This document shows, piece by piece, positions 1 through 64,000 of a stretch of DNA of 64,000 nt (position 1 is its first letter; each line of letters starts with the position of its first letter). The stretch is taken from NCBI GenBank assembly GCA_943349825.1, contig CALQZQ010000003.1, forward strand, positions 1-64,000. The letters are read 5' to 3'. The notes beneath the pieces were generated by a model. The model was not told where the DNA came from, did no database searches, and saw only the letters and a program-made list of their open reading frames with translations. The translations under genes were made by a program, and so were the position numbers. Source of the stretch: Candidatus Peribacteria bacterium (GTDB lineage: Bacteria > Patescibacteriota > Gracilibacteria > UBA1369 > 2-02-FULL-48-14).

Positions 1-330
1 ACAAAATTTTCAGATTCAGAGTTTGATATTTCAACAATATCATTTGCCTTGCACGATATGCCCGAAAACCTTGCAGTCGATGTCTTAAAAGAAATGAGAC
101 GAGTAACAAAAAATGGAGGTCAAATAATAATTGTTGACTATAATGAACCCTCAAATTTTGCTGCAAGAATTTTTCTAGGCTTATCCAGGCTCTGGGAAAC
201 AAGGTACTACTGGCACTTCGTTCAGACTGGACTGAACAAATATTTAAAAGCGGCAAAAATGGGAGCCCACTCCAAAAAGGCGTACCTTTTTGGAAATGTG
301 CAATTAGTTGAAATCAATAATACGAAGTAG
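1..330 (+). CDS. SAM-dependent methyltransferase, C-terminal part (5' truncated by window)
   Basis: The reading frame is open from base 1 and has no start in the window, so this is the C-terminal ~109 residues of a longer protein. FDISTISFALHDMP followed by a helix, then GGQIIIVDY, matches motifs IV-VI of class I methyltransferases of the UbiE/Methyltransf_11 type. In that family the missing N-terminal half carries the GxGxG SAM-binding loop. The tail (residues ~55-109) is basic and aromatic. The substrate cannot be told. The DNA is AT-richer than the main part of the window, as are the next few genes. Confidence 0.75.
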   Translation, partial: TKFSDSEFDISTISFALHDMPENLAVDVLKEMRRVTKNGGQIIIVDYNEPSNFAARIFLGLSRLWETRYYWHFVQTGLNKYLKAAKMGAHSKKAYLFGNVQLVEINNTK

Positions 331-344
331 TCTTTTCTGAACAT

Positions 345-470
345 CACATAACAAAGTATAAGCGGTTCCGTTCAGTCGCTTTGCTCCTTCACTACACCCA
401 TATTTGCCAGCGGTCGCCCTCCGGGCTTATTTTACCATTAGCAACCTTCGGCTATTCACAGACGTTGTAG
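345..470 (+). repeat. Integron attC-like recombination site (candidate)
   Basis: About 126 bases without a gene. The left end carries CACATAAC (345-352), like an inverse core site, and the right end carries GTTGTAG (464-470), like a core site. Next to these, ATAAGC on the left faces GCTAT on the right. Length and layout recall the long attC sites of chromosomal integrons (VCR-like, ~120-130 bp). The right core departs from GTTRRRY at one position, and no integron integrase is visible in the window, so this is a suggestion only. Confidence 0.3.
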
Positions 471-488
471 GAAATTGGAGGTGATTTA
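464..488 (+). repeat. Left arm of long inverted repeat around a 53-residue ORF
   Basis: Bases 464-488 match the reverse complement of 680-704 at 22 of 25 positions. The inner 14 bases (475-488 against 680-693) are perfect. The arm starts at the GTTGTAG core of the attC-like site. Confidence 0.75.
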
Positions 489-520
489 GCGTACAATCAA
501 GAAAACTTCTAATAACTACT

Positions 521-682
521 ATGAAAATATCCATAACAATCATTATAACTTTCTTTCTGACTTCAATATTTATAGGAGGTGGCATATTGTTCTTTAAACA
601 AGATCAGCTGAATTACTCAAGAGATGTCGTAGATATATTGCAGGCTCAACTTGAAGCATGCGAAAACAAAATTACAGAGTAA
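521..682 (+). CDS. Small single-pass membrane peptide, 53 aa
   Basis: ATG at 521 opens a 53-residue frame ending in TAA at 680-682. Residues 4-24 form one strongly hydrophobic segment with a GGG turn, followed by a basic FFKQ and a short acidic, helical tail with a single Cys. The N-terminal anchor resembles that of the 1220-1684 protein (IIIT...GGG...FF/YF-K), so the two may share an anchor type. The stop codon lies inside the right arm of the inverted repeat. No function can be assigned, and the coding status rests on the clean membrane-anchor pattern alone. Confidence 0.45.
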   Translation: MKISITIIITFFLTSIFIGGGILFFKQDQLNYSRDVVDILQAQLEACENKITE

Positions 683-704
683 ATCACCTCCAAAATCCCA
701 CAAC
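680..704 (-). repeat. Right arm of long inverted repeat
   Basis: Partner of 464-488 (22 of 25 bases complementary). It overlaps the stop codon of the 53-residue ORF and ends in CCCACAAC, which would also read as an inverse core site of a following cassette. The rest of the gap up to 808 holds only an 18-codon frame (728-784) that I do not call. Confidence 0.75.
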
Positions 705-808
705 AGTGAAACCCATTTTAGCCACCTATGAAATTCCCAAAGAAATTTCCAACAATAAAAGTATCAAAACTCGCTAAAGGCTAAAAAGTATTCTTAACGT
801 AAAAAACT

Positions 809-1141
809 ATGTCAGATCTCAAAGAAAAACCGACTGTGCAAGATGTCATCGCGTATCTTAAAGATGAGCTCTTCATATTAGAGGATCTTGTCGCAAGTGA
901 AAACCTGGACCCTGAAGAGAATATTGGTTATGACCAACGTAGAGGCGACCACGCTGACTGGGAAAGAGATATGTTCGCGCCGCGCCGTGAAGCGATTGCG
1001 GAACTTGAACAAGGTAAACCCGAAAAGGCACGCACAATTCTTGATCAAGCTATTAAAGACGAGCATCGCCATGCCAGCTCTGAAAATTCGTTAGTCAGAG
1101 TGGAACAGCTACGTGCAGCAATAGCCGGCTCACTGCGTTAG
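809..1141 (+). CDS. Hypothetical acidic protein, 110 aa
   Basis: Not recognised. The protein is soluble and strongly charged, with no signal peptide or membrane segment. The N-terminal third is acidic and predicted helical (DVIAYLKDELFILEDLV), the middle has YDQRRGDHADWERDMF, and the C-terminal half is a helical stretch rich in Glu and Lys (AIAELEQGKPEKARTILDQAI) with a TPR-like look. The ATG at 809 has no Shine-Dalgarno motif. It sits among unrelated plus-strand genes separated by noncoding gaps, which looks like an accessory region. Confidence 0.6.
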   Translation: MSDLKEKPTVQDVIAYLKDELFILEDLVASENLDPEENIGYDQRRGDHADWERDMFAPRREAIAELEQGKPEKARTILDQAIKDEHRHASSENSLVRVEQLRAAIAGSLR

Positions 1142-1219
1142 CTAGCATTGGGCTATCTATATCCGTGATTAGGCATAGGCTCTTAATGATCAATAACTTA
1201 TTCATTACCTGAAAAATCT

Positions 1220-1684
1220 ATGGAACAAGCAAAATCCAATATGGGATCGGTCGTCCTCGCCATCATTATCACCGCTGTTGTAGTGGGAGGTGGAGTTTAT
1301 TACTTCCAAAAAAGTACACCAGAAACACCCCAAGCAACAGTTGAGAATCCAGCGGTGGTTACTACCACAGCTACACAAAAATCACTTGAGGAGTATTTCG
1401 CGACAAGAGATCAGTTTCTAAATAGTGAAATGACAAAGGATCCTGACCTACTGGGCTTTAAAGAATTGGCAAATGTTGTAGTGACATGTGCTGACAGTTT
1501 AGGCACGCCATGCGAAGGTAATCTTCTTGTTCTGTCAAAAGATTCGATACAATCAGGCATGCAAGAATTTTACTTGGCATTCACAATGGGAACTGGCTAT
1601 ATGTATTATGGCCCATTCACGGACGACCTTCAGGAAATAGTTGATGAAAGTAAAACAATTAAATCGCTTGAAAGATCTTACTAA
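1220..1684 (+). CDS. Membrane-anchored hypothetical protein, 154 aa
   Basis: An N-terminal uncleaved anchor (residues ~10-29, VVLAIIITAVVVGGGVYYF) is followed by a Thr/Pro-rich linker and a ~110-residue extracytoplasmic domain. That domain has two Cys residues nine apart (CADSLGTPCEG), which could form a disulfide, and an aromatic stretch (GTGYMYYGPF) near the end. The family is not recognised. Only 23 bases separate it from the next gene, so the two may be co-transcribed. Confidence 0.6.
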   Translation: MEQAKSNMGSVVLAIIITAVVVGGGVYYFQKSTPETPQATVENPAVVTTTATQKSLEEYFATRDQFLNSEMTKDPDLLGFKELANVVVTCADSLGTPCEGNLLVLSKDSIQSGMQEFYLAFTMGTGYMYYGPFTDDLQEIVDESKTIKSLERSY

Positions 1685-1707
1685 AAATCACTAATACTCT
1701 AACTAAT

Positions 1708-2178
1708 ATGAATAAATTAACTTTAGAACGTTCGTTCTCAGCCCCAATAGAAAAAGTTTGGGAAGCCTTAACGAACGCAGATAAACTGAAAAAATGGTGG
1801 TCTCCAACCGGTATGGAAGCACCACACATCTCCATTGATTTGAGAAAGGACGGCGTATTTAGATATTGTCATAAAGGTTCAGATGGCAAAGAGTTTTGGG
1901 GCCGAGGAGTTTATCAAGCAATTGAGCAGCCTAAATTTCTATCCTGGCTAGATACATTCACTGATTCAGAAGGAAATCCCGTTCCCTCCTCACACTATGG
2001 GATGTCTGGAGAAGAGATCGTAGAGGCATTAGTAGAATTCAAGTTAACGGAAGAAAATGGCATTACTACAATGGAAATGGTCGGAGACAACCCTCATGAC
2101 GATTCCATACTGGAGGATATGAAAAAAGGGTGGAATGGCATGTTTGATAAACTCGAAGAACTTTTAAAAAACGCGTAG
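1708..2178 (+). CDS. SRPBCC (AHSA1/CalC-type) domain protein
   Basis: The 156-residue protein is a single START-like ligand-binding fold. It opens with the family signature: a first strand LTLERSFSAPIEKVWEALTN, then DKLKKWWSP and a following G-x-E. WGRGVYQAIEQPKFLSWLD and the C-terminal helix WNGMFDKLEELL complete the AHSA1 (activator of Hsp90 ATPase homologue) pattern. In bacteria these proteins bind hydrophobic ligands or are linked to stress and resistance. No specific ligand can be inferred. Common in mobile and accessory gene sets. Confidence 0.85.
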   Translation: MNKLTLERSFSAPIEKVWEALTNADKLKKWWSPTGMEAPHISIDLRKDGVFRYCHKGSDGKEFWGRGVYQAIEQPKFLSWLDTFTDSEGNPVPSSHYGMSGEEIVEALVEFKLTEENGITTMEMVGDNPHDDSILEDMKKGWNGMFDKLEELLKNA

Positions 2179-2190
2179 AATTGCATTACT

Positions 2191-2460
2191 ATGGCTGAAA
2201 AACCTCCTGCATCTCGTGAAATTGGCTCTATTCTCGCCCAATTACAAACGTTTATTGACGATGCTTTTGAGTTTGGGTTTAAAAAGTTAAAAACATTTGG
2301 CAAAAAAAAGCCGCCGATGAAAAACCCTGAAACTTTTAAAGATCAGGCCTCCGAATTTGCCCACAAGTCAGCCGGCTTTATTGGCGATGTAGGAAGCTCT
2401 TACTATGAGACGTACCAAAAATTAAAAACCAAGAAAGAAAAGAAAAAATCCAGAAAATAA
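2191..2460 (+). CDS. Hypothetical basic protein, 89 aa
   Basis: Not recognised. Starts 12 bases after the SRPBCC gene. There is no signal peptide. The body is amphipathic and helical (IGSILAQLQTFIDDAFEFGFKKLKTF), and the last ~20 residues are almost only Lys, Glu and Arg, which suggests nucleic acid or membrane-surface contact. The Lys-rich tail and AT-rich codons fit the rest of this block. Confidence 0.5.
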   Translation: MAEKPPASREIGSILAQLQTFIDDAFEFGFKKLKTFGKKKPPMKNPETFKDQASEFAHKSAGFIGDVGSSYYETYQKLKTKKEKKKSRK

Positions 2461-2484
2461 CGGCAGCGCGTTAACGACAACTGT

Positions 2485-3219
2485 ATGGATCATTCAATGA
2501 AAATCTACTGTGAACTTTATTTTGACTCTTTTCCTAATACGAAAATGATTCGGCAAACCGCCAATCCAATTCGTGAATATGAAGATGAACTGATTGAAGG
2601 GCCAATAATAGACATCGGTTGTGGGCAGTCCTCCTATCTCTTGGAATTTCTAAATACAGATAGAGAGATATACGCCATAGACAATGAGCAAGTACAATTA
2701 GACTATTTAAAAAAACGCGTAAGTCAGGAAAAAAACGCCAAGCTGGATAAGTGGCATTTTAAGAATATCAATTTCCCGGAGGACCTTCTGCCTGACAGGA
2801 CATATTCCTTAATTATTTTAGCAAACATTTTACACTTCTTTTCCATTGAACAATGCCTAAAAATTGGGAAAAAAATAGTCGAGCTCACTGAAAAAGGATC
2901 TATGATCTATATCGTCGTTCACTCCAAAAAGTACTACCTAAACGATCCAAGAAATCCTAATAACAATGAGTATTTTAAGCATTATTTCACTACTAAGGAT
3001 TTAGAAAAGATTTTCCCAAAAGGTCTTTTTGAAAGAGTATACTCTGCTGAGATAGAAAAAATGGACACCCAGCGCGATAAAGAAATAACCAGTAGATGGC
3101 TCGACAAATCCTTGAAAGCGGATGGGATCACCGATCCTCGCCATAAAGCATCCATCAAGAAAAAATACCTCAAAAATAGGGGCCAGGCCGACATTCAAAT
3201 GATTTTTCGGAGAAAGTAA
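2485..3219 (+). CDS. Class I SAM-dependent methyltransferase, 244 aa
   Basis: Motif I is IIDIGCGQSSY (~residues 41-51), followed by the acidic end of strand 2 (IYAIDNEQ, ~66-73) and motif IV SLIILANILHFF (~108-119). That is the order of a Rossmann-fold methyltransferase. The C-terminal third is Lys-rich and unlike known substrate domains. It could act on a small molecule or a peptide; nothing points further. It converges on pyrC with only six bases between the stop codons and uses AT-rich codons unlike the pyr genes next door. Confidence 0.8.
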   Translation: MDHSMKIYCELYFDSFPNTKMIRQTANPIREYEDELIEGPIIDIGCGQSSYLLEFLNTDREIYAIDNEQVQLDYLKKRVSQEKNAKLDKWHFKNINFPEDLLPDRTYSLIILANILHFFSIEQCLKIGKKIVELTEKGSMIYIVVHSKKYYLNDPRNPNNNEYFKHYFTTKDLEKIFPKGLFERVYSAEIEKMDTQRDKEITSRWLDKSLKADGITDPRHKASIKKKYLKNRGQADIQMIFRRK

Positions 3220-3225
3220 ACTGCC

Positions 3226-4476
3226 TTAGCCGACCTTCACCTCTTCTCCCACCATTTCCCCGACGATTTTTCGTTTGTCCATGACCACTTCCCCATTCAC
3301 CATGGTGAGCACGGGCCAGCCTTTTAAGTTGAAATATTCGTAAGGAGTCCAGCCACATTTAGACTCTACATTTTTGGCTTCCACTTCAGCCTTCATTTCC
3401 ATGTCGACTAGAATCAAATCGGCATCGTAGCCCTCGGCAACGCGACCCTTGCTTTTGAGTCCAAAAGTTTCGGCTGGCTTTTCGCTCATCAGCAGCACCA
3501 AACGTTCGAGCGGCCACTTGCCTTCATTCACAGCATTGAGCATGAGTGGCAAAGAAAATTCCACGCCCGGAACTCCTGCCGGAGCCGCTTCAAAATCCTG
3601 CTCTTTTTCTTTGCGGGTGTGCGGCGCATGATCCGTGGCAATGCACGAAACCGTGCCATCCAAAAGTCCACGCCACAGGGCTTCCACATCCATCACCGTG
3701 CGGAGCGGCGGATTCATTTTTAAGAATCCATCTTCCGCATCGTCCATAGTGAAAAACAAATGATGCGGCGTCACTTCGCACGTCACATTTTTGTCGCGGT
3801 ATTCACGGAGTAAATCCAGCTCGGACTTGCAACTGAGATGAGCAATATGCAGTCGTCCACCGATCTTTTTTCGGAGGTCGAGGGCCGCTTCGGTCGCTTC
3901 GCGCGCACAGGCACAATCACGCTGTCCGGCACGAATGCGCGACTCCTTTTCCGCATGCACCACCACGGGCACATTCATTTTTTTAGCGGCCGCAAAAACC
4001 TCTTCCCACACGTCGGGCCTATCGAGCAAAAGGTCACCCGTACTCGATGCCATGTAGAGCTTCACTCCCACAATTCCTTTCATGGTTTTGAGTGCCTCCA
4101 CGTCTTCCGTGGCCCCTGCAAAAAATCCATAATTCACAAAACTTTTCCCTTTCACCAGCTCGCGTTTTTCCTTCAAAGCGGCAGCATTCGTCGTGGACGG
4201 ATTCGTGTTGGGCATGTCCAGAATCGTGGTGACTCCACCCATCGCCGCAGCGCGAGTTCCTGTCTCCCACGTTTCTTTTTCCGGAGCTCCCGGCGTGCGA
4301 AAATGCACATGCGGATCGATGACTCCAGGCAGCAAAAATTTGCCTGAAGCATTGATCACTTTGTCCGCCTCTTTCTCGTCAAAAGCCGCGACGATTTTTC
4401 CGCCGTCCACAAAAACATCCTGCACTTTTTGATTGCGGCTAGTCACCACCGTGGCTCGTTTGAAAATAATTTTCAT
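3226..4476 (-). CDS. pyrC: Dihydroorotase
   Basis: Catalyses the reversible cyclisation of carbamoyl aspartate to dihydroorotate, step three of pyrimidine synthesis. The metal site is visible: HVHFR at residues 56-60 (first two His), a Lys in VKLYMASS as candidate carboxylated bridging residue, VVHAEKE and HIAHLS (further His ligands), and ATDHAPH with the catalytic Asp. Substrate-binding MPNTNP is present. The 416-residue length and N-terminal strand domain fit the class I amidohydrolase form. Its start overlaps the end of pyrB by four bases, so the two are translationally coupled. Confidence 0.95.
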   Translation of the reverse strand: MKIIFKRATVVTSRNQKVQDVFVDGGKIVAAFDEKEADKVINASGKFLLPGVIDPHVHFRTPGAPEKETWETGTRAAAMGGVTTILDMPNTNPSTTNAAALKEKRELVKGKSFVNYGFFAGATEDVEALKTMKGIVGVKLYMASSTGDLLLDRPDVWEEVFAAAKKMNVPVVVHAEKESRIRAGQRDCACAREATEAALDLRKKIGGRLHIAHLSCKSELDLLREYRDKNVTCEVTPHHLFFTMDDAEDGFLKMNPPLRTVMDVEALWRGLLDGTVSCIATDHAPHTRKEKEQDFEAAPAGVPGVEFSLPLMLNAVNEGKWPLERLVLLMSEKPAETFGLKSKGRVAEGYDADLILVDMEMKAEVEAKNVESKCGWTPYEYFNLKGWPVLTMVNGEVVMDKRKIVGEMVGEEVKVG

Positions 4477-5390
4477 AGTCCAAGAAGTTCAGCCAGAATG
4501 GCCATACGCATAGCAACTCCGTACTCCGCTTGAGCGAAATACTTAGCGCGAGGATCATTGTCCACCGCAGGGTCAATATGGTTCACGCGGGGCAGCGGGT
4601 CGATCACAATCATGTCTTTTTTCGCCTTGGCCATAAGCGCCGGGGTGAGCACATAGACTCCAAAATATTTCTTGAATTCTTCGGGGCTCGCGAATCTTTC
4701 CTCCTGAATGCGTGTGTCTGAAAGTACATCCGCCTCACCCATCACACTCTCCAAATCTTCGGTTTCTTTCACTTCAAATCCTTGCGCGCGCAAAGATTCC
4801 ACAATTTCCGCAGGCATTTTCAAGGCCTCCGGCGAAACGAACACAAACTTATTTCCTTTGAAGTGCGCCAGATAAGTACATTGAGAATGCACCACACGGC
4901 TGTTCTTCAAATCGCCCACCATGACCCAAGTCAGTCCATCGAGCGTTCCTTTTTCTTGCTGCACTGTGAACAAATCCAAGAGTCCTTGGGAAGGATGATC
5001 CCCCGCTCCGTCTCCGGCATTGGCCACCGGCACGCTGCTGCCTGTAGAAAATTCCGCCACACTTCCAGCCACCGGGTGACGCATGGCAATCACATCTGCA
5101 AAAGTAGACACCATCTTGGCCGTATCAAACAGGCTCTCTCCTTTTTTGGCGGAAGACGTTGCCCCCATGTCCGCATTGGAAATCACATGCCCTCCGAGTC
5201 GCAGCATCGCCGTTTCAAAAGAAAAGCGCGTGCGCGTGGAAGGTTCATAAAAAAGCGTGGCCAAAATTTTCCCTTCCGCCAGATTTAACCGTTCTCTACC
5301 TCGCACAGTCTTCAAAAAACCAGTCGCCCGGTCCAAGAGACCAAGGATCTCATCGTAGGAAAGATCTTTTGAATGAAGACGATGTCGCAT
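4473..5390 (-). CDS. pyrB: Aspartate carbamoyltransferase catalytic subunit
   Basis: Condenses carbamoyl phosphate with aspartate, the committed step of pyrimidine synthesis. STRTR (residues 51-55) is the carbamoyl-phosphate loop. MRHP, HPSQGLLDLFT and DPLPRV follow in the order of the family, and the 305-residue length is normal. No regulatory pyrI is seen nearby. pyrB sits 62 bases downstream of the 5453-6070 gene and four bases into pyrC. carA, which supplies carbamoyl phosphate, is divergent from the same locus. Confidence 0.95.
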   Translation of the reverse strand: MRHRLHSKDLSYDEILGLLDRATGFLKTVRGRERLNLAEGKILATLFYEPSTRTRFSFETAMLRLGGHVISNADMGATSSAKKGESLFDTAKMVSTFADVIAMRHPVAGSVAEFSTGSSVPVANAGDGAGDHPSQGLLDLFTVQQEKGTLDGLTWVMVGDLKNSRVVHSQCTYLAHFKGNKFVFVSPEALKMPAEIVESLRAQGFEVKETEDLESVMGEADVLSDTRIQEERFASPEEFKKYFGVYVLTPALMAKAKKDMIVIDPLPRVNHIDPAVDNDPRAKYFAQAEYGVAMRMAILAELLGL

Positions 5391-5452
5391 AGGCGGTTTT
5401 GCTCAGTTTAAGTTCAAACACAGCGACCGTCCAGCTAAAACCCGGACAACGC

Positions 5453-6070
5453 CTATTCTTGAGCCAAGCCCTCTTCAATATCCACACCCACAGTCAAAGG
5501 CTTCCCGTTACGAACATATTTTCCATCAGGAAAGCTCATGCGATGAATGGGAAAGCCGCTCTGAAGACGCTCATTCGCAGCTCCAATCGCAGCTCTCTGA
5601 GCAGGGTCAAGGGGGTACTCAACGGGGGTCATTTCCGCACTCCCCATAAGATGCATTCGGGTGTAATCAAGAACGAGCCTAGAGATCCACTCATTCACTT
5701 CGGGAGTTGAATCGATTGCTCGGGCCAGTTCCAAACGTTTTCTAGTCTCAAGAACATTCCCAGCTGCTTGAGCCGCTTGAGCCGCCAAGAAGTAGTCGGC
5801 ATAACTGAGTTTTTCACCGCGCAAATCGAGGATTCCTTGATAAGCATCCTCAACCCCCCTCCACTCACTTCTTCCAGCATAAAGGCGCATATCACTATAA
5901 AGACGAGCGTGCTCAGCATGAAACCCCGCTTCCTGAGCAAAAGCCGTATCAGTAGCACGATTGCCGAAACTCGATACATGCCTTCCAACTAAAGCTGTAC
6001 TGGGAGCGTGTTCTACAGGAACTTCTCTAGCACTCACCAGGGCAGAAAGAATCAAAGCGTTGAGAGACAT
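5453..6070 (-). CDS. Hypothetical TPR-like protein, first gene before pyrBC
   Basis: 205 residues, not recognised. The N-terminus is mildly hydrophobic but too short for a convincing signal peptide. Residues ~60-140 read as helical hairpins with TPR-like spacing (EWRGVEDAYQGIL, YADYFLAAQAAQAAGNVLETRKRLELARAI). The C-terminus is Pro-rich and ends in a basic/acidic tail. It lies directly behind a consensus-like promoter (6096-6123) and upstream of pyrB on the same strand, so it may be co-transcribed with pyrB and pyrC. A role in pyrimidine synthesis is not implied by the sequence. Confidence 0.55.
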   Translation of the reverse strand: MSLNALILSALVSAREVPVEHAPSTALVGRHVSSFGNRATDTAFAQEAGFHAEHARLYSDMRLYAGRSEWRGVEDAYQGILDLRGEKLSYADYFLAAQAAQAAGNVLETRKRLELARAIDSTPEVNEWISRLVLDYTRMHLMGSAEMTPVEYPLDPAQRAAIGAANERLQSGFPIHRMSFPDGKYVRNGKPLTVGVDIEEGLAQE

Positions 6071-6095
6071 GCTTCAAGTTTGAAAGATAGTCTGT

Positions 6096-6123
6096 ATTTT
6101 AGCATTAAAGCCATTTTAGTCAA
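6096..6123 (-). promoter_or_regulatory. Promoter for the 5453-6070 / pyrB / pyrC transcript
   Basis: On the minus strand TTGACT (6118-6123) and TAAAAT (6096-6101) are 16 bases apart, a near-consensus sigma70-type pair 26 bases upstream of the start codon at 6070. It lies back-to-back with the carA promoter. Confidence 0.55.
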
Positions 6124-6135
6124 TTAAAACCGCGC

Positions 6136-6164
6136 TTGTAGGATGAAAGGGCTTTGAGTAAACT
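6136..6164 (+). promoter_or_regulatory. Promoter for carA
   Basis: TTGTAG (6136-6141) and TAAACT (6159-6164) are 17 bases apart. The start codon lies only nine bases after the -10 box, so the transcript would begin at or within a few bases of the ATG. No ribosome-binding site is present. Confidence 0.45.
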
Positions 6165-6173
6165 CAGGCCGAC

Positions 6174-7250
6174 ATGAACAAACTCACCCTCACCCTCAAA
6201 GACGGGACTCAGATTACAGGAGACGCCTTCGGTGCTTTCAAAGAAAGCGAAGGTGAAGTGGTATTCACCACCGGAATGGTGGGTTACCCCGAAAGTCTCA
6301 CGGATCCTTCCTACAAGGATCAGATCCTCGTTTTAACCTTTCCCCTCGTGGGGAACTACGGTGTGCCCGCAGAAGAATTGGACGTCTATGGACTGAGTAA
6401 ATTTTTCGAAAGCAACCGCATTCACCTGAAAGGCCTCATCGTGAGCGATTACAGCGAAACCTATTCCCACTGGAATGCCGCGAAATCGCTTTCCGATTGG
6501 CTCCGTGAATACAATGTGCCCGGCATCACCGGCGTAGACACCCGTGCACTCACTCAACTCCTGCGTGACGGAGGTTCTCAACTGGGCAAAATCCACCCTT
6601 CAGACCTGAAACCCGACGGCGAATTCTACGACCCCAATAAAGAAAACCTTGTGGCCAAAGTGAGCATCGGCAAGCCGGAAACCTACGGTGAGGGTAAAAA
6701 GCACATCGCACTCATCGACACCGGCATGAAACTCAACATTTTGCGCAGTCTGCTCAAACGGGGTGTTAAAGTCACTCGCTTTCCCTGGAACATGAGCCCT
6801 TTCCAAGAAGGCTACGGCCCCTTCGACGGCGTTGTCTTTGCCAACGGACCGGGCGACCCCGAAGTGATGGATGAAACCGTGGCGATCATGAAACAGTGTT
6901 TCGAGCGCAAGCTCCCCACCTTTGGGATCTGTCTCGGGAACCAAATCATGGGGCGCGCTGCCGGAGCCAAAACCTACAAACTCAAATTTGGGCACCGCAG
7001 CCAAAACCAACCCTGCATCGACACCCGCACCGGCCGCTGCTACATCACCTCCCAAAACCACGGCTTCGTGGTGGACGACAAAACCCTGCCCAAAGACTGG
7101 GAAGTCTCCTTTAGAAACGCCAACGACGACAGTGTAGAAGGACTCCGCCACAAAACCCTGCCTTTCTTCTCCGTTCAATTTCATCCGGAAGCCACGCCCG
7201 GTCCCAACGACACCGGCTTCCTGTTTGATGAATTCGTAGTGATGCTCTAA
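6174..7250 (+). CDS. carA: Carbamoyl-phosphate synthase small (glutaminase) subunit
   Basis: Releases ammonia from glutamine for the large subunit to make carbamoyl phosphate. The N-terminal CarA domain is typical (FTTGMVGYPESLTDPSY; ITGVDTRALTQLLRD). The C-terminal class I amidotransferase domain has the nucleophile Cys in FGICLGNQ and the His-Glu pair in FHPEA, so it is catalytically complete. The 358-residue length fits. The large subunit carB is not adjacent and not in this window. Divergent from pyrB and pyrC across a 103-base intergenic region with two promoters. Confidence 0.95.
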   Translation: MNKLTLTLKDGTQITGDAFGAFKESEGEVVFTTGMVGYPESLTDPSYKDQILVLTFPLVGNYGVPAEELDVYGLSKFFESNRIHLKGLIVSDYSETYSHWNAAKSLSDWLREYNVPGITGVDTRALTQLLRDGGSQLGKIHPSDLKPDGEFYDPNKENLVAKVSIGKPETYGEGKKHIALIDTGMKLNILRSLLKRGVKVTRFPWNMSPFQEGYGPFDGVVFANGPGDPEVMDETVAIMKQCFERKLPTFGICLGNQIMGRAAGAKTYKLKFGHRSQNQPCIDTRTGRCYITSQNHGFVVDDKTLPKDWEVSFRNANDDSVEGLRHKTLPFFSVQFHPEATPGPNDTGFLFDEFVVML

Positions 7251-7271
7251 ACTGGCTCTCGTATCACGCCC

Positions 7272-7967
7272 ATGAAAAAATTCCTTTTCGTTTTCTTGCT
7301 CTTGGTTGGCAGCACTACTTTGCCGCTCTTTTTGAGCTGGGATGCCAGTGAGCAAGCCGCTGATCTACTGAGCGCCGAACCCGTGACCGAAACCCCTACC
7401 GAAACCACAGCCCCAGAACTTCCCCCACTCACAGACATCGACGGCCACTGGGCCCAAAGTTCCATCCAATCTCTCTACGAAAAAGGCGTGGCCAGTGGCT
7501 ACGGCGACGGCAGTTTCGGACCCAACGATCCCGTGACTCGGGCTCAAATCATGAAGATGGCTCTGGAAGCCTTCGGCGAAACTGATTCCACCACCACGTC
7601 CTCCACTTTCACCGACGTTGCCCTCACCGATTGGGCAGCCCCTTACATCTCCACCGGCACAGCCATTGGCATTGTGAGTGGCTACGACGATGGCACATTT
7701 AAACCTGAAAAAACCGTGACCCGTGCCGAAGCTCTCAAAGTGATTTTGGAAGCCGCCGGCTTCACGGATCTTTCGGACACCACCGGGAATTTCACAGACA
7801 TCGACAGTGTGCGCGACTGGTTCGCCAAATACAGCGCCTTCGCCAAAAAAGCGGGCTTCGTAGCAGGTTACAGCGACGGCAGCTTCCGCGGCAACCAAGG
7901 CATCACGCGAGCAGAAGTCTGCGTGATCATTCAGAAGGTAGTCGACTACTTGGGCGGGCAGGAGTAA
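7272..7967 (+). CDS. SLH-domain surface protein, 231 aa
   Basis: An N-terminal signal or anchor segment (residues ~2-20, FLFVFLLLVGSTTLPLFL) and a Thr/Glu/Pro-rich linker precede three S-layer homology repeats at about 52-100, 113-163 and 174-224. Each repeat has the pattern aromatic-D-h-x-x-x-W, G-x-x-x-G-Y-x-D-G-x-F and T-R-A-(E/Q). Three SLH repeats make a complete cell-wall-binding unit that in other bacteria holds proteins to pyruvylated wall polymers. With almost nothing besides SLH repeats, this may be a wall anchor or S-layer accessory protein. Confidence 0.9.
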   Translation: MKKFLFVFLLLVGSTTLPLFLSWDASEQAADLLSAEPVTETPTETTAPELPPLTDIDGHWAQSSIQSLYEKGVASGYGDGSFGPNDPVTRAQIMKMALEAFGETDSTTTSSTFTDVALTDWAAPYISTGTAIGIVSGYDDGTFKPEKTVTRAEALKVILEAAGFTDLSDTTGNFTDIDSVRDWFAKYSAFAKKAGFVAGYSDGSFRGNQGITRAEVCVIIQKVVDYLGGQE

Positions 7968-7976
7968 AATCTCCGC

Positions 7977-10262
7977 ATGCTCATTGGTCTAGACATTGAA
8001 ACCACCGGCCTCAACCCCAAAACCGATCACGTGATTGAAGTGGCGATTGTGCTTTTTGACGACGACAAAATTCTGGACAAGTGGACCACGCTCGTCAAAC
8101 CCTCTATTCCCATTCCCGCCTTCACCACGCACCTCACCGGCATCACCAACGAAATGGTGGCAGACGCCCCCGAGCTCAAAGACGTGCTCCCCACTATTCT
8201 TGAAAAAATCGGCGATCATCCCATCATGGGGCACTTCATTTTCTTCGATGTAAATTTCTTGAACGAAAAAGGCGCCGGCCTCAAAAATGTGCAACTGGAC
8301 AGTTGCCAACTCGCTCAAGTCCTACTCCACAAAGAGGCCAGCTACAGCCTGGAAGTACTCACGAAAAAACTGGAAATTCCTCAGCCCGGAGCGCATCGCG
8401 CCCTCAACGACGTGCTGCCCAACATCGAACTGCTGCTGCGCATGTACGGCCACCTTTCCGCCTTGCCCGAAGAAGAGAAAATCGTCGCGCGTGAATTGCT
8501 GGAAAAAAGCGATTGGTCCTGGGCACCCTATGTGCTTCCCCACTTGAACAAAAAGGGCGGCGAACTTCTGCCAGGCAATGTGCGTGAAAAACCCAGTCCC
8601 AGCGAAACGCATGTAGACCTCAGTACCCTCACCAAAGACCTGAGCACACCTTTCCTCCTGGAAGAAGGCAGCCACACCGATGAAGACCTGCTGAAATACG
8701 CACTCGCCCTCGAAGATCAAAGCCTCCTCGTGCTACCGGACGTGTCCACTTTGCCGGCACTTCCAGGAATGGCTACCCTTAAGCACCCCAATCAATACCT
8801 CGACGAAGAACGCCTGGACCGCCTGCTCTCCGCCGAGCGCCTGGGCCCCATAGAAACCATGCTCGGACTCAAGTGCAAACTCTGGCTCTTCCACACGGTG
8901 GCCGGCGAAAAATCCGAGCTGCGCTTGATCAAAGAAGAAAACGAACACTGGTTCGACATCTGCTGCCAAGAAGCGGACTATGCCAAATCCTTTTTTAAAA
9001 AAGCAGTGGACGACGCTTACGCCCAAAAAGTGATCGCCATTTCCCAACTCCACTTCCTCAAAGACCGCAGCCGCAAAACAGCCGCGCTGACTTACCCAAA
9101 AAATCTCGTCATTGGACACTGTGAAGAACTGCTCGAAACCATGGAAGCCGCTTTTCATATTCGCCTCGGCGAAAGCCGCTTTCTCGGTGACTTGCATCGC
9201 CTAAAACTAGAAAACCCCGACCTGGCACCCGTCTTCGATGGCCTCGCCGGACGCGTGTCTATCCTCTTTGGATTCTTAGGCATGTTCCTGCAAAAAAATG
9301 GCGCTGAAAACGACCCTCGTCACCCGCTGGTCGTCGAGCCCTGGCACTGCAATTCCATGGAGTGGAATAAGGTAAAAGAATCCGCTCTGTCGATTGAAGA
9401 ATCTGTGGCGGCACTCGGCAGCGACTGCAAATCCAGCCCCACCCTCGACGAATTCTCTCGTTACCTCACTTACCTCACTCGGCTACTGCAAACTCCACAG
9501 CCCATTTTCTGGCTCAGCTGGAGCATGGACGAGCAACCCGTGGCCCACGCCTTCCCCGAGAAACCAGGCCTACTCTTCAAAGAACGCATTTGGAATGGTA
9601 TTGAAAATCTTCAACTGTTCACCCACCACGGCGGACAAAAAGACGACTTTGCTTTCATCAAAAAAGAGCTCGCACTTCCCTCCGAACTCACCGCTGTCGC
9701 CAAAGAAAACATCGTCGCTTTACCCATCGAATTCCCAGAGCATCCACTCGGAAAACCCAACGACCCCAAGCACCTTTCAGAAACCCTGCACGCCCTTTCC
9801 AAACTCCTTCCCGACTCCGAAGGCAACGCGCTGGTCCTCGTTTCCTCCATGCCTTTTTCCGAACAGCTCTTCTACAAACTCAACGATCCTGCCAAGAAAT
9901 GGGGTAAAAAACTCTTCGTTCAAAACATGGGCGGGGGCATGGGCAAAATCAGCAAAATGGCCGAAGAAACGAATGGCAAAAATATCTTCGTGGGCAATGA
10001 AGATTTCATGGATTTCCTCCTGCGCGAGCACATCGACGTGAACCTACTCGTGATCGAACGCCTCCCCTTCCGCAATCCCCACGACCCCATCCAAATGGGC
10101 CGCTCCAAAGCCTACGAAAACCCGTACATCGGGTTCTCCCTACCCAGCGCTCAACTGCGTTTCCACAGCATCATGGACCACTTCCTCGGCAACTCTTGGG
10201 AGGGCAAAAAAATCCTGATTCTTGACCCCCGCGTGAATGACGATGGTGGATGGCTAAACTAA
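7977..10262 (+). CDS. DnaQ-type 3'-5' exonuclease fused to an apparently inactive DinG-like helicase
   Basis: Residues ~1-155 are a DEDDh exonuclease with all five acids or bases visible: D5 and E7 (LDIETTG), D91 (FIFFDVNFL), H140 and D145 (AHRALNDV). The rest follows the DnaQ-DinG architecture of Firmicutes DinG, but the ATPase motifs are lost. The Walker A position reads GSHTDED (231-237) where GxGxGKT is expected, the DEAH position reads GHCE (380-383), and the motif VI region near the C-terminus reads HSIMDHFLG after FSLPSAQLRF. The Fe-S Cys cluster is also incomplete. The nuclease is therefore predicted active, and the helicase half is a non-ATPase DNA-binding or scaffold domain. Confidence 0.75.
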   Translation: MLIGLDIETTGLNPKTDHVIEVAIVLFDDDKILDKWTTLVKPSIPIPAFTTHLTGITNEMVADAPELKDVLPTILEKIGDHPIMGHFIFFDVNFLNEKGAGLKNVQLDSCQLAQVLLHKEASYSLEVLTKKLEIPQPGAHRALNDVLPNIELLLRMYGHLSALPEEEKIVARELLEKSDWSWAPYVLPHLNKKGGELLPGNVREKPSPSETHVDLSTLTKDLSTPFLLEEGSHTDEDLLKYALALEDQSLLVLPDVSTLPALPGMATLKHPNQYLDEERLDRLLSAERLGPIETMLGLKCKLWLFHTVAGEKSELRLIKEENEHWFDICCQEADYAKSFFKKAVDDAYAQKVIAISQLHFLKDRSRKTAALTYPKNLVIGHCEELLETMEAAFHIRLGESRFLGDLHRLKLENPDLAPVFDGLAGRVSILFGFLGMFLQKNGAENDPRHPLVVEPWHCNSMEWNKVKESALSIEESVAALGSDCKSSPTLDEFSRYLTYLTRLLQTPQPIFWLSWSMDEQPVAHAFPEKPGLLFKERIWNGIENLQLFTHHGGQKDDFAFIKKELALPSELTAVAKENIVALPIEFPEHPLGKPNDPKHLSETLHALSKLLPDSEGNALVLVSSMPFSEQLFYKLNDPAKKWGKKLFVQNMGGGMGKISKMAEETNGKNIFVGNEDFMDFLLREHIDVNLLVIERLPFRNPHDPIQMGRSKAYENPYIGFSLPSAQLRFHSIMDHFLGNSWEGKKILILDPRVNDDGGWLN

Positions 10263-10263
10263 A

Positions 10264-10288
10264 AAAGCCCCTCACCAGGAGGGGCTTT
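10264..10288. terminator. Bidirectional intrinsic terminator
   Basis: AAAGCCCCTC (10264-10273) pairs perfectly with GAGGGGCTTT (10279-10288) around a five-base loop. A- and T-runs on the two sides let it serve both convergent genes: the exonuclease fusion (plus) and the PKD/CARDB protein (minus). Confidence 0.85.
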
Positions 10289-10301
10289 AAAGGTCACCTT
10301 T

Positions 10302-12713
10302 TTACTCAAAGTAACTGAAGACGAAGCTGGCAAAGCTACCTCGTGTCATATTGTCATCTCCGATATAACCGTCCAGAGAAACCTCTTGTAGCGTCACTTG
10401 TTCAATCAAGTCCACGATTTCACTATACTTCATGTCTTCATGAGGGCGAAAATTTCCTAGTGTTTCTTCATCAGAATAGAAACCTTCGTCGGTCAAAGTT
10501 TGAACGTAGTAAGTCAAAGGTTCAGCAACAGAAACATCCTCGTAAGAAGTTTCTGTAAGAAGAGGAAGCTCTTCGTGAACAGTCGTGACATAACCAAAGA
10601 GACGAGAAACAATCTTACTCACTTCATCACGCTGGATGAAATCGGAAGGGGCGAAGTGCTGGGAGTCACGTCCATGAACAACACCTTCACACCACATGCG
10701 GTAAATGCTGTCATAATTGGCATCGTCCGCAGCAACGTCCAAGAAGCTCATTTCTCCACACGCCGCCACTTCTTCTTCCGTCAGTACAACGTCCTCAGAG
10801 CCAGTGAGCACCACGTCAGAATTGCTATCCGAATCCGTGGAACCATCAGAATTACTTGAGGAATGTCTGATTCCATTTCCACCACCACCGCTACCACCGG
10901 ACGTGGTGGCAGTTTCTGTTGTAGCAGGGGCTGCGAAAGTAGCACGGTAATAGTTAGCTTCAAAAGTCCCTTCGTTCAATTCTTCAATATCATTTGCAGG
11001 ATCAACAACAGCAAGGATCGTAGTAGGCAAAGTGGGAAGCACATAGGCAGAGTCGAATTCAATACTGCCTCCGATCGCCTGATAGCTGGTGCCAAGATCG
11101 TTCAAGGTATAAGACTCCGTCACAGACCCATCCCCAGTGGTCTGATCGTACAAAGCCACGGTCACGATGTCTTCAGAGGTCAGCACCTCCGTTCCACGAT
11201 TGCTCACCACAAAATGCACAGTATTGTTTGCGTTCAGAGTCACACTATCGATGATCAAATCAGGGAGTAAAGCATCGGTAACAGTAACAACGAGCGAGTC
11301 GGAGGCAGTAGAAACTCCATCGTCAACAGCAACCACCACCGTGTAAACCCCGGCAACGGCGTACATATGAGTTCCAGTCAAAGTCGCATCCAAAGATTCA
11401 ATCACTCCATCTCCCCAGTCCACTGTATTGATAAGGTCTGCGTCACTCACAGCGGAGTTCGTCACCACCGCATTCACAAACATCTCCACACCCAAGTTCA
11501 TTGCTTCATCCGTACCGGCGTCCACAGCAAGAGTAGCGGGCTCCGTAGAACCTGTATAGAAAGGGTTATCATACGTAAGACAATTGTTAGTCTCATCAGC
11601 TTCTAAAACATAGTCACCTGTATCAGTACAAAATTGAAGGACAGTCACCCCAGAAACATCCACAAGTCCCACCGTAATCTCTTCCGCATTGTCGTTACTG
11701 GAACCACCGGAGTTTAAGAAATCCGTAGATCCAATAAAACCAAAACTGTGCTGAATAAGCACAGTTCCACTTTCATCTTGGGTTTCGTTGTAAGCCAAGG
11801 AAGTGTCGGCAACTGTAGCGTCTGCACCATTGTTGGTGATGGTGAAGTAAATATTATAGTCGGAAGGGTCAGAGCCAGCGGGAATGCTAGTCACAAAAGC
11901 ACTCTCAATGAAGCTATAGAACTCCAAACCACTCACCACAAAGTCAGGGGTATTATCTGTAGTACACGTGTCAATGGTTCCACGATACTCATTGTTGGAA
12001 TCATCAGATTCCAACACCTCTCCATTCCCATCCGCGACAAGCAGAACATAAATTTCACAACTAGGTAGAGTGCCTACAGGCCCAGTATTCACCGTGGTGG
12101 AGCCACCGGCAGTACGGTAATCCGTACTATAGCTATCAAGCTCGTAAGAAATCGCGGTAGAGGCAGAGAGATCGGAATTAAAAAAATCAAAGTAGAAATT
12201 CAAGTTAGGAAGATCTACTCCTGCCACATCTCCAGCACCCGTGTTGTCTACTACAAAATCCAAACTGTTATCAATGTAGTTGTAAGTCACCGAGGAAACG
12301 ATCAAATCCGGAAAGGTAGTCACCGTTTCACTCACCGTAGCCGTAAAAGTATCACACAATTCACCGAAACCGTCATCATCGGCGCACACCATCACAGTAT
12401 AAACACCCGCAGCGGAGTAGGTATGAGAACCTTGCAAATACATCGCAAACGCATCAAAAGAAATGCTTGGCACATCCATCACTCCATCCCCCCAAGTAAT
12501 GGATGATGAACTGAGCGACCCCGTACTTAAATTCTGTACATAAGCTTGAGTAGTCAGTGTCAAAGTATCGCCTAAAGTAAGGCTTTGATCCGAACCCGCT
12601 TCCACGATAAGACCGCTGGAAGCAGCGATCGAAGCGGAACTAAAAAGGTTCACTATGACAAAAGCCACCATGAGCCCACTCATCAAGCGGCGAGTAAAAG
12701 CAGAACGGAACAT
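10302..12713 (-). CDS. Large secreted surface protein with PKD, CARDB and SLH-like domains, 803 aa
   Basis: A signal peptide (residues ~1-31, hydrophobic core MVAFVIVNLFSSASIA) is followed by alternating Ig-like folds. PKD-type domains lie at ~35-130 and ~397-478 (WGDGV ... GVYTVxV). CARDB-like domains (PDLIVSSV..., PDFVVSG..., PDLIIDSV...) lie at about 133-240, 255-395 and 482-590. A Gly/Ser/Thr/Asp-rich linker then leads to a C-terminal region with degenerate SLH repeats (FLDVAADDANYDSIYRMWCEGVVHG; YEDVSVAEPLTYYVQTLTDEGFY). The layout suggests a stalk-like adhesin held in the cell wall by its C-terminus. Confidence 0.85.
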   Translation of the reverse strand: MFRSAFTRRLMSGLMVAFVIVNLFSSASIAASSGLIVEAGSDQSLTLGDTLTLTTQAYVQNLSTGSLSSSSITWGDGVMDVPSISFDAFAMYLQGSHTYSAAGVYTVMVCADDDGFGELCDTFTATVSETVTTFPDLIVSSVTYNYIDNSLDFVVDNTGAGDVAGVDLPNLNFYFDFFNSDLSASTAISYELDSYSTDYRTAGGSTTVNTGPVGTLPSCEIYVLLVADGNGEVLESDDSNNEYRGTIDTCTTDNTPDFVVSGLEFYSFIESAFVTSIPAGSDPSDYNIYFTITNNGADATVADTSLAYNETQDESGTVLIQHSFGFIGSTDFLNSGGSSNDNAEEITVGLVDVSGVTVLQFCTDTGDYVLEADETNNCLTYDNPFYTGSTEPATLAVDAGTDEAMNLGVEMFVNAVVTNSAVSDADLINTVDWGDGVIESLDATLTGTHMYAVAGVYTVVVAVDDGVSTASDSLVVTVTDALLPDLIIDSVTLNANNTVHFVVSNRGTEVLTSEDIVTVALYDQTTGDGSVTESYTLNDLGTSYQAIGGSIEFDSAYVLPTLPTTILAVVDPANDIEELNEGTFEANYYRATFAAPATTETATTSGGSGGGGNGIRHSSSNSDGSTDSDSNSDVVLTGSEDVVLTEEEVAACGEMSFLDVAADDANYDSIYRMWCEGVVHGRDSQHFAPSDFIQRDEVSKIVSRLFGYVTTVHEELPLLTETSYEDVSVAEPLTYYVQTLTDEGFYSDEETLGNFRPHEDMKYSEIVDLIEQVTLQEVSLDGYIGDDNMTRGSFASFVFSYFE

Positions 12714-12791
12714 AGAGAAGGGGGGTAAAAAGAGATAAAATCAAAAAGCCAGTTTCCTCAACTGACTCAAACGAAACCTCTAGTCAGAGAG

Positions 12792-12819
12792 AACGGAGCA
12801 ACCCGTTTCTAGGTTTTTT
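12792..12819 (+). promoter_or_regulatory. Possible hairpin in the pyrD leader
   Basis: AACGG (12792-12796) can pair with CCGTT (12803-12807), followed seven bases later by a run of six T. It lies ~140 bases upstream of pyrD in a 245-base gap (12714-12958) that otherwise shows no gene. It could be a weak attenuator. The short stem and spaced T-run make this uncertain. Confidence 0.2.
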
Positions 12820-12958
12820 GGCCTTGCCACAGGAACCTAAGTACCTGGATGGAAATGGTTCTCAACACAAGGTCGAGAAACGAATTAAAACAAAAAAGAC
12901 GCTCTTCGTCAATAGCACCCCTATTCAAAAGGGCAAACCCACGGTAGGCTTCCAAGCG

Positions 12959-14011
12959 ATGAAAGAAACTCTTATCAGGGTTCGCAACCGCGCTATACGC
13001 ACCCTCTACAAAAGCATTTTCAAACCCATCGCTTTTCGCATGGACCCCGAAGTCATGCACAATCACTGCAGTGGCATAGGTCGCCTACTCGGTTCCAACC
13101 CTTTCACGCGCGCCCTCACTCGCCTGCTCTTCGACTACTCTCATCCTCTGCTAGAACGCACCGTAGCAGGAATCCACTTCAAAAATCCCATTGGCCTCTC
13201 CGCCGGTTTCGACAAAAACGCCGAGCTCACTAAAATCATCCCCTGCGTGAGCTTTGGTTTTATGGAAGTGGGCTCAATCACCGGTGAACCATGCCCCGGT
13301 AACCCAAAACCTCGCCTATGGCGCCACCCTGAGCTCAAATCGATCCGTGTCTACTATGGACTCATGAACGACGGCTGCAGGGCCATTGCTAAACGCCTGG
13401 CAGGCCGCCACTTCGACATTCCCATGGGCATTAGCGTAGCTAAAACCAACAACGAAGCAACCTGCGAAGTGGACGCGGGAGTCCAGGACTACGCCAAAGC
13501 CTTCAAAACCATGAAGGATTGCGGAGCCTATCTCACCGTGAACCTCAGCTGTCCCAACGCCTACGGTGGACAGCCTTTTACAGATCCAGTGAAGCTGGAA
13601 AAGCTCCTGCAAAAATTGGACGACATCCCCACCAAAAAGCCCATTTTCCTCAAGCTTTCTCCGGACATGTCCACTGCCGAGCTGGACAAAGTCCTCGCCA
13701 TTGCGAGCCGCCACCGAGTGCACGGTTTCATCTGCACCAACCTCACCAAAAAGCACAACTTAGGCAACGGAGGTCTCTCCGGCAAAGCCGTGGACGAACT
13801 CTCTCTCGCCCAAATCCGCCACGTGCATCAAAAGACCAAAGGCCGCATGGCCATCATCGCCTGCGGGGGCATCTTCACCGCCGAAGACGCCTGGAAACGC
13901 CTAGAAGCCGGTGCCTCCCTGCTCCAACTCATCACCGGCATGATTTACGAAGGCCCCCAACTGATCAGTGAGATCAATCAAGGTTTAGTGGAGAGGATGA
14001 AGAAAGGCTAA
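12959..14011 (+). CDS. pyrD: Dihydroorotate dehydrogenase (class 2-like)
   Basis: Oxidises dihydroorotate to orotate using FMN. I start at the ATG 12959 because the protein then opens with the class 2 amphipathic N-terminal extension (helical, then FRMDPEVMHNH). An upstream TTG at 12818 would add 47 residues without family support. FMN and substrate motifs are present: LSAGFDKNAEL, VGSITGEPCPGNPKPRLWR, NLSCPN, KLSPD and CGGIF. The catalytic base position is Cys (NLSCPN), as in class 1 enzymes, where class 2 enzymes carry Ser. Converges on atpC with two bases between. Confidence 0.92.
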   Translation: MKETLIRVRNRAIRTLYKSIFKPIAFRMDPEVMHNHCSGIGRLLGSNPFTRALTRLLFDYSHPLLERTVAGIHFKNPIGLSAGFDKNAELTKIIPCVSFGFMEVGSITGEPCPGNPKPRLWRHPELKSIRVYYGLMNDGCRAIAKRLAGRHFDIPMGISVAKTNNEATCEVDAGVQDYAKAFKTMKDCGAYLTVNLSCPNAYGGQPFTDPVKLEKLLQKLDDIPTKKPIFLKLSPDMSTAELDKVLAIASRHRVHGFICTNLTKKHNLGNGGLSGKAVDELSLAQIRHVHQKTKGRMAIIACGGIFTAEDAWKRLEAGASLLQLITGMIYEGPQLISEINQGLVERMKKG

Positions 14012-14013
14012 GC

Positions 14014-14412
14014 CTACTTTCCCTTCACCTGTTTCTCCACCGCGAGTTTTTCGCCCTGGAGGTAGAGCACTTGGTAACTGGAAAGGTCGCCCTTGCCGAG
14101 TTCCGTGCGTAAGAATTCCAAGTATTCTGCAGCGCTTTGTAGGTTCACTTCGGACTCTTCTTCACAGTAGAGGCACAGCAATTCAGCAGCTCCACGTGCA
14201 TGGTCGAAAGAGAAAATGCCACTGCGCGCCGCGTAGGTCACGCTATGATTTTCCTGATCCGTGCGAACTTGAGAAAACAAAAGCGTGGTCATGAAGTCGG
14301 CATGGCCCGTGAGCACCTGGATGCGTCCGTCTTCGGTGTCCAGCGACACAGCGCTGACTTCACCTTGGAAGACTTCTCGGTCCGGAGTTTTAATAGTGAA
14401 TTTAAAGCTCAT
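14014..14412 (-). CDS. atpC: F1Fo ATP synthase epsilon subunit
   Basis: The 132-residue protein opens with the conserved beta-sandwich pattern (FTIKTPDREVFQGEVSAVSLDTEDGRIQVLTGHADFMTTL), which marks the epsilon subunit. A short C-terminal helical region follows (SAAEYLEFLRTELGKGD). In the complex it connects the gamma shaft to the c ring and can inhibit ATP hydrolysis. It is the last gene of the atp operon and overlaps the preceding lipoprotein gene by four bases. Confidence 0.9.
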   Translation of the reverse strand: MSFKFTIKTPDREVFQGEVSAVSLDTEDGRIQVLTGHADFMTTLLFSQVRTDQENHSVTYAARSGIFSFDHARGAAELLCLYCEEESEVNLQSAAEYLEFLRTELGKGDLSSYQVLYLQGEKLAVEKQVKGK

Positions 14413-15140
14413 GGAAGATATTTTTCAGTTAAAGTAAGGACTTCTTGGCCGTCGACTTTCAAGTGATAAGGAATGATGGCAAAGTTCTCTTTTTCATCTA
14501 TAAACTTCTGCTGGAAATCGGCGAAATCCATAGGATAAATGGGAGCGGTAGAAACTCCCCAATTGATCACAAAGAAAGGCGTGCGGCCCGCAGGGACTTC
14601 ATATTCAATGGATTCTACTTCTTCATTTTGCATCTCAAAACCATTGGGACATTGCTCATCAGAACAGGGCAGCATCTGCATGGGATCCACCGTTATAAAG
14701 TTCTTGCCATCCTTTTCATAAACAGCGGTCACATAAACCAAATCATCGGTAGCCTCATCATGTTGTTCCTCGGGCAGCACGGCCTGAGTCATTTCCAAAA
14801 CTTCATCATTCGTTAAGACGAAGTAGAACAAGTAATCGTTTGAGTTGGAAGAAAGGCTGATCTCCATAGCACGCTCTCGTGGAAGCACCATCAACTGTTC
14901 TCCTTCCATCACTTTAATAACGACATCTTCAGCGAGTGCATAAGTATTTTCACCTTCAAAAGATTCCAGATCGGTAGAGAACCTCACCGAATTTTCATCG
15001 ATAAAAATGACCCGCCCCAAAACCTCTCCATGGTCCACTTCAATCCCATCGGGACTGGGCGGAGCAATTTGCTGCTCCACACCCACGTTGCAACCGGTGA
15101 GCAAGAGAAGTAGCGACAATAGAGAGAGCGTTTTTTCCAT
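14409..15140 (-). CDS. Lipoprotein of unknown function inside the atp operon (243 aa)
   Basis: The signal peptide ends in a lipobox LLTGC (Cys ~17), so a lipid-anchored extracytoplasmic protein is predicted. The mature part has many beta strands and acidic residues. Residues ~25-120 (GRVIFIDENSVRFST...YALAEDVVIKVMEGEQL) recall a small beta-barrel, and the C-terminal half has a Cys pair (PCSDEQCPNG). The family is not recognised. It overlaps atpC by four bases and follows the next lipoprotein by five, so it must be translated with the ATP synthase genes. A role in ATP synthase assembly or envelope function is inference from position only. Confidence 0.8.
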   Translation of the reverse strand: MEKTLSLLSLLLLLTGCNVGVEQQIAPPSPDGIEVDHGEVLGRVIFIDENSVRFSTDLESFEGENTYALAEDVVIKVMEGEQLMVLPRERAMEISLSSNSNDYLFYFVLTNDEVLEMTQAVLPEEQHDEATDDLVYVTAVYEKDGKNFITVDPMQMLPCSDEQCPNGFEMQNEEVESIEYEVPAGRTPFFVINWGVSTAPIYPMDFADFQQKFIDEKENFAIIPYHLKVDGQEVLTLTEKYLP

Positions 15141-15145
15141 GAAAG

Positions 15146-15553
15146 TTATTCGGGAAGACGTTGAGTAAGACTAACCAGCTCACCTTCTTCAAAGGTCATA
15201 TCATAAATCATGGATTCGAGGTCTTCAGAAAAACGGCCGGAACCCATCGAAAGTTCCTTCAACTCACCAGAAGTTTGCTCTATATAGAATTTGCCTGAAT
15301 CGGAAAACCGATAGTAGTCATATTCTGGTAAAAACGCTTCTCGATCTTCAGCGGGTGTAAGATCTAAAGGCTCATCAAACTCCAAAGCTAGATAATACAC
15401 GGGGGTAGAAGTACCAGGCCCCTCAATATCATATCCAGTGGATTTCTGGAGCACAACAACATCCAAAACATGTCCGGACGCAACCATATTCTGTTGCACA
15501 GAACAGGAGGAAAGTAGGAGAAGTGACCCTAAAAATAAAAGGATTTTTTTCAT
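15146..15553 (-). CDS. Lipoprotein of unknown function inside the atp operon (135 aa)
   Basis: The signal peptide has lipobox LLSSC (Cys ~17). The mature domain of ~118 residues is beta-rich (MVASGHVLDVVVLQKST, YYLALEFDEPLDLTP, FYIEQTSGELKEL). It starts six bases after atpD and ends five bases before the next lipoprotein. Both lipoproteins have similar openings (a hydrophobic Leu-rich segment, then a strand holding a GxVxxVxxL-type pattern), so they may be distant duplicates. Family unknown. Confidence 0.78.
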   Translation of the reverse strand: MKKILLFLGSLLLLSSCSVQQNMVASGHVLDVVVLQKSTGYDIEGPGTSTPVYYLALEFDEPLDLTPAEDREAFLPEYDYYRFSDSGKFYIEQTSGELKELSMGSGRFSEDLESMIYDMTFEEGELVSLTQRLPE

Positions 15554-15559
15554 GAAAAA

Positions 15560-16975
<1,416 letters not shown>

Positions 16976-16983
16976 TTAAGGGG

Positions 16984-17877
16984 TTAAGCAGAGATAGCGT
17001 CGCTGGCTCCAACCAATTCGGCGATTTCCGCTGTAATGGCTTGCTGACGAGCTTTATTGTACTGACGAGACAATTCATTAATGACTTTATCCGCGCTGTC
17101 CGTGGCATTTTGCATGGCCAACATACGGCTGGAATATTCACTCGCTTTGAGTTCCAAAAACGCACCCATGAACAAAGTAATGACAATCTGTTCCTGCAAA
17201 CGTTCTGTCACTCGTGCGAGCGAAGGTTCAAAAATAGTCTGCGCATTAGCCGCGCGATGGTGACGCCGAGCGTGTTCATCGGGACCGATGTTGCTCAAAA
17301 TCATTTCGCGCGAAAACGGCAAGAAGGTCTTAAGAACAGGATAGAACGTGATGGAGTTTTTGTAGTGAGGGGCGGCAAAAACCACACGCTTCACTTCCCC
17401 ACTGCGCCACACTTTCAAAATTTCATCGGTGAGTTTCATCGCTTCCACAGCAGACATTTTTTCCGGAATTCCTACGTAATTTTTATGAACCGAAATGCCA
17501 CGAGCCTTCGCAAAGTCATTTCCTTTTTTACCGAGCGAAATGAGCATGCGTTCTTCAGCAGGCAAAGCATTCCATTCTTCAGAACGGAAGAGTGCATTGA
17601 TGAGTTTGTTGTTGAGTGGTCCACAAAGTCCTTTATCGGACGTGTAGAGCACGAACAAAGTTTTTCCACGCGCACGTTGCTCCGTGTAAAGGGATTCGCC
17701 AGCAAGATTGCCTTCCAGCATGCCCATGAGTTCCCACACGTAAGAACGGGTAGAGACTGCGCGTTTTTGGAACTGGCGCATTTTCGTCGCCGCCATCAGT
17801 TGCATGGCTTTGGTGATTTTGCGCGTGTTCCTCACGCTGCCAACACGCTTCCGAATTTCGAGTAAAGCTCCAGACAT
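16984..17877 (-). CDS. atpG: F1Fo ATP synthase gamma subunit
   Basis: The central shaft of F1. The N-terminal helix IRKRVGSVRNTRKITKAMQLMAATKM and C-terminal helix EYSSRMLAMQNATDSADKVINELSRQYNKARQQAITAEIAEL carry the family signatures that form the coiled coil inside the alpha3beta3 ring. The central Rossmann-like domain (TLFVLYTSDKGLCGPLNN) is present. 297 residues. The start codon shares its last base with the stop of atpA. Confidence 0.97.
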   Translation of the reverse strand: MSGALLEIRKRVGSVRNTRKITKAMQLMAATKMRQFQKRAVSTRSYVWELMGMLEGNLAGESLYTEQRARGKTLFVLYTSDKGLCGPLNNKLINALFRSEEWNALPAEERMLISLGKKGNDFAKARGISVHKNYVGIPEKMSAVEAMKLTDEILKVWRSGEVKRVVFAAPHYKNSITFYPVLKTFLPFSREMILSNIGPDEHARRHHRAANAQTIFEPSLARVTERLQEQIVITLFMGAFLELKASEYSSRMLAMQNATDSADKVINELSRQYNKARQQAITAEIAELVGASDAISA

Positions 17878-19382
17878 TACGCTAAGAATTTAGTGAGTAT
17901 TTCCTTGAGAGTCGCTTCAATTTCAGGAGTGAGTTCTTTCTTTTCCATCACATCGTGCACGAAGCCTCCATGGTTGGATTCCACCAGTCCGTAAAGCGCC
18001 TTGATCTTTCCACCGATCACTTCGGGCTCGAGCACATCGAGGTAGCCTTTGGTCGCGGCGTAAAGCACAATCACTTCTTGCCACAGTGGCAAAGGATCGT
18101 GCTGACCTTGCTTCAAAGCTTCCACCACACGTCGCCCACGAGTGAGCTGTTGTTTGGTAGCCGCATCGAGTTCAGAGGCAAATTGAGAGAAGGCTTCAAG
18201 GTCATAATACTGTGCCAAATCGAGCTTCACGCTACCGGACACTTTCTTCATGATCTTGGTTTGAGCAGATCCTCCCACACGGGAAACGGAAATACCCACG
18301 TTGATCGCGGGACGAATGCCCTTGTTGAAGAGTTGAGATTCCAAGAACAACTGACCGTCCGTAATGGAGATCACATTGGTCGGAATATAAGCGGACACGT
18401 CTCCAGCCTGGGTTTCAATAATAGGCAGAGCGGTGATGCTTCCTCCTCCATTGGCCTCGTTCATTTTTGCGGCACGTTCGAGCAAACGAGAGTGGAGGTA
18501 GAACACGTCTCCTGGATACGCCTCGCGTCCTGGTGGACGGCGGAGCAGCAGGGACATTTCACGATAAGCCACGGCATGCTTAGAAAGATCGTCGTAGATC
18601 ACGAGCACATCTTTTCCTTGGTGCATGAAGTATTCCGCAATCGCAGCTCCGGCGTAAGGCGCCAAGAATTGCATAACAGCGGAGGAGGCTGCCGGAGCAG
18701 ACACCACCACGGTATAGCCCAGAGCACCATGCGCACGCAGCGTTTCCACTACTTGAGCCGTTTTGGCTTCACGTTGAGCAATAGCCACATACACACAGAT
18801 CATGTTCTGATCTTTTTGGTTGATGATCGCATCGATCGCCACGGTGGTTTTTCCCGTTTGACGATCTCCAATGATGAGCTCGCGTTGACCGCGTCCCACC
18901 GGAATCAGAGAGTCGATGGCCACGATTCCCGTCTGCACCGGTTGGTGTACGGATTTACGCACCATCACGGAAGGAGCCGGAGATTCGTGGAGCATCATTT
19001 TGTCGCGCTTGATGGCTCCTTTGCCATCGAGCGGAGCACCAAGTGCATCCACCACACGTCCAAGCACTTCTTCACTGACGGGAAGAGACATGAATCGGTC
19101 TGTCGCCTTAACAAAGAGTCCTTCACGAACTCCTTTATTGGATTGAAGAACGAGAGCGTAAGCGGAATCTTTTTCAAGATTCATGACCAGCGCTTCTGCG
19201 TCCACGCTTTCGATCTCCACGACCTCATTCATTTTGAGGTTAGAAAGACCTTTGATGTGGATCACCCCGTCTTTGAAAGACTGAATGACACCACGACCCT
19301 TCTCATCGGATGCACCGGTAGACGGACCCTCCATGAGAGCCGTTTCAATGCCCGAGAGGAACTGCTGTAGTTCTTTAGACAT
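17877..19382 (-). CDS. atpA: F1Fo ATP synthase alpha subunit
   Basis: The non-catalytic nucleotide-binding subunit of F1. The Walker A loop is GDRQTGKTT (~168-176), followed by YVAIAQREAKTAQVVETL, DVLVIYDDLSKHAVAYREMSLLLRRPPGREAYPGD and the signature AINVGISVSRVGG, which includes the Arg finger region (SVSRVGGSAQ). 501 residues, normal. It overlaps atpH by eight bases. Confidence 0.98.
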   Translation of the reverse strand: MSKELQQFLSGIETALMEGPSTGASDEKGRGVIQSFKDGVIHIKGLSNLKMNEVVEIESVDAEALVMNLEKDSAYALVLQSNKGVREGLFVKATDRFMSLPVSEEVLGRVVDALGAPLDGKGAIKRDKMMLHESPAPSVMVRKSVHQPVQTGIVAIDSLIPVGRGQRELIIGDRQTGKTTVAIDAIINQKDQNMICVYVAIAQREAKTAQVVETLRAHGALGYTVVVSAPAASSAVMQFLAPYAGAAIAEYFMHQGKDVLVIYDDLSKHAVAYREMSLLLRRPPGREAYPGDVFYLHSRLLERAAKMNEANGGGSITALPIIETQAGDVSAYIPTNVISITDGQLFLESQLFNKGIRPAINVGISVSRVGGSAQTKIMKKVSGSVKLDLAQYYDLEAFSQFASELDAATKQQLTRGRRVVEALKQGQHDPLPLWQEVIVLYAATKGYLDVLEPEVIGGKIKALYGLVESNHGGFVHDVMEKKELTPEIEATLKEILTKFLA

Positions 19383-20052
19383 AAGAAGTTATTTTTACAA
19401 TACGGTTAAACCATGAGTAATCTTTGGTGCTGCCGTTCACGAAGAGCCGGAAACCGCCAATGAGACCTCGGTTGATTTGAAAAATCGGAAAAGAAAAAGG
19501 ATGCTCGGCTTGAAGTGCATTGCGCATTTCTTTTTTGAGCTCAACGGGAATATCTCTAGGCATTTGCACGAGCACCGTGGTGGCGCCCGCTACCTCTTTA
19601 GCAAGATCTTCCACAGTCGTAGCAAGTTCCTGATAGGAATTCACCACCACCGCATCCCGAAGAGCTGCGGCCACTGCGTTCTCGCTCTCGATGACCTCTG
19701 CGGCAACCTTCACACGGTCCTCGTAAGGAAGCATGTAAAAGCGCTCGGGAAGTTCATCGAGTTTGGTCGCAAACGAAGTGGTCAAAAACTCCACCACCGC
19801 CTTGAAGAAGCTATTTCCATGAAGCCCCAGTTGATTGATCGCCGCTCCGTTGATGACTTGCATCGCGAAGCGCAGATCCTTCAAAAAGTGCTCAGAGGAA
19901 ACGTGGGCCAAATAATGCTTGAGGCTCGTTGGAACCTTCAGCGTTTTGACCGCTTCTTCTTTAGCCTCGGCCTTGCGGTCGAAGAAATCGGGATGCTTAC
20001 TCAGAAAGTGAGTGAGCTCCACGACCAGCGCTGTGAGTAAACCAGAAAACAT
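19375..20052 (-). CDS. atpH: F1Fo ATP synthase delta subunit
   Basis: Part of the peripheral stalk joining F1 to subunit b. The 225-residue protein matches the OSCP/delta fold in its second half: DRVKVAAEVIESENAVA, then a domain ending ...EHPFSFPIFQINRGLIGGFRLFVNGSTKDYSWFNRI, which carries the conserved G-G-x-x-h-x-x-x motif. At 225 residues it is longer than the usual ~180, with an extra N-terminal segment. Assignment also rests on its place between atpF and atpA. Confidence 0.88.
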   Translation of the reverse strand: MFSGLLTALVVELTHFLSKHPDFFDRKAEAKEEAVKTLKVPTSLKHYLAHVSSEHFLKDLRFAMQVINGAAINQLGLHGNSFFKAVVEFLTTSFATKLDELPERFYMLPYEDRVKVAAEVIESENAVAAALRDAVVVNSYQELATTVEDLAKEVAGATTVLVQMPRDIPVELKKEMRNALQAEHPFSFPIFQINRGLIGGFRLFVNGSTKDYSWFNRIVKITSYV

Positions 20053-20054
20053 GC

Positions 20055-20552
20055 TTATTTTTTATGAGATTTCCAAGCATCATGGATGCTGGCTTGAATG
20101 ACGTCTTCCGGCACCTTGTGTTGCACCACTTCCAGGACAATCTTCTTCATGAGTTCCAGCAGAGTTTTCTCCACTTCCTTCATGAGTTCACCCTTGCGGG
20201 CATCGATTTCTTCCTGAGCTTTTTGCAACATTTTGGTGCGAACTTCCGTCATTTCAGTTTCGAGTTCGCTACGTTTTTCTTCCGCAAATTTGCGGAGATT
20301 CTCGCGCTCCTTTTTGAGTTCAGTCTCAAAGTGAGCTTGAGTCGCAGCGACCTCAGCAGCCTTTTTATCGAGCTCTTCCTTCAGCAGTCGGGCTTCATCC
20401 ACGCTGTCGCTGATTTGTTTGCGACGCTCGTCGATGAATTTCATGACCGGCTTATAGAGAACGTAGGTCAAAACCACGAGCAGGAGCCCTGTATTTATGA
20501 AATAAATCAGGATGCTCAGCGGTTCGATTCCAAGTTTGGAAAGTCCTTCCAT
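20055..20552 (-). CDS. atpF: F1Fo ATP synthase b subunit
   Basis: One N-terminal membrane helix (residues ~12-32, LSILIYFINTGLLLVVLTYVL) with the conserved KPVMKFIDERRKQI after it, then a long charged coiled coil to the C-terminus. It is the membrane part of the peripheral stalk. 165 residues, one copy only, so a homodimer is expected. Three bases separate it from atpE. Confidence 0.95.
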   Translation of the reverse strand: MEGLSKLGIEPLSILIYFINTGLLLVVLTYVLYKPVMKFIDERRKQISDSVDEARLLKEELDKKAAEVAATQAHFETELKKERENLRKFAEEKRSELETEMTEVRTKMLQKAQEEIDARKGELMKEVEKTLLELMKKIVLEVVQHKVPEDVIQASIHDAWKSHKK

Positions 20553-20555
20553 AAA

Positions 20556-20786
20556 TTAGAGAACGAAGAGAATAATAAGAGCTACAAGGAAACAGTACAC
20601 ACCGAGGGATTCCACGAATGCCATGGCAATCAGCATGTTCGTGAACATTTTGCCGCTCATTTCAGGGTTGCGGCTAACACCTTCCATGGTCTTTCCTGCT
20701 ACGTGGGCTTCCCCAAGAGCTGGGCCAAGGAGTCCGAGGGCTACACAGAGTGCGGCCGATAACATTTTCATGCTGTCTGCATCCAT
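20556..20786 (-). CDS. atpE: F1Fo ATP synthase c subunit with two carboxylates (sodium-type)
   Basis: A 76-residue hairpin of two membrane helices joined by the polar loop SRNPE, forming the rotor ring. Helix 2 has the ion-binding Glu (E59) followed by S60 and Y64 (FVESLGVY), the pattern of sodium-binding rings. Helix 1 has a second Glu (E26) in GPALGEAHVAGK where sodium rings such as that of Ilyobacter have Gln; the spacing of 33 residues is the same. A two-carboxylate sodium rotor is known from Fusobacterium nucleatum. Sodium coupling here is an inference from these ligands. Confidence 0.93.
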   Translation of the reverse strand: MDADSMKMLSAALCVALGLLGPALGEAHVAGKTMEGVSRNPEMSGKMFTNMLIAMAFVESLGVYCFLVALIILFVL

Positions 20787-20838
20787 AAAGTTTGGGTTAA
20801 TAAATTAAAATGGATGAAATGAAGTAAGGTTTTTGTTT

Positions 20839-21705
20839 TTAGGCTTCGTGATGCGTCGCATGCACGAGGTTGTTTGTTATAAAGATGGTCGTGAGCAAAG
20901 TAAATACAAACGCTTGAATAAGTCCAGCAAAAGACGCGAGGGCAATGAACGGGATGGGCACCACAAACTGCGTGGCGAACATGAGCCCGGAGATCACCAG
21001 AATCACCACTTCCCCGGCAATAATATTCCCAAACAAACGAGTCGCCAGCGAGATCACCTTAACCACTTCTCCGATGATTTCCAGGAAGCCCAGAAAGAGT
21101 TCAATTCCGGCATTGAAAAGCTCCGAAACAGGACGCTTTCCACGAAGAATATCTAAGATCGGTTTCACGCGAATGAAGTTGCCCAAGTGCCCCAGCGGTG
21201 ACGCCGTGAACGCAATCACATGTGCCGCCCCCATAGTGATGAGCGCCAAAGCAATGGTCATACTGTAATCTGTGGTCGGAGTGCGCATGAAGTGACCATG
21301 CTCAGTCACAATATTCCCCACCAGCGGAAGCAATATGAACAAATTCGCCACAAGAATGAAAATGAAGAGCGTCAGAATGAGGCCCACCAATTTTCGTGCG
21401 CGTTTCTCGCCCACCACTTCTTCAATACGTCCGTAAAATTCATCGTAGAAAAGTTCGAAAATCACCTGCATGCGGCTGGGAATGACCCCGGCCTTCACTC
21501 GAACTAGAACCGCGAAAAGCAACACCAAGATCGTCGTGACCGAAGTCGCCACCATCGTATTCGTGACCGTAAAGTCACCAATTTCAAAAGCGGGTTCAGC
21601 CGCCAACTGCACGTGTGAACCACCCTCTTCTTCGTGAGCTTCAACAGCAGGTTGCTCTGCAGCTACGTCGGGATCGGCAATGATTATGACTTCTTCAGAC
21701 ATCAA
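20839..21705 (-). CDS. atpB: F1Fo ATP synthase a subunit
   Basis: The stator half-channel of Fo, with 5-6 membrane segments. The essential Arg is in VISLATRLFGNIIAGEVV, and the last helix has LIQAFVFTLLTTIFI with the conserved Gln. A soluble N-terminal extension of ~45 residues, acidic and rich in Ala and Glu, precedes the first helix. 288 residues. Overlaps the atpI/Z-like gene by four bases and is separated from atpE by 52 bases, the largest gap in the operon before atpC. Confidence 0.97.
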   Translation of the reverse strand: MMSEEVIIIADPDVAAEQPAVEAHEEEGGSHVQLAAEPAFEIGDFTVTNTMVATSVTTILVLLFAVLVRVKAGVIPSRMQVIFELFYDEFYGRIEEVVGEKRARKLVGLILTLFIFILVANLFILLPLVGNIVTEHGHFMRTPTTDYSMTIALALITMGAAHVIAFTASPLGHLGNFIRVKPILDILRGKRPVSELFNAGIELFLGFLEIIGEVVKVISLATRLFGNIIAGEVVILVISGLMFATQFVVPIPFIALASFAGLIQAFVFTLLTTIFITNNLVHATHHEA

Positions 21706-21977
21706 TCTTGAGGGTTATGCTTAACGTAGTCTTTCATAGAACGGATCACGAGCAGTTGAGAAATCGGCAAAGAGGCAATCAGAGCCAAGCCGAACAAAAT
21801 AGGCCAGGTGCCGAGCCACTTGTCCAAAAAATAAGTGGGTATACCCATAATGGCCACCGTGCCCACCGTAGCCGCGAGTACTCGAGACGTAATCAAAGAA
21901 TAGTGGCGGAACGCGCGCATAGTGAGAGTGGATTGAGACTCTTCTTTGGGGTGGATCATGGCGAACGTTTGGCTCAT
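21702..21977 (-). CDS. AtpI/AtpZ-like small membrane protein
   Basis: 91 residues with two membrane helices (~30-50 and ~57-80) separated by FLDKWLGTWP, the two-helix layout of AtpI/AtpZ proteins that open atp operons and aid c-ring assembly or cation handling. It overlaps atpB by four bases. The short helical hairpin and position fit; the sequence itself is weakly conserved, so AtpZ or AtpI cannot be separated by eye. Confidence 0.75.
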   Translation of the reverse strand: MSQTFAMIHPKEESQSTLTMRAFRHYSLITSRVLAATVGTVAIMGIPTYFLDKWLGTWPILFGLALIASLPISQLLVIRSMKDYVKHNPQD

Positions 21978-22000
21978 TGATGCGAAATGAAAACGGCGAT

Positions 22001-22028
22001 AGTGTATTGATTTCTACAAAAAAATCAA
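22001..22028 (-). promoter_or_regulatory. Candidate promoter of the atp operon
   Basis: On the minus strand TTGATT (22023-22028) and TACACT (22001-22006) lie 16 bases apart, ~24 bases before the first start codon at 21977. It is the best pair in the 85-base gap after uvrB. Confidence 0.4.
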
Positions 22029-22062
22029 GGGTCTATAGAAGACTTTGACAAATAAACTTCAA

Positions 22063-24039
22063 TTACCTTATCTTCTCTCGCATTTCCTCGATTTCGTCTC
22101 TCAAAACCGCGGCTTTTTCAAACTCCATGTTCTGAGCCGCCATGTCCATCTCGGTCTCCAAACTCTCAATGAGACGGTGAATTTCTTCCTTGGGGACTTT
22201 TTTAGTGTCGTAACGACGCGCCTGCTTTTTCTCCGTTTCCTTGCGGTGCATTTCAATGTCCTTGATCGCCTTTTGAATAGACTGAGGCGTGATGCCATGG
22301 TCCGTATTGTGTTTCTCCTGAATGGCCCTACGACGATTGGTTTCATCGATAGCCCCCTTCATTCCATCCGTCATGCGGTCCGCATACATGATCACCTTCC
22401 CATGCAAATGACGCGCCGCACGCCCCGTAGTCTGAATGAGCGCCGAGGTGCTGCGCAAAAAACCTTCTTTGTCCGCATCCAAAATCGCCACAAGTGACAC
22501 TTCGGGTAAATCGAGTCCTTCACGCAGCAAGTTGATTCCCACCAGCACATCAAAAATTCCCAAACGCAAATCGCGCAGAATAGAAATACGATCCAGCGTG
22601 TCCACATCCGAGTGCAAGTACTGCACTTTGATTCCCGCATCGGTCAAATATTCGGTGAGGTCCTCCGCGCTACGCTTGGTGAGTGTGGTCACGAGCACAC
22701 GTTCTTTCACTTCAATTCGCTTATTGATTTCTTCCAGCAAATCGTCGATCTGGCCTTCTTTTTTGCGCACATCCACTTCTGGATCCAAGAGCCCCGTGGG
22801 ACGAATGATTTGTTCCACCAGGGACTCACGGTGCGCCATTTCATATTTAGAAGGCGTCGCCGAAACGTAAATCACATTCTTCATATAACCCTCAAATTCT
22901 TCGAACTTCAGCGGACGATTATCAAAAGCGGAAGGCAGACGGAACCCGTGCTCCACCAGAGATTGTTTGCGAGACAAATTTCCATTGTGCATGGCTCCAA
23001 TTTGCGGAACCGTCATGTGCGATTCATCGATCACGAGCAAAAAGTCGTCGGGGAAATAATCCATGAGTGTCGCGGGTTTGCTGCCCGGCCCCATGTCATT
23101 GAAGTAGCGGACGTAGTTTTCGATACCGGTCACGTAACCGGTCTCCAGCAAAATTTCCAAGTCGTACTCGGTGCGCGTTTTAATGCGTTCCGCCTCGAGG
23201 CCCTTCCCCATTTGGCGCAGTTCATTCACACGGATTTCCAAATCGGCACGAATGCGTTCCACCGCCACTTTGATTTTTTCTTCGGTAGTCACATTGTGCT
23301 TCGCGGGGAAAATCGTAACTTCTTCCACCTCGCCCAGCACTTCTCCGGTAAAAGGATCCACCTCAGAAATTTTGTCGATTTCATCGTCCCAAAATTCAAA
23401 ACGAATGGCGGTGTCTCCGCCCGGAGGGAAAACTTCCAACACATCGCCGAGCACATGAAATTTACTCTGTTTAAAATCCATAGCCGCACGCGTGTACTGA
23501 AGGTCCGTGAGCTTGCGTAGCAGTTGCTGCATCGGCACCTTTTCTCCTCGTTTGATTTCAATGCGCAGCTCCAAATATTCTTTGGGCGATCCCAGCCCAT
23601 AAATACAGGATACCGACGCCACCACAATCGTGTCTTTGCGCGTGAGCAAATTCTCAGTCGCCTTGTGGCGGTACTTGTCGATTTCCTCGTTGATCTGCGC
23701 GTCTTTTTCAATATAAGTATCGCTCGCCGCCAAATAAGCTTCCGGCTGATAATAGTCGTAATAAGACACAAAGTAGCTCACCGCATTGTCCGGAAACATG
23801 TCGCGGAGTTCACTACAAAGTTGCGCCGCCAACGTTTTATTGTGAGCCAAAACCAGCGTGGGCTTTTGCACTTGCTGCACCACATTCGCAATCGTAAAAG
23901 TTTTCCCCGTTCCCGTCGCGCCCAAAAGCACCTGATGGTGCAGACCTTTTTCGATCCCATCCACAAGTTGCTCAATCGCCCGGGGCTGATCCCCTTTCGG
24001 CTGCATGGCGGACGACAATTTGAATTTCTTTTGAATCAT
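22063..24039 (-). CDS. uvrB: Excinuclease ABC subunit B
   Basis: The damage-verifying helicase-like subunit of nucleotide excision repair. I start at ATG 24039 ([10 protein letters not shown]), since UvrB proteins begin just before the (K)F.L... GDQP.AI segment; a frame open to 24087 would add 16 residues. Walker A is GATGTGKT (40-47), followed by the beta-hairpin region [11 protein letters not shown], the DEAD-like [14 protein letters not shown], and the C-terminal UVR motif ([15 protein letters not shown]) that contacts UvrC. Complete at 658 residues. uvrA and uvrC are not in the window. Confidence 0.97.
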
Positions 24040-24087
24040 CAAAATGAATAGCCCAAGGACTTTAGCACACACCGAAGCAAAACCCAA

Positions 24088-24720
24088 CTATCTCTCGCAG
24101 AGGAAATAGGTAGAAGGTCCTGTTTCAAGGTCCCCACTGTGAGTATTGTGAATTTTCCACCCCGACTCAAGACTCGGATCGCTTTGCAAATAACCACAGT
24201 GAAGCTGAACCCTCTCAGCCTCCGCCAGAATTCTAAATGCAGGACACGAGAAATTACCCATGTTTTCAGGAGGAACTGAGCTTCGAATCACCCCAAAATA
24301 ATCCTCCGGCATACTCTCTCGTCCATCCGACAAAAGGTGAAAAGGAGCTTTCCAAAATAAGTGTTCTAAAGCCGGCTCACAGGCCTCAGGAACCTCCAGA
24401 GTTCTAGTCTCGGACCAACGATGAAACTGGGTGTTAAAGCGGAGACAAAGTTGTTCTACTACAGAAACCCAGCGATAGGCCTCGAGTGAAGGGATACGAA
24501 CCCTGGTCGCAGGGCCGGTAAGAGAGGGGATTTCACACGTGACACCGTCCTCCAAAAAACGCCCGCTGATTAAACTGTTGAATAGCACTGCATTTCCAGA
24601 AATCACCCTAACGTCGGGATGTGCATAAACCCGCATACGGGTTACACCATCCGCATGAATTGCCCTTTCGATATGGAAAGGGGTTTCCAATTCACCCATC
24701 AATGAACGTGCAGCTCCCAT
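24088..24720 (-). CDS. Hypothetical protein, 210 aa
   Basis: Not recognised. Soluble, no signal peptide, with three Cys residues dispersed in the second half. Beta-rich N-terminal half (RMRVYAHPDVRVISGNAVLFNSLISG) and a C-terminal half with several Trp, Cys and His. The frame is clean and follows 21 bases upstream of the alternative uvrB frame end, so it may be transcribed together with uvrB. Confidence 0.55.
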   Translation of the reverse strand: MGAARSLMGELETPFHIERAIHADGVTRMRVYAHPDVRVISGNAVLFNSLISGRFLEDGVTCEIPSLTGPATRVRIPSLEAYRWVSVVEQLCLRFNTQFHRWSETRTLEVPEACEPALEHLFWKAPFHLLSDGRESMPEDYFGVIRSSVPPENMGNFSCPAFRILAEAERVQLHCGYLQSDPSLESGWKIHNTHSGDLETGPSTYFLCER

Positions 24721-24723
24721 AAA

Positions 24724-24852
24724 CTAATTTCTTAAAGAGCGATGTTTACGTTCCACAGAAAGAACTTCAGTAAGCCATCCCAAAGATTTCCCCCACTCGA
24801 GGTCTTTTTGCTCAGCGAGCAGCGCCGTATACATGAGTTGGAGCATCATCAT
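24724..24852 (-). CDS. Possible small protein, 42 aa
   Basis: Opens with three Met codons and runs to TAG at 24724-24726, three bases before the 24088-24720 start. Composition is protein-like and helical (LLAEQKDLEWGKSLGWLTEVLSVERKHR). It fills most of the gap between two genes on opposite strands. No family recognised, and no other evidence of coding. Confidence 0.3.
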   Translation of the reverse strand: MMMLQLMYTALLAEQKDLEWGKSLGWLTEVLSVERKHRSLRN

Positions 24853-24948
24853 GTGTTGAGTCTACAACTTTCCAGTGCTTTGTCAAGTTTTTCGGCTTCG
24901 GGCAGCCATTTTTCAGGGTATGATGAAGACCATTCACCACGCCCCAAA

Positions 24949-25749
24949 ATGACCATGCACCTCCTTCAGATTGCCAAGAAACTCGCCCACGATGCGGGGA
25001 AAATGGCTTTAAAGGCTCAACAAAAGAGCTTCACCGTAGAAACCAAAGACGGCAATCCCATCAATTACGTGACCGCAGTGGACAAAGCCTGCGAAGCGCT
25101 GATTTTGAAAACCATCGAAAGCAACTTCCCCGATCATTCCATCCTCTCGGAAGAACGCGGCGCCGTAGAAAAAGGCGGCGAATACAAATGGATCATCGAC
25201 CCCATCGACGGCACCAGCAACTTTGTGCACGGCATCCCCCTCTTCGCCATTTCCATTGCTGTCATCCACAAAGGCAAGCCGATCATCGGTGTCATCGACA
25301 TCCCTGGTCTCGGAGAAAGTTACTGGGCTCAAGAAGGAAAAGGCGCATTCTGTGGTACTAAACCCATCCACGTATCCAAAACCAACACCATGCAAAAAGC
25401 CATGTTTGGAACCGGTTTCTCTTACGACAGAGCCGGCCCCCGTTACGCCAAAAACATGGAGCTCTGGAACGCCTTTTATAAGGTTTCCAACGGTTGCCGT
25501 CGCATGGGCAGCGCCGCTCTAGACCTCTGTTTTGTAGCCGCCGGCCGCTACGACGGATTCTGGGAATACGACCTGCAGCCCTGGGACGTAGCCGCCGGAA
25601 AAATCATCGTGGAAGAAGCAGGCGGCCAAGTCACCAACATCGACGGAAACCCCTTCAATCCCAAAACCCGCGCGATCCTGGCCAGCAACGGTCTGATGCA
25701 CCAAGACATGCTCAAAATGATGCGCGACCACGGAGCGGACAAGATCTAG
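24949..25749 (+). CDS. Inositol monophosphatase family protein (SuhB-like)
   Basis: A magnesium-dependent sugar/inositol phosphatase fold. SEERG supplies the first metal Glu, DPIDGTSNFVHG is the family signature that binds two metals, and WDVAAGKIIVEEAGG is the second signature. The ATG at 24949 begins a protein of normal length (266 residues); an open frame upstream to 24742 has no family match. Substrates in this family range from inositol-1-phosphate to fructose bisphosphate, NADP and PAP, so the exact reaction is open. Confidence 0.93.
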   Translation: MTMHLLQIAKKLAHDAGKMALKAQQKSFTVETKDGNPINYVTAVDKACEALILKTIESNFPDHSILSEERGAVEKGGEYKWIIDPIDGTSNFVHGIPLFAISIAVIHKGKPIIGVIDIPGLGESYWAQEGKGAFCGTKPIHVSKTNTMQKAMFGTGFSYDRAGPRYAKNMELWNAFYKVSNGCRRMGSAALDLCFVAAGRYDGFWEYDLQPWDVAAGKIIVEEAGGQVTNIDGNPFNPKTRAILASNGLMHQDMLKMMRDHGADKI

Positions 25750-25790
25750 CCTTGCCTAAATCCACGGTTTGTCTTACCATGCGCGCACGT

Positions 25791-25867
25791 GATCGTGTAG
25801 CTCAGTTGGATAGAGCATCAGCTTGCGGAGCTGAGGGTCGCAGGTTCGACTCCTGCCACGGTCACCA
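25791..25867 (+). tRNA. tRNA-Arg(GCG)
   Basis: Cloverleaf read by eye: acceptor GATCGTG pairs with CACGGTC with one T-G wobble, D arm GCTC/GAGC, anticodon stem TCAGC/GCTGA around loop TTGCGGA, T arm GCAGG/CCTGC with loop TTCGACT, discriminator A, and encoded CCA at 25865-25867. Anticodon GCG (25825-25827) reads CGC and, by wobble, CGU. Most bacteria use an ACG tRNA edited to inosine for this box. Confidence 0.93.
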
Positions 25868-25869
25868 TT
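25849..25869 (+). repeat. 21-bp direct repeat, copy 1 (3' end of tRNA-Arg)
   Basis: Covers the last 19 bases of the tRNA-Arg gene, including part of the T arm, the acceptor 3' strand and CCA, plus two following T. It is identical to 26024-26044. Direct repeats of a tRNA 3' end are the hallmark of attL/attR sites left by tRNA-directed integration. Confidence 0.9.
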
Positions 25870-26023
25870 TTTGATGGTGGGCTTCTGCCCGACATCGAAA
25901 ATGTTTATCAATAGAAAAGGAGGCGAACCATAGGTTCGAAGCACCCGAGGAGCGAAAGAAGCGGAAAGTTCACTTTCCATTTCTGAGCGACGAAGGGTGT
26001 GCATACCAAGCGGAGCGCGGTAT
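25870..26023 (+). other. Structured element with four serial hairpins, inserted behind tRNA-Arg
   Basis: About 154 bases without a convincing gene, exactly between the two tRNA-end repeats. Inverted repeats follow one another: 25873-25896 (GATG..GGGC / GCCC..CATC); 25924-25938 (CGAACC-ATA-GGTTCG, perfect); 25942-25999 (CACCC / GGGTG outside, GGAAAG-TTCA-CTTTCC inside); and 26003-26023 (ATACC / GGTAT), which ends at the second repeat. It could be a small noncoding RNA co-transcribed with the tRNA, or a miniature mobile element. No integrase fits in it. Confidence 0.6.
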
Positions 26024-26044
26024 ACTCCTGCCACGGTCACCATT
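26024..26044 (+). repeat. 21-bp direct repeat, copy 2
   Basis: Identical to 25849-25869, 175 bases downstream. It carries the tRNA-Arg 3' end including CCA but no other part of a tRNA, and ends seven bases before the next start codon. Confidence 0.9.
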
Positions 26045-26051
26045 CTTTGGT

Positions 26052-26612
26052 ATGACAAACCCAGAAACACTCCTCACTTTCCACCTCCAAAACAAGCCCT
26101 GGAGCTTTTATACAACCTGGGGTCTTTTCAGCCCCAAAGACCTCGACGACGGCACCCGTTTACTTCTAGACAACTGCACCTCCAAACCTAGTGATCATAT
26201 TTTTGATTTGGGCTGCGGCTACGGCCCCATTGGCGTCATTCTGGGCAAAGATGCCGCTTCAGTAGACATGGTGGACAAAGACTTTGTCGCAGTGGAGTAC
26301 GCGGAAAAGAACGCCACACTCAACGGCCTCAGCAACGCCAAAGTCTACCTGTCTAATGCTTTTTCCCACGTGCCCGCCGATGCAAAATTCGACCTCATCG
26401 TGTCCAACTTGCCCGCCAAACCCGGCAAAGAATTTTTTGAGCTCATGCTCAACGACGCCAAAGCTCACCTGGCTCCAGGCGGCCGGATCACCGTGGTTTT
26501 CATTGCAGGACTCCGCGAGTACATCAAGCGCATGTTCAAAGAAGTCTTCGGCAACTACCACAAACTCGCAGACGCCAAAGGCTATACAGTGGCTGAGGCT
26601 CACATGGAATAG
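26052..26612 (+). CDS. RsmC-like class I methyltransferase (MTS domain), 186 aa
   Basis: The single small-methyltransferase domain has motif I IFDLGCGYGPIG (~49-60), an acidic residue after strand 2 (VDMVDKD), and NLPAKPG, a variant of the NPPxxxG motif used by MTases that modify base amino groups. Opens with TFHLQNKPWSFYTTWGLFSPKDLDDGTRLLL, as in the C-terminal half of RsmC (16S rRNA G1207). Half-size RsmC homologues without the N-terminal domain are common in bacteria. rRNA modification is the likely role. Confidence 0.82.
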   Translation: MTNPETLLTFHLQNKPWSFYTTWGLFSPKDLDDGTRLLLDNCTSKPSDHIFDLGCGYGPIGVILGKDAASVDMVDKDFVAVEYAEKNATLNGLSNAKVYLSNAFSHVPADAKFDLIVSNLPAKPGKEFFELMLNDAKAHLAPGGRITVVFIAGLREYIKRMFKEVFGNYHKLADAKGYTVAEAHME

Positions 26613-26624
26613 ACCTCGCCCAGC

Positions 26625-27260
26625 CTAGTAAAAGGTGGCAAACGAATCCAGAAGTTCCTGCACTTGCTGAGCCCCTTCAGGATCAAAATCCGCACAAGTG
26701 GAGCTTTTTACAAGGTAAGGTCTATCCTTAAAAACAAACGTACTCCACGTGACTTCGCCCAAAATAGGCTCAACAAAATCGACATTTTGAGTGCTGTATT
26801 TGTGTACAAAAGCCTCAAAATCGTTGGGAGAACTAGCAAAAGTACCGTAGTCCGCGCTGATGGTGACCGTGTACTCCGGATCGGCAGCAGACACAGACTC
26901 AAAAAGGTTCGTATCCATGATCTTCAAGGCGTCGTGCTTCTTTTGTTCGTCACTCCCACTCATATCCAGCCCGTAAACTTCAACCGTCACCGCGTTACAA
27001 GCAAATTGAACCTCTTCCCCACTGGCTAAAGTGGCCGGCGTAGCTTTGGCAGAGGTCATGCCATAAACTGTTTTTCCGTTGGTTTCCTGTTGAATCCAAT
27101 CGGCGGGAAGATCAAAGCTGAAGCCAAAATCCGTATTGGTGTAGAGCGTAGGCTCTGGGGCCTGGCTGGCCTCGCCCTCCACTGAGTCTGTGCTTTGAGT
27201 AGAACACGCCGACAAAACGAAACTAAAAAGGACTACCGCAAAGAGTTTATAAAACTTCAT
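26625..27260 (-). CDS. Lipoprotein with a PsbP/DcrB-like domain, 211 aa
   Basis: The lipobox is LSAC (Cys ~19). The mature protein starts with a Ser/Thr/Glu-rich linker and then YTNTDFGFSFDLPADWIQ, an opening typical of small envelope domains of the PsbP/DcrB type, followed by alternating strands and helices to the end. Overlaps the upstream rpe by four bases, so it is the last gene of the folate/pentose operon even though no metabolic role is evident. Confidence 0.75.
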   Translation of the reverse strand: MKFYKLFAVVLFSFVLSACSTQSTDSVEGEASQAPEPTLYTNTDFGFSFDLPADWIQQETNGKTVYGMTSAKATPATLASGEEVQFACNAVTVEVYGLDMSGSDEQKKHDALKIMDTNLFESVSAADPEYTVTISADYGTFASSPNDFEAFVHKYSTQNVDFVEPILGEVTWSTFVFKDRPYLVKSSTCADFDPEGAQQVQELLDSFATFY

Positions 27261-27889
27261 GAGCGAAGGGAGTTAATGGCTATTTTTCGATCCGTCGCCC
27301 CAAACACGTACGAGCCCGCAATCAGCACATTCGCTCCGGCTTCCACGCACTGCCTCCCTGTTTCCGCGTTGATTCCGCCATCCACCGCAATTTCCAAATC
27401 GCCGCTCAAACTACGCAGTCGACGGATTTTTTCGAGCGCATCGGGGATAAAAGACTGGCCCCCAAACCCAGGGTGCACACTCATCACCAGCACGCTGTCC
27501 ACGTCTTGAATCAGGCCTTCCACCATAGACACCGGCGTTTCCGGATTCAAGGAGACTCCCGCCTTCATCCCGGCCGCCTTCACTTGAGCAATGAGTCCGA
27601 GCGGGTCCTTCGTGGTTTCCACATGGAAAATGAACATGTGCGCTCCGGCCTTTTTAAAATCATCCACATAATTTTCCGGATGCTCCACCATGAGGTGGCA
27701 CTCCAGCGGCAAACTCGTTTTAATACAGCGAACCACCGGCGCTCCAAACGTGAGATTCGGCACAAAATGTCGGTCCATCACGTCCACATGCAAACTGTCC
27801 GAAAAAGCCTCTATCGAAGCGATGTCCTCATTGAGTCGCCCAAAATCCGCCGACAAAATAGACGGCGAAATGTGAACTTTATTGTCCAT
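27257..27889 (-). CDS. rpe: Ribulose-phosphate 3-epimerase
   Basis: Interconverts ribulose-5-phosphate and xylulose-5-phosphate. The start at 27889 gives MDNKVHISPSILSADF, the normal opening; a longer frame adds residues that overlap rpiB. SPSILSADF, HVDVMDRHFVPNLTFG, HLMVEHP, MSVHPGFGGQSF and AVDGGIN cover the metal-binding His and Asp residues and the phosphate loop of the TIM barrel. 210 residues. Overlaps rpiB by 11 bases. Confidence 0.96.
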   Translation of the reverse strand: MDNKVHISPSILSADFGRLNEDIASIEAFSDSLHVDVMDRHFVPNLTFGAPVVRCIKTSLPLECHLMVEHPENYVDDFKKAGAHMFIFHVETTKDPLGLIAQVKAAGMKAGVSLNPETPVSMVEGLIQDVDSVLVMSVHPGFGGQSFIPDALEKIRRLRSLSGDLEIAVDGGINAETGRQCVEAGANVLIAGSYVFGATDRKIAINSLRS

Positions 27890-28325
27890 TTTCCATCGCG
27901 CTAATTTTCTCCACGCGTGCAGTGTGGCGCCCGCCTTCAAAATCCGTTGTCAAAAATGCATCCACAATGTCCTTAGCCGTTTCTGAACCTGTTGTACGCT
28001 GCCCAATGGCCACAATATTCGCATCGTTGTGCTGGCGAGAAAGTCGCGCCTCCGTAGTGTCGTGCACATTCGCCGCGCGAATTCCGCGCACTTTATTCGC
28101 CGCAATAGAAATGCCAATTCCCGTACCACAAATCAAAACACCGCGGCTACCCGCGTTGTCTCGCACTTTCTCGGCCACCTCTTTCGCAATGTCCGGATAA
28201 TCCACTTTGTTCGCATCCGAAAAAGTTCCCACGTCCACCACGTTGTGCCCCAAACCTTTCACGTACTCACGCAAAGCCTCTTTGAGCTCAAATCCGGCAT
28301 GGTCACTGCCCACATAAATCATCAT
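27879..28325 (-). CDS. rpiB: Ribose-5-phosphate isomerase B
   Basis: Converts ribulose-5-phosphate to ribose-5-phosphate, the precursor of PRPP made by the adjacent prs. YVGSDHAGFELK, the active-site Cys in GVLICGTGIGISIAANK and RAANVHD are the family motifs; 148 residues is normal. Overlaps prs by four bases and rpe by 11, showing tight coupling. Confidence 0.96.
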   Translation of the reverse strand: MMIYVGSDHAGFELKEALREYVKGLGHNVVDVGTFSDANKVDYPDIAKEVAEKVRDNAGSRGVLICGTGIGISIAANKVRGIRAANVHDTTEARLSRQHNDANIVAIGQRTTGSETAKDIVDAFLTTDFEGGRHTARVEKISAMENGQ

Positions 28326-29263
28326 AGCGCCTGGGTAACAGATTTCGCTTCGTGCACGCTGCGAATCACGCGGGCCAGCATGGGCGCCACGGAAAGCACC
28401 GTGAGGCCCTTGAAATGTTTAGTAGCCGGAAGCGGAATCGTGTCCGTCACAATCACCTCTTTGAATTTCGTTTCTTTTAAGCGCTCAATCGCCGGGCCAG
28501 AAAACACCGCGTGCGTAGAAATCAAATACACATCTTTGTTCGCGCCCGCTTCCAACAGCGCGTCGTGCGCGGCACAAACGGAGCCGGCCGTGTCCACCAT
28601 GTCGTCCACCAAAATACAGGTACGTCCTTCCACGTCCCCCACCACCGCCGTGACTTCTGCCACGTTGAAGCGAGGTCGTTTTTTCGTGAGAACCGCGAGC
28701 GGATAATCCAACATTTGTGCGAGTCGTCCGGCTTCTTTTGCAGCCCCGGCGTCGGGCGCCACAATGATCGCGTCCTTCAGTTTTTTCTTCTTCAAATATT
28801 CCGCGAACAAATTGCGGGTGTGCAAATTATCCATGGGGAAAGGGAAAAATCCCTGCGTTTGATCGCTATGAAAATGGATGGAAATCACATGGTCTGCTCC
28901 TGCGGCCGCAATCAAATTCGCCATCACTTTCGCGCTGATCGGTTCGCGCGGAGACGCCACGCGATCTTGGCGAGCATAACCAAAATGAGGAATGACCACA
29001 TGCACTTCTCGAGCAAAAGAGCGCTTCAGCGCATCGATCATAATGAACAACTCCATGTAATCTTCGTTCACATTCGTGGTGCAAGTTTGGAACAAAAATA
29101 CATCCGCCCCACGCACGGATTCATCCGGCTTCGCATAAATTTCGTTGCACGCAAAACGTGTCGTGTGCATCTTGGAAACAGGCACTTTAAGTTCCTTCGC
29201 CACTGCAGCTGCCAAAGCAGGATGCGAAGTGCCGGAGAAGAGCTTTAGGTTTTTAAATGCCAT
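28322..29263 (-). CDS. prs: Ribose-phosphate pyrophosphokinase (PRPP synthetase)
   Basis: Makes PRPP from ribose-5-phosphate and ATP. FSGTSHPALA opens the N-terminal domain. IPHFGYARQDR is the ATP-binding flexible region, the catalytic loop and metal site follow, and CILVDDMVDTAGSV is the PRPP-binding loop. 313 residues. PRPP feeds pyrimidine, purine, NAD and histidine synthesis, so the gene links the pentose genes here to pyr and nad genes elsewhere in the window. Confidence 0.96.
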   Translation of the reverse strand: MAFKNLKLFSGTSHPALAAAVAKELKVPVSKMHTTRFACNEIYAKPDESVRGADVFLFQTCTTNVNEDYMELFIMIDALKRSFAREVHVVIPHFGYARQDRVASPREPISAKVMANLIAAAGADHVISIHFHSDQTQGFFPFPMDNLHTRNLFAEYLKKKKLKDAIIVAPDAGAAKEAGRLAQMLDYPLAVLTKKRPRFNVAEVTAVVGDVEGRTCILVDDMVDTAGSVCAAHDALLEAGANKDVYLISTHAVFSGPAIERLKETKFKEVIVTDTIPLPATKHFKGLTVLSVAPMLARVIRSVHEAKSVTQAL

Positions 29264-29298
29264 GGGTGCGTGTGACTGGGCTTCAGTTTACGGGAAAT

Positions 29299-29637
29299 CT
29301 ACTCTGGAATCAACAACACCTCAGGACCAAAACGTTTAAGCCCCTCTTCAAAGTCTTGCCACGTCGCTTCAGGGTCATGCCGCAGCACTTTCACATTCAC
29401 CGTCGCCTCAAAGCCATTCAGTTCCCCCTCCGTGAGCCCGTAAACCACCACAAGCTTCCCAAAAGACGCCACTCCAGCGGCAAACGACAGCACCAATTCC
29501 TTCCTGCACGGCATCCACAAATAACGCGGATCATAGACTTTTTTGAACTCCGGAAAAACACCGCGCGGAAACGAAAGGTCCACGAGAATCAAATTCTTCA
29601 TCTTGAGTCCGATCTGCGTGAGTTTGATATCGATCAT
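29299..29637 (-). CDS. Reduced transketolase pyrimidine-domain-like protein, 112 aa
   Basis: Not obvious at first sight, but residues ~18-75 align with the start of the transketolase C-terminal (Pyr) half: a strand KNLILVDLS, then DPRYLWMPCRKELVLSFAAGVASFGKLVVVYGL, matching the family pattern RY..vGIAEQ..v..AAGLA..Gk..vv. The catalytic Glu of GIAEQ falls on Lys (CRKEL), with a Glu one place later. The rest of a transketolase C-terminal half (~200 residues) is missing. It overlaps the transketolase N-half gene by four bases, so the two were probably once, or still are, partners. Could also be an unrelated small protein. Confidence 0.5.
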   Translation of the reverse strand: MIDIKLTQIGLKMKNLILVDLSFPRGVFPEFKKVYDPRYLWMPCRKELVLSFAAGVASFGKLVVVYGLTEGELNGFEATVNVKVLRHDPEATWQDFEEGLKRFGPEVLLIPE

Positions 29638-30386
29638 AATAAAATGTGACGAATTTCCTCAAACTCTCCATCAGAAAACACCACGTCGTCGTACTCCGGT
29701 TTTCGTTCCGCAAAAGGCACTCCAGCCGATTTTTTCGTGGGCGCCCAAATACACGTGGGCTTACGCAAAGTGAGCCGCGCCTTCATGTAACCGTAGACAA
29801 TTTCATCATGATCATGGGCATCACGTAGCTTGATCACCTTCCAGCCAAACGATTCAAAACGCTCCTGAATGGGCTCATCACGCGGGTCATTTTCGTCGAT
29901 GATCAAACAGAGCCGTTCGAGCTTGTGTTCCGCCGCCGTCATGATCGCTTCCCACGCCCGGCCATGATCGAGCTCGTAGTCCCCCATCAAACAAAACACA
30001 TGTTGATTCCGTCGATCCATTTTAATCGCCTCCGCCATACCCACCGCCAAACATAGCCCCTCCGCGTGATGCTTCACCGACACATCCACTCCGGGCACCC
30101 GGCGCTCCGGCAACATCGGCAAAACTTCCGGGAGTCCGTATCCGTCTTTCTCGAGCACGGAATACAAACCCGGCAAAGCCTCCAACTTAGAGAGCACAAA
30201 AAAATCCCGCTCCTCCCACTGAGGAATTTTGGGATTGTGCTTGAAGATTTGGCGCTCGTTTTCCTTTCCAAAATAAAGCCCCTCGATCAAGTCGATGGAC
30301 GAAAGCACTCGCCCACTGTGGCCCTGGCCCTGTTTCCGAATCCGCTCCAAAGCGGCCAGCCGAAGTTCACGTTGTCTCAAATTCAT
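29634..30386 (-). CDS. Transketolase N-terminal (TPP-binding) subunit, divergent
   Basis: The thiamine-diphosphate half of a split transketolase. The 250-residue frame has LERIRKQGQGHSGRVLSSIDLIEGLYF (usual GHPGG reads GHSGR at 22-26), VPGVDVSVKHHAEGLCLAVGMAEA (KHHAEG in place of the GSLGQG-type loop, 105-110) and the cofactor motif GDYELDHGRAWEA (135-147) ending in IIDEND, where the usual form is GDGE...N. The metal ligands Asp and Asn are kept. Substitutions at several cofactor loops suggest altered activity. Seven bases after folK. Confidence 0.8.
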   Translation of the reverse strand: MNLRQRELRLAALERIRKQGQGHSGRVLSSIDLIEGLYFGKENERQIFKHNPKIPQWEERDFFVLSKLEALPGLYSVLEKDGYGLPEVLPMLPERRVPGVDVSVKHHAEGLCLAVGMAEAIKMDRRNQHVFCLMGDYELDHGRAWEAIMTAAEHKLERLCLIIDENDPRDEPIQERFESFGWKVIKLRDAHDHDEIVYGYMKARLTLRKPTCIWAPTKKSAGVPFAERKPEYDDVVFSDGEFEEIRHILL

Positions 30387-30393
30387 GCCGTCA

Positions 30394-30885
30394 TTATGAC
30401 GCAGCCAGCAACTCTTTCAATGGCTTTTTCAGCAGTGGATGGACAAAATTCGGGGCCAGCTCGCAAAGCCCGGCCAGCACAAAATCTCGCTCCGCGATGC
30501 CCAAATGCGGAATCGTAAGCCCCGGCTGCTTCACCACCCAGTCCCCATAAAACAAAATATCGATGTCTATGATGCGTGACTGCCACCTCGGCTCTTCAAC
30601 TTTCACCCCAAATTGCACATTCCCCAAATCCACCGAAACCGGCCGCCCCATTTCCTGTTCCACCGCCTTACAAACGCGCAGCAACTCTTCCGGCTGCAGC
30701 TCCGTTTGGCATTCCACCACTTGATTCAAATAATCCGGCTGATCCAGCCCACCCAGCGGCTTCGTTTCCAAAACCGAGGATTGTCCGAGCACCAAAACAT
30801 CGTGCTTCATGAGTAAATCTCTCGCCGTGATGAGGTTCAAATCGCGATCTCCCAAATTCGTACCCAAGCCCAAAAATACATGCAT
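30394..30885 (-). CDS. folK: 6-hydroxymethyl-7,8-dihydropterin pyrophosphokinase
   Basis: Transfers pyrophosphate from ATP to hydroxymethyl-dihydropterin in folate synthesis. HVFLGLGTNLGDR opens the protein, and SSVLETKPLGGLDQPDYLNQVVE and RIIDIDILFYGD (the metal-binding D-x-D) followed by IPHLGIAERDFVL are the signature motifs. 163 residues, complete. Its start shares one base with the stop of the PTPS/QueD gene, and folP lies upstream in the same transcript. Confidence 0.96.
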   Translation of the reverse strand: MHVFLGLGTNLGDRDLNLITARDLLMKHDVLVLGQSSVLETKPLGGLDQPDYLNQVVECQTELQPEELLRVCKAVEQEMGRPVSVDLGNVQFGVKVEEPRWQSRIIDIDILFYGDWVVKQPGLTIPHLGIAERDFVLAGLCELAPNFVHPLLKKPLKELLAAS

Positions 30886-31235
30886 TATTCGCCACGGTAA
30901 GTGACAAAACTATCGGCCGTTTCCCACAGCACCACTTCCACCAATTTCGCCCCCGACACGGCACCGACCAAATCTTCCCAAATCTTCATCGCCACCAATT
31001 CTGCAGTGGAATTTTCAAAAAAATCATTCAAGTTTTGATGATCATATTTGTCCACTACCTTCTCCTTCACAACCGCCTTCAGCTCCTTAAAATCCACCAC
31101 CATGCCCTCCTCTCCCACCGGGCCGGAAACCGTCACTCGCAAACGATAGGTGTGCCCGTGCAAATTCTCACACTTCCCATGATATTTCGTAAGAAAGTGC
31201 GCGGAGTCGAAAGTGAATTCTTTGGAAACAAGCAT
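30885..31235 (-). CDS. 6-pyruvoyltetrahydropterin synthase/QueD family, CExxHGH (PTPS-I/III) type
   Basis: A 116-residue zinc enzyme of COG0720. His ligands are in SAHF (H13) and LHGHTY (H26, H28). The catalytic position reads KCENLHGH: Cys (C22) as in QueD and Glu (E23) as in the folate-type PTPS-III. The combined CExxHGH motif has been described for bifunctional PTPS-I/III enzymes that serve both queuosine and folate synthesis, replacing FolB. Location between folK and folP, with no folB in the window, supports the folate role. Further motifs: DHQNLND and the C-terminal Glu. Confidence 0.88.
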   Translation of the reverse strand: MLVSKEFTFDSAHFLTKYHGKCENLHGHTYRLRVTVSGPVGEEGMVVDFKELKAVVKEKVVDKYDHQNLNDFFENSTAELVAMKIWEDLVGAVSGAKLVEVVLWETADSFVTYRGE

Positions 31236-32002
31236 TATTCAGCAGTTACATTCTCAAAAACATCGTGCACGCGGAGTATATCCACCTTTCCGCGCAGCTG
31301 CAAAGTACTCCAAAGCGTCATGCCCAGCTTGTCGTCGCCCAAAAAACCCTTTCGTGAAGTCCCCACCAAGATCGGACAACCCAGTTCGCGCAGCTCTTCA
31401 ATCCGCTCAATGATTTCAAAACTATACTTTGACTCTCCACTCACGAACGCTCCCATTCCGGGATCCACAAAAACTTCCTTCACACCCGCCGCCCTCGCCG
31501 CCGCCACTCGTTCACGCAAAAAATCCTTCACCGTTTTCATCACATCCTCGTACTCCACCATTTCCCGGTCCGTGCGCGGCGAATTTTGCTTGGAATACAT
31601 CAGCACCATCGGCACCCCTCCAGCCTCCAGCACAGAGAACATGGCCGCATCGCCCCGCCCCGCGGTCACGTCGTTCACCATATTCGCGCCCGCTTCAATC
31701 GCCTGCCGCGCCACCTCACTTTTCCAGGTGTCCACAGAAATCCGTACATTCGGCAACGCCGCCCGTACCGCACGAATCGCAGGGATCACACGCGCCAACT
31801 CTTCCTCCAAAGTCACATCCTTGCTCCCCGGCCCCGTGGATTCTCCCCCAATATCCAAATACAATGCCCCATCCTTCACCATCTGTTTGGCCACTTCAAC
31901 CACACTTTCCACTCCACCCAGCCCCTCAAAACGCCCTCCATCCGAAAAGCTATCCGGCGTCAGATTCAAAATGCCCATGTACTCAGTGTTGACAGAAATC
32001 AT
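31235..32002 (-). CDS. folP: Dihydropteroate synthase
   Basis: Joins hydroxymethyl-dihydropterin pyrophosphate and p-aminobenzoate. I start at 32002 (MISVNTEYMGILNLTPDSFSDGG), since longer frames up to 32056 run into the divergent promoter of the next gene. MGILNLTPDSFSDGG, YLDIGGESTGPGS, VSVDTWK, NDVTAGRG and DPGMGAF are the pterin- and sulfonamide-site motifs of the TIM barrel; FVDPGMG replaces the common (L)DPGiGF. 255 residues. First gene of the nine-gene minus-strand operon. Confidence 0.95.
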   Translation of the reverse strand: MISVNTEYMGILNLTPDSFSDGGRFEGLGGVESVVEVAKQMVKDGALYLDIGGESTGPGSKDVTLEEELARVIPAIRAVRAALPNVRISVDTWKSEVARQAIEAGANMVNDVTAGRGDAAMFSVLEAGGVPMVLMYSKQNSPRTDREMVEYEDVMKTVKDFLRERVAAARAAGVKEVFVDPGMGAFVSGESKYSFEIIERIEELRELGCPILVGTSRKGFLGDDKLGMTLWSTLQLRGKVDILRVHDVFENVTAE

Positions 32003-32016
32003 ATTTTTGCTAATAC
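31989..32016 (+). promoter_or_regulatory. Promoter for the receiver-domain gene
   Basis: TTGACA (31989-31994) and TAATAC (32011-32016) are separated by 16 bases, with the start codon at 32044. The -35 box lies inside the 5' end of the divergent folP. Confidence 0.6.
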
Positions 32017-32043
32017 TTTGGCACTTCATTTTAAAGCTAAAGC

Positions 32044-32436
32044 ATGTCCTCAGCAACTCCCAATGTTCTTGTAGTAGAAGACGAAGCCCCTATAATGGCC
32101 ACTTACAGAGTCTTTTTAAACAGTATGGGCTTGCAGACGGAGGAACTAGACCACAGAGGTAAAGCCGTAGAAGAAATCGTCGCGAGCATTGAAAACTCCA
32201 TCGCCCGTGTGCTCATTTTAGATGGCCAGTACAGCAACGGTTCCGCCGCAGACATTCTGGGTAGAATTGCTCATACGAATAAAAAGGCTGTAGTCGTAAC
32301 GGCCAGCGACACGGTAGTGAAACAAGTAAACGCCATGTTCCCGGAAACACGCACCTTCTTAAAAGGATCCCGCGAAGCGGATCTGAGAGTCATCAGCAAA
32401 CTCGTTCATGACTACGTTCAAGAGCTGGCCGCTTAA
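32044..32436 (+). CDS. Stand-alone response regulator receiver domain
   Basis: A 130-residue CheY-like domain without an output domain. Acidic pair EDE in VLVVEDEAPI, phospho-acceptor Asp in VLILDGQYSNG, Thr in AVVVTASD and the conserved Lys in TFLKGS are all present in the right order, so phosphorylation is expected. No histidine kinase is in the window. Targets are unknown. Convergent with ndk, overlapping its stop by four bases. Confidence 0.88.
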   Translation: MSSATPNVLVVEDEAPIMATYRVFLNSMGLQTEELDHRGKAVEEIVASIENSIARVLILDGQYSNGSAADILGRIAHTNKKAVVVTASDTVVKQVNAMFPETRTFLKGSREADLRVISKLVHDYVQELAA

Positions 32437-32903
32437 GCCCTCTCTTCGTCGTTGTAAACGTGTTCGTATTCGCTCTTAGCGTATTCGAACAATTCGTCTG
32501 GGTTGAAGAAACGCGCCACTTCTTTGGCGGCATTTTCAGTAGTGTCAGAAGTGTGAATCACGTTGCAAGACACGCTCATGGCCAAGTCGCCACGAATAGT
32601 TCCTGCATCCGCCATGCGGCCTTTAGTTACACCCGTGATCAAACGAACCGCCTCCACGCATTCCACTCCTTCCCACACCATTGCCACTACCGGAGAGCTC
32701 TTCATGAATTTGGAAACTCCAGGGAAGAAAGGCTTGTCTGCAATGTGCGCATAATGTTCACGAAGCACCGCTTCATCGAGGCTCATCATCTTGGAACCCA
32801 CCATTTTAAGACCTTTTTTTTCAAAACGAGAAACGATCTCTCCCACAAGTCCACGTTGAACTCCATCCGGTTTAATGAGTACTAAAGTGCGTTCCATAGC
32901 CAT
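32433..32903 (-). CDS. ndk: Nucleoside diphosphate kinase
   Basis: Equilibrates nucleoside di- and triphosphates. RTLVLIKPDGVQRGLVGEI is the opening signature, and the phosphohistidine is in CNVIHTSDTTENA, where most enzymes read NxIHGSDS; Gly to Thr after the His is unusual but the His and SD are kept. 156 residues; a second Met two codons in (32897) is an equally good start. Fits the nucleotide-synthesis theme of the region. Confidence 0.95.
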   Translation of the reverse strand: MAMERTLVLIKPDGVQRGLVGEIVSRFEKKGLKMVGSKMMSLDEAVLREHYAHIADKPFFPGVSKFMKSSPVVAMVWEGVECVEAVRLITGVTKGRMADAGTIRGDLAMSVSCNVIHTSDTTENAAKEVARFFNPDELFEYAKSEYEHVYNDEERA

Positions 32904-32960
32904 AAAAGTGAAAAATTAAGACACGGGTAAAGTGCCTGAACCAAACTGAAAAGTCAAAAC

Positions 32961-34226
32961 CTAAGCCAACAACTTCTCAAAACGAGTCACGTCGTCGTAA
33001 GGGCCGATCACCGCAAGGTGCATGGCCTCGGGTTTGAGTAGTTCTTTCGCGAGTCGCAGGACATCTTCTGCGGTCACTGCGTCCACTGCGGCAGCAATGT
33101 CTGCGTAGCTCTTCAGCTGGTCGTAAAGCAATTCGTTGCGCGCGTGCATTTGCGCCACGTGTTCAGAATCCTCCAAAGACAGCGTGAGCTTGCCCTTCAA
33201 AAACTCCTTCCCTTTTTTGAGTTCCTGAGCGTCCACAGCAGCCTCCGTGATTTTCTTATATTCCACCAAAATTTCTTTGATCGCGTCATCGATACGGTTC
33301 ACATCCACTCCGGCACGCGTATAAAAAGTTCCGGTGTCCAAATAGTCTTCGCTGCCGGAAGAGATATAGTAAGCCAGACCTTTGGCCTCACGCACCGCCA
33401 TGAACATACGAGAGCTCATGTTGCCTCCCAAAATGGAGCTGAGCACCCGCAGCACGTAATGATCTTTGTGGCCTTCGGGAATGCCTTTCACCCCCAGCAC
33501 CAAGTGCGCTTGTTCCGTTTTTTTGCTGCCCAAATTCACACGCTTCACAGTAGGAAGCCCTTCCACGGCCGCAGGCATCGTGCGCGTGGGTTCTTTGCGT
33601 TCCAGCGGAAAATACTTCTTCACCAAAGCCACCACTTCTTCATGCTCCACCGCACCGGACAAACACACCACCATATTTCCGGTGGTATAAAGCGACTCCT
33701 TATATTCCACAAAATCATCTCGTTGCAGCGTGCGGATCACATCTTTAATTCCTCCCTCGTCCCAACCAATGGGTTGATCCCCAAAAAGTGCGCGTTCAAA
33801 ATCCCAAGCCACTTGGTACATGGGCGTGTCTTGATACATGTTGATTTCCTCCAAAATCACTCCGCGTTCTTTTTCAATTTCTTCTTGATCAAAACGCGCG
33901 TGCAGCAGCATGTCCGAAATCACATCGAGCGCGAGCTCCTTGTGGTGCGCAGCCAGCTTCACATAGTAACCTGCGTACTCTTTGGACGTGAAGGCGTTGA
34001 ATTCACCACCCACACTATCGATGGCCTCGGAAACTTCTTTGGCCCCTTTGTATTTTTCTGCACCTTTGAAGAACATGTGTTCCAAAAAGTGGGAAATCCC
34101 ATTGATTTCTTTGTGCTCATAACGAGACCCCGCTTTGGTCAGCACCAAAGCCGTGACCGATTGAGTGCCGGGAAGGCTTTCTGTAAGGATTCTAAGTCCG
34201 CTGTCGAGAGTTGTTTTTTGCACCAT
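32961..34226 (-). CDS. M16 family zinc protease (processing-peptidase type), 421 aa
   Basis: The inverted zinc motif HFLEH (in GISHFLEHMFFKG) and the downstream Glu in a helix ~70 residues later mark an active M16 subunit. Opening TTLDSGLRILTESLPGTQSVTALVLTKAGSRYE and the C-terminal M16_C domain (SSILGGNMSSRMFMAVREAKGLAYYISS) match the bacterial processing-protease group. One 421-residue chain is expected to form a homodimer. No signal peptide, so probably cytoplasmic; substrates unknown. Confidence 0.94.
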   Translation of the reverse strand: MVQKTTLDSGLRILTESLPGTQSVTALVLTKAGSRYEHKEINGISHFLEHMFFKGAEKYKGAKEVSEAIDSVGGEFNAFTSKEYAGYYVKLAAHHKELALDVISDMLLHARFDQEEIEKERGVILEEINMYQDTPMYQVAWDFERALFGDQPIGWDEGGIKDVIRTLQRDDFVEYKESLYTTGNMVVCLSGAVEHEEVVALVKKYFPLERKEPTRTMPAAVEGLPTVKRVNLGSKKTEQAHLVLGVKGIPEGHKDHYVLRVLSSILGGNMSSRMFMAVREAKGLAYYISSGSEDYLDTGTFYTRAGVDVNRIDDAIKEILVEYKKITEAAVDAQELKKGKEFLKGKLTLSLEDSEHVAQMHARNELLYDQLKSYADIAAAVDAVTAEDVLRLAKELLKPEAMHLAVIGPYDDVTRFEKLLA

Positions 34227-34273
34227 GGAGTTTTAAGATGAAGGCTCCGCGATGCTAACAAAAGCGGCGCCCT

Positions 34274-36622
34274 ATGTACAGACTGAGTTCATTTTCTAGA
34301 TTCACCCCCCTGCTGATCGCTGTTTACGTAGTGACCGGGGCCATTATTTTTCGACTTTTCTACCTGCAAGTCATCGCTTACGGCTACTACGAGCACATCG
34401 CGGAACTAGAACAGTACGGCTACACCACCCTACCCGCGCGCCGTGGAGAAATTTTGGTGGAGGACTACCACACCGGTGAAAGCTACACCTTAGGAACCAA
34501 CACCACCCTCAGCATGATTTACGCCGATCCTACCCAGATCGACGATCCGGAAATGGTGGCCACCACCTTAGCACCACTTCTCTACGACCACGACGAACAA
34601 AAGGAACTGGACGACTTGGCCTACGAAGACGCCTACGAAGAAACTCAAAAGCTAACAGACCCGGCTCTGCAAGCGGAAGCAATCTCCAAACTTCACCACA
34701 AAACCGACGAAGAGCTTTTTGCAGCCTATCAGGAGGAACTGGCAGCCAGTTTGGCGGACCAAACCCGCGACACCATTTTGATTGCCGAAGCCCTAGATGC
34801 CGATACCCAAAAGGAAGTTCGGGAGGCCCACATTGACGGCACGGAGCTCACCAAAAACGGAAACTTCTATGCCTATCCCGCTAAGATCGAGGATAAAACC
34901 GCTACGGCAGAAGAAATCGCTGCGCTCTTTGGAACGGATGCAGATGCGCTGGAAACCACTCTGCTCGGAAAAAATCGTTACGTAGAGCTCAAACATAAAC
35001 TGGCCCCCGAAATCTCCGCTCAAATCGAAGCTATCCTAAAAAAAGACCGTGAAGACGCCAAAATCAAAGACGCAGAAGGCAATACTAAAGACCCTGTTTT
35101 TCTCGGAATCCGCTTGAAAGACGAGTATTTCCGCTTCTATCCCGAGCAAAGCATGGCTGCCCAAATTCTAGGCTTCGTGAGTTCCGCAGGAGCCGGGAAT
35201 TATGGAGTGGAAGGCACCTTCAACGATATCCTCCAAGGGAAGGACGGCATTTTCACCTCACAAGTGGACGCCTACGGAAACCAAATCACTGTGGGGAAAT
35301 CGGTGATTGAAAATGCTCAGGACGGGGCGAACATCACCCTCACCATCGATCGCGCCATTCAAAGTGAAGCGGAAGCTTTGCTCAAAGAAGGCGTGGAAAA
35401 TTTCAATCCAGACAGTGGACAAGTCATCGTCATCAATCCAAAAACCGGAGCCATTCTGGCTCTGGCCCAGTACCCCACCTTCAACCCCAATAGCTACGGA
35501 GACATTTACAACAAAGTAAAAATCGACATCCCCCAAGACAAACAAGCGAACATCGTCACCACCGGCACCCCCGAAGACCCCATCTACTGGTATTACGTCC
35601 AAAAAGAGCCCGATCTCCGTTATCAGGTTTTCCCGGATCCAGAAGACTCCACAAAGTGGTATTCCTACGAAAATTTGCTGGGCCCGGAAGTCTATAAAAA
35701 TAAATTCCTACAAGACGTCTACGAACCCGGCTCCGTATTCAAACCCTTGGTCATGGCAGCCGCCATCAACTCAGGTGAAGTGACCCCTAACACCACCTTC
35801 AACGACAACGGCCCCGTCGGAGTGGACTTCAATAAAAATACAGACGAGTACGACTACTTCATCGACACCTTCAACAACCAATACCACGGCCTGGAAACCA
35901 TGACTCAGGTGCTGGAACATTCCTGCAACACAGGAATGACCTTCATCTCTAAAAAACTGGGCGCCTCGCTCTTCTATTCTTACCTCAAAGCCTTCGGTTT
36001 CACCGAGCGCACCAACATGGGCCTCAACGATGAAGTTCTAGGCAAGCTGGCCTACTACGAATCCTGGACCGAATCCGAAATGGCCACCAAATCTTTCGGT
36101 CAGGGTATTTCCATCACCCCCATGCAGCTCGCTCAAGCCTACACCGCCATCTTCAACAACGGCACCATGATGAAGCCCTACCTCGTGAAAAGCATCGAAT
36201 ACGCCAGTGGCGAAATCGAGGATTTCGAGCCCACGGCAGTTCGCCAAGTCATCAGCGCCGATACCGCTCTAAAAGTCACCGCCATGATGACGGACGTGGT
36301 GGAATCCTATGCCACCATTTCCATCCCCGACCACTATTTTGCGGGTAAATCTGGAACCGCTCAAACCTACCAACACGGCGTAGCGCTCTCTGGAGTCGGA
36401 ACCACCGAAGCCACGTTCATAGGGGCCGGCCCCATTGCAGACCCTCAATTTCTAGTGATCGTGAAGATGGACCGCCCTCGTGCTTCCCAATGGGCCGAAG
36501 GGACCTCCGGCCAAGTGCTCAAAAAAGTGATGGCCTACCTCTATGACTACTACAGCGTCCCCCCCGACAAAGAAGGAGGGGGTACGCCGGACGCCGTAAT
36601 AGGAGGCGTCTCAACAGATTGA
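34274..36622 (+). CDS. Class B penicillin-binding protein (peptidoglycan transpeptidase)
   Basis: One N-terminal membrane helix (~12-33), then a long dimerisation/pedestal region with an acidic, helix-rich insertion at ~90-200, then the transpeptidase domain. Active-site motifs: SVFK (in YEPGSVFKPLVMAAAI), SCN (in EHSCNTGMT) and KSGTAQ. It cross-links peptidoglycan during division or elongation; FtsI and PBP2 types cannot be separated safely. 782 residues is longer than usual because of the insertion. Divergent from the M16 protease. Confidence 0.93.
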   Translation: MYRLSSFSRFTPLLIAVYVVTGAIIFRLFYLQVIAYGYYEHIAELEQYGYTTLPARRGEILVEDYHTGESYTLGTNTTLSMIYADPTQIDDPEMVATTLAPLLYDHDEQKELDDLAYEDAYEETQKLTDPALQAEAISKLHHKTDEELFAAYQEELAASLADQTRDTILIAEALDADTQKEVREAHIDGTELTKNGNFYAYPAKIEDKTATAEEIAALFGTDADALETTLLGKNRYVELKHKLAPEISAQIEAILKKDREDAKIKDAEGNTKDPVFLGIRLKDEYFRFYPEQSMAAQILGFVSSAGAGNYGVEGTFNDILQGKDGIFTSQVDAYGNQITVGKSVIENAQDGANITLTIDRAIQSEAEALLKEGVENFNPDSGQVIVINPKTGAILALAQYPTFNPNSYGDIYNKVKIDIPQDKQANIVTTGTPEDPIYWYYVQKEPDLRYQVFPDPEDSTKWYSYENLLGPEVYKNKFLQDVYEPGSVFKPLVMAAAINSGEVTPNTTFNDNGPVGVDFNKNTDEYDYFIDTFNNQYHGLETMTQVLEHSCNTGMTFISKKLGASLFYSYLKAFGFTERTNMGLNDEVLGKLAYYESWTESEMATKSFGQGISITPMQLAQAYTAIFNNGTMMKPYLVKSIEYASGEIEDFEPTAVRQVISADTALKVTAMMTDVVESYATISIPDHYFAGKSGTAQTYQHGVALSGVGTTEATFIGAGPIADPQFLVIVKMDRPRASQWAEGTSGQVLKKVMAYLYDYYSVPPDKEGGGTPDAVIGGVSTD

Positions 36623-36625
36623 TGA

Positions 36626-37972
36626 CTACGGAATCAACTGTCCGGTGTAACCGTTGATTTTCACTGTGGAGCTACCCAAAGTCACCGTGAAGTAAGCCGT
36701 ACCGGAAATCGCCGTGAGCTTAGTCACACTGTTGGTCTTTGTAGCAAAAGGCTGGTAGCGGTAAACAGACCAGTCCGCATAACGAATCCCCACCTCTCCA
36801 TTTTTAAGCCCCCAGTATCCAATGATTTTTCCCTTGGAAGAAGTAGCGGCATCTAAGGTACTGAAGTAAGGGTGGTAGCCATTCCAAGCAACCGTGTTGT
36901 ATTCGTCCACCTTGCCATCCCCATCGTTGTCTATTTTATCGTTGGAAACTTCCACCCCTGCATTGGGGATGGTGTCGTACTTATCGGTAGAGTTGGTGGA
37001 ATAACCAACAGGTGCTGTCGCAGCACACAAGGAAGCCGTAGTCGTGGACCCGTTGCCATCCTGATCAGCATCCACATAGAACGTGGCCACCACATGCACT
37101 GTAGCATCGACGTCATTGCAATCCACAGAAGCTTTATAGCCATCGCTATCACTGTCCGGATCGGTCACCACCGGAGCCGGTGCCACCCACCCATAAATCG
37201 GGAAGTTGTCGTAACTGTAGATTTTGCCCGTACTATCTTCTGCTGTAAAAATATTCGCATCCCCGTCCCCATTGGAATCCACTCCAATCGCGATCCCTTC
37301 TTGATCCGTACCCGGCACTGAATAAATCGCCTTCACCGTTCCATCCAAACTGAGTACAGCCATGGTTCCACTGTAGAGAGCGTACAAATACCCATCCTTA
37401 TAAGTGAGACCGGAAATATCCGTGTAACCAGATCCAGAAAGCCCAGCGAGTTCACCCACTTTTTGCAGCGTGGTGCCACTCAAATCGAAGATGTAAATTT
37501 TTCCGTTGTACTGATAGCCGCCGTAGAAATACCCGTTGGCATAAGCGAGTCCTTCCATCCCGAGTCCGTTGAGTTCCGGCACATAAGCCGTGGTGCTCCA
37601 GGTTTGAGAAATCGTGCTCGTGGACAAGTTGTATTTCACAATACGTCCGTCTTCATCGCCCAAATAGACGTAAGAAGAAGTGGGATCCGCCACCGTTACA
37701 TCTTCCAAATCTCCACCCACTTGCCACATGGTGACGTTGGATCCATCTGCATTCATGGCAAAAACTTGCCCCTCATCTCCCACTCCCATCAACTGATTGC
37801 GTCCGCTGTGCCAAACCAGTCCACTCGGTTCAATAGCAGAAGACAAAGTACGCACCCCAGCCCCAATTTCCACTCCCGTTTCGGCAGGCCAAGAAGAAAC
37901 CGCGAGAGCCATAGGCGCCAACAAGGTCGTTAAAAGAGCACTGACCAGAAAAACAGATAAGCGATGCTTCAT
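36626..37972 (-). CDS. Secreted beta-propeller protein with calcium-binding loops, 448 aa
   Basis: A signal peptide ends around residue 24 (LAPMALAVSS). Residues ~30-260 read as repeated blades of a SdiA-regulated/esterase-like propeller (PSGLVWHSGRNQLMGVGDEGQVFAM, GLGMEGLAYANGYFYGG, DISGLTYKDGYLYALYSG). Then come Asp-rich loops of the EF-hand/thrombospondin kind (DSDSDGYKASVDCNDVDATV, DADQDGNG, DNDGDGKVDEYN) and a final beta domain. Likely on the cell surface or released. Enzymatic function is not evident. Confidence 0.8.
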   Translation of the reverse strand: MKHRLSVFLVSALLTTLLAPMALAVSSWPAETGVEIGAGVRTLSSAIEPSGLVWHSGRNQLMGVGDEGQVFAMNADGSNVTMWQVGGDLEDVTVADPTSSYVYLGDEDGRIVKYNLSTSTISQTWSTTAYVPELNGLGMEGLAYANGYFYGGYQYNGKIYIFDLSGTTLQKVGELAGLSGSGYTDISGLTYKDGYLYALYSGTMAVLSLDGTVKAIYSVPGTDQEGIAIGVDSNGDGDANIFTAEDSTGKIYSYDNFPIYGWVAPAPVVTDPDSDSDGYKASVDCNDVDATVHVVATFYVDADQDGNGSTTTASLCAATAPVGYSTNSTDKYDTIPNAGVEVSNDKIDNDGDGKVDEYNTVAWNGYHPYFSTLDAATSSKGKIIGYWGLKNGEVGIRYADWSVYRYQPFATKTNSVTKLTAISGTAYFTVTLGSSTVKINGYTGQLIP

Positions 37973-38075
37973 GGGGAGTAAGATGTTAGATGTCTTACTC
38001 CACTATATAGGCAATCTGATTTCTTGTAAAGAGCCCTCCCCTCACGTATTCTGGAAACACTTTGACCCCAACTGT

Positions 38076-38759
38076 ATGCTGAAGAACTTCCTTATAGCCA
38101 GTGCTCTGACTCTTTTCGTGGTTCCCACCGTTTTCGCCGGGACCGGAGGCGACCTGCTCACCACCACAGAAGTCACAGCCGAGTCCTCCATGATGCCCTG
38201 TTACGATTGCGGCTATGGAAGTGGCATTTCCTTCAATGTCTCCACCGTCGTGAGCACCGAAGCCGACCACATCTATCTCTACGGCAGCTACAACGTTTAT
38301 GCCGTGGACTCCAAAAAAGAAGTCGTGCAAGAACTCGCTGCCGTTTTCGCCGATCTCAAAGCAGCCACCGGTGACTACGGCGTCCTCACTCGCAGCAGCG
38401 TCTACACATACAGCAACTGGGAATACACCAATCTCTACGACGGCAGCCTTTCCGTACGTCTAGAGCTCACCGACCACAGTGCACTGAACGATGTAGAAGA
38501 CCTTTTCTACGAACAAAGTTTCGATGTCTGGGCGGACATCCAAGTCACCGACACCAATGCTGTTAAGCGCTCGGCCGTGACCACGCTCAAGTCGATGATC
38601 AAAGAGCAAAAATCCATCTACGAAGAACTGCTCGAATACAGCTTGGGCCAGATCGCGGGACTCTCCATTTACACCACGGTAGATTCCAGCACTTACGATC
38701 CGGAAACCAACCTGGTAGACGTCACGGTTTGGGCCGACGTAAGCTACGACGCGGAGTAG
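38076..38759 (+). CDS. Exported protein, possible SIMPL-like fold, 227 aa
   Basis: ATG at 38076 starts a clear signal peptide (LIASALTLFVVPTVFAG). The mature part alternates long strands and helices (VSTEADHIYLYGSYNVYAVDSKKEVVQELAAVFADLKA, then a helical stretch SAVTTLKSMIKEQKSIYEELL, then LVDVTVWADVSYDAE), which is the order seen in SIMPL/DUF541 periplasmic proteins. I cannot confirm the family. A Cys pair (CYDC) lies near the mature N-terminus. Confidence 0.65.
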   Translation: MLKNFLIASALTLFVVPTVFAGTGGDLLTTTEVTAESSMMPCYDCGYGSGISFNVSTVVSTEADHIYLYGSYNVYAVDSKKEVVQELAAVFADLKAATGDYGVLTRSSVYTYSNWEYTNLYDGSLSVRLELTDHSALNDVEDLFYEQSFDVWADIQVTDTNAVKRSAVTTLKSMIKEQKSIYEELLEYSLGQIAGLSIYTTVDSSTYDPETNLVDVTVWADVSYDAE

Positions 38760-38761
38760 GC

Positions 38762-40552
38762 TCAGTCACTCAGAAGGGTGGTAAAAGAAAATGCACCGAG
38801 CTCTTCTTTGATTTGCTCGAACACCGGCAACTTCTTTTCGAGCGGCAAGGGTCCACCTTTGGGGAAAAGTTCCACTTGCACAGTTTGGTTCACTGCTGCC
38901 AGTAAGTGATCCAACACCTCAGAGCGTCCCTTGAGTTTGGAAATAATGGCTGCCAAAGACTCATGCTCATCTTCACTCACCGGCACAGCTTCCGCTTTTT
39001 CTTCGGACAAAGCCTGCGCCTGCGCAATCAAACTCTCCAGCAAGCGGTAGACTTTAATGTAAACCGGGTCGTACTCGCGCGTGCGCACATTCGCAGCCAA
39101 CAGTTTTTCACGCAAACGTCCGTCGATGCCCTTGAGATCCTCCAGCAAAGCCTTCGGGTGAACGTCTTCCGGATTTGTGGATATTTTTTTGTAAACTTGC
39201 TGCAGTTCCGTGAAGCACGTGTAAAGTTTGGCGATCAAATACAAGTGAATGTATTCGCGTCGAGCTTCTTCTACCTGCGCCGCGTCACCGCTCGCTCGTA
39301 AAGCCTCAATGGAGTCTATTTTTGCTACAAATTTTCCACCAAAAGTCATCGCGGGCTCAAAACGCAACTCCTTCGCATTTCTCCTGAGATCACCAAATTG
39401 CGCCACCGTCATTTCCCGTTCCTCCACCTTCGTTTGGAATTCCTTCATCGGACGTTCCTCTTCCACAATCAGTTCCTCCACGCGCTTGCGGTCCCGACCC
39501 AAGTGGCTGGAAATTTCTCCAATGCTGCGGAGCCGCGCATCAGTGGCCTGCGTCGCCGTAGTCAGGTGCCTCTGCGTCACATTGGGATTTTTTCTTCCCC
39601 GTGAGTCTTTGAATTCCAGCGCTTTGCTCACCTCTTTACGCAGCTCCACCTTATCCTCATCAATCACAAATTCCAAAGAATCTACCATTTCAATCAAGGT
39701 GGGCTGCAGAGCCTCCAAGTCACTACGTCGCGCGGGATTCATCCAAAATTCCAGATGCTCACGCACATTTTTAAGCACACCCGTTACCCACGTGAGCTTG
39801 CGAACTTCCTCTTTATAAGCCGTATCAATGTGCAAAATTCTGCGCTCCGCCCCATACAAGTCCGTCTTAAAAAGAATTTTCTTCCCATTGTTTTCTTGAC
39901 TGCCCAAAACCTGGCCTTTGTGAGAGCCTTCGACAATGCGCAGCAAGCGGAAATAACGCAAATTCCCCATGTCTTGACCCTCCTCACTACGACGACGAAT
40001 AGGCTGCAAATGCTGGAGCATAGCACGCACTTCTGGAATAGCCTCGTCACGCAACTTCAAGCGTTGGAGCTGACGAGTACCCTTTGGAGCAACGAATTGA
40101 TCCAGCCCCAGGTCGTGGAGCAAAGTGTCTGAAATCCGGCGCGGATCAATGATGATTTGCTGAGTGTCTGCGTGTTCAGCCTGCTGACGGCTGAGCGCCA
40201 TATGGTCCGCCGGCGCGGACAAAACTTCCTGCAAAAGCTTGGCAATCGTGCGCGGGGCTCCCTGCATTTGCGCCACCGTGGCCCCCGGGTTCGCCTGCCA
40301 CAGCTCACTCTCCTTCATCTGTCCCGCGCGCGACAAAGCCGCCAATCGGAATTTTTCGAGTTCCAGCACAATCTCGTTGTGCCCACGCTCCTGCTCTTCT
40401 CCCTTCACTCGGCGCTTAAAAATCGCGCACAGGTCATTCACCACGCGCGGGTCCAACTTCGCAACGCTTTCTAAAGCATACCTGGGATTTTGCGCTGCCA
40501 GAGTGCCAAGCGCGTCACTGACATCGGGAACTGTTTTGAGTCTTTGAACCAT
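38762..40552 (-). CDS. Hypothetical cytoplasmic helical protein, 596 aa
   Basis: Not recognised. Start taken at 40552 (MVQRLKTVPD); the frame is open to 40621 with a less natural N-terminus. There is no signal peptide or membrane helix. Nearly all helical and highly charged, with coiled-coil stretches around ~320-400 and ~480-560. A short beta-rich section near ~205-250 (FRLLRIVEGSHKGQVLGSQENNGKKILFK) looks like a small separate domain. Size and charge suggest a structural or nucleic-acid-associated role. Confidence 0.6.
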   Translation of the reverse strand: MVQRLKTVPDVSDALGTLAAQNPRYALESVAKLDPRVVNDLCAIFKRRVKGEEQERGHNEIVLELEKFRLAALSRAGQMKESELWQANPGATVAQMQGAPRTIAKLLQEVLSAPADHMALSRQQAEHADTQQIIIDPRRISDTLLHDLGLDQFVAPKGTRQLQRLKLRDEAIPEVRAMLQHLQPIRRRSEEGQDMGNLRYFRLLRIVEGSHKGQVLGSQENNGKKILFKTDLYGAERRILHIDTAYKEEVRKLTWVTGVLKNVREHLEFWMNPARRSDLEALQPTLIEMVDSLEFVIDEDKVELRKEVSKALEFKDSRGRKNPNVTQRHLTTATQATDARLRSIGEISSHLGRDRKRVEELIVEEERPMKEFQTKVEEREMTVAQFGDLRRNAKELRFEPAMTFGGKFVAKIDSIEALRASGDAAQVEEARREYIHLYLIAKLYTCFTELQQVYKKISTNPEDVHPKALLEDLKGIDGRLREKLLAANVRTREYDPVYIKVYRLLESLIAQAQALSEEKAEAVPVSEDEHESLAAIISKLKGRSEVLDHLLAAVNQTVQVELFPKGGPLPLEKKLPVFEQIKEELGAFSFTTLLSD

Positions 40553-40626
40553 AAAAGAAGATTGAACTCTAACATGTTCAACCCAGTCTGGCAAAGTGAT
40601 GTCCGCAAGCGTAGCATACAAACCGA

Positions 40627-41433
40627 ATGCAAAAATCCACCCTCCTCATCACCGGCGCCGGAACCGGAATCGGTTTAGAGACTCTCAAGCTCGCCCATAA
40701 AAACGGCCACCCCGTGATCGCCGCTATTCACCATAAAGAAGAGGCCTCAGCCCTTCCCAGGGGGGTAGCGTGGATGGCCGGAGACCTCACCCAGCCGAGC
40801 TTTCGCAAAAAGCTCATCGCCACTTACGCCAAAAAAGTAGACACCCTCGTGTTGAACGCAGGTCACGGAGAATCCGGGCCACTCATTGAACAGCCCGAAG
40901 CACGCATCCGCAAAGTCTTTGAAGTGAACGTAATGGCCAGCATCTTACTGGCGCAAGGTTTTGGCCAAGTCATGGCCAAGCGCCGCAGCGGTCGTCTGGT
41001 TTTTGTCACCTCCATGGCAGGCTTCATCACACTTCCCAACTTGGGTGCCTACAGCGGCACCAAACACGCCCTGGAAGCCATGGCCGATGCTCTGCGCATG
41101 GAACTCGCCCCTTTCGGTGTGAGCGTGGCCAGCGTAGAACCGGGCCTCATCTACACGGGTTTCAACGAACGCATGGCCGCCAGCAAGTTCGGCTGGCTCA
41201 CGAGCAAATCTCTTTTTGCAGCTCATATCAAAACCTGGGCCAAACGAGACCGTGCTCTCCCCTCACGCTCCTACCCCGTCAACAAAGCCGCTCGCACTCT
41301 TTTCAAAGTCGCCACGCAAAAATCCCCCAAAGCCCACAACCCCACGCCCGCTCTCTACGGCCCGCTGGGTTTTGTCTTCCATCATTTGCCCACGTCTCTA
41401 CAAGACCGCTTCTTCAGAAACGGCGGGATGTGA
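40627..41433 (+). CDS. Short-chain dehydrogenase/reductase
   Basis: A classical SDR of 268 residues: cofactor loop TGAGTGIG (~8-15), NAG in LVLNAGHGESG, and the catalytic Ser and Y-x-x-x-K in AYSGTKHALEAM, followed by EPGLIYTGF. The residue after strand 2 and the basic loop favour NADP weakly. The substrate is unknown. It stands alone between genes on the other strand. Confidence 0.9.
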   Translation: MQKSTLLITGAGTGIGLETLKLAHKNGHPVIAAIHHKEEASALPRGVAWMAGDLTQPSFRKKLIATYAKKVDTLVLNAGHGESGPLIEQPEARIRKVFEVNVMASILLAQGFGQVMAKRRSGRLVFVTSMAGFITLPNLGAYSGTKHALEAMADALRMELAPFGVSVASVEPGLIYTGFNERMAASKFGWLTSKSLFAAHIKTWAKRDRALPSRSYPVNKAARTLFKVATQKSPKAHNPTPALYGPLGFVFHHLPTSLQDRFFRNGGM

Positions 41434-41434
41434 G

Positions 41435-42070
41435 TTAAGGCAACTCCCGGTAAAACCCAATGAGCCCTATCGCGGAAACATTTTCGTTGGCGCGCACATC
41501 AAAGTTAACAGAAATCGTTTTCTCGTCGGTCACTTCTCCCAAGGGCAAGTCGTCAATAAATGCCGCCCCGGCAATGTCCACTTCCCAGGTGTCGTCTACA
41601 ATTCCTGCTCCGTTGGGCCCCATCGTTTGCCACACCGCCCAGTTGCTTTGAGTGGTAGCTAAATCATAACGTGTAGTGGTGGCGGTGTAACGTTCATCCG
41701 GCTTCGTGATCCAGTGTTGAGTGATGATCAACTTGCCATCTCGAACCACGGCAACACCACTGAGTTCACCAGGAATGACTTCGGCAAGAGCACAGGTGAA
41801 ATCGTCTTCTGAAAGTGGATTGATCTCGCAAGAAAGTGAACTCTCATCGTAAGTCAACGTGCCATCAATCAAATATTGCTCGTCTTGCTGGCGAGTAAAA
41901 TGCATCGAAATCAAGGCTGTCCCATCCGCTGCCACCGTCAAAACGTTCTCCTCACCATCGTAACGCCACGCACCATACGCCCAAAATTCGTCGGGCAAAG
42001 TAGACCCTACGGAACTGCAGCCCGTAGTAAGGCTGAGGAGTAAAACTGCGCAAAGAAAAATATTTTTCAT
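41435..42070 (-). CDS. Lipoprotein of unknown function, 211 aa
   Basis: The lipobox is LTTGC (Cys ~19). The mature domain starts with ...DEFWAYGAWRYDGEENVLTVAADGTALISMHF, a beta-rich pattern resembling lipocalin-like fold proteins. Two Cys residues ~13 apart in the middle may pair. Six bases follow the end of the upstream calcium-repeat protein, so both are probably one transcript. Family unknown. Confidence 0.7.
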   Translation of the reverse strand: MKNIFLCAVLLLSLTTGCSSVGSTLPDEFWAYGAWRYDGEENVLTVAADGTALISMHFTRQQDEQYLIDGTLTYDESSLSCEINPLSEDDFTCALAEVIPGELSGVAVVRDGKLIITQHWITKPDERYTATTTRYDLATTQSNWAVWQTMGPNGAGIVDDTWEVDIAGAAFIDDLPLGEVTDEKTISVNFDVRANENVSAIGLIGFYRELP

Positions 42071-42076
42071 CTAATC

Positions 42077-42691
42077 TTAGTTGCTATCTGGATCTAGAGG
42101 ATCGGTACCATTGTCAACTTCGTCTCCATCGCTTACGCCGTCGTCATCGGTGTCGGAATCTTGATAATCAGTACCTAAAGCGAGTTCTTCAAAAAGAGTT
42201 AAGCCATCTGCGTCGCCATCCAAACCAGCATTCTCTACTGTAAGTAGAAGCCCCTCGGTTAGAGTGACGTCGCCATCAGGAACAAAGTCCTCAGCACTTC
42301 TTCCTTCTATCACTGCTGCACCGTACAGATCCGTCAAGAACTTCTGAGATATACAGGTATAAACCTCATACTCCTCGGTGAGGTACTCTACGAGCCCATC
42401 ATCATCCAAATCTCCGTAGTCGTCGAAACTCATCAACGGAGCTGTCCCGCAGTCAACTTCAGTCCCATCTCTAGTACCACCATTATCCGTATCTGAATCT
42501 CTTGGGTTTGTACCTAAACGACGCTCCTGAGTATTAGTTAAACCATCCTGATCAGCGTCTTTGCTAGTAGACAACATAGCCGAAAGATCCACGAGGTTCA
42601 GTTGACCAGCAATAAAAGCGGCAGCTAATAAAATCATGCTGACTAAAGCAAATATTCTAAAAATTTTCAGATTTGAACGCGCCTTGTTCAT
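42077..42691 (-). CDS. Membrane-anchored protein with thrombospondin type 3 calcium repeats, 204 aa
   Basis: A short cytoplasmic tail (MNKARSNLKIFR) and one membrane helix (~11-31) are followed by Asp-rich repeats of the form D-x-D-x-D-G-(L/V)-x-(N/L/D)-x-x-E: DADQDGLTNTQE, DSDTDNGGTRDGTE, DGDADGLTLFEE and DSDTDDDGVSDGDE. They end in GTDPLDPDSN. Such repeats bind calcium and stiffen surface stalks. A ~70-residue region between repeat groups is unassigned. Confidence 0.85.
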   Translation of the reverse strand: MNKARSNLKIFRIFALVSMILLAAAFIAGQLNLVDLSAMLSTSKDADQDGLTNTQERRLGTNPRDSDTDNGGTRDGTEVDCGTAPLMSFDDYGDLDDDGLVEYLTEEYEVYTCISQKFLTDLYGAAVIEGRSAEDFVPDGDVTLTEGLLLTVENAGLDGDADGLTLFEELALGTDYQDSDTDDDGVSDGDEVDNGTDPLDPDSN

Positions 42692-42767
42692 GGATTAAGG
42701 GTACTCAACTTAGTAAACACTGACAAGTATTGTTCGTCATCAAGGCTGAGGAGCAAGATTTGCAAAA

Positions 42768-43898
42768 CTACTCTGCAAGCACACAAGCTCCTTCCCAAGT
42801 AGTGCCGGCGTCGTTTCCATAAGCTTCAACCATATTGGCGCCCACGGGCAAGTATTCACCGGAATCAATATCCAAAAGCACCGTTTGTGTGAACTCTTGT
42901 TCACGTTCGCCATCCACTTCCTCGGCTGTGTAACAACCAGCAGTGAGAAGTACACGAGTGTCATCACAAAAAGATCCATAAAATACACTGGCCATAATAC
43001 AGTCTTTATCAAACTCCGAATCCACTGCTCCTAAAGTAGCCACCGTAGGGAAACGAATCGCCACGCTGGACTCTCCAACGGTACCATCCTCAGACACGGG
43101 AAAAGAAAGGATTCCGCCGGATCCACCTCCTGCATTATTACAGTACAAAACCGATCCGTCATAATTCCAAAAACAGTGCGCCGTTCCATCCGCAGGAGAA
43201 ACTTCTACGATTTCACCCGTACTGGGAATATAAACCATTGCCTGCGAAGTGTTGCTGCCTCGTCCTGATCCAGGAGTGCTACGATAAAATCCAACAAAAC
43301 CTGTGGGAGAAACTTCCGCCTCATGCGTGGACACTAAGTCCTTGAGTTCTTGAAACACTCCATCAGAATCCGTGAGGTCCAAGAAGGCCAGCAAAGAACT
43401 TTTCTTAAGCGTGAAGTAGACTCCTTTTCCGTCAGGTGTTGGGAAAGGACGATTGGCAGCTGTGGCAAGGGTGCGAGGCGTTCCTCCATTCATAGAAAGT
43501 TCCATAGCAGAGTCTTCATTTCCCACAGTTTGTGTATAGTAAACCTTGCTTCCATCCGGAGACAAAACTGGGTTGATATCCGCAACATCGTTATCGGTGA
43601 GTTGCTTCACATTGCTCACCTCACCCGTAGACAAATCCACTTGAGCGGAGAAAAGGTCACAGCCTTCCGTGTAGTGATCGTGACAATCTCCATTGCTTTC
43701 CATGTCGCTGGAAACCACTACCGTTGCCATCGGACCCTGAACCGTAGACTCGGTCTCCATAGGCTCCGTCTCAGTCGTCTCAACTACAGGGCTGGTCTCC
43801 ATTTTAGAAAGCGCCCATCCCCGAGCAAAAAACACAGCGCCCACTCCAAAAAACACCAACAAAATCCCTACAAAAATACCTTTGAGCTGAGTGGACAT
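42768..43898 (-). CDS. Membrane-anchored TolB-like beta-propeller protein, 376 aa
   Basis: I start at 43898 (MSTQLKGIF); the frame is open to 43919. An N-terminal anchor (~6-26) and a Glu/Thr-rich linker precede a propeller made of PD40/TolB-like repeats (DVADINPVLSPDGSKVYYTQ, RPFPTPDGKGVYFTLKK, HCFWNYDGSVLYCNN). Late Cys residues (CIMASVFYGSFCDD, CYTAEE, CVLAE) may form disulfides. Probably a surface binding protein. Confidence 0.75.
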   Translation of the reverse strand: MSTQLKGIFVGILLVFFGVGAVFFARGWALSKMETSPVVETTETEPMETESTVQGPMATVVVSSDMESNGDCHDHYTEGCDLFSAQVDLSTGEVSNVKQLTDNDVADINPVLSPDGSKVYYTQTVGNEDSAMELSMNGGTPRTLATAANRPFPTPDGKGVYFTLKKSSLLAFLDLTDSDGVFQELKDLVSTHEAEVSPTGFVGFYRSTPGSGRGSNTSQAMVYIPSTGEIVEVSPADGTAHCFWNYDGSVLYCNNAGGGSGGILSFPVSEDGTVGESSVAIRFPTVATLGAVDSEFDKDCIMASVFYGSFCDDTRVLLTAGCYTAEEVDGEREQEFTQTVLLDIDSGEYLPVGANMVEAYGNDAGTTWEGACVLAE

Positions 43899-43937
43899 AG
43901 GCGTACAAGTGAAGTGCACACACCCTAATACAATTCC

Positions 43938-45317
43938 ATGGGAAATTCCACAAAATTTGCGCTCTCACTGATTGTTTCGATAGTCCTAGGGGCAAGCCTC
44001 GGTATGGTCACAGGACGGCTCTTCCCCTTGTCTGAGCCTGAAGCTACTGAAGTCATACCCGAAACGGCAGAACCGACAGCTCCACTTTCCGTTGCTCCCG
44101 CTGGAACCACTTTTGAAACCACCGTCATCACCGATGGCATTGGGGAAATTCTTGTCCAAGTGGTCTTGCCGGAGTCGGCGCGTTACAACGAAGGCGCCCC
44201 TATCGTGGTGAACGTACCCACCTTTTTTACCCCTGAAATATCCGGTTTTCATCCGCTGGACGGATTGACCGAGGAGGGCATCATCTCCATTTCCCTCATG
44301 TACCCGGGCCGGGCAGACAAGGAAGGCAACTCGAGTGAAGGCACCGACGATTTTGGCGGCCCAGACTCCATCAAAGCCCTGCGAGACGTATTGCTCTTTG
44401 CTCTGGGTGAAAAGACCAATTCCGACGGGTACTCGCTCAAAGAACTTTCCGCCGTTTCGCCTCTGTACAGCGACGTGGGCATTTACGCCTTCTCTCACCC
44501 CGGAATCGCAGCCACCGCCGTGCTCGGAACCTATCCCGAAGAACTGCAAAATATTTCCTACTTAGTGGGGCGTGAAAATCCCACCACAGATTTATTTTCC
44601 GCTCTCGAATTGGGCCACTGGGAAACATCGGGGAAAACACAGGTCGCCGTTGCAAACCCTCTCTACAAATATCCGGAAGATTACTCGTCTACCTCCATCG
44701 ATCTAGATTATTCTTCAGCCTACTACGACCAAAGCAGTGGAGCGCCCTACTTCGACACCAACCACAATAAAAAATTAGATTCCACTGAATTTTCGCTGGG
44801 CACTCAAGTGCCCACCATGTTCGGAAAACGCTATTATTCACGCGCACTCTTGCACGCTCTGGAGGACAACGGCGCTCTGACAGCTTCCTCTTGGCCCTCA
44901 GACCTCGCCACCCCCGAAGAAGCCGATGCCACTTGGCCCAGCCGTGAAACACTGCCCTACTATTCTAAACTGAATACGGAGCTGCACGTCATGCTCGTGT
45001 TCGCCGAACACAGCCACGTTCAAGTCAGTGTAGACCAACCCAGCATCCATCAAGCCTACGATGGACTCAGCGCCGCGGGCCTTTGGATTCGACTGAATCC
45101 CGACGCAAGCTACGTGAGTGCCTTGGACTCCAAAGGTGCCACCGATTACTCCGACCACGACGCCAACACAGAACCTTCCAACTGGGCTGACCTGGGTTCT
45201 TGGGCCTACGCTACCGGCACCTATTCCGGATTTGTTCCCCTCGCCAGCGTACTCGAAATGGCAGATCGCACTCACGAGCAAAATTGGTCGGACAACTTGA
45301 GCCAAGTTCTTAACTAA
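43938..45317 (+). CDS. Membrane-anchored alpha/beta hydrolase-like protein with an EF-hand-like loop, 459 aa
   Basis: An uncleaved anchor (~5-28) and a Pro/Thr/Glu-rich linker lead to a hydrolase-like core: APIVVNVPTFF (strand), ISISLMYPGR, the candidate nucleophile Ser in IYAFSHPG (a variant of GxSxG) and the candidate His in FAEHSHVQ. A canonical EF-hand loop DTNHNKKLDSTEF (~277-289) is inserted in the middle. Catalytic activity is plausible but the nucleophile motif is not standard. A -10-like TAATAC ends six bases before the ATG. Confidence 0.65.
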   Translation: MGNSTKFALSLIVSIVLGASLGMVTGRLFPLSEPEATEVIPETAEPTAPLSVAPAGTTFETTVITDGIGEILVQVVLPESARYNEGAPIVVNVPTFFTPEISGFHPLDGLTEEGIISISLMYPGRADKEGNSSEGTDDFGGPDSIKALRDVLLFALGEKTNSDGYSLKELSAVSPLYSDVGIYAFSHPGIAATAVLGTYPEELQNISYLVGRENPTTDLFSALELGHWETSGKTQVAVANPLYKYPEDYSSTSIDLDYSSAYYDQSSGAPYFDTNHNKKLDSTEFSLGTQVPTMFGKRYYSRALLHALEDNGALTASSWPSDLATPEEADATWPSRETLPYYSKLNTELHVMLVFAEHSHVQVSVDQPSIHQAYDGLSAAGLWIRLNPDASYVSALDSKGATDYSDHDANTEPSNWADLGSWAYATGTYSGFVPLASVLEMADRTHEQNWSDNLSQVLN

Positions 45318-45323
45318 AAACCC

Positions 45324-45572
45324 ATGAGCAAACTTCAATGGTTCTCCATCTTCATTCTTGGCTTAACGGCCCTTGGCGTTTCTTATTTTTACAACGCAGT
45401 TCCAGTCGCCCCTTCCGACCTCCCCACTCCTACTGTTACTGAAGAGGTGAAAACTCCTGTGGAAGTTCCAGAAGTAAAAATGGCTGATCCCACTAATCCC
45501 AAAGCCGCCTGCGGTAACAACATTTGCACCCCTCCCGAAAACGCCGCCCTCTGCCCGGCAGATTGTCAGTAA
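45324..45572 (+). CDS. Small membrane-anchored Cys-rich protein, 82 aa
   Basis: One N-terminal membrane helix (~5-24), a Pro/Val/Glu-rich linker of ~30 residues, and a terminal knot ACGNNICTPPENAALCPADC with four Cys in a C-x4-C-x8-C-x3-C pattern. This C-G-N-x-x-C-...-E-...-C-x-x-D-C arrangement recurs in exported bacterial proteins and is probably disulfide-bonded. It starts six bases after the hydrolase-like gene and is likely co-transcribed with it. Confidence 0.7.
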   Translation: MSKLQWFSIFILGLTALGVSYFYNAVPVAPSDLPTPTVTEEVKTPVEVPEVKMADPTNPKAACGNNICTPPENAALCPADCQ

Positions 45573-45585
45573 ATAGGAGGCCAGC

Positions 45586-46029
45586 CTAGTACGTCAGAGA
45601 GCTGAGAATCGATATAACGTCTTCGTCTTGTATCGCCTTTTCGCCGTAACCAAGCTCAACATAAAGTTCCTTACTCTCCATGACCAAAGCGTATAAAAGC
45701 TGCGGCTCCGCTGGCCCTATTAATCTAGAGTATGTTTCAAAAACATTGGATCCCGCCTCCGTCACGCCAAGGTAATCATAATCATCAAGCCCATTTGCTA
45801 ACTGTGGCTCTTGGTAACTGAGCGTCACAAAAAACTGCGCCCCCTCCATGCGAATGTAGCTTTCATTTTCTTCTGTGACAAACCATCCTTCCGGAAGAAC
45901 AACCTCTGGAAAACTAGCAACAAGAGTCTCCGGTGGGGTTTCAGAAACTTCCTGTGACCGTAAATCAACGCCTGAACAAGACGCTAAAAGCAGCATGGGC
46001 ATGAAGAGAAAAACTGAGAGTCTGTTCAT
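45586..46029 (-). CDS. Lipoprotein of unknown function, 147 aa
   Basis: The lipobox is LLASC (Cys ~18). The mature domain holds a strand-rich region (VLPEGWFVTEENESYIRMEGAQFFVTLSY) resembling the GWF...-type openings of small envelope lipoproteins, then a helix and final strands. Not recognised. It converges on the Cys-rich protein gene with 13 bases between. Confidence 0.65.
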   Translation of the reverse strand: MNRLSVFLFMPMLLLASCSGVDLRSQEVSETPPETLVASFPEVVLPEGWFVTEENESYIRMEGAQFFVTLSYQEPQLANGLDDYDYLGVTEAGSNVFETYSRLIGPAEPQLLYALVMESKELYVELGYGEKAIQDEDVISILSSLTY

Positions 46030-46103
46030 AGAGTATTGAATGACAAGAAGATCATAACATAAACCAACGCCTAACTACAGATTAATGGCAGGCCAAACCC
46101 GGT

Positions 46104-47105
46104 TTATGGGATCAACGTGGAATAAACCATAAAGTAGGTTCCATCACTCAATTGAATCACGTCAGGGTCACTGACGAATCCAGACTCTAAATCTGAGCTT
46201 TTGTCTAAAGTAAGACGATACCCATCTTCAAGTTCCCACTCATCCGCGTCTTCGCTGAAAAAAGACTTAATCCAAGGCGTTTGACCACTAAAAACATAGA
46301 GACGATAGCCGTCTTCAAAGGGAACCACATTCCCATGGAAGTAGACTGTTTCCTCATCCTTAAAAATCACCGTATCTTTGAGAATAAAGGTGTCTCCTTC
46401 CACTGAGCTAGCACGCCAGACTGTTCCCATCTCCGTACCATCATTGAATCCGATGCTTGCGAGGGACATTAAACTCCAGCTGTCTCCAGTTTTGAAAACG
46501 GACGCCACCCCTGCATTCCCGCTATCTGGCTCAAAGGCGACGCTTTTGTAAGTAAAGCTGATTCCGTCCGTACTTTCACCGTGAAGAATATAAGTTTTCC
46601 CAGTATTCATAGTTTCACCCATCTCCCTAGTACTACCATAAATATGGAACACTCCATCCTCATAAATTACATTTGGGTCAGCAAGGTCTCCGCGATTGGG
46701 AAAGCCACTGAACTCCATCTTTTTGAAGACCCAAGTGTCACCGTTGTCGTCAGAAATCGCCATGGCGGTTAAGTTTTCCTTGTCTCCAATTTTCCAGGCA
46801 TAGTAATACATGTAGAGACGTCCATTCTCATCAACAACCAAGTCCGCTACATCGGCTTGATCGGAAATGACGATGTTGCTTTTAGTCCAGTTAAGGCCGT
46901 CTGTAGACTGTGCCCCCAAAAGTCTACGCGCCCAGGGGCCCTCAGTCCCCTCGTGGTCTCCGGCACCACTGGGCGGAACAAAGTCTGCGGTGAGAGTCTC
47001 CAAAGCAGTACCCTCAGTTTCTTGGTCACTACTTGTACAGGCACCAAGACTAGCCAGTGACAAAGCAAAAACAGTAATGACAATTTTTTTGATAAATGAA
47101 TTCAT
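46104..47105 (-). CDS. Lipoprotein with a five-bladed glycosidase-like propeller, 333 aa
   Basis: The lipobox is LGAC (Cys ~23). The mature part shows blades typical of GH43/sialidase-like propellers: a repeated S-x-D-G/N-G-x-x-W (QSTDGLNWTKS, ISDDNGDTWVFKK), DLADPNVIYEDGVFHIYGS with the conserved D-P-x-V, VYFHGNVVPFEDGYRLYVFSG, and FVSDPDVIQLSDGTYFMVYS. D-P-x-V motifs in GH43-type folds are at or near substrate sites. A glycan-binding or cleaving role at the surface is inferred. Confidence 0.75.
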   Translation of the reverse strand: MNSFIKKIVITVFALSLASLGACTSSDQETEGTALETLTADFVPPSGAGDHEGTEGPWARRLLGAQSTDGLNWTKSNIVISDQADVADLVVDENGRLYMYYYAWKIGDKENLTAMAISDDNGDTWVFKKMEFSGFPNRGDLADPNVIYEDGVFHIYGSTREMGETMNTGKTYILHGESTDGISFTYKSVAFEPDSGNAGVASVFKTGDSWSLMSLASIGFNDGTEMGTVWRASSVEGDTFILKDTVIFKDEETVYFHGNVVPFEDGYRLYVFSGQTPWIKSFFSEDADEWELEDGYRLTLDKSSDLESGFVSDPDVIQLSDGTYFMVYSTLIP

Positions 47106-47151
47106 GTAAAAATCCTAACTATAAAACATCCCGATAGCAAATCATCCAGTA

Positions 47152-47225
47152 TGGCAGGCCCTGCAGGAATCGAACCCGCGCTAACGGTTTTGGAGACCGC
47201 TGTACTACCACTATACGAAAGGCCT
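47152..47225 (-). tRNA. tRNA-Trp(CCA)
   Basis: On the minus strand: acceptor AGGCCTT pairs with AGGGCCT (one T-G wobble), D arm GTAT/GTAC-like, anticodon stem GCGGT/ACCGT around CTCCAAA, T arm GCGGG/CCTGC with one wobble, discriminator G, encoded CCA at 47152-47154. Anticodon CCA reads UGG only, in line with UGA as stop. The first two bases of the tRNA overlap the stop codon of the glycosyltransferase gene upstream. Confidence 0.93.
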
Positions 47226-48048
47226 ATAGCTCGTGGATTGTAGCCGAAGGGGATTTCTTGGGCAAGCGTCTGAACAGATACTTCAAATAGTACTTGGCGG
47301 CATCCCACACATGGATCCGCAGCGTTTTCTTACGGAAGAAATCCAGCACCCCTCCACCAGAAAGTCGGCCTTCCCGGTGAGCCGCCTCGGTGGCGCCCAC
47401 AAAATGGACTTCATAACCCTTATTCCACACCTGTCGGCACAAATCCACGTCAGACATAAAGAGGAAGAAGCGTTCGTCGTTGGGCTTCACCACCTCCCAC
47501 ACCTTGCGGGGCATCAGATGAAAAGCCCCCGTGAGCCAATCCACTGGCTCGGAAACCATGGGGTTTTTATTCCACATCAGATAACGACGCATGCGCGCAG
47601 TGAAGAACCGGCGCAAAAAAGTACGCTTCACAAAAAGGTCGAGCGGCCGCGGGAAAACACGGTAATTGTCCTGCACTCGGCCATCCGGATAGCGCAGTCG
47701 CGGTGCCACCATTCCCACTTTGGCGTGTGCTTCCAAGTAGTCGATCAAGACTTTAAAAGTATCTCGTTGCACCTTCACGTCCGGGTTCAAAATGCACACG
47801 AATTTTCCTTTTGCGAGGCGCAACCCAAAATTATTTCCTTGGGGGTAGCCAAGGTTTTCAATCTCAAAAAAGCGCCGATCAAATTTCAAATTCTTTTCGA
47901 AGGGAATAAACCCGTTCGCCCCTTTTGCTCCGTTGTTGATCACAAAAACTTCCGTGCGCACAGGCAGCCACGCACGAGACAACGCCTCCAAATTGGCGGT
48001 GACTTCGTCCGGAGCATTGTGGTGCAAAATGACAATCGAGAGGTCCAT
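47224..48048 (-). CDS. Glycosyltransferase family 2, 274 aa
   Basis: A GT-A fold: LSIVILHHNAPDEVTANLEALS opens the nucleotide-binding half, VFVINNGAKG and IENLGYPQGNNFGLRLAKGKFVCILNPDVKVQ follow (NPDV is the D-x-D-equivalent metal site), then the acceptor region DWLTGAFHLMPRKVW. Resembles rhamnosyltransferase-type GT2 proteins that build cell-surface polysaccharides. The last base of its upstream neighbour overlaps its start; its stop runs into tRNA-Trp. Confidence 0.92.
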   Translation of the reverse strand: MDLSIVILHHNAPDEVTANLEALSRAWLPVRTEVFVINNGAKGANGFIPFEKNLKFDRRFFEIENLGYPQGNNFGLRLAKGKFVCILNPDVKVQRDTFKVLIDYLEAHAKVGMVAPRLRYPDGRVQDNYRVFPRPLDLFVKRTFLRRFFTARMRRYLMWNKNPMVSEPVDWLTGAFHLMPRKVWEVVKPNDERFFLFMSDVDLCRQVWNKGYEVHFVGATEAAHREGRLSGGGVLDFFRKKTLRIHVWDAAKYYLKYLFRRLPKKSPSATIHEL

Positions 48049-49037
48049 CAGTCGAAGTACGTTAGCATTTTCTGAACGGAAACGCGTCTAGAACTACGCC
48101 TTCCCCGCACAAAAATCAAGGTGGCGAGACCCGCCAAAAAGGTCTTTGGGGAGCGGAAAAGCATGTAAATTCCCTTCATCAGTTCATACGCAAGCACCTT
48201 CAAAAACACAGCCGCTCCGTAGCGCCACGTGAAATTATTCTTGAGCAAGAGCAGGTGATTTTTATACGAGTGAAAACGCGCATAAGCTCGTTTGTCTTTG
48301 TCTGCCTTGGTCATGGCGGCAAGCCCCTGTCCTTCGCGGTTCGCCACCGTGCGCGCATGCCAGCCCCACACCTCCGGAAAAATGGCGATTTTTTCACCAA
48401 GCCAGCGGAGCCTGTACGCCAAATCTATGTCTTCTTTGTACATCCACATACGCTCGTCAAAAAGACCCGCGGGCTTTCGCTCCAAACGCGCGATTGCGCT
48501 GCAGCGGAACAAAAACACCGCCCCGGAAATACCGAAGAATCGCCCAAGCGTAGCGTCATATTGGCCCTTATCTTTCTCCCCACAACCCCGGTCGTAAAAG
48601 TGCTGCCGCTGCTCTGCCACAATCCCAAAGGAATCAATAGAATTCGTTTTACGACGATGCCCAAAATCCCAGTGGTGCAGCTTGCCGGCCACCATCGTGA
48701 GCGACTCATCTTCCTTCATGCGCTTCACAAAAGTTTTCGCGGTCGGTACATCCAAAAGCACGTCGCTGGTGACCACCAAAAATAGCTCGTGATCAGGAAA
48801 TTGGCGCCAGATTTCGTTGTAGCTGCGGCCGTAGCCAATGTTTCCATCTGCATGCCTCAAATAAACAAACTCCGGATAATGCTTCCTCACAAAGTCGCGC
48901 ACTTCGTCGTTCCACGCCGTGTCCAAAATCACCACGTCTGCGGGCAAATCTACGCGCAATTTTTCCAGCGCGGGCAAAGTTTCTCGCAAGTACGCGAGAT
49001 CGTTGAAGGTATTGAGACCGATGAGGACTTTTGCCAT
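48048..49037 (-). CDS. Glycosyltransferase family 2, 329 aa
   Basis: A second GT2 enzyme with opening VLIGLNTFNDLAYLRETLPALEKL, donor-site DGNIGYGRSYNEIWRQFPDHELFLVVTSDVLLD (TSDV at the D-x-D place), and DERMWMYKEDIDLAYRLRWLGEKI, the ED motif of the catalytic base. The C-terminal ~60 residues contain a hydrophobic stretch that may touch the membrane. One-base overlaps on both sides place it in an operon with the other GT2 and the DUF3352-like lipoprotein. Confidence 0.9.
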   Translation of the reverse strand: MAKVLIGLNTFNDLAYLRETLPALEKLRVDLPADVVILDTAWNDEVRDFVRKHYPEFVYLRHADGNIGYGRSYNEIWRQFPDHELFLVVTSDVLLDVPTAKTFVKRMKEDESLTMVAGKLHHWDFGHRRKTNSIDSFGIVAEQRQHFYDRGCGEKDKGQYDATLGRFFGISGAVFLFRCSAIARLERKPAGLFDERMWMYKEDIDLAYRLRWLGEKIAIFPEVWGWHARTVANREGQGLAAMTKADKDKRAYARFHSYKNHLLLLKNNFTWRYGAAVFLKVLAYELMKGIYMLFRSPKTFLAGLATLIFVRGRRSSRRVSVQKMLTYFD

Positions 49038-50698
49038 TACTTGAGCTCAAGGTAGCCACTGAAGAGACTGTCATAAGCATTGGAGTGGCTCTTCGCAATC
49101 AGGCCTTCAAAGCCTTTGAGGAAATCTTCAAAAGTAGTGGCACCCTCACTCACTCCCAAGCCAAGCTGTTCACGCAGGGCCCTAAGGTTAGCCGCAAAGT
49201 CGGCTATTTCTTGAGCATCAACCAAGAGCAAACCTTCATCCACGCCCTCCAATTTTGCGTTCAAATTCTTGTACAAGTCACTATCTGAAATCATCTCGGC
49301 GCGAGAGATTTCAGTCGCTGTGGACAAGATCATGCGGTCGTCCTTGATCCCGTAGACCAGTTGGACGGGACTGTCGGTGATAGATGTAGGCAAAGGGGTA
49401 TCTTCACCTCGAGGAATAGTGGACAAATCAATCGTGACGCGGCTCAAAGTCGCCCCATCCACATCCACCGTGTCCTTCACAAAAGCACCAGGCAAGCTGG
49501 CTTCAAACACAGCGATGAGTCCGGACAGTTGTCCGTCCATTTTGTCCATCAATTCCTTGGCTTTTTCAGGATTAGAACTCACGTCCACATAGACAGTGAT
49601 TCCGGGAAATAACCCTTCACCATTGGCATGAAGCGCCAGTGCATAGCCTTTATCCAAAAAGCTCAAAATATCTTCGTCAAAGTCCATGCCCAAGTAAGAG
49701 CGTGCATTCTCTCTCAAAGCGGCCAAGGTGTCACCGCTGCCGAGTTTTTCCGCCTCTTGAAGAGCCTGCTTGAGGCCATAAGACTCAAAATAAGCGAGCA
49801 AATCGTCAGCAGGAACTTCTTCAAACAAGTATGGCGCTGCGTGAGGGATTTGATCGAAAGAAACGTCCGCCTCCTTCGCCTTGCTCTTGTTGGCATTCAC
49901 GAAAGCTTGAAACTGCAAGCCCGTGTCCTCCGCACGCACCACCAAAGTTTGATGATCGATGATGGAAGGAATATCACTCAAAGAAAAGACTCCAGGAACT
50001 TCCACTCCTCCCAAGTAGTGTGCTGGGAAAAGCATGGCATAAAGCACTTGCCCCCCTTCTACATCTTCCAAAGCACTTTGATAATCATCGGAACCCCACA
50101 AACTGTCTCCTGAATCCTGATTCACCATCGTCATCAAATTGTCTGCCGTACTCGCCAAGAGCAACAAATCTCCCTCCACCGTGGCGTAAAACCCTTGCTC
50201 GTTGTTCACGTAAACTTTAGTGGATTCAATGGTCTTTTCTTCCAACTGCGTTGCGTCCACCAAAACCTGAAGCACACTTTCCAAACGGCTCGGATCTTGC
50301 AGTGTGACTACACTAAAAGTTTCCGGCGTGGTTTCAGAGGTATCGGAACCCACCATGCGAGCCGCATAAACAAAACGGAATTGATCTCCAAAAGCGGGCT
50401 GTAAATCGCGTTCGTACTCCAAGCCCACATCCTTAAATGAAGAGTCAAATTGATCTGCAAAGGTACGAGACAGGCGTCCGGCATCTCCCAGTTGAGCCTC
50501 AATCGCTTGCACCGCCGTGTACTGGTCGGCATCACGAAGCGAATAGGAAATCAGCATGCCCGCATCGGCAGGCAAAAAGTTTTCCGGAATCAGCCCGCTG
50601 TCGCTGTAATGCGCAGCAAAATCAACACCGCCGCCACAACTGGAAAAGGCTAGCGAAAAAACAAAAAGAGAGCTGAGCAAGAGGCGACGTTGAAACAT
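49037..50698 (-). CDS. DUF3352-like lipoprotein, 553 aa
   Basis: The lipobox is FSSC (Cys ~21) with GGG after it. The mature protein begins ...IPENFLPADAGMLISYSLRDADQYTAVQAIEAQL, followed by alternating strands and helices with VVTLQDPSRLESVLQVLVDA, LLLASTADNLMTMVNQ and LYAMLFPAHYLG. This is the pattern of DUF3352, a family of extracytoplasmic proteins of unknown function. It leads the operon with the two glycosyltransferases, so a role at the cell surface is reasonable. Confidence 0.8.
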   Translation of the reverse strand: MFQRRLLLSSLFVFSLAFSSCGGGVDFAAHYSDSGLIPENFLPADAGMLISYSLRDADQYTAVQAIEAQLGDAGRLSRTFADQFDSSFKDVGLEYERDLQPAFGDQFRFVYAARMVGSDTSETTPETFSVVTLQDPSRLESVLQVLVDATQLEEKTIESTKVYVNNEQGFYATVEGDLLLLASTADNLMTMVNQDSGDSLWGSDDYQSALEDVEGGQVLYAMLFPAHYLGGVEVPGVFSLSDIPSIIDHQTLVVRAEDTGLQFQAFVNANKSKAKEADVSFDQIPHAAPYLFEEVPADDLLAYFESYGLKQALQEAEKLGSGDTLAALRENARSYLGMDFDEDILSFLDKGYALALHANGEGLFPGITVYVDVSSNPEKAKELMDKMDGQLSGLIAVFEASLPGAFVKDTVDVDGATLSRVTIDLSTIPRGEDTPLPTSITDSPVQLVYGIKDDRMILSTATEISRAEMISDSDLYKNLNAKLEGVDEGLLLVDAQEIADFAANLRALREQLGLGVSEGATTFEDFLKGFEGLIAKSHSNAYDSLFSGYLELK

Positions 50699-50725
50699 AA
50701 GTTTGGATGAAGTGTCGCAGCCAAA

Positions 50726-51253
50726 CTAGCACGAAAAAATGGCAGCGTGAAGACGAGTACTGCCCGCGAGCTCCGGATGGAAGGAAATACCCCACACCTT
50801 TCCTTGGCGCACCACCACGGGCAGACCTTCCCAGTCGGCCAAAACGCTCGCTCCGGCTCCCACTCCCGTGATTTTCGGCGCTCGAATAAAATGCCCGGCC
50901 ACCGTGCCCACTCCCCTCACTTCCACGTCGGCCGTAAAACTCGCCACTTGCCGTCCGTAGGCATTGCGCTCCACAGTCACATCGAGCAGTCCATAGCGGG
51001 CCAGCAAAATGAGTCCGGCACAGGTCCCCAAAACCACAAAGTCCGGATCCTGGGCGCGCTCCACAAGCCACTTTTTGAGCCCATATTTTTCCATAAAAAG
51101 TTCCATCACCGTGCTTTCCCCCCCGGGAATAATCAGCCCCGTGAGCCCCTCCACATCCGCTAAACTCGCCACTCTTTTGTGCGAACATCCAAGCTCATCC
51201 AAAACACCTTCGTGCTCTTCCACTCCACCCTGTATGGCTAAAATGCCGATCAT
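50726..51253 (-). CDS. pdxT: Pyridoxal 5'-phosphate synthase glutaminase subunit
   Basis: Hydrolyses glutamine and passes ammonia to PdxS. Start at 51253 gives MIGILAIQGGVEEHE, the standard opening. IIPGGEST, the nucleophile Cys in LGTCAGLILLA, and the His-Glu pair in ISFHPELAG complete the triad. 175 residues, a little short. Its partner pdxS is ~1.5 kb upstream on the same strand, separated by the HNH gene pair and the opposing PAP2-like gene. Confidence 0.95.
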   Translation of the reverse strand: MIGILAIQGGVEEHEGVLDELGCSHKRVASLADVEGLTGLIIPGGESTVMELFMEKYGLKKWLVERAQDPDFVVLGTCAGLILLARYGLLDVTVERNAYGRQVASFTADVEVRGVGTVAGHFIRAPKITGVGAGASVLADWEGLPVVVRQGKVWGISFHPELAGSTRLHAAIFSC

Positions 51254-51280
51254 GCAAATAGTATAGCCACAAGCCATCCT

Positions 51281-51613
51281 TCAAGTAAATCGCCCCGCGA
51301 CTTCCCGCCGTTTTTCATGCACCTTCAAATTGATCGAATGCGCAATTTGGTGGTGGGCTTTGCAGAGTGGAGCCAAGTAGTGCGGATCGTGCCTGTGAGA
51401 GAGTGCGAAGGTTTGCGTATGGTGGATTTCGGTGGCCGAGCGTTGGCAGGTTTGAATGGAGCACTTGCTTCCATGTTCTGCCCGAACCACTCTCGTGATG
51501 CGCGTCGGGACATGGCGAGAAGTGGCCATGGGCAGGTTGTCAGCGATAGCCTCTTTTTCTTGGGCGATTTTCTCTTCGCGCTGGTCCAGGAATTCCGTGA
51601 GTAGCGAGTCCAA
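51281..51613 (-). CDS. HNH endonuclease domain, C-terminal part of a frameshifted gene
   Basis: 110 residues by a TTG start, but the frame is open upstream of it (codons for P-E-K-G-I-D), so it continues the neighbouring frame after a -1 shift. The HNH motif is complete: CSIQTCQ (zinc Cys pair), ATEIHHTQTF (catalytic His), and LAPLCKAHHQIAH. The fold is a metal-dependent nuclease common in mobile elements and in CPR genomes. On its own this part lacks the N-terminal domain. Confidence 0.75.
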   Translation of the reverse strand: MDSLLTEFLDQREEKIAQEKEAIADNLPMATSRHVPTRITRVVRAEHGSKCSIQTCQRSATEIHHTQTFALSHRHDPHYLAPLCKAHHQIAHSINLKVHEKRREVAGRFT

Positions 51614-51615
51614 GT

Positions 51616-52083
51616 CTATGCCTTTTTCTGGAGTTCAAACAGACGAATCTTCACGTCTTCGCTCAGGTGCAGGTCCTGCCCGGGCAGGACCTTTGGTTTG
51701 CTCACACTTCTTTCATCCCTCACCAAAGTTTCCAAAGCCGTTTTGGAAAGAACTTGGGCTTGGTTCGCCCAGAACTCTTCGTTTTCTTGAGTGACCACGG
51801 ACTGAACTCTTGCCAACTTGTGAATGCTCACGGTGCCCTCTTCCAAAAGTGCCTTCAAAATAGGTTTGTCCGAAAAGGATTCGTCCAGATTGAGGGCGTT
51901 TTTCACGTGTTGCTCCGAAAGGCCTGCCAACTTGTAGGCGAACTCGAAAATGCTGCCGAAGCCGTGGCGCTCGTAAAGTCGGCGGCGATTCACCTCCGGC
52001 AAAAGTCCCGTGAACTTCTGGCGCCATAGAAGAGCATTTTGCCCGTAGAGCCTGGCTTTTTCATAGAGTTCTTGGTCGGTCAT
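51616..52083 (-). CDS. N-terminal part of the frameshifted HNH protein, 155 aa
   Basis: A helical N-terminal domain (NALLWRQKFTGLLPEVNRRRLYERHGFGSIFEFAYKLAGLSEQHVKNALNLDESF; then HKLARVQSVVTQENEEFWANQAQVLSKTALETLVRDE), as found fused to C-terminal HNH domains. The frame ends at TAG 51616-51618, straight after a run of five A on the coding strand (51623-51627). A -1 slip there joins it smoothly to the HNH part, giving one protein of ~270 residues. Either a real frameshift mutation, a sequencing error in the homopolymer, or programmed slippage. Confidence 0.7.
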   Translation of the reverse strand: MTDQELYEKARLYGQNALLWRQKFTGLLPEVNRRRLYERHGFGSIFEFAYKLAGLSEQHVKNALNLDESFSDKPILKALLEEGTVSIHKLARVQSVVTQENEEFWANQAQVLSKTALETLVRDERSVSKPKVLPGQDLHLSEDVKIRLFELQKKA

Positions 52084-52219
52084 ATTATTGAGTGAAGGAA
52101 GTCCAATACTAACAAATAATCCACCCTATTAACAGGTTTAAATCCCCATTTTCCCATGACAAACGCGTAGGTGAGTGTGCATTCACCTTTTGCATTGGAA
52201 TAAACTGTCACGAGCGTGC

Positions 52220-52225
52220 TAAAAT
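52220..52225 (+). promoter_or_regulatory. -10 box of the PAP2-like gene (leaderless spacing)
   Basis: TAAAAT lies six bases before the ATG at 52232, so the transcript would start at or inside the start codon. TTGGAA 19 bases upstream is a weak -35 candidate. Confidence 0.35.
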
Positions 52226-52231
52226 GTCCGC

Positions 52232-52795
52232 ATGAAAACCACCCTAGCCAAGTTTACCTCACAAATCAGTCACCCTGTGTTGACATTCCCACTTGTGCTC
52301 ATTCTACTGTTTGGCGCACAAGAAGCTTGGAGCAGCTTAGTAGTGGTATTCAGCTTCTCCTTTGGACTGCCATCCCTCTACTTTCTTTGGCTCTTTGCTC
52401 GCAAAAAGATCAGCGACTTCGACATCAGTCAGAGAGAACAGCGCTATCCCATTTATGCGGCAAGCTTACTCGGGATGTTGATATCTCTGACCTATTTATA
52501 CTTCGCAGCATCGCCTTTTCTCTTCTACGAATTCCTCCGGCTCTTTTGTTTGGCCGTCACGCTCGTACTCATCAACTTCAAAGTCAAAGTGAGCATCCAT
52601 ACGGCCAGCGCAGTGATCCTCACCATCCTGTTGATTGAGTTTTCTCATTCGAGTCTTTGGATTTTCCTTCTCATCCCAATCGTCGCCGCCTCCCGACTCA
52701 TTTTAAAACGCCACTCCTGGATAGAAGTGGCTTTGGGGATCTTGATTCCACTGCTGTTTTACATCAGTACCCTCGTTCCTGCATTTGCACGCTGA
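52232..52795 (+). CDS. PAP2-like integral membrane protein, 187 aa
   Basis: Five or six membrane helices. Residues corresponding to the lipid phosphatase motifs are partly kept: [12 protein letters not shown] after helix 2, VSIHTAS (the PSGH position, His present) and [16 protein letters not shown] (the SRxxxxxHxxxD position with S, R and H, and Glu for Asp). This supports the PAP2 superfamily, whose members remove phosphate from lipid carriers such as undecaprenyl pyrophosphate. Its 3' end overlaps pdxS by 32 bases on the opposite strand. Confidence 0.75.
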
Positions 52796-53618
52796 GCGTA
52801 GAAATTTCCAAGCCCGCCATCGCTTCTCCAAGCCCCTCTGAAATTTCCGCTAACTTTTTCGGATCTTTAAAGTGAATCACCGCCTCCACAATGGCGTGCG
52901 CCATCTTCGCCGGGTCCGCCGCTTTAAAAATCCCGCTGCCCACAAACACCCCGTCACAACCGAGTTGCATGCACAGCGCAGCATCCGCCGGAGTCGCCAC
53001 GCCCCCCGCAGCAAAATCAACAACCGGCAAGCGCCCTAGCTTCAAAGCCTCTTCCACAAGTTCCACCGGCACGCGCATTTCCCTTGCTGCAGCGCCCAAA
53101 TCCGCCCCTTTCAAAGCCTCAATCTCATCCCGCATCGTCTTAATATGCCGTACCGCTTCAATAATATTTCCGGTGCCCGCTTCCCCCTTCGTGCGAATCA
53201 TAGAAGCCCCCTCATTAATCCTGCGCAAAGCTTCTCCCAAATTGCGAGCCCCACAAACAAACGGCACTTTAAAATCTACCTTGGCCACATGCGCAAAGGG
53301 ATCCGCCGGAGTGAGCACCTCACTTTCATCAATAAAATCCACTTCCAAAGCCTCCAAAATCTGTGCTTCTACAAAATGTCCAATCCGCACTTTTGCCATC
53401 ACGGGAATCGTTACCGCGGCTTGAATTTCTCGAATCATTTTTGGGTCGCTCATTCGCGCCACGCCTCCATCTCGTCGAATATCAGAAGGCACTCGTTCCA
53501 AGGCCATCACTGCGCAAGCTCCAGCCGCTTCGGCAATTCGGGCCTGCCCGGCCGAAGTCACGTCCATAATAACGCCACCCTTGAGCATTTGGGCTAGGCT
53601 TCGTCCAGTCGTATTCAT
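52764..53618 (-). CDS. pdxS: Pyridoxal 5'-phosphate synthase lyase subunit
   Basis: Makes PLP from ribose-5-phosphate, glyceraldehyde-3-phosphate and ammonia. Start at 53618 ([10 protein letters not shown]); an open frame extends nine codons further. The catalytic Asp is in VIMDVTS, and the two catalytic Lys residues are in VMAKVRIGH and [40 protein letters not shown] is the phosphate site. 284 residues, normal. Overlaps the upstream acyltransferase-like gene by four bases. Confidence 0.97.
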
Positions 53619-54319
53619 GAGGAAATCCAGTGAGAAAGCCCCCATAAACTAAAGTAAAGCACGGGCTGATGCAACAGATAAACCGCAAGAGCATGCCGTC
53701 CCAGGAATGTAAGGCCCGGAACCCCCGCCAACCCCGCAAGCCGCGTAGGCTTGCCCTGCGCATAGACTCGTGAGCCCACAAAAAGCCCCACCAAAGGCGC
53801 CGCGAGCCACGGCAAAATAGGAAAATAATCCAGGGAAACAAAATCCACACGGTTCAGCCCGATCCAAAACAACCAAGGGCTCTCCACGGTCTGTTTCAAG
53901 AAAAACTCACCCACGCCAAACACCAGCACTGCCGCCAACAAAGCCCATTCCGGCCGCTTTTTGAACAAAAACACCAGCGGAATACTGAGCCCGATGCAGT
54001 GCAAAATTCCAAACTTCACAAAGTCCACCGGGAAGAGCGTCCATGTGGCAAAACTCACCAAAAGTCCGCACCAAAAAATCCAGGCGCCGCGCCGCGCCTG
54101 CGCCCACCCGCCCCGCGACGACAGGGAAATAGACACTCCCACCAAGCCCAAAAAAATAAACTGCACTATTCTCCCAAAAACCAGCCACCACCCTGCAAAC
54201 AGATCAAAGCCTTGAACCAACCCCACAAGTTGCGCATCGAAAAGCGCATGGAAAACAATCATGCTCGCGACTGCCAAGCCACGCAGCGCATCAATTTCGA
54301 TTAGACGAACAGTCTTCAT
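53615..54319 (-). CDS. DUF1624/heparan N-acetyltransferase-like membrane protein, 234 aa
   Basis: Start at 54319 ([17 protein letters not shown]). The opening [24 protein letters not shown] is diagnostic of DUF1624 and related acyltransferases, with R-x-x-x-(I/L)D-x-L-R-G and the helix-1 His. Seven or so membrane helices follow, with [16 protein letters not shown] and [18 protein letters not shown] near the end carrying further conserved His residues. Related proteins acetylate surface glycans. Substrate unknown. Confidence 0.88.
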
Positions 54320-54368
54320 GTCTATTAGAATACGCAAGAAAGTTTAACTTCCTTTACCTCTCAACGCT

Positions 54369-55331
54369 ATGCATAAGTCTCGCGCCCTTCTCGCCACTTT
54401 AATGTTGGCCGCCCTCAGTTTCACCGGCTGCAGCTCCATCACCGACATGTTCAGTGATTTCACCGACACCAGTAGCGAATGGACTTCAGAAGATTCCGGC
54501 TCTGCCATCAGCACCCTGAACCGCTATACGGATCTCATCAATGGAGTGCACGAACAAATGCTCATCCTCGACTCCGATACCGCTTACTTCGAAAGCGACA
54601 TCGACAGCGAATATGAACCTTACTTCACCTGTACTTTCAATATCTACGATCGCGCCGGCTTGGAATCCGACACCATGAACCCCATCGATCTTGAAGGTTC
54701 TGAGGGCGACGATCTCATCGCTCAAGCCACGGCTATTTTTGCCACGGTAGACGAGGCCGCCGTGCTTTGTAAGGACTTGGCCAAATACGTCACCGCTCAA
54801 GACTACTACACCGATGATTTCGCGAAAGGAATCACCTTGGTGGCCGACCTTTACGACACCATCGACACTTACTACGACCAACACGGAAAAATGCTCGACA
54901 CCTTGGATACTCTCTACACCAAATACGATACCTTTACCGTGGATTCCAGCGATCCTACCAGTGTAGGAATCGACAACATGAACAAGGATCTGGACATGGC
55001 CGACGCCATCCTCACTCTCATTGAAGATTCCGCCTACGAAGGCACCTTCGACGTAACAGCAGAGCTACAAAGCAGCTACGAGACTCTAGAAGCAAGTCTA
55101 GCCGCACACAGCGGAGACAACACTCCGGACATGGACATGACTTATGCTTACGATTACACCGACTTCTACAACACGATGGATGTGACCTTCTTGCCCACCG
55201 TCAAACGCAGCATCCGTGATATGGAAAGCCAGGATCTGGACGCTCTCACCACCGACTACTACGATGTGCTCGACGGCTACAACAGCATGGTGGATTCCTA
55301 CAACTATTTCCTCGATGCAACGGGCTACTAA
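54369..55331 (+). CDS. Lipoprotein of unknown function, 320 aa
   Basis: The lipobox is FTGC (Cys ~21). The mature protein is acidic and almost wholly helical, with repeated Tyr/Asp-rich helices (LNRYTDLINGVHEQMLILDSDTAYFES; DLYDTIDTYYDQHGKMLDTLDTLYTKYD; TTDYYDVLDGYNSMVDSYNYF). The layout recalls DUF3829, but this is weak. The next lipoprotein gene starts 17 bases before its stop. Confidence 0.7.
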   Translation: MHKSRALLATLMLAALSFTGCSSITDMFSDFTDTSSEWTSEDSGSAISTLNRYTDLINGVHEQMLILDSDTAYFESDIDSEYEPYFTCTFNIYDRAGLESDTMNPIDLEGSEGDDLIAQATAIFATVDEAAVLCKDLAKYVTAQDYYTDDFAKGITLVADLYDTIDTYYDQHGKMLDTLDTLYTKYDTFTVDSSDPTSVGIDNMNKDLDMADAILTLIEDSAYEGTFDVTAELQSSYETLEASLAAHSGDNTPDMDMTYAYDYTDFYNTMDVTFLPTVKRSIRDMESQDLDALTTDYYDVLDGYNSMVDSYNYFLDATGY

Positions 55332-55713
55332 ACTTTTCATTTTCAGTTTGGCCTTTCTAACGGCGTGCGCGCAGGCGCCCACTTTAGACAGTGCCACTGC
55401 TGAATCCAAAACAGGCGCGTTTCTGGAGTCGCTAGCGAGCGACCCAGAGACCGCCTACAACGGAGCCTCCGCTCGCTTCCAAGCCAGCATGACGCTGGAA
55501 GAACTCACCACCTACGTAGACGGAACTTCGCTCAAAAGCTTCAACCACTTCACGATCACGAGCATCGAATACCAACAAGGCGTGGGCATCAACGCCGCCA
55601 AAGTGGACGGCGACGTGGAGTACACTGACCTCACCAAACAAAGCGCCTCCTTCATTTGGTCCTACGACAACGCCAAGAAAGATTGGTACTTGGACGCGTT
55701 TAGGTTCAATTAA
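55315..55713 (+). CDS. Small lipoprotein, 132 aa
   Basis: I start at 55315 (MQRATKLFIFSLAFLTAC), which gives a proper lipoprotein signal with lipobox LTAC (Cys ~18); the longer open frame does not. The mature part has ESKTGAFLESLASDPETAYNGASARFQASMTLEELTTYV and a beta-rich end FIWSYDNAKKDWYLDAFRFN, as in NTF2/DUF4864-like envelope domains. Overlap with the upstream lipoprotein suggests one transcript. Confidence 0.75.
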   Translation: MQRATKLFIFSLAFLTACAQAPTLDSATAESKTGAFLESLASDPETAYNGASARFQASMTLEELTTYVDGTSLKSFNHFTITSIEYQQGVGINAAKVDGDVEYTDLTKQSASFIWSYDNAKKDWYLDAFRFN

Positions 55714-55717
55714 AAAA

Positions 55718-55793
55718 TGGAGCCACGATCGGGAATCGAACCCGAGACCTCATCCTTACCATGGATGCGCTCTACCGACTGAGCTACCGCGGC
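55718..55793 (-). tRNA. tRNA-Thr(GGT)
   Basis: On the minus strand: acceptor GCCGCGG with TCGTGGC (two G-T wobbles), D arm GCTC/GAGC, anticodon stem CATCC/GGATG around ATGGTAA, T arm TCGGG/CCCGA, discriminator T, CCA encoded at 55718-55720. Anticodon GGT reads ACC and ACU. It stands alone between genes on both sides. Confidence 0.94.
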
Positions 55794-55859
55794 ACACGTT
55801 AGCGGGGACATATAAACAAAAATCTCCGCAGAAGGCTAGCCCTTTTTACCCGAAAGCCT

Positions 55860-57917
55860 TTATTCATAGTAAACGTACCAGACACGGCGAGCGATCACAG
55901 CCACTTCGGCACGAGTGATGCTGCTGCCGGGCTGAAAGGTTCCATCGCTATAGCCTTCGGAGATGCCGTTCTCATCCGCTTCCACAACGGCCCAGGCAAA
56001 CCAATCCGTATAGGCAACATCGTCAAAATCAATATCGCTGGCCTCCACATCGGCTTCCACCACACCTGCAATACGCATCATCATGATCATCGCTTCGGCA
56101 CGGTTGATTTCATCATTGGGTAGAAAGGTCCCATCGTCGTAGCCTTCTACATAACCTTCTGTCGTGGCATAAGTGATGTACGAGTAGTACCAATCGCTAG
56201 AACTCACATCTGTATAGCTCACGGTGCTATCCGCCGTAATGGTAAGGCCAGCATTGAGAAGTGCAATTTTCAAAAATTCCGCACGAGTGATTGAAGCACT
56301 GGGCTCAAAAAGAGTCGCGCTGCGTCCTTGCACAATCCCGTCGTCGTGCAAAATACAAATGGAGATTTCTGCAAAATTCCCGGCCGTATCGGTGAAAGGA
56401 TCCTCGCAGTCAGCGTCATAGTCTTCGGCATCGGCCAAAAAATCCTCCTCATCGAGCGGATCCGTACCCGTAGCCGTTTCGGCAACATCGCTGATCCCAT
56501 CGCCGTCAGTGTCGGTCCCATCCTCGGTGGTTTCAGGCTCCTCCGTTGTACCCTCATCAAGCCTAAACAGACCACTCACCTGTGCAGAGCTATAGCCGCT
56601 GCGTTCGCTACCAAAAGAACTGGCCAGAGTTTGGTACCCACTGGCAGTCACTCTAACCAAAGGGTCACTGTCCAAGCTAGAGATAGCACAGCCATATTGC
56701 CCGCTACCCAGATAATAACAAGAAGTATCCAAATCGTCTCCAGCAACTACCGTGGCGTTAGTGATGACATTGCCATCTTGATCCGACACAGTGGCCACAT
56801 AACCATAGTCCATGGTGAAAGAATCTCTCGCCTGCCCGCTACCGGAAACGCGGTTAATGATAGAACCGGTCTCAGACACGTAACCGTCAGCGTACAGATG
56901 AGCTTCTGTGCCGCTGCTATCGTCTCCAATGTCCACCGGACAGTAAGCCTCTCCGCCATCAATAATACAGTCCACAGATGAGGCTCCAGCATCGGCCTCC
57001 GCAATATCGACAGCACCACCTGCCGCATTTTCAGCCTCCAACACATGGCTGTAGGAAGTGTCCTCCAACTCGTAAATCGTCTCACTAAAATCCAAATCGA
57101 TTCCGCTACGAGCCGGGTCCCGTGCAACAAAACCGGATGGAAAAATCGACAGCTCGTATTCGGAGCCGGTGGTGGTAGGAGCATCTACCGCAAAAACATA
57201 AATTCCGTTCTCCAACTCCTCAAAAGAGTAGACCGTGTCATCAGCACTTCCCGTGGCAGCGAACTCAAAATCCCCTTCCTCCATTCCTTCAATCCCATCT
57301 CCAAACTCATCACGAACCTCAACCTTTAAGTTATAGGCAATGATTCCCACTTGAGTAGCGGTTCCAGTGGTGGAGCTGGAGTATTCTTCATCAATGCGCA
57401 TTCGCACATAATACATAGATGAAGAACTGTTGACGGAAGTCGTAGTCCAGTCGGTAGGACGCTGCCAAATTTTGTTAAAAACTCCATTCATGCTGTCGGG
57501 TTCAATGTCGTAGTCGGCAAGGTCAAGGGCGCTCTCTGCGTTTACATCCAATTCAGTCCACGCTCCGTTCCAATATTCAAGAACGTAGGTCCCATCCGGA
57601 CCAGTCCCTAAATCTAGGGTTTCATAACCAGATACCGATGTGTAAATATCTATACTCACCCCATCGAACATTTCAGAGAAACCAAAGTACGTACTGTCAG
57701 AAAGATCGGTATTAATAGTAACGTCGTCCGTGACTGTGTCCTGCGCAGCTGTAGTTTCGTTGGTGTATCTAGACAAAACGGGTGCACTGGCATTGTAAGC
57801 ATAAACAGCATCCGGTTCAGTATTGGCCAAATTGACACCAGTATAGGCAAAGACCACTTGCGGGAGCAGCGCCGCCAAAAACACTGGCAAACCCAACAAG
57901 GAAATGAGCTTTTTCAT
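55860..57917 (-). CDS. Large SLH-domain surface protein, 685 aa
   Basis: Start at 57917 (MKKLISLLGLPVFLAALLPQVVFA, a clear signal peptide). The N-terminal ~470 residues are beta-rich with Ig-like segments (EVRDEFGDGIEGMEEGDFEF; VSDQDGNVITNATVVAGDDL) and paired Cys. An Asp-rich calcium segment DTDGDGISDVAE follows, then three SLH repeats in the last ~165 residues (each with G-(Y/R)-x-(D/S)-x-x-F and I-(T/N)-R-A-E). It would be anchored to the wall by its C-terminus like the 10302-12713 protein. Confidence 0.9.
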   Translation of the reverse strand: MKKLISLLGLPVFLAALLPQVVFAYTGVNLANTEPDAVYAYNASAPVLSRYTNETTAAQDTVTDDVTINTDLSDSTYFGFSEMFDGVSIDIYTSVSGYETLDLGTGPDGTYVLEYWNGAWTELDVNAESALDLADYDIEPDSMNGVFNKIWQRPTDWTTTSVNSSSSMYYVRMRIDEEYSSSTTGTATQVGIIAYNLKVEVRDEFGDGIEGMEEGDFEFAATGSADDTVYSFEELENGIYVFAVDAPTTTGSEYELSIFPSGFVARDPARSGIDLDFSETIYELEDTSYSHVLEAENAAGGAVDIAEADAGASSVDCIIDGGEAYCPVDIGDDSSGTEAHLYADGYVSETGSIINRVSGSGQARDSFTMDYGYVATVSDQDGNVITNATVVAGDDLDTSCYYLGSGQYGCAISSLDSDPLVRVTASGYQTLASSFGSERSGYSSAQVSGLFRLDEGTTEEPETTEDGTDTDGDGISDVAETATGTDPLDEEDFLADAEDYDADCEDPFTDTAGNFAEISICILHDDGIVQGRSATLFEPSASITRAEFLKIALLNAGLTITADSTVSYTDVSSSDWYYSYITYATTEGYVEGYDDGTFLPNDEINRAEAMIMMMRIAGVVEADVEASDIDFDDVAYTDWFAWAVVEADENGISEGYSDGTFQPGSSITRAEVAVIARRVWYVYYE

Positions 57918-57973
57918 ATGAGGAGAGGTAATATACCAGAGTACTCTAACAGATAAACGTAGATCCACAAAAA

Positions 57974-58097
57974 TCACAGCCAAAAGAAAAGGACGACTTT
58001 GCCGTTTGCCCGGACGAGTTTTGCTGTGGAATACACAGTGAACGCTTTCGCGCCCATAACGTCTTGGTGGGTCTTACGCACATCGTCGACCTTGTCG
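57974..58097 (-). other. Leader or small transcript behind a consensus promoter; possible 35-aa ORF
   Basis: The 226-base gap 57918-58143 holds no clear gene, but the RNA starting near 58097 would cross it. A frame from GTG 58081 to TGA 57974 codes for 35 residues with a protein-like end (FTVYSTAKLVRANGKVVLFFWL), or 27 from an internal ATG at 58057. It may be a small protein, a leader of the SLH gene at 57917 or a small RNA. Confidence 0.3.
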
Positions 58098-58103
58098 CCA
58101 AGT

Positions 58104-58132
58104 ACTCTAAGGGAATTAACCCGTTTAGTCAA
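58104..58132 (-). promoter_or_regulatory. Promoter upstream of the large SLH gene
   Basis: On the minus strand TTGACT (58127-58132) and TAGAGT (58104-58109) with a 17-base spacer, close to sigma70 consensus. The start would lie ~180 bases before the SLH start codon, giving a long leader, unlike other promoters in this window. Confidence 0.55.
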
Positions 58133-58143
58133 CCCTAAAGGGC

Positions 58144-58761
58144 CTAAACAATGACTAAAATGGCCGTTTTCAGCCAAAATGCCAGCTGGGACACCGTTGT
58201 CCACACCAAAGAGAAGCCCAGAACGCTCGGTAAGAAATACAAATCGAAGATCATGAAGGCGACAAAATACGACATGCTCTTGTCCAAAAATTCATGATAC
58301 CGCTCCTGATAACGTCGAGGCAGGAACAAAGCGTAAAACTTCGATCCATCCAAGGGCGGAAACGGAAACATGTTGAAGAGGAAGAGCAGCAGTGAGACGT
58401 CCAAAAGCGCCCCGCTGAAGCCCCAAAACACAGAAGTATGGGCCAAATACGTAAAAGGAATCCCGGCCAGAAAGGCCAAAATCAGGTTCGCAGCAGGTCC
58501 CGCAAGTGCCGTGAGCGCTTGATCCCGAACAGGCTTAGCAAAATTTCGTGGATTCACAGGCACCGGCTTTCCCCACCCTATCCCTACAAAAAACAGCATC
58601 AAAGTCCCGAACAAATCCAAGTGCCGCAGCGGATTCAAACTGAGTCTCCCGGCACGTTCTGCCGTGGGATCCCCCAGCTGAGTGGCCGCCCATGCATGGC
58701 TGCATTCGTGCACAGTGAGCACCACAATGAGCGCGAGCAGATAAGTGAGGTCGAAAAACAT
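58144..58761 (-). CDS. Site-2 protease family membrane metalloprotease (M50), 205 aa
   Basis: Start at 58761 (MFFDLTYLLAL), two bases after the upstream gene. The zinc motif HECSH is in the first membrane helix, ALAGPAANLILAFLAG is the conserved GPxxN loop, and NMFPFPPLDGSKF holds the third ligand Asp in the LDG motif. The HECSH...LSLNPLRHLDLFGTL segment places it in the compact M50 subgroup without PDZ domain. Cleaves membrane-embedded substrates; target unknown. Confidence 0.93.
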   Translation of the reverse strand: MFFDLTYLLALIVVLTVHECSHAWAATQLGDPTAERAGRLSLNPLRHLDLFGTLMLFFVGIGWGKPVPVNPRNFAKPVRDQALTALAGPAANLILAFLAGIPFTYLAHTSVFWGFSGALLDVSLLLFLFNMFPFPPLDGSKFYALFLPRRYQERYHEFLDKSMSYFVAFMIFDLYFLPSVLGFSLVWTTVSQLAFWLKTAILVIV

Positions 58762-58763
58762 AT

Positions 58764-60359
58764 TCAGTAAACCGTTTTTAAGTAGCACGCTTCACAGTAC
58801 AGGATTTCCGTCCGCCCCGGCGAATAACTGCTTTGAAATTCTACCCCACACTGCGCACAATTTCGCGTCCATAAGTGATACGGATTGGTCGAACGCATGC
58901 GACGAGTGTGCCGACATTCATGGCAGTTTTTAGGAGTGGGCAAGCCCATCTTTTTATAAAACTCCGCTTCCTGCGGAACGACTTTGTAGGGCTGAGTGCA
59001 AGTAGCGCAGCTCAAAGAATCCGTAGTCGCCACCTTCCCCTTCGCTTCAAGCTCTTTCCATTTCCAGCCTCGCTTCAAAACCTCCTCTCTACTCAGCGGG
59101 TAATACTCCGCTGCCAGCGTTTCATTGAACGCAAAAGGGCTCATGCTCGGCGGCAAAAACTCACCCCACTCGCCCGTAGCCTTCATGTGAGCAATGATTT
59201 TGGGGAGCAGCGCTTCATATTCCTCCTTTGTGTACTGCTTGTTGAGGATGCAGTACTGCTTGTGACGGAGTCCCACGGCACCGAAACAATGGTCCAACAT
59301 ATCCACACTATCGATATAATAGCTGTCTGAAACCCCTCCACAAAAATTCCCAAATGCAGATCGATGAGAGGTGACTGTTGCGTGCATTTCGTATAAAAGC
59401 TCAGACTCTTTTCCTGCGCGACTGCAGTCAAACAAATCCTTTCCTTTCCACCCTGCAGCTTGACAATAGTTGCAATTTTCAGCCCCTAAAACCAGCTCGA
59501 ATGAGTGATGACAATCTTTGGCATTTTCAATGTGATCCCCCGTACAATTCTCAGAATTTTTTATACGAGCGTATAGAAAGGGCTGACTCAATTTCCAAGC
59601 ATCGAACTCTGTTTTGAATGCATCCAAATCACCCCGAAGCATTTCTGCTTTAAACGTTTCAAACTCTTCCGGCGAAACCGGCTTATTGAAAATGTGATAC
59701 TCTTTGTTCCTCAAATTTTTGCAGCCGATGCAGTTTTTACAGGCTCGACAATCGTCCAAAAAGTATGAATTCTGACACTCCGCACAATTCGTGAGGTAAG
59801 CACTCATGTAAGATTTCCCGGTGTCGACACATTCATAAAGCAGTTGGCTCTCGCCGCAAAAATAAGAATCCATACAATCTTTGGAAAACCCCACCATCGT
59901 GGAGTAGTAAGTGTCTTCAGAATAAAAACATGTAAAAGCCAAATAGCAGTTTTTGTTACTAGAGCCGTAACTAATATATTTGGAGTTCTCATTCGTCCCA
60001 TCCTGATGCATACCACGCCGCGGCACCGCCAGCAGTAGCTCCTTGAACTGTTCAAAAAAAGGCCGGGTGAAATCAAAGTCACGACCATAATCCATGGGAT
60101 CCCACTGATCAGACCACCACACTTCTTCTTTATAAACCTTGTAAGGCTTGTCGGGCGAATAGAGCGAAATCATGTTCTCTCCAGTGAAATCACATTTTCG
60201 GTGATACAAATTTCTTTGATTACGAAAAGCCAAACGCCGCTGCGCTCTGCAATCTGGGCAGAGCGTCGGTTGCGGCACCTGCATCTTTTCAAGAAACTCG
60301 CGGTCCACCGCACGAACTTCAAATTTTTGCCCACAAGTCTTACAGCTTTTTGCATCCAT
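58764..60359 (-). CDS. Cys-rich multi-zinc-ribbon protein of a CPR-type family, 531 aa
   Basis: I start at 60359 (MDAKSCKTCGQKFEV); the frame is open further to 60497. About 40 Cys residues are arranged as C-x-x-C pairs. The N-terminal module CKTCGQKFEV...CPDCRAQRR and the C-terminal ones CATCTQPYKV...CHECRHTRRMR and CAQCGVEFQS...YCEACY are zinc ribbons of the same kind, so the ends repeat each other. In between lies CPR-type sequence (RKCDFTGENMISLYSPDKPYKVY; PMDYGRDFDFTRPFFEQFKELL) and a Cys/Tyr/Ser-rich stretch. Proteins of this form recur in CPR genomes, sometimes labelled CaiB/BaiF without support. Function unknown. Confidence 0.8.
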   Translation of the reverse strand: MDAKSCKTCGQKFEVRAVDREFLEKMQVPQPTLCPDCRAQRRLAFRNQRNLYHRKCDFTGENMISLYSPDKPYKVYKEEVWWSDQWDPMDYGRDFDFTRPFFEQFKELLLAVPRRGMHQDGTNENSKYISYGSSNKNCYLAFTCFYSEDTYYSTMVGFSKDCMDSYFCGESQLLYECVDTGKSYMSAYLTNCAECQNSYFLDDCRACKNCIGCKNLRNKEYHIFNKPVSPEEFETFKAEMLRGDLDAFKTEFDAWKLSQPFLYARIKNSENCTGDHIENAKDCHHSFELVLGAENCNYCQAAGWKGKDLFDCSRAGKESELLYEMHATVTSHRSAFGNFCGGVSDSYYIDSVDMLDHCFGAVGLRHKQYCILNKQYTKEEYEALLPKIIAHMKATGEWGEFLPPSMSPFAFNETLAAEYYPLSREEVLKRGWKWKELEAKGKVATTDSLSCATCTQPYKVVPQEAEFYKKMGLPTPKNCHECRHTRRMRSTNPYHLWTRNCAQCGVEFQSSYSPGRTEILYCEACYLKTVY

Positions 60360-60447
60360 AAGCCGAACCTTAGCACATTGAGCTCTAGAAATCATCTTGC
60401 CAAACACCAATTTGTCCCTTAAGATACCCACGCTTTTGATTTTTCCT

Positions 60448-60699
60448 ATGTCCAAAGTTTGCCAACTCACCGGAGCTCGACCTAAGAGTGGACACAAAGT
60501 GTCTCACTCCAACCGTAAATCCAATCGACGTTTTCTTCCGAACTTGATTCAGAAGAAAGTACTCGATCCAAAATCCGGAACTTGGGTGAATGTGAAAATG
60601 ACCGCACGTGCTGGAAGAACCCTCGCAAAGAATCCTAAAAAGTTCAATGTACAGATTGCATTGCTCGCAAAAAAGGCCTTGAAGAGGCTGAAAAAATAA
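60448..60699 (+). CDS. rpmB: Ribosomal protein bL28
   Basis: Start at ATG 60448 ([24 protein letters not shown]), the normal opening of bL28; upstream frame is not conserved. [23 protein letters not shown] and the basic C-terminus [15 protein letters not shown]...[10 protein letters not shown] fit. 83 residues. Part of the large ribosomal subunit. Stands alone, ahead of a hairpin terminator. Confidence 0.95.
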
Positions 60700-60738
60700 A
60701 GTACCATAAAACCGCTTTCAGAATAAGCACCCAAAAAT

Positions 60739-60768
60739 AGCTCCCTTGCGCAAAACGGGGCTTTTTTT
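60739..60768 (+). terminator. Intrinsic terminator after rpmB
   Basis: AGCTCC (60739-60744) pairs with GGGGCT (60757-60762) through one T-G wobble, and the T-run continues to 60768. The stem is short, but the position and T-run fit. Confidence 0.5.
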
Positions 60769-60858
60769 GGGCCCAAATTTTGGAGCAGCCAGGGATTGGT
60801 TTGCCTTTTTGAAGCCTTTCCGCTAAAAATAGACCGCCCTCAAAAAGGGCAAGCACAT

Positions 60859-60948
60859 GGAGGGGTCGCATAGTGGCCTAGTGCGCACGCTTGGAAAGCG
60901 TGTAAGTCCGCAAGGGCTTCGAGAGTTCGAATCTCTCCCCCTCCGCCA
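60859..60948 (+). tRNA. tRNA-Ser(GGA)
   Basis: A long-variable-arm tRNA: acceptor GGAGGGG with CCCCTCC, anticodon stem CACGC/GCGTG around TTGGAAA, variable arm with GTCCGC..GGGCTTC, T arm GAGAG/CTCTC with loop TTCGAAT, discriminator G, CCA encoded at 60946-60948. Anticodon GGA reads UCC and UCU. The AT-rich kinase/VapBC block follows directly. Confidence 0.94.
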
Positions 60949-61023
60949 GAATTGAAAATCGGAATTGGAAGCCTACACAAAGTAAAACGTAAGCTATTGA
61001 TGTTGATTTGTATTTGATTTTTA

Positions 61024-61584
61024 TCAAAATCCAATTCCCTTAAGATATTCTTGAATTTTTGCAGAAGTCTGCTCTGCTGATAGCGACGTAGTATCTATCG
61101 TTAGAGCATACTGTGTCGTTGGATGATAGATAGTATAACCTTTTAGTTTTTCCAGCTCGTCAGGGTTAGTTAACTTTCCTTTCAGACTTCTACCTTCAAA
61201 GACCACTCGTTGTTTATTTGTCTCCAAATCGCAACTTAGCAGTATCTGCACAAAAGGAATGTTGTTACTTTCTGCAAAAAGTCGAATTTGATCAAATCGC
61301 TGCCTATCTTCTTCATATTCAGCAGAAAGTGCGTTCGTAAAAATATAAACTTGATTAGGACTGTTACTGATATGATGCAAAATTACACTCACCATTTCCT
61401 TGAGTAGCTTTTGATAGTCAGCACTTCCACGGTCGCAAACAGAAACAACCATATCAATTAGTAAGTGATTGTCCACTAAGTGAGCATTGGCATTTTTTGC
61501 CAAGATATTTGCGACAGTAAGTTTGCCAACACCTGGCATTCCGTTCAGGTGGATGATCATAGATGGTTTGGTTTGCAGTTCCAT
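61024..61584 (-). CDS. P-loop kinase-like protein, 186 aa
   Basis: The Walker A loop is GMPGVGKLT (~15-23) after the strand MIIHLN. LVDNHLLIDMV, YIFTNALSAEY and FVQILLSCDLETNKQR then fit the adenylate/shikimate-kinase-like group, with a lid-type Arg-rich segment (RVVFEGRSLKGKLTNPDEL). Relatives include AAA_33-type small kinases and antibiotic phosphotransferases, so a small-molecule kinase is likely but unproved. Low GC and isolation from house-keeping genes suggest transfer. Confidence 0.75.
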   Translation of the reverse strand: MELQTKPSMIIHLNGMPGVGKLTVANILAKNANAHLVDNHLLIDMVVSVCDRGSADYQKLLKEMVSVILHHISNSPNQVYIFTNALSAEYEEDRQRFDQIRLFAESNNIPFVQILLSCDLETNKQRVVFEGRSLKGKLTNPDELEKLKGYTIYHPTTQYALTIDTTSLSAEQTSAKIQEYLKGIGF

Positions 61585-61689
61585 TTTTCAAATATACAAC
61601 TTTTGTGTTGTTCGTGTCGATTCGAATCCCTCGAAGTCACAGAGCGAATGCGAGCGGGCTATGCGTAGGCGATTGCGTGTGGTTCACGG

Positions 61690-61718
61690 TTGCAGCATAA
61701 GAATCACCGTGCTATAAT
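61690..61718 (+). promoter_or_regulatory. Promoter of vapBC
   Basis: TTGCAG (61690-61695) and a perfect TATAAT (61713-61718) with a 17-base spacer. The expected start near 61725 lies inside the operator palindrome, and only ~15 bases separate it from the ATG at 61740. Confidence 0.7.
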
Positions 61719-61719
61719 T

Positions 61720-61740
61720 TAATAAATTAATAATTTATTA
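61720..61740 (+). promoter_or_regulatory. VapBC operator: perfect 10-1-10 palindrome
   Basis: TAATAAATTA, one A, then TAATTTATTA: a 21-base perfect inverted repeat between the -10 box and the antitoxin start codon (its last A is the first base of the ATG). Position and symmetry are as expected for autoregulation by the AbrB-fold antitoxin dimer. Confidence 0.7.
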
Positions 61741-61994
61741 TGAATGTCGTTCAATTGACCACCAGCGGACAAATCAGTATTCCCAAGGCACTAAGGAGCC
61801 GGTTTAAAACCAAGTTCTTTACCTGTGAATCAACGTCTCAAGGGATTCTTTTCAAACCTCTTGAGGAAGACCGTGATCCATTTGAGAAAAAATACACAAT
61901 GAAGGACTTACGAAAAGCCATGATTCCGGCAAAACGAGGGGCGAAAAGAGACACTCTATCCCTGGAAATTGACCAGATCGTATATGGAATCTAG
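61740..61994 (+). CDS. AbrB-family antitoxin
   Basis: An 84-residue protein with an N-terminal SpoVT/AbrB swapped-hairpin domain: VVQLTTSGQISIPKALRSRF, the Q-(I/V)-x-I-P-K/R signature of the DNA-binding loop, then LFKPLEE. The C-terminal ~40 residues are charged and would wrap the toxin. It precedes the toxin gene and overlaps it by 11 bases, the usual antitoxin-toxin order. Confidence 0.9.
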   Translation: MNVVQLTTSGQISIPKALRSRFKTKFFTCESTSQGILFKPLEEDRDPFEKKYTMKDLRKAMIPAKRGAKRDTLSLEIDQIVYGI

Positions 61995-62391
61995 ACAAGG
62001 CATAGTGGACTCCAGTGTCCTGGTAGCCTTCTTCAGGGGAGACGACAGCAACCACCAAAGGGCAGTCGAGTTCATGGAAAAAATCGATTCTTTTGCAATA
62101 AGTGACTATATCCTGCTTGAAGTGACTACGGTTTTACAACAAAAAGTAGGGTTGGAGCTCACAAGGAAAGCTGTCGAATTTTTAGTGAACAATAGGGACG
62201 TAGAACTGCTTAGCATTAACAACCAAGAGCTCGGAGACACACTTGCTCTATTTTTTGAACAAAAATTCAAGCTATCTTTCGTAGACTGTAGCATTTTGGT
62301 CTTGGCAAAAAACCGCGGGCTGATTGTTTCTACCTTAGACGATGGCATGATTAAGGCGGGGAAATGGCTCAACGAAAGTTCTCACAACTAA
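61984..62391 (+). CDS. vapC: VapC-type PIN-domain toxin (ribonuclease)
   Basis: Start at 61984 (MESRQGIVDSSVLVAFF); the frame is open to 61969. The acid cluster of PIN nucleases is visible: D in VDSSVLVAFF, E in LLEVTTVL, D in SFVDCSILVLAK and a late Asp in STLDDGM. Cleaves RNA, probably tRNA or rRNA, when released from the antitoxin. 135 residues. AT-rich and probably acquired. Confidence 0.92.
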   Translation: MESRQGIVDSSVLVAFFRGDDSNHQRAVEFMEKIDSFAISDYILLEVTTVLQQKVGLELTRKAVEFLVNNRDVELLSINNQELGDTLALFFEQKFKLSFVDCSILVLAKNRGLIVSTLDDGMIKAGKWLNESSHN

Positions 62392-62410
62392 AAAACCCGC
62401 CTTTCAGCGG
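62390..62410 (-). terminator. Terminator of the small lipoprotein gene
   Basis: Minus strand: CCGCT-GAAA-GGCGG (62397-62410), a five-pair stem closed by a GNRA-type tetraloop, followed by G and T6. It overlaps the 3' end of vapC on the other strand. Confidence 0.6.
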
Positions 62411-62440
62411 ATCGTTTAGCCTAAACAATAGGAGGGAAAA

Positions 62441-62617
62441 TTACTCAGCGGCGCTATCGGTCGTAGGGACAACAACGTCCATAGAACCTGTAGCTTCAAC
62501 GGTACCTTCAGTGGTTTCATCCGTTGTAGGGGTCACCGTAGCTGTGCTGCTGCATCCAGCGAGCATCAGAGCCAAAACTCCGAAGGACGCGAGAGCCATT
62601 TGCATGAGGCGTTTCAT
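62441..62617 (-). CDS. Small lipoprotein, 58 aa
   Basis: ATG at 62617 opens a 58-residue frame with a basic start (MKRLMQMA), a hydrophobic core and lipobox LAGC (Cys ~22). The mature ~36 residues are Thr-, Val-, Glu- and Ser-rich and lack any predicted fold. It could be a lipid-anchored spacer or surface coating peptide. The convincing signal peptide and the terminator after the stop support coding. Confidence 0.7.
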   Translation of the reverse strand: MKRLMQMALASFGVLALMLAGCSSTATVTPTTDETTEGTVEATGSMDVVVPTTDSAAE

Positions 62618-62685
62618 AGGCGGGAGATTAAAGAATAAAACTGGTCAAAACTGTAACGAACCAGAACAAACCTGTAAAGACAAAA

Positions 62686-62714
62686 TTGACGGCTACTTAT
62701 CTTAACCTTATGCT
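62686..62714 (+). promoter_or_regulatory. Promoter of smpB with leaderless spacing
   Basis: TTGACG (62686-62691), 17-base spacer, TATGCT (62709-62714), then only six bases to the ATG at 62721. Transcription would start at the start codon itself. Confidence 0.65.
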
Positions 62715-62720
62715 CTGGGC

Positions 62721-63164
62721 ATGGAAAAAATACTCATCAAAAACAAACGAGCCACCTTCGATTACGAAATCGTGGAAAAATTTGAGTCCGGGATCATTCT
62801 GAAAGGTTACGAGGTGAAATCCTTGCGCCTGGGTCAGGCCCACTTCGCCAGCTCCTACGTGACCATCAGTGGCGGCAAAGTCTTGCTCCATCACTTCCAC
62901 ATCGCCCCCTATCTAAAGGCCACGCTGGAGAGCTACAACCCAGAGCAGACCCGCGAATTGCTGCTGCACAAAGCCGAAATTCTGAAAATCTCTAGCGCAC
63001 TAAATACGAAGGGTGTTACGGTGATTCCGCTCGACTGCGGCCTCGAAAAGCAGCGCGTCAAAGTCACTTTGGCCATTGCAAAAGGGAAAACGCAGTACGA
63101 CAAACGTGAATCCATTAAAAAACGTGACCTCAAACGTCACATTGAAACCTCACTCCGTGACTGA
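62721..63164 (+). CDS. smpB: SsrA-binding protein
   Basis: Binds tmRNA and delivers it to stalled ribosomes. KILIKNKRATFDYEIVEKFESGIILKGYEVKSLRLGQAHFASSYV is the typical N-terminal beta-barrel start, followed by LLLHKAEI and the basic C-terminal tail KGKTQYDKRESIKKRDLKRHIE that is needed in the ribosome. 147 residues, complete. tmRNA is not seen in this window. Confidence 0.97.
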   Translation: MEKILIKNKRATFDYEIVEKFESGIILKGYEVKSLRLGQAHFASSYVTISGGKVLLHHFHIAPYLKATLESYNPEQTRELLLHKAEILKISSALNTKGVTVIPLDCGLEKQRVKVTLAIAKGKTQYDKRESIKKRDLKRHIETSLRD

Positions 63165-63192
63165 CTTCATTGATCCAAGACAGCTTTCCTTC

Positions 63193-64000
63193 ATGGCCAC
63201 CCCGCCGCCACCCGTCTCTGACTCTTCGCCAATCCCTTCTATGAACGCCCTCTACGCCACGCTCATCAAGCAACTTCACGATTACGCCAAGAATCACCAG
63301 ATTCAACGCGCCGTACTGGGACTTTCCGGCGGCTTGAATAGCGCCGTAGCCCTCTGCATTGCCATCCGCGCCTTCGGGCCCAAAAATGTGACCGCCCTGG
63401 TACTACCCGAATTGGGTCTCACTCCTCACGACGACATCGACCATGCCCGCGCGCTGGCCCAACATTTTGGCTGCCACTCCCACTACCAACCCATCAACAA
63501 CTTCCTCGTCGATTTCAATTTTGTGACCTGGGATAAAGCCGAAACAGCCAACGAAAATTTGAAGGGCCGCATTCGCGCCACCCTGCTGCGCCACTTTGCA
63601 GAAGCCCAAAACATGATGTTGCTGGGCAGCGCTTCCAAGAGCGATCTTTTGATTGGCCTCGGCACCGTGGACGGCGAATTCAACGCCGATCTCCAAATCT
63701 TGGGTGACGTCTACAAAACCGACATCCTGGAACTCGGGCGCTGGATCGGCCTGCCCGATGAACTCTTGGCCAAAGACCCCGCTCGTCACCTAAAGGCGAA
63801 CGTCATCGACGAAGACGAACTCTCCGCGCCCTGGGCAAAAATCGACGAAATCCTACGCGCCCTCACCGAAGGCACAGACCCCGAAGCCTTGATCCAAAAA
63901 GGCATGGACACGCTCATCGTGCACAAAACCGTGCGCCTGCTCCAACAAAACGAAAAAGGCCTCACTCACATCCCCATCCTCGCCATCGGCGAACTCCCCG
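63193..64000 (+). CDS. nadE: NH3-dependent NAD+ synthase-like protein (3' truncated by window)
   Basis: The frame opens at ATG 63193 (or 63241, MNALYATLIKQ) and runs past the window end. LGLSGGLNSAVALCIA is the pyrophosphate loop of N-type ATP pyrophosphatases; Asn stands at residue 49 where SGGxDS has Asp. Then GSASKSDLLIGLGTVDGEFNADLQILGDVYKTDILELGRWIGLP and VIDEDELSAPWAKIDEIL match the NadE body with GT.NKSE and DEDELG altered. No glutaminase domain precedes it. Motif changes leave exact activity open. Confidence 0.85.
   Translation, partial: MATPPPPVSDSSPIPSMNALYATLIKQLHDYAKNHQIQRAVLGLSGGLNSAVALCIAIRAFGPKNVTALVLPELGLTPHDDIDHARALAQHFGCHSHYQPINNFLVDFNFVTWDKAETANENLKGRIRATLLRHFAEAQNMMLLGSASKSDLLIGLGTVDGEFNADLQILGDVYKTDILELGRWIGLPDELLAKDPARHLKANVIDEDELSAPWAKIDEILRALTEGTDPEALIQKGMDTLIVHKTVRLLQQNEKGLTHIPILAIGELP

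Follow-up and report, generated by a model that had tools for sequence, protein, structure and literature searches.

Direct repeats that run from the T-loop to the CCA of a tRNA gene correspond to the classic att architecture of tRNA islands, which rely on tyrosine integrases and in which the repeat keeps the tRNA intact. Sites that are recombined as folded single strands are represented by the attC sites of integrons and by attP(+) of the CTX phage, and small elements with strand-specific hairpins are generally known from the IS200/IS605-derived and REP/RAYT groups. In Escherichia coli, 178-bp repeats (the tyrT/tyrV repeats) are located behind tRNA-Tyr genes, and the corresponding RNA, named RtT (Rfam RF00391), is annotated by RefSeq as an sRNA ‘processed from tyrT transcript’. 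To our knowledge, the E. coli tyrT repeats and the RtT RNA are so far without an evolutionary explanation. A literature search on RtT/tyrT repeats and on folded DNA at tRNA genes, performed on open-access sources (outside of which most subscription journals fall), retrieved no description of the class of elements presented below.

In the current work, a stretch of 64,000 nucleotides of a Candidatus Peribacteria genome (named “the window”) was analyzed, in which the 3’ end of a tRNA-Arg(gcg) gene, ACTCCTGCCACGGTCACCATT, recurs 175 bases further on (start to start), leaving 154 bases between the two copies (Table 1). The chance of such a 21-mer repeat within ~1 kb is of the order of 1e-9 by our own arithmetic. 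Folding of the DNA in between generated four serial hairpins, the last of which stops one base before the CTCCT of tail copy 2, as well as a fifth helix in which AGGAG pairs with this CTCCT and thereby closes the last three hairpins. An earlier note on this DNA, based on reading of the letters, had described the perfect repetition of the tRNA 3’ end including CCA (21/21 bases identical), the four hairpins and a spacer too short for an integrase; these statements hold, 154 bp offering no room for such a gene, and only the closing AGGAG/CTCCT helix had been missed. With RNA parameters, z-scores of -4.3 (25868-26050) and -3.5 (25912-26042) were obtained, 0 of 200 shuffles being as good; with DNA parameters the fold is nearly unchanged at a weaker z (-1.6). 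The hairpin loops are ATA and TTCA, i.e. not GNA, and the element is present as one copy in its 1.25 Mb genome. The first hairpin has a counterpart with a similar start in a relative of the same genus (G001), TTTTAGTGGTGGCTTGCCCACC. The segment 25868-26044 is probably what we here call a tRNA-tail cassette, meaning a short non-coding DNA at the 3’ end of a tRNA gene that is flanked by two tail copies, each spanning T-loop position about 58-60 to CCA, and that leaves the tRNA intact.

Table 1 Features of the tRNA-Arg(gcg) locus, in window coordinates
Feature	Position	Strand	Basis
tRNA-Arg(gcg), intact, CCA encoded; host gene of the cassette	25791..25867	+	ARAGORN; Rfam RF00005, 68.5 bits
Tail copy 1 (T-loop end to CCA plus TT), within and just past the tRNA gene	25849..25869	+	Identical to 26024-26044
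First hairpin, without clear T run; site of a terminator-like hairpin in many other loci	25868..25901	+	Fold
P1a, AGGAG, antisense of the 3’ strand of the host T-stem; pairs with CTCCT of tail copy 2	25918..25922	+	Fold
P2, CGAACC-ATA-GGTTCG, antisense and sense left half of the host T-arm	25924..25938	+	Fold
P3, long hairpin with internal motif GGAGCGA / GAGCGACG (possible tandem G.A pairs)	25941..26000	+	Fold, motif
P4, last hairpin, stops one base ahead of the paired segment in copy 2	26003..26023	+	Fold
Tail copy 2, second tRNA-Arg 3’ end including CCA	26024..26044	+	Identical to copy 1

A pattern composed of a tRNA tail, 110-170 bases and a second such tail not preceded by T-loop TTC (which excludes tandem tRNAs) was searched over 84,980 species genomes and retrieved at least 119 stretches; the tail repeat is built into this pattern, only a part of the tRNA types is within its reach, and no frequencies are derivable from it. 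Among the stretches listed, a direct tail repeat is present in 118 of 119 (exact over 16/16 bases in 111), a tRNA is predicted by ARAGORN at the first copy in 114, and the taxa given in the titles of the records include Alphaproteobacteria, Gammaproteobacteria, Clostridia, Saccharibacteria, Gracilibacteria, Nitrospira and Verrucomicrobia. Of 380 sampled Patescibacteria genomes, 8 matched the pattern, versus 0 for the reversed control. Many listed loci share a common plan: (from 5’ to 3’) the tRNA, a terminator-like hairpin, an antisense T-arm (P1a/P2a, often GGATGAGAACC or near it), GGTTCG (P2b), at least two hairpins (P3, P4), and a tail copy from the T-loop to CCA. In the listed loci, the left edge of the repeat is mostly located two to four bases before the CC of the T-stem, and the right edge usually within 3 bases of CCA, extending at least 12 bases in 23 of 115. 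Closing of P1 on the tail copy is clear in L110, L120, L133, L180, L154, L177 and E. coli; a P1 complementarity score of 7 or more was found for 29% of listed loci versus 8.5% of shuffles, P1 not being evident in every member, and the MAFFT alignment of the class shifts P1/P2 by one or two columns.

The window element contains an exact T-loop-to-CCA tail copy that is not a tandem tRNA, and folds into P1 to P4, its P1 comprising 5 bp with copy 2 and thus being shorter than in the clearest members; the P1a helix is also present in L110, L180, L133 and E. coli. Its P2b is AGGTTCGA, as in the host tRNA, and its P3 carries the Patescibacteria-type motif GGAG(N)CGA / GAG(N)CGACG, with both halves in the expected places. 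Judged on anatomy and the P3 motif, and not on overall sequence similarity, the element would belong to this class.

In E. coli, the cassette plan recurs in the tyrV repeats and in the spacer between tyrT and tyrV, with GGAAGGATGAGAA / GGGTGAGAACC, GGTTCGA, and AATCC followed by the tail. They share with the window element the position behind a tRNA gene, the tail copy at CCA (19 bp in E. coli), the antisense T-arm (GGAAGGATGAGAA), GGTTCGA, hairpins of the GAGCGA type and the closing stem with the tail copy, whereas the window element is associated with another tRNA, has other P3/P4 sequences, is present as one copy rather than an array and has no RF00391 match. A search of 25780-26060 against this model gave no match with E up to 10, the E. 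coli copies scoring 134-138 at a gathering cut-off of 45 bits, so by score it is not an RtT member; by position it does resemble one, being located behind a tRNA, terminating with a copy of the tRNA 3’ end and containing the antisense T-arm and the closing stem. Just below the cut-off are L147 (40.8 bits, E 1.6e-4) and L130 (38.6 bits, E 5.7e-4), these matches coming from Salinisphaera and Steroidobacteraceae. Sequences nearly matching the RtT unit were retrieved from 4680 of 5426 complete E. coli genomes, at 1 to 9 places each. Two strains were read beside K-12: MS 21-1 has neither unit, both of its tRNA-Tyr tails joining straight to flanks that match K-12, and IAI1 carries a single unit, at tyrV, its tyrT-tyrV interval being free of units. 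Such differences could be losses or array contractions as well as gains. The E. coli tyrT repeats thus appear as one case of a class that extends from Proteobacteria and Clostridia to Patescibacteria, and their presence or absence at strain level makes function and movement directly testable in laboratory strains. RtT-like units also occur in 27 records of a plasmid collection, 12 of them from Klebsiella; some of these records are chromosome-sized and may be mislabelled.

Agreement between cassette and host tRNA was determined for the 39 listed loci with a P2 of the GAACC..GGTTC type, in which P2b tracks the host T-arm: agreement was found in 36 of 39 for the base that follows GGTTC and in 27 of 39 for the one preceding it, and tests of two positions gave p = 2e-4 (Fisher) and p = 4e-5. 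Tailoring is statistical at P2, and a moderate excess was observed for P1. In the clearest Saccharibacteria loci (L304, L311, L312, L313 and L315), P1/P2 match the host tRNA as judged by eye, including the GAGTTC of tRNA-Ser and the GGTTTCGA of tRNA-Gly.

In Saccharibacteria, as many as six occurrences of the P3 motif GGAGNCGAG..CGAGNCGACG were counted in one genome, the control giving few matches. Nineteen such hairpins were read in their loci, of which 11 have an upstream tRNA, followed in 10 of these 11 by a tail copy with no more than one mismatch; hosts of this body type are tRNA-Ala, Tyr, Leu(caa), Leu(gag), Gly(ccc), Glu(ctc) and Ser(tga). L288, L289, L291 and L292 are among the hairpins whose locus shows no tRNA upstream, and several of these are bounded by short inverted repeats, e.g. 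ATAACAC..GTGTTA. The N:N’ position of P3 was counted in 57 distinct hairpin-like sequences picked among the Saccharibacteria P3 matches, and is occupied by C-G in 38, A-T in 3, T-A in 2, G-C in 1 and G.T in 0, the other 13 being purine-purine or C-A. In the window P3, N and N’ are both absent, i.e. a paired deletion. The window’s class gave 18 P3 motif matches in 241 genomes, mostly coding-like as judged by eye, and the palindrome CGAACC..GGTTCG, found in 3 of 89 genomes of the window’s order, is a poor marker on its own.

In an all-against-all comparison of the listed loci, similar bodies occur behind different tRNAs: those of L133 (tRNA-Glu) and L127 (tRNA-Leu) are 87% identical over 68 nt, with tail bases that differ at 11 of 26 positions, and further pairs are L133/L180, L083 (Tyr) / L100 (Arg) and L159 (Leu) / L184 (Arg). 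Two or more downstream tail copies are present in 12 of 118 listed loci, including arrays of one repeated unit (three in L165, four in L179) and arrays with different bodies (L124, L150, L183). L131:1-236 contains tandem tRNA-Arg copies, the second being split in the T-loop by a hairpin body of ~86 nt. Fresh transposition within one species was not seen. Viral contigs gave no match to the tail-repeat pattern, and phages and plasmids none to the window element; GGATGAGAACC..GGTTCG gave 65 matches in viral contigs, which is at or below chance by our own estimate, and among the best of these, scored for a closing stem, the six top-scoring ones did not look cassette-like when read. A miniature island with an integrase was rejected, the element containing no gene and no viral, phage or plasmid carrier having been found. 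The window’s genome encodes two Phage_integrase proteins, both on other contigs and neither inside nor bordering the 154-bp element.

Among the flanks of the 37 tRNA genes (Rfam) of the window’s genome, a full downstream copy of the last 18 bases was found only for tRNA-Arg(gcg). Behind tRNA-Gly(tcc) of this genome (L058; G000:C2 around 82300-82380), GAGGGAAGCGAACCCGGAGGGTTCGAAGCTCGAGCGAAGTGAGTGAG presents a cassette-like P1a/P2/P3 start and no recognisable tail copy, and is possibly a decayed member. Of 29 tRNA-Arg loci fetched from relatives, those of G055 and G094 carry the tail copy with other bodies, the G055 cassette being identical to L107 (record ‘Peregrinibacteria bacterium isolate Bin_155’); in G004, of the window’s family, a tail copy follows tRNA-Glu. 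A tRNA-Arg without second copy is present in G001 (same genus) and in G004 and G005 (same family). In the latter two a homologue of the window’s upstream gene is located on the same 3-kb locus as the copy-less tRNA-Arg, but the window’s downstream gene was not found there, and they are hence not strain-level empty sites. Empty sites of the window element, for which no close relative was found, are thus those at genus and family level and none at strain level. For a genuine element the earlier note had expected covariation in homologues or empty or alternative tRNA sites in relatives: relatives without the second copy do exist, at the above taxonomic distance and not between strains, and P2 changes with the host tRNA.

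We consider it somewhat probable that the element is a mobile DNA cassette which is tailored to its target and resembles a folded recombination site. In the corresponding model, the upper strand would fold such that the antisense T-arm (P1a-P2a) pairs with a sense T-arm (P2b to tail copy 2) that is split at the T-loop, where P3 and P4 would protrude. This fold would rebuild, on one strand, the double-stranded T-arm of the cassette’s own host tRNA, and it may be on this folded single strand that a recombination or copying reaction acts when the cassette enters a T-loop. The insertion step would adapt P1, P2 and the tail to the new host tRNA. The process would be somewhat comparable to the way in which folded attC sites or attP(+) of the CTX phage work. 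Simple site-specific recombination does not explain the new T-arm, because the cassette must bring the right tail, and a copying step would therefore be needed. A gene-less element that mirrors its target tRNA would require such a copying mechanism, and we know of none for tRNA-targeting elements. Both the single-stranded intermediate and active mobility are inferred.

The enzyme involved is possibly the Xer recombinase of the cell. Eight cassette-rich Saccharibacteria genomes encode one tyrosine recombinase domain in seven cases, presumably the housekeeping Xer, and two in one case. No Y1 transposase was found in these eight genomes, and mobilisation of the IS200/RAYT kind was rejected on this ground. 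Four genomes of the same genus without a P3 match exhibited no clear difference from the cassette-rich ones, and hence no enzyme candidate emerged from this comparison.

By analogy, the cassette would share with attC and attP(+) a folded strand that recreates a double-stranded core, a strand-specific structure and the occurrence of cassette arrays; it differs from them by the lack of an integrase, by several helices instead of one and by the tRNA T-loop as target. Compared with tRNA-targeting integrative elements, it has the same T-loop-to-3’-end direct repeat, but is about 110-175 bp long, lacks genes and an integrase, contains an antisense T-arm and follows the host tRNA sequence. IS200/IS605-derived and REP/RAYT elements are likewise small and have strand-specific hairpins, but are distinct from cassettes in that the latter are located at tRNA ends and that cassette-rich Saccharibacteria have no Y1 transposase. 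The suggestion of the earlier note that the DNA may be a miniature mobile element using tRNA att sites is in part borne out, in view of the many different tRNAs, the arrays, the cassette-free E. coli strain and the similar bodies across tRNAs. The cassettes look like a widespread, overlooked mobile element. A broader formulation, put forward tentatively and with slightly less than even confidence, is that gene-less mobile cassettes occur bacteria-wide at tRNA T-loops, fold as a single-stranded DNA replica of the host T-arm and copy the target T-arm and tail at each move, the E. coli tyrT repeats being one family.

The nature of the folded molecule was approached by counting helix positions with four flanking Watson-Crick pairs on each side. 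In the bodies these are occupied by Watson-Crick pairs in 113 cases (2 expected from shuffles), G.T in 3 and A.C in 2, and within the 38 bases next to the tRNA, where terminator-like hairpins predominate, by Watson-Crick pairs in 154, G.T in 15 and A.C in 3. With three flanking pairs, the G.T:A.C ratio amounts to 30:32 for bodies and to 25:5 for terminators (p = 0.0015), and G.T against Watson-Crick differs between the two with p = 0.045; in Saccharibacteria P3 stems, G.T:A.C is 39:41 overall, and 7 versus 0 at one position. Body loops are mostly triloops, of which C-GNA-G accounts for 42 of 109 versus 2 for the complementary C-TNC-G, and terminator loops are mostly tetraloops with C-GNA-G in 0 cases. 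GNA triloops are extra-stable loops of DNA mini-hairpins; CTTG loops suit DNA and RNA alike. The lack of a G.T excess and the GNA triloops favour folded single-stranded DNA over RNA, as indications and not as proof, because the tests were designed with the data already in view and related sequences among the matches listed were counted.

These counts bear on the alternative that the cassette is a structured non-coding RNA, which would be co-transcribed with the tRNA, released by end processing at both tail copies and act as RNA, as proposed for E. coli rtT. The earlier note had offered such a tRNA-linked RNA as its second option, and an RNA product is indeed possible: the E. coli member is annotated as a processed sRNA and has an Rfam model, the window element folds strongly as RNA with a better z than under DNA parameters, and the 3’ end of the cassette copies a natural tRNA processing site. 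Nevertheless, a terminator-like hairpin separates the tRNA from the body in many listed loci (by eye), the class helices lack the G-U signature that the terminators of the same loci do exhibit over A-C, the triloops on one strand are of a DNA-suited type, and tailoring to the host T-arm is not obviously required for RNA function; we therefore regard an RNA function as rather unlikely. In-place duplication of the tail by replication slippage or by fold-back template switching at tRNA palindromes, with the hairpins as by-products and no dedicated element, would fit P1a/P2a being antisense to the host T-arm, as fold-back synthesis would yield, the lack of an enzyme candidate, the variable copy number in E. 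coli, and a bodiless, closely spaced tail duplication at tRNA-Pro(cgg) in the window’s genome (L051; G000:C4 around 80500), where CGCCACTCCGACCAGTTTT starts 41 nt past the tRNA end. This explanation is unlikely in our estimation, because slippage moves no body to another tRNA, whereas P3/P4 bodies are conserved across loci with different tRNAs and the GGAGNCGAG/CGAGNCGACG motif is far above control in Saccharibacteria. Very unlikely is the remnant of a tyrosine-integrase island that retained attL and attR and lost its interior: the T-loop-to-CCA repeats have the corresponding anatomy, but the spacer is structured, its plan recurs in different phyla, arrays are present, and one P1-P4 plan would not result from unrelated deletions.

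Other sequences that are linked to tRNA genes were also observed. In the window’s genome, a tRNA-Asp (L038; G000:C1:204256) and a tRNA called Thr(tgt) (L067; G000:C4:51430), which resembles an altered tRNA-Asp, are followed by similar downstream sequences, each of which holds a copy of the anticodon arm of its own tRNA (GTCACCCAGG / GTCACCCGCG). Relatives within the order (L009, L011, L015, L022, L031) carry another recurrent motif after tRNA-Arg, like AGCTTTTTCAGCAnnTCCCTACTGA and in some cases with GACGGCCAGGAG, which suggests another tRNA-linked repeat family. Finally, the minus strand of 25774-26070 in the window contains a 98-codon ORF antisense to the tRNA and including GRSRTCDPQLRKLMLYPTEL, a typical spurious tRNA-antisense protein.
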